From the NCBI GenBank assembly GCA_025774865.1, contig JALGZO010000476.1:1-8400 (forward strand): DNA of 8,400 bases. Direction: 5' to 3'. The position numbers and the translations under genes are program-made. The notes beneath the pieces were generated by a model. The model saw only the letters and a list, made by a program, of their open reading frames with translations, ran no database searches and was not told the DNA's origin. Of this stretch, positions 1-8,400 are shown one piece after another. Positions within the stretch are counted from its first letter, which is position 1, and each line of letters starts with the position of its first letter. This DNA comes from a bacterium. GTDB taxonomy: Bacteria; ARS69.

Positions 1-253
1 AGATCGTGCGACCCGTACGATCGTGAACGAGAGCGTCCGCCGGGATCTCGACGCCGGCTCCGAGCACCTGGATCCGGCCGTCACGGAGCACGATCGTTCC
101 GTCGATCGGCTCCGCCCCCGGCCCCATCACGATCCGAACGCCGGTGACCGCATGCACCTGAGAGGGCTCCCCCGCGATATCGGCCACAACCGGCGGGGCC
201 GTCCAGATGACCGCGAGAGACGCGAGAACGAGGGTCGATTTTCGAAGTGACAG
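1..253 (-). CDS. Exported amidohydrolase, N-terminal part (runs off the left edge)
   Basis: Reading the minus strand from 253 gives 84 codons, open to the window edge. Residues 1-24 form a classical signal peptide: a basic start (SLRKS), a hydrophobic core (LVLASLAVIW) and a VVA-D cleavage site near residue 24. The mature part has the strand pattern of the N-terminal composite domain of imidazolonepropionase-like amidohydrolases: VTGVRIVMGPG, then IDGTIVLRDGRIQVLGAG, then VEIPADALVHDRTGRTI. In that family this pattern comes just before the metal-binding HxH motif, which would lie outside the window. Members hydrolyse cyclic amides, peptides or related bonds; the substrate cannot be told from this fragment. 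No in-frame ATG, GTG or TTG lies at a sensible place. CTG at 253-251 is preceded by AGGAG at an 8-base gap, and the next in-frame GTG (codon 23) would remove the signal peptide. The gene is divergent from the cytochrome operon. Confidence 0.8.
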   Translation of the reverse strand, partial: MSLRKSTLVLASLAVIWTAPPVVADIAGEPSQVHAVTGVRIVMGPGAEPIDGTIVLRDGRIQVLGAGVEIPADALVHDRTGRTI

Positions 254-261
254 GGTGACCG

Positions 262-266
262 CTCCT
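262..266 (-). promoter_or_regulatory. Ribosome binding site supporting a CTG start
   Basis: AGGAG on the minus strand lies 8 bases before the CTG at 253-251. It is the main reason for placing the amidohydrolase start at that non-standard codon. Confidence 0.5.
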
Positions 267-293
267 GAGGGCCCCAGGAAGAAGGGCCGCGCC

Positions 294-321
294 AGAATAG
301 CGGATTCGCGCGGGCGTGAAT
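294..321 (-). promoter_or_regulatory. Candidate sigma-70-like promoter for the amidohydrolase
   Basis: On the minus strand, TTCACG (321-316, four of six matches to TTGACA) is followed after 16 bases by TATTCT (299-294, four of six matches to TATAAT). The -10 box is about 40 bases before the CTG start. The -35 box lies inside the inverted repeat at 312-327. This is a motif match only. Confidence 0.3.
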
Positions 322-327
322 ACGCCC
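312..327. repeat. Perfect 6-bp inverted repeat (possible operator)
   Basis: GGGCGT and ACGCCC flank a 4-base GAAT spacer. The palindrome covers the candidate -35 box of the minus-strand gene, so it could be an operator. As RNA it would form a short hairpin, but no T-run follows on either strand, so a terminator is less likely. Confidence 0.35.
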
Positions 328-356
328 TCCAGGAGCCCCCGGGAAGCGCCGTCATA

Positions 357-380
357 ATAGTGGAGTAACGAATCCTCTAT
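357..380. repeat. Imperfect 8-bp inverted repeat upstream of the cytochrome promoter
   Basis: ATAGTGGA and TCCTCTAT pair at seven of eight positions around an 8-base spacer (GTAACGAA). The repeat ends 5 bases before the TAGAAT -10 candidate and covers the -35 region, which is a usual place for a repressor or activator site. In GC-rich DNA this AT-rich patch stands out. No known regulator is recognised from the sequence. Confidence 0.35.
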
Positions 381-390
381 TTGCTAGAAT
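361..390 (+). promoter_or_regulatory. Candidate extended -10 promoter for the cytochrome operon
   Basis: TGC-TAGAAT at 382-390 fits the extended -10 pattern TGN-TATAAT, with five of six matches in the hexamer. The -35 region is weak (TGGAGT at 361-366, 18-base spacing), as is common for extended -10 promoters. Transcription would start near 397, giving a leader of about 50 bases before the ATG at 447. Confidence 0.4.
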
Positions 391-437
391 CTGATCGGGG
401 GAATCGAAATCCCTATCATCATTGACCCTCGCTCCCT

Positions 438-444
438 GGAGGAG
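438..444 (+). promoter_or_regulatory. Ribosome binding site of the cytochrome b gene
   Basis: GGAGGAG directly precedes ATG at 447 and supports that start over others in the frame. The gap is short: 4 bases counted from the GGAGG core. Confidence 0.6.
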
Positions 445-446
445 CC

Positions 447-1199
447 ATGGAATCCCTGACCGCTCCCGCCGCGGCTCGCGAGGGCGAGTGGAGCTCGCGG
501 CTTGCCGTCTTCGTCGCGGGTCTGTTGCTGTTCGAGACGATCTCCGGACTGAGCATCTGGCTCCTTCCGTTCAGCGTACCGAACCAGTTCTCGGTGCTGT
601 TGCACACCCTCGGCGGATTGCTTTTCCTCGTCCCCTTTCTCATCTATCAGACGCAACACTGGCTCAACTACCGGAGCCGGGCGTGGTCTCACTATCTGCT
701 CACGGGATACGTCGCATTCGCCGCAGTGACGATCAACGCCGTGTCCGGCGTGATCCTGACCGTGCAGGGACTGCTGGCGACTCGAATCAGCTATTTCTGG
801 GACATGGTTCACATCGTCACCACGGTTGCGATCGTGGCGTTCCTCGTTCCCCATATCGTCATCGTCTTGATCCGCGACCGGCAGAGCCGCGCCGAGAAGG
901 CGCAGAGCGTGCTGCGCGCGGAGCGGAACTGGGTCTTCGGCGTGCTCGGAATCACGGTCGTCGGCTACGTCATTCTGGGCGGCATGACCTGGTTCTACCA
1001 GCCGACCGAATGGGCGAACGAATTCCCCGCGGACTACGAGTACGACGAGGAGCTCGGTCCGTTCCGCCCGAGTCTCGCGACCACCGCGTCCGGCGGCGCT
1101 TACGACGACCGGTCGCTCACCGGAAGCGCGAGCTGCGGCTCACGTGATGGCGCAGCAGAACGGACCGCAATCCACCCGGTATTGCGGCGGCTGCCATGA
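447..1199 (+). CDS. Membrane cytochrome b domain (N-terminal half of a broken cytochrome b/c protein)
   Basis: The protein has five predicted membrane helices at about residues 19-42, 48-72, 83-110, 116-142 and 161-184. Intramembrane or membrane-edge histidines H53, H71/H82, H122 and H136 are candidate b-heme ligands, as in diheme four-helix cytochrome b proteins that exchange electrons with quinols. A periplasm-like linker follows (PSLATTASGG, then SLTGSASCGS at 223-232). From about residue 233 the frame becomes arginine-rich and unlike a natural protein, ending at 1199. The cytochrome c sequence continues in the +1 frame from about 1144. From memory of related bacterial proteins, the SASCG segment leads directly into a heme-binding stretch of the same polypeptide. 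I therefore read 447-2430 as one ancestral gene interrupted near 1140. The b-domain could still fold alone. Confidence is high that the domain is real, lower on the exact family. Confidence 0.8.
   Translation: MESLTAPAAAREGEWSSRLAVFVAGLLLFETISGLSIWLLPFSVPNQFSVLLHTLGGLLFLVPFLIYQTQHWLNYRSRAWSHYLLTGYVAFAAVTINAVSGVILTVQGLLATRISYFWDMVHIVTTVAIVAFLVPHIVIVLIRDRQSRAEKAQSVLRAERNWVFGVLGITVVGYVILGGMTWFYQPTEWANEFPADYEYDEELGPFRPSLATTASGGAYDDRSLTGSASCGSRDGAAERTAIHPVLRRLP
1128..1150 (+). other. Inferred deletion/frameshift junction inside the cytochrome b/c gene
   Basis: The SCG codons (1131-1139) in one frame are followed within ten bases by GTG ATG GCG CAG (VMAQ) in the +1 frame. Both flanks look like good coding sequence up to this point, so a simple one-base slip would join them with almost nothing between. 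Related proteins, as I recall them, carry roughly 30 residues here, including a heme-attachment cysteine pair. A loss of some 85-100 bases, not a multiple of three, would explain this. Assembly error is an equal possibility. Confidence 0.55.
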
Positions 1200-2430
1200 C
1201 CCCGCTTCGCTTTTCGCGGGGACCAAGAACGTCTTCGCGGAGGACCTCTCGAGCGTTCGCGGGCACCAGGAAGGTGTCTCCTGCCTCGTCTGTCACTCGA
1301 TTCGCGAGACGGATCTCAAGGGCAACGCGAACTACACGATCGTCCAACCCGAGCGGTACATCTACGAGACGGAGGAAGGCGGGTCGGCGAAGTTGCTGTC
1401 GGACTTCCTCATCCGAACGTATCCGAAGAAACACATCGACGTGTTTGCCAAGCGCCTCTTCAAGACGCCGGAGTATTGTGCGGCGTGCCACAAGCAGTTC
1501 ATCGACCAAGAGGTGAACAAGGTCGGTTGGGTTCAGCTCCAGAACCAGTACGACAACTGGCGAAAGAGCAAGTGGAACCCCGAGGGTGAACCGGACAAGG
1601 TCGTCGAATGCCGCGAGTGTCACATGCCGTTGCAGGAATCGAACGATCCCGCGTCCGGCGACGAGCTCGACAGCTACCGCTTCGCGAGCGACGGGAAGCA
1701 CCGCGATCATCGTTTCATCGGCGCGAATTCCTTCGTTCCGCAAGCGCTCCAGCTGGAGAATGCGGCGGAGCACACGGCGCTCACGGAGGCCTGGCTGAGA
1801 GGCGAGCGGCCCATCCCGGAGATCGAGTACAAATGGGCGGCGGGCCCCGCCGTGGGCCTCGAGCTGGAGTGCCCGGACACGGTCCAACCGGGCGAGGACG
1901 TGAAGCTCAGGGTCGTCATCACCTCGAACAAGGTGGGGCACGACTTCCCGACCGGCCCGCTGGACATCATCCAATCCTGGATCAACGTCGAGGTGACGGA
2001 CGATAACGGTGAGGTCGTCTTCGCGAGTGGACACGTGGACGAGAAGCACTTCATCGAGCCGGGCTCGTTCATGTTCAAGGCCGAGCCAGTGGACCGATAC
2101 GGCAACCTGATCGACCGGCACAACCTGTGGGAGATGGTGGGGGTCCGGTACCGTCGCGCGATCTTCCCCGGCTTCAGCGACGCGGCGAGCTATGCATTCG
2201 CGTGTCCCGCGGAGCTGGCCGAGAAGGCGACGGCCGGGGAGCAAGTCGGTCGCGATTTCGAGGTCGCGACTCCGTATCAGGGAGGCTCGCTCCACGTGAA
2301 GGCGCATCTCGACTACCGGAAGGCGGATCAGTACCTCCTGAACTTCATCTTCGGAGAGGATTCGGGGATCACGGCGCCGGTCATCCGGATGGCGTCGACG
2401 GAGAAGACGATCCGGATCGAGGGAACCTAG
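1144..2430 (+). CDS. Multiheme c-type cytochrome domain (C-terminal half of the broken cytochrome b/c protein)
   Basis: Four CxxCH heme-attachment motifs are visible: CGGCH (14-18), CLVCH (47-51), CAACH (112-116) and CRECH (156-160). A conserved block, KQFIDQEVNKVGWVQLQNQY, follows the third. The C-terminal part (about 235-380) looks like a beta-sandwich and holds GHDFPTGPLDIIQSW, a GHxxPTG motif common in multiheme cytochromes whose histidine may be a distal heme ligand, then FIEPGSFMFKAEPVDRYGN and NLWEMVGVRYRR. Its job would be electron transfer in the periplasm, fed by the upstream b domain. The listed start (GTG 1144 or ATG 1147) has no ribosome binding site, and the product has no signal peptide. 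Because c-type heme is attached outside the cytoplasm, it would probably not mature on its own. It therefore reads as the downstream half of a disrupted fusion. The next gene overlaps its stop codon by one base. Confidence 0.85.
   Translation: MMAQQNGPQSTRYCGGCHDPASLFAGTKNVFAEDLSSVRGHQEGVSCLVCHSIRETDLKGNANYTIVQPERYIYETEEGGSAKLLSDFLIRTYPKKHIDVFAKRLFKTPEYCAACHKQFIDQEVNKVGWVQLQNQYDNWRKSKWNPEGEPDKVVECRECHMPLQESNDPASGDELDSYRFASDGKHRDHRFIGANSFVPQALQLENAAEHTALTEAWLRGERPIPEIEYKWAAGPAVGLELECPDTVQPGEDVKLRVVITSNKVGHDFPTGPLDIIQSWINVEVTDDNGEVVFASGHVDEKHFIEPGSFMFKAEPVDRYGNLIDRHNLWEMVGVRYRRAIFPGFSDAASYAFACPAELAEKATAGEQVGRDFEVATPYQGGSLHVKAHLDYRKADQYLLNFIFGEDSGITAPVIRMASTEKTIRIEGT
2419..2424 (+). promoter_or_regulatory. 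Ribosome binding site and coupled start of the CRTAC1-type gene
   Basis: GAGGGA lies 5 bases before GTG at 2430-2432. That GTG shares its first G with the TAG stop (2428-2430) of the cytochrome gene, a layout typical of translational coupling. It fixes the start at 2430 although the frame is open further upstream, because an N-terminal membrane segment begins right after it. Confidence 0.65.
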
Positions 2431-4985
2431 TGTCTCGACGCCAACGGCTGCTGCGACAGACGTTGGTGTATTGCTCGATCCCCGTCGTACTCGTGACCGC
2501 CTTCGTGATCTGGCGGCGGACGGCGGACGACGCCCCGTACGTCGCCGGTGAGGAGACCGAAGGGATCACGCGGGTGCTCGACCGGGAGTCGGCGCAGCCC
2601 GAGTGCCCGCTTCGGTTCACGGAGGTGACCGAGGCGGCGGGGATCGACTTCCGGCACTTTCCGTTCCGACGAACGAGCCAGCTCCCCGAGGACATGGGCT
2701 CCGGTGCCGCCTGGGCCGACTACGACGGGGACGAACGGACGGACCTCTTCCTCGTCAACATCGCGGCGCCGGTCGGCGCCTCCGCCGAGGACTTGTCGAG
2801 ATCCACGGCCACCGACCGGCTCTATCGAAATCTCGGCGACGGGACGTTCGAGGACGTGACCGAATCGGCGGGCGTGGGCGCGGCTCACGTGGGTAACGGG
2901 GCGGCGTGGGCGGACTACGACGTCGATGGCGATCCGGATCTCTTCGTCACGTCTTGGGGCGAGAACATCCTCTGGGAGAACCGGGGCAACGGCACGTTTG
3001 CGGACGTCACAGAGCGCGCCGGGCTCACGGGCGAAGGTTTCTGGGCGGGCGCGGACTGGGGTGACTTCGATCTCGACGGCGATCCGGATCTCTACGTGTG
3101 CGGCTACCTGCAGTACGAGCCTCAGGATCCGGAGGATATGGCGCGCATCGCCGCCGAGTCCGACTTCCCGTTCACGCTGAACCCTTCGTCGTGGCCGCCT
3201 CACCCGAACCGTTTCTACGTGAACCGGGGCGACGGCACGTTCGAGGAACGGGCCGCGATGGCCGGCGTGCTCGGCGAGAACGGAAGGAGCCTCGGCGCCG
3301 CGTGGACGGATCTCGACGGGGACGGGCTCCTCGATCTCTACGTCGCCAACGACGTCTCCGACAACGCGCTGTATCGCAACCGCGGTGACGGCACGTTCGA
3401 GAACGTGAGTTACGAGGCCCTCGTCGCCGACTACCGCGGGGCGATGGGGCTCGCGGTCGGCGACTGGGACGGGGACCTCGATCTCGATCTCTTCGTCACG
3501 CACTGGATCGCGCAGGAGAACGCGCTCTACTCCAACCTGCTGAAGGATCTCGCCGGGGGTGGGGAGAGCGACCAGCTGATGTTCGTGGACGACGCCGATC
3601 GCGTCGGGCTCGGGCAGGCAGCGCTGGACAATATCGGGTGGGGTACGGGCTTCGTCGACCTCGACCTCGACGGCTGGCTCGATCTCTTCGTCGCCAACGG
3701 GAGCACGTTCCAGGAACGCGACGATCCGTCGCGGCTGGTCCCGATGGACCCCCACCTCTACTGGAACCGGGGCCCCGAGGAGGGCTTCTTCGAGGTCGCG
3801 GAAGCCGCCGCACTTCGCACCGATCCCCCCGGCGTGGCGCGTGGCGCGGCGTTCTGTGACTACGACGCCGACGGGGATCTCGACCTTCTGATCTGTCGTC
3901 ACGGTGGGCGTGCGCGGCTCCTTCGCAACGACTCCCGTCGCGGACACGGCGTGACCCTCCGACTGCGGGATGCGGCCGGACGATCCGCGGCCGCCGGAAC
4001 CCGGATCGTCACACACGCGGGGGGCCGCGCTTTCCTCCGGGAGTTCGGCGGCGGACCGTCCTACTTGTCTCAGCACGCGTCCGATGTCGTCACCGGGCTC
4101 GGGGAAGTCACGCGGGTCGACAGCGTCGAGGTGACATGGGCCGGAGGGTCGCGCGAAGTCTGGCGCGATCTGGGGGTCGATCGAACGTGGGTCCTCGAAT
4201 CGGGTGCGGCACCCGCGCTCGTCTCGAGCGGTGGGGCCGGATCCGAGGGGATGACTCGCGAAGAAATCCGCCGCTTCTGGAAACTGAAACGCGAAGCCGA
4301 CGATCTCGTTCTCGCCCGGCGATGGGAGGAGGCCCTCGCGGCTCTGGACCGGGTGCTGGCGCTCGACCCCCATCACGAGGACTCGCTCTATGGTCGTGGG
4401 AACTGCTTCCTCGAACTCGGACGGTACGGCGACGCCGAGCAGGCCTGGCGGGAGCTCGTCCGGGTGAATCCGGCCGCCGCCCGCGCCTGGCTGCAGATCG
4501 GGCTCGTCCACTCGCTCCCCGCGGCCGGAGACCTGTTCGATCTGGCCCGGGCCGACGAGGCTCTCCAGGAGGCTCACCGGATCAACCCCGAGAGTTCGGG
4601 CCCCTTGATCCTCCAAGGAGAGGCCGCGCTCGCCCGCGGCGATTTCGCCGCCGCGGAGTCCATCCTGACGTCGGCGTGGAACATGAACGCTCAAGCCACC
4701 TCGGCGCTCTATCTTTGCGGATACCTCGCGTGGAAGCGCGGTGAGCAGGAGCCGGCCCATGAGCTCCTCGGCCGGGCCGTCCAGTCCCTAGCCCGCTCGG
4801 CTCCGAAGCACGGCGTCCTCGGGGAGGGCGACACGAAGTCGGCAGACCTGGAGACCGATCGCCGCCGATCGGCCGGACGGCGCCTCTTCGCGGAGTGCTT
4901 GGATTTCCTGCGGGAGGCCGGGCCCGACGTCGACCCCGTGGCGGCCTTCTCCCGGGTGGACGAGCAGCTCGCCCGACTGCCCTGA
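2430..4985 (+). CDS. CRTAC1-type FG-GAP/VCBS propeller protein with ASPIC/UnbV domain and TPR tail
   Basis: The protein is 851 residues from the GTG start. A basic start (SRRQRLLRQ) and one hydrophobic segment (about 12-28) form a signal anchor, so the rest should lie outside the cytoplasm. Seven calcium-type DxDxDG-like loops start at residues 97, 162, 212, 294, 345, 410 and 477 (for example DYDVDGDPDL, DFDLDGDPDL, DLDGDGLLDL). They alternate with copies of the pattern LYRNxGDGTFEDVTExAG, as expected for FG-GAP/VCBS beta-propeller repeats. Residues 505-590 match the ASPIC/UnbV domain (GGGPSYLSQ, then VTGLG and VEVTWAGGSREVW). From about 625 to 790 there are TPR-like helical repeats (EEALAALDRVLALDP, YGDAEQAWRELVRVNP). 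No catalytic residues are evident; a binding or assembly role is likely but unproven. It is coupled to the cytochrome gene, so both products are probably made together. The DNA repeat structure produces long antisense frames that I discount. Confidence 0.88.
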   Translation: MSRRQRLLRQTLVYCSIPVVLVTAFVIWRRTADDAPYVAGEETEGITRVLDRESAQPECPLRFTEVTEAAGIDFRHFPFRRTSQLPEDMGSGAAWADYDGDERTDLFLVNIAAPVGASAEDLSRSTATDRLYRNLGDGTFEDVTESAGVGAAHVGNGAAWADYDVDGDPDLFVTSWGENILWENRGNGTFADVTERAGLTGEGFWAGADWGDFDLDGDPDLYVCGYLQYEPQDPEDMARIAAESDFPFTLNPSSWPPHPNRFYVNRGDGTFEERAAMAGVLGENGRSLGAAWTDLDGDGLLDLYVANDVSDNALYRNRGDGTFENVSYEALVADYRGAMGLAVGDWDGDLDLDLFVTHWIAQENALYSNLLKDLAGGGESDQLMFVDDADRVGLGQAALDNIGWGTGFVDLDLDGWLDLFVANGSTFQERDDPSRLVPMDPHLYWNRGPEEGFFEVAEAAALRTDPPGVARGAAFCDYDADGDLDLLICRHGGRARLLRNDSRRGHGVTLRLRDAAGRSAAAGTRIVTHAGGRAFLREFGGGPSYLSQHASDVVTGLGEVTRVDSVEVTWAGGSREVWRDLGVDRTWVLESGAAPALVSSGGAGSEGMTREEIRRFWKLKREADDLVLARRWEEALAALDRVLALDPHHEDSLYGRGNCFLELGRYGDAEQAWRELVRVNPAAARAWLQIGLVHSLPAAGDLFDLARADEALQEAHRINPESSGPLILQGEAALARGDFAAAESILTSAWNMNAQATSALYLCGYLAWKRGEQEPAHELLGRAVQSLARSAPKHGVLGEGDTKSADLETDRRRSAGRRLFAECLDFLREAGPDVDPVAAFSRVDEQLARLP
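2928..3093 (+). repeat. Direct repeat inside the propeller gene
   Basis: GGCGATCCGGATCTCT occurs at 2928-2943 and again at 3078-3093, exactly 150 bases apart. This equals one 50-residue propeller repeat. It reflects the encoded GDPDL loops and suggests fairly recent internal duplication or strong codon conservation between the second and third modules. Confidence 0.7.
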
Positions 4986-4986
4986 C

Positions 4987-5031
4987 GGGCCGCGAATCTG
5001 CCGTGAAACGCCTCAGGGGCGCTAGCGGCCC
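4987..5031 (+). terminator. Possible terminator after the cytochrome operon
   Basis: A perfect 7-bp inverted repeat, GGGCCGC (4987-4993) and GCGGCCC (5025-5031), starts 2 bases after the CRTAC1-type stop codon. A second small stem, CGCC/GGCG (5009-5012 and 5018-5021), sits in the 31-base loop. The following TATTCTT is only partly T-rich, so intrinsic termination would be weak. Confidence 0.35.
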
Positions 5032-5036
5032 TATTC

Positions 5037-5065
5037 TTGACCTTCAACTCCGGAATAACTACCTT
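5037..5065 (+). promoter_or_regulatory. Candidate promoter of the tryptophanase gene
   Basis: TTGACC (5037-5042, five of six matches) is followed after exactly 17 bases by TACCTT (5060-5065, weak). Transcription would begin near 5072, about 20 bases before the ATG. That leaves no room for a TnaC-type leader peptide like that of the Escherichia coli operon. Confidence 0.35.
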
Positions 5066-5079
5066 GCGACGGCCCTCGC

Positions 5080-5086
5080 GGAGGAG
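5080..5086 (+). promoter_or_regulatory. Ribosome binding site of tryptophanase
   Basis: GGAGGAG lies 6 bases before ATG at 5093. This strong site decides the start against the longer in-frame reading from GTG 5003, which has no clear ribosome binding site and would add 30 residues absent from known tryptophanases. Confidence 0.7.
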
Positions 5087-5092
5087 AATCCG

Positions 5093-6499
5093 ATGCCGTT
5101 GCCGCCGTACAAGATCAAGGTCGTGGAGCCGGTCCTCGTCTGGGGCCGCGAGACCCGCCTGGAGCAGGCCCGCCGGGCGGGCTTCAACCTGTTCCAGATC
5201 CCCGCCCGCTTCGTCGCCGTCGACTTGCTCACCGACAGCGGCACCTCGGCGATGAGCGATCGCCAGTGGGCCGGCATGATGCGAGGCGACGAGGCCTACG
5301 CCGGGAGCGACAACTACTACCAGCTGGAGCAGGCGGTCCGGCAGATCTTCGGATTCCGTCACGTCATCCCGACGCACCAGGGACGGGCCGCCGAACACCT
5401 GCTCTTCTCCGTGATGGTCGGGCGCGACGACGTCATCCCGTCGAACCATCACTTCGATACGACTCGCGCCAACATCGAGGTGGCGGGAGGAGAGGCCGTC
5501 GACCTCGCGGTGGAACAGACGGACGACCTCGGATCGCAGCACCCCTTCAAGGGGAACATCGATCTCGCTCGCGCCGAGCGGCTCGTCCGGGAGCTGGGTC
5601 GCGACCGCGTTCCGCTGGCGATGATCACGCTCACCGATAACACGGGCGGCGGGCAGCCGGTCTCGCTCGAGAACCTCACCGCCTACCACCGGCTGCTCGA
5701 TGAGCACGGCATCCCCCTCTTCATCGACGCGTGCCGGTTCGCGGAGAACGCGTACTTCGTCCGCGAACGGGAAGGTGCCCACGCGGGTCGGTCGATCCTG
5801 GACATCACCGCGGATACGTTCTCGCTCGCCGAGGGATGCACGATGAGCGCCAAGAAGGACGGACTGGCGAACATCGGAGGTTTCCTGGCGCTCCGCGAAG
5901 AGGCGCTCGCGCGCAAGATCAAGGAACGGCTCGTCCTGTACGAAGGATTCGAGACGTACGGCGGCTTGGCCGGCCGCGACCTCGAAGCGGTGGCGATCGG
6001 GCTGCGAGAGGTCGTGGACGAGCATTACCTGGCCCATCGGATCGAGCAGGTCGCGTACCTCGGCGAGCGACTTCGTGAGAACGGAATCCCGGTGCTCGTC
6101 CCCTTCGGCGGTCACGCGATCTACCTCGACGCCGCCGCGTTCCTGCCGCACGTCCCGCGCGAGCTCTATCCGGGGCAGGCGCTCGCCGTGGCTCTCTATC
6201 TCGAGTCGGGGATTCGATCGGTGGAGATCGGCGGCGTCATGTTCGGCAAGAAGGATCCCGAGACGGGAGAGCTACTCTTGCCGAGGCACGAGCTCGTCCG
6301 GCTCGCGATTCCGCGACGCGTCTACATGACGGAACATCTCGACTTCGTCGCCGAAAGCCTCGCCCGTCTTCACGAGAGGCGGGAGGAGATCGGGGGGTTC
6401 GAGTTCGAGTACCAGGCGGACGTCCTGCGGCACTTCACGGCGCGGTTCCGACCGGCGCGGAGCGCACCGAAGCCGTCGAAGATCTCGATCGAGGATTGA
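5093..6499 (+). CDS. tnaA: Tryptophanase (PLP-dependent beta-eliminating lyase)
   Basis: The 468-residue protein aligns by eye along its full length with E. coli TnaA (471 residues). It should convert L-tryptophan to indole, pyruvate and ammonia in the cytoplasm. Visible landmarks are DLLTDSGTSA (44-53), MMRGDEAYAGS with the catalytic-type Tyr69, IPTHQGRAAEH (92-102), AMITLTDNTGGGQPVSL (176-192), RFAENAYF (215-222) and the PLP lysine in MSAKKD (Lys255). Three positions separate tryptophanase from tyrosine phenol-lyase. Asp122 (FDTT), Ile379 (VEIG) and His447 (LRHFTAR) match tryptophanase Asp137, Ile396 and His463; the phenol-lyase has Thr, Arg and Phe there. It lacks the short insertion that E. 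coli has near residues 113-127, and has a charged tail of about 15 residues after HFTARF. No tnaB-like transporter or TnaC leader is seen nearby. Substrate choice is inferred from these residues, not measured. Confidence 0.93.
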   Translation: MPLPPYKIKVVEPVLVWGRETRLEQARRAGFNLFQIPARFVAVDLLTDSGTSAMSDRQWAGMMRGDEAYAGSDNYYQLEQAVRQIFGFRHVIPTHQGRAAEHLLFSVMVGRDDVIPSNHHFDTTRANIEVAGGEAVDLAVEQTDDLGSQHPFKGNIDLARAERLVRELGRDRVPLAMITLTDNTGGGQPVSLENLTAYHRLLDEHGIPLFIDACRFAENAYFVREREGAHAGRSILDITADTFSLAEGCTMSAKKDGLANIGGFLALREEALARKIKERLVLYEGFETYGGLAGRDLEAVAIGLREVVDEHYLAHRIEQVAYLGERLRENGIPVLVPFGGHAIYLDAAAFLPHVPRELYPGQALAVALYLESGIRSVEIGGVMFGKKDPETGELLLPRHELVRLAIPRRVYMTEHLDFVAESLARLHERREEIGGFEFEYQADVLRHFTARFRPARSAPKPSKISIED

Positions 6500-6515
6500 A
6501 CGGTCGGTGTCGGTC

Positions 6516-6539
6516 GGCGGCTCGAGACGCTCGGCCGCC
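6516..6539. terminator. GC-rich hairpin between convergent genes (likely bidirectional terminator)
   Basis: GGCGGC-T-CGAG (6516-6526) pairs with CTCG-GCCGCC (6530-6539) around a 3-base ACG loop, with one bulged T: ten base pairs in all. It lies between the tryptophanase stop (6499) and the stop of the convergent cytochrome gene (6551), where a shared terminator is expected. Neither side has a T-run, so pausing or factor-dependent termination is more likely than a classic intrinsic one. Confidence 0.55.
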
Positions 6540-6550
6540 CCGTCCACGCT

Positions 6551-6817
6551 CTACCGCAGCCAGATCATGCGGCGCGAGGCCGTCGGCGTCTTACCCGTCT
6601 CGAGACGGTACAGGTAGACGCCGCTCGCCACGGGTGACCTTCGTTGGTCGAGGCCGCGCCACGCGACCGAGTGAATTCCCTCGTCGCGGAACTCGTCCAC
6701 GAGAGTCGCGACCAGCCGTCCCTGCAGATCGAAGATCGCCAATCGGGTCGCTCCCGCCGCCGGCACCCGATACCGAATCACCGTCGTCGTCCGCGCCGGG
6801 TTCGGGCGGTTCTGGAA
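6551..6817 (-). other. C-terminal FlgD-like / type IX-style sorting domain within the pentaheme cytochrome
   Basis: This is the final beta-sandwich of the cytochrome, with the order NPxRTTT, an RYRVP strand, IFDLQGRLVATL, WRGLD and GVYLYRL. In FCB-group bacteria, tails of this kind direct cargo through the type IX secretion system and are then cleaved or anchored. Whether this organism has that system cannot be seen here. Confidence 0.75.
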
Positions 6818-8400
6818 GAGCAGCGGCGTCCGGCTCGCGTCGGCGAGGTCTCCCACCGCGGTCACGATCGTCGACCACTCCTCTTCCTCCATGAGGTGAC
6901 CGAAGTACGGCGGCGCGACGTCCGTCAGCGGGTTTCCGAAGCCGTCTTCGGTCCAGCCCTTCGCGTCGACGAGAAAGCGGAACGAGCGACGGTAGATCAA
7001 CCGCGCCCTCGCTCGCAGTGTGCCGCCGCCCGGAGGAACCTGGAACGTGTATTGCGTGACGTCCGTGGCGAGGGCGGGAATGCGATTGTCGAAGAGGATG
7101 CCGGTGGCGTCGGTGAAGAACGTCGGACCGTGACCGCCCGAGTCGTGGACCACCTTCGCGTAGAACTTGCCGGGGAGGCCGGCGTAGTAGCCCTGCCCCG
7201 GGTCCCCGATGCCTCCGAGATCGTGCACCACCTGGGCGCTGTCGGCCTCGAGCGGCATCCCGTCTTCCTCACGCCACGCCTCGACCAGGAGGATCATGTT
7301 CCGGATCGTGGTGCCCGTCGGAACGTGGTGCCCCGTCTGGTCGTTCGTGATCGACACCTCGAGGTCGAGATCGAGTCCATTGACGACGCCCTGAATCGTC
7401 ATCGCGACGGCGTTCTCGAGATAGACGGGGGTCGTCCCCTCGATTCGGTGATGGCGAATCGTCTCCGGATCGCGTCGCGGAACCTCATTGTCCAGGTTGC
7501 ACGCGTAGACGCCCCCGTACGAGGGCATGTGACAGTCGGTGCAGGACGCGTAGAACGGGGACTCCGGATCCGCGTAGGGCGTCACGACCCACTCGCCGTA
7601 CGTCGGCTCGGAAATCACCCCGTTCGCCTCCTCGAAGTCGCCGTCGCCGTCCGGGTCGTTCTTGTCCTGGTGACATGAGGCGCACATCGCGGCGTCCAGC
7701 TGAGGCTGGTAGGAAGGCCGCATCCACGGGGGGCCCTGGAAGCTGGTGTCGCCGAGGGTGCCGTATTCCACCGGCCCCGACGCCATCGAGGGCCGCGTGA
7801 TGGTCACGACGCCGGGGTAGATCCCCGGGAAGTTCGTCATCGACTCGTCGATGTGAGCGAACTTGTGACAGACCTCGCACGACACCCCGTGGAGCGCTCC
7901 CGTGGAGAGGCTGTCGATGTCCTCGAGGGCGCGGAACGGCGCCTGGATCCATGGCTCGGGTTGGTGACAGGAGGCACACTCGGACTCGGGGTTGGTGGCA
8001 GCGTGCTCGGAGTCGCGCGTGTAGACGAACCCGCCCAAGCCGCCCGCGGTGCCCGTACCGTTGTAGACGTCGTAAACCCACGCGTTGGTGCCCGCTTTCG
8101 CCATCGGAGAGTCGTCCCAATGGTCCACTTGCACATTGTGGCAAGCACCGCAGGAGTTGGGCGCCACGAACATGTAGGTGGTGTCCTCTTCCTGGGGTAT
8201 GGGCGAGAGCTCGATCTCGAGGTCGGGCATCGGCGCGTCGACCGTATGCCCCACGTTGTAGAAGCCCTTCAAGGCCGCGACGATCACCAGGCCGGTTCCC
8301 GTGGCGCCGGGTAGGTCGAACGTGCCGTCGGGCGCCGAGATCGTCGACACCGTCGTTGCCTGCAAGGTCACGAGAGCACCGCCGGCGGGCAACTGGGTCG
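6551..8400 (-). CDS. Surface-sorted pentaheme c-type cytochrome (5' end beyond the right edge)
   Basis: The frame is open to the window edge, so the true start and any signal peptide lie outside. Residues here are numbered from the TTG codon at 8392. Residues 1-60 resemble a carboxypeptidase regulatory-like beta-sandwich (GALVTLQ, APDGTFDLPG, VAALKGFYNV). Five CxxCH motifs follow: CGACH (81), CASCH (139), CEVCH (172), CASCH (237) and CTDCH (284). An acidic calcium-type loop, DPDGDGDF (246-253), lies between the last two. GHHVPTG (354-360) then opens a beta-rich region with the same GHxxPTG motif as the other cytochrome. The last 86 residues (528-613) match FlgD-like/type IX sorting domains: NRPNPARTTT, LAIFDLQGRLVATL, SGVYLYRL and a basic end (RRMIWLR). 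This predicts secretion and outer-surface attachment. The role is probably extracellular or outer-membrane electron transfer, or an enzyme of unknown substrate. It converges on tryptophanase. Confidence 0.88.
   Translation of the reverse strand, partial: TQLPAGGALVTLQATTVSTISAPDGTFDLPGATGTGLVIVAALKGFYNVGHTVDAPMPDLEIELSPIPQEEDTTYMFVAPNSCGACHNVQVDHWDDSPMAKAGTNAWVYDVYNGTGTAGGLGGFVYTRDSEHAATNPESECASCHQPEPWIQAPFRALEDIDSLSTGALHGVSCEVCHKFAHIDESMTNFPGIYPGVVTITRPSMASGPVEYGTLGDTSFQGPPWMRPSYQPQLDAAMCASCHQDKNDPDGDGDFEEANGVISEPTYGEWVVTPYADPESPFYASCTDCHMPSYGGVYACNLDNEVPRRDPETIRHHRIEGTTPVYLENAVAMTIQGVVNGLDLDLEVSITNDQTGHHVPTGTTIRNMILLVEAWREEDGMPLEADSAQVVHDLGGIGDPGQGYYAGLPGKFYAKVVHDSGGHGPTFFTDATGILFDNRIPALATDVTQYTFQVPPGGGTLRARARLIYRRSFRFLVDAKGWTEDGFGNPLTDVAPPYFGHLMEEEEWSTIVTAVGDLADASRTPLLFQNRPNPARTTTVIRYRVPAAGATRLAIFDLQGRLVATLVDEFRDEGIHSVAWRGLDQRRSPVASGVYLYRLETGKTPTASRRMIWLR

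Follow-up and report, generated by a model that had tools for sequence, protein, structure and literature searches.

Most of the surface cytochromes known in detail are lipoproteins docked to an outer-membrane porin. At the inner membrane, CbcL combines a membrane domain containing histidines with a periplasmic multiheme domain in one protein. The type IX secretion system (T9SS) is established as a means of moving folded proteins across the outer membrane. The pentaheme protein considered here is nearest in structure to the low-potential pentaheme cytochrome c552 (LPC) of Thermochromatium tepidum (5ZE8), which has five hemes followed by an Ig-like domain. This cytochrome has no clear assigned function; it has been grouped by structure with Geobacter ExtKL and the pentahemes of cable bacteria (sPHC), all of them related to an archaeal cytochrome nanowire (PMC11976967). 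ExtKL itself is described as a periplasmic pentaheme protein from the cluster of an outer-membrane conduit for metal reduction (PMC6148476).

What is new here is a pentaheme core of this known fold bearing several lineage-specific surface tags, so that one core is paired with a range of sorting systems for the cell surface.

The window protein and its fold

The stretch of DNA analyzed (the window, 8,400 nucleotides) has the following features:

447 to 2430, plus strand: membrane domain and periplasmic multiheme domain in a CbcL-like layout, the second domain being homologous to the pentaheme cytochrome; intact in another genome (locus L052)
6551 to 8398, minus strand: pentaheme cytochrome gene, the 3′ 615 codons and stop codon of an open frame (stop at 6551 to 6553)
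6554 to 6823, minus strand: T9SS type A C-terminal sorting domain (residues 526–615), from TIGR04183 and fold
6863 to 7429, minus strand: Ig-like beta domain with a GHHVPTG motif, from predicted strands; within the 5ZE8 match
6869 to 8179, minus strand: pentaheme and Ig-like core (residues 74–510), from the 5ZE8 match
7529 to 7543, minus strand: heme site 5, CTDCH, then an invariant Met; invariant in sequence
7628 to 7657, minus strand: acidic EF-hand-like loop DPDGDGDFEE, from sequence; family-conserved
7670 to 7684, minus strand: heme site 4, CASCH, then an invariant QDKND; invariant in sequence
7865 to 7879, minus strand: heme site 3, CEVCH; invariant in sequence
7964 to 7978, minus strand: heme site 2, CASCH; invariant in sequence
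8138 to 8152, minus strand: heme site 1, CGACH; invariant in sequence
8189 to 8398, minus strand: CarboxypepD_reg-like beta domain (residues 1–70 of the visible part)

The pentaheme frame is truncated at 8400 by the end of its contig (C480), in a MAG that is 92.65% complete with 8.3% estimated contamination. The last 114 bases of the window overlap exactly with the end of another contig of the same genome (C51), and the joined frame encodes a 649-aa protein whose first 34 codons lie on C51. The earlier note, made from the sequence alone, had proposed extending the contig past 8400 to find the signal peptide and any additional hemes: the N-terminus of the joined protein, MPAPLFRCIAVAAVMLVLPTAPRA-QVSG, is judged by eye to be a signal peptide, while the part encoded on C51 contains no extra heme motifs. 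The nearest orthologue (L048, 68% identical overall) has the same layout, its own signal peptide included; since L048 and a further homologue (L049) both show the layout of the window protein, a chimaera is made less likely. Upstream of the pentaheme gene on C51, and divergent from it, lies a squalene/phytoene synthase gene (Pfam E 6e-50).

An N-terminal regulatory-like sandwich, five CxxCH sites, and a calcium-type loop had also been read from the letters in that note, and all three were recovered. The N-terminal domain is predicted by AlphaFold to form strands at pLDDT 89–96, and in L048 matches CarbopepD_reg_2 at E 1.6e-6, which is under the Pfam cut-off. There are exactly five CxxCH motifs (NSCGACHN, SECASCHQ, VSCEVCHK, MCASCHQD, and SCTDCHMP), with the Cys and His of all five invariant among 56 aligned homologues from several phyla; heme 1 is spaced CxxxCH in 2 of the 56. 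In both Sedimenticola copies (L074 and L084), heme 1 reads CASFCH. The acidic loop (NDPDGDGDFEE), a putative calcium-binding site, is conserved in the family, and its opening HQDKND is invariant.

The AlphaFold model of the protein, computed with 56 sequences, has a mean pLDDT of 87.3 and a pTM of 0.81. In a fold search, residues 74–510 match 5ZE8 with Z 24.7 and an rmsd of 2.8 over 346 aligned residues (21% identity); the row below it, at Z 11.4, covers the tail only. A profile search independently retrieves 5ZE8 (E 5e-7), with the MccA sulfite reductase a weak second match (E 2.6e-4). Profile and fold searches were needed to find this relation, since single-sequence phmmer of the visible protein against the PDB gave no match at E 0.1. 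The window core thus has the LPC/PHC-type pentaheme and Ig-like fold of T. tepidum c552, and is related to ExtKL. It differs from 5ZE8 in the W..S.H segment that follows heme 1, where a Met (M99) replaces His, and in the parallel segment following heme 4, where a Tyr (Y275) stands; the whole protein also adds the N-terminal CarboxypepD_reg-like domain and the T9SS sorting tail.

Several better-known families were considered and rejected. Similarity to the ExtKL equivalog model (NF040886) is weak, at 20.8 bits against a cut-off of 250, and ExtKL is described as periplasmic, with no sorting tail described (PMC6148476), while the window protein has a T9SS tail. The OmcA/MtrC decaheme model (TIGR03507) gives 26.6 bits against a cut-off of 209.3; there is weak local similarity around hemes 4–5 and the Ig-like domain, and a proposed surface location is shared, but the window protein has five hemes, not ten. 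A nitrite reductase of the NrfA type would be expected to show CxxCK, and all five motifs here are CxxCH.

Sorting tail and export route

A FlgD-like sorting tail had been suggested for the protein. Its match to FlgD_ig is weak, and the tail scores 31.2 bits against the T9SS type A model TIGR04183 (cut-off 23), with orthologue tails at 25.2 and 37.2 bits. In the fold search the tail matches the C-terminal domains of PorU (Z 11.2) and PorZ (Z 9.8).

The type IX-like route put forward in the earlier note is supported by the genome in which it had suggested looking: SprA (530.7 bits, cut-off 200, with neighbors in frame), PorU (515.4 bits, cut-off 420), and PorV (240.7 bits, cut-off 90) all score over their cut-offs, PorV adjoining PorU on contig C615, and many further proteins with a T9SS tail are encoded. 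Neither of the two findings that the note had named as fatal to its reading was obtained, since the genome does have T9SS genes and the joined protein does have a signal peptide. In its signal peptide, its sorting domain over cut-off, and the accompanying SprA, PorU, and PorV genes, the window protein resembles other T9SS type A cargo. T9SS would accordingly be the system that carries it across the outer membrane, and it is very likely located outside the cell.

The protein differs from such cargo in its passenger, a five-heme cytochrome, which is unusual. It is not unique to the window, since an unrelated multiheme frame with four CxxCH motifs (L019; G059:C56) also ends in a T9SS-like tail. 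A search of open-access papers found none on T9SS-exported multiheme cytochromes.

Distribution and surface tags of the core

One scan of 84,980 species genomes yielded 58 loci with the pentaheme core. Most are in Planctomycetota and Myxococcota; the remainder are in Binatia/Deltaproteobacteria, Latescibacterota, an acidobacterial MAG, two Sedimenticola MAGs, and an Ignavibacterium contig. The setting of poorly studied FCB-related phyla in which the protein had earlier been placed is therefore too narrow, the core being found mostly in Planctomycetota and Myxococcota and with other surface tags. No relatives of the core were found in viral contigs. Over 426 residues the heme core and Ig domain are 52–75% identical to those of the window, and the core alignment has 78 invariant columns among 56 sequences.

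The homologues share a common end, GHLMEE, and diverge after it. What follows is a T9SS domain in the window protein, L048, and L049; a MYXO-CTERM sequence, shown by experiment to be a cell-surface signal (PMC11980579), in Myxococcota; IPTL/PEP-CTERM-like ends in five members; dockerin-like repeats in Phycisphaerae; Cys-rich repeats in Binatia/Deltaproteobacteria MAGs; and other domains or nothing in the rest of the family. Three NCBI models (TIGR04183, TIGR03901, and TIGR04174) score over cut-off, each in different members.

The cognate sorting machinery follows a similar pattern. SprA is over cut-off in 3 of 49 host genomes: the window's, that of L048, and that of the Ignavibacterium, whose core protein is truncated before its tail by the end of the available sequence. 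In the Latescibacterota genome, which encodes a T9SS-tailed member, SprA is represented by just a 24.5-bit fragment, an exception that may reflect incompleteness or divergence. An MrtX-like myxosortase match of at least 90 bits accompanies 9 of 9 members with a strict MYXO tail, as against 3 of the 39 others (Fisher p 1.3e-7, a value that overstates independence because tags and machinery both follow lineage). The strict counts come from an automatic tail classification and leave out four members with MYXO-CTERM-like tails (L076, L083, L091, and L105). Three of these (L076, L091, and L105) are the non-strict members with strong MrtX-like matches, and their tails look MYXO-like by eye; L083 shares this kind of tail but lacks a strong match. 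The curated MrtX cut-off is passed by only one of the MrtX-like matches of at least 90 bits. Across the 49 genomes, tag and machinery thus largely match; as both follow phylogeny, not every genome counts as an independent case.

In a tree of the core, the window sequence pairs with L048 (support 97) inside a Planctomycetota-rich set, and the surface tags require at least 12 changes. This would fit transfer between phyla with replacement of the tag, on a tree whose deep branches are weak.

Electron partners and alternative roles

The neighbor genes of the core loci were checked by tblastn. A NapH-like 4Fe-4S/TPR membrane protein adjoins the core in nine loci, on either side, with its aligned region 4–248 bases from the core frame; the other copies are 49–56% identical to the one in L048. 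NapH-like proteins have been proposed to move quinol electrons across the membrane (PMC8238504). In L048 the T9SS-tailed pentaheme gene is followed by the NapH-like gene and that of a second five-heme protein, and then, on the other strand, by ApbE and DUF3570. This placement (L048 9782–12023) of an ApbE flavin transferase gene beside DUF3570, in one cluster with the pentaheme and NapH-like genes, sets the enzyme next to a known substrate family, DUF3570 being a substrate of ApbE (PMC8238504). No NapH-like gene lies beside the window pentaheme gene in the C480–C51 join; the genome has NapH homologues on contigs C624 and C56 (55 and 45% identity).

The second multiheme gene of the window is itself a candidate partner. 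Its two frames (447–1199 and 1144–2430) correspond to one intact gene in L052; in the window there is a deletion and frameshift near 1137–1144, with the stretch around the first heme site missing, which may be an assembly error or a real lesion. Its membrane domain has four histidines in hydrophobic helices, and its multiheme domain shares homology with the pentaheme core, the two window proteins matching each other at E 1e-9. An AlphaFold model of the multiheme domain of 1144–2430, from three sequences only, has a mean pLDDT of 41.7, too low to lend support to any reading. The likeness to CbcL is one of layout, a membrane domain joined to a periplasmic multiheme domain; compared with CbcL, the product has fewer hemes, and its multiheme portion is akin to the pentaheme core. 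Directly downstream, at 2430–4985, is a gene for an FG-GAP/ASPIC-UnbV/TPR protein. L052 also has a gene of the 447–2430 type together with an FG-GAP/ASPIC-UnbV neighbor (46% over 390 aa) near its pentaheme gene. From these associations we infer that the 447–2430 product is a possible inner-membrane electron source for the pentaheme protein.

The signal peptide, five CxxCH motifs, LPC/PHC-type fold, T9SS sorting domain, and T9SS core genes, all read from sequence, suggest how the protein might work. We think it probable that it is a periplasm-assembled, surface-displayed pentaheme c-type cytochrome, its hemes relaying electrons between the quinone pool and a surface partner. It would cross the inner membrane by Sec, receive its five covalent hemes and fold in the periplasm, and pass folded through SprA and PorV; PorU would then remove the sorting tail, and the mature cytochrome would end up on the outer membrane or outside it. 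At that site its five hemes would relay electrons between the quinone pool and the surface partner, perhaps an extracellular acceptor, perhaps a secreted dehydrogenase. Candidate sources on the cell side are an Fe-S quinol protein of the NapH-like kind and a fusion of cytochrome b with a multiheme domain, like that at 447–2430. Other phyla would mount the pentaheme core on surface anchors of their own.

The earlier note had named the protein a candidate for extracellular electron transfer. Export by T9SS is supported; the electron transfer stays plausible and unproven. In its favor are the NapH-like neighbor in nine loci and the place of the related ExtKL in a metal-reduction conduit cluster. 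A conduit of the MtrCAB porin-cytochrome type was rejected, the 92.65% complete MAG having no match to the MtrB/PioB porin (PF11854, E 0.001), and this result weighs against a relay to the surface. Also on that side are the distance of the NapH homologues from the pentaheme gene in the window's genome, the missing convincing SprA of the T9SS-tailed Latescibacterota member, the absence of an assigned function for T. tepidum c552, and the 8.3% estimated contamination of the MAG.

Several other roles for the core have been weighed against this one. Electrons might instead come from outside: secreted dehydrogenases (for example of the GSDH/PQQ type, oxidizing sugars or alcohols) would reduce the core, which would pass the electrons inward or to a mediator, rather than serving as a terminal conduit to minerals. 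In two Sedimenticola MAGs the gene immediately upstream of the core does encode a GSDH-type sugar dehydrogenase, a GSDH domain is part of the core polypeptide in L099 (Pfam E 1.3e-52), and surface display would suit a partner enzyme with a soluble substrate. These are only 3 of 58 loci, however, two of them (L074 and L084) close relatives of each other, and the window has no GSDH near its core; this reading seems unlikely. A catalytic role, with one heme open or oddly ligated and a small nitrogen or sulfur compound as substrate, could explain the unusually strong conservation across phyla (52–75% identity), the many invariant non-heme residues (W94, N105, W107, D110, and QDKND after heme 4), the M99 and Y275 positions where 5ZE8 has a His after heme 1 and in the parallel segment after heme 4, and the weak profile match to MccA. 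None of the known catalytic heme motifs, such as CxxCK, is present, though; the closest structure, 5ZE8, has no assigned function to lend, and an AlphaFold model built without hemes does not reveal how they are ligated. We regard a surface-displayed redox enzyme as decidedly improbable.

The most conservative suggestion is that the protein is an ordinary periplasmic electron carrier, its T9SS-like tail an Ig-type domain with no role in secretion. Ig-like tail folds are common, with many matches to unrelated proteins at Z near 8–9, and the related ExtKL has been described as periplasmic (PMC6148476). Against this, the tail exceeds NCBI's own T9SS cut-off and its best-matching folds include the C-terminal domains of PorU and PorZ, many other proteins of the genome bear like tails alongside SprA, PorU, and PorV, and homologues elsewhere carry other surface tags instead, so that a periplasmic location is very hard to credit.

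The core, then, looks like a widely shared means of moving electrons at the cell surface. More tentatively, a surface-displayed electron relay of this kind might be general: the conserved core could possibly be a portable redox module for the cell surface, passed among at least five phyla and mounted anew each time on whichever sorting system the host has (T9SS, myxosortase, exosortase-like, or dockerin-like), exchanging electrons outside the cell without a classical MtrB-type conduit. If the coupling of one core to several sorting systems is confirmed, it would offer a way to recognize surface redox activity from sequence in little-known phyla (Planctomycetota, Myxococcota, and that of the window). 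It also makes two ideas testable, the export of a multiheme cytochrome by T9SS and its electrical connection to the cell without a known conduit.

Two further observations concern individual loci. In L099 (9288–16313), a single 2915-aa frame extends the core with GSDH, PKD, and malectin domains and a further two CxxCH motifs. In the window (5093–6499) and in L072 (3596–4927), from two phyla, a tryptophanase/tyrosine-phenol-lyase-like gene converges on the pentaheme gene; the two are 52% identical, and L072 has two copies. This linkage may be due to chance or to a shared transferred block.
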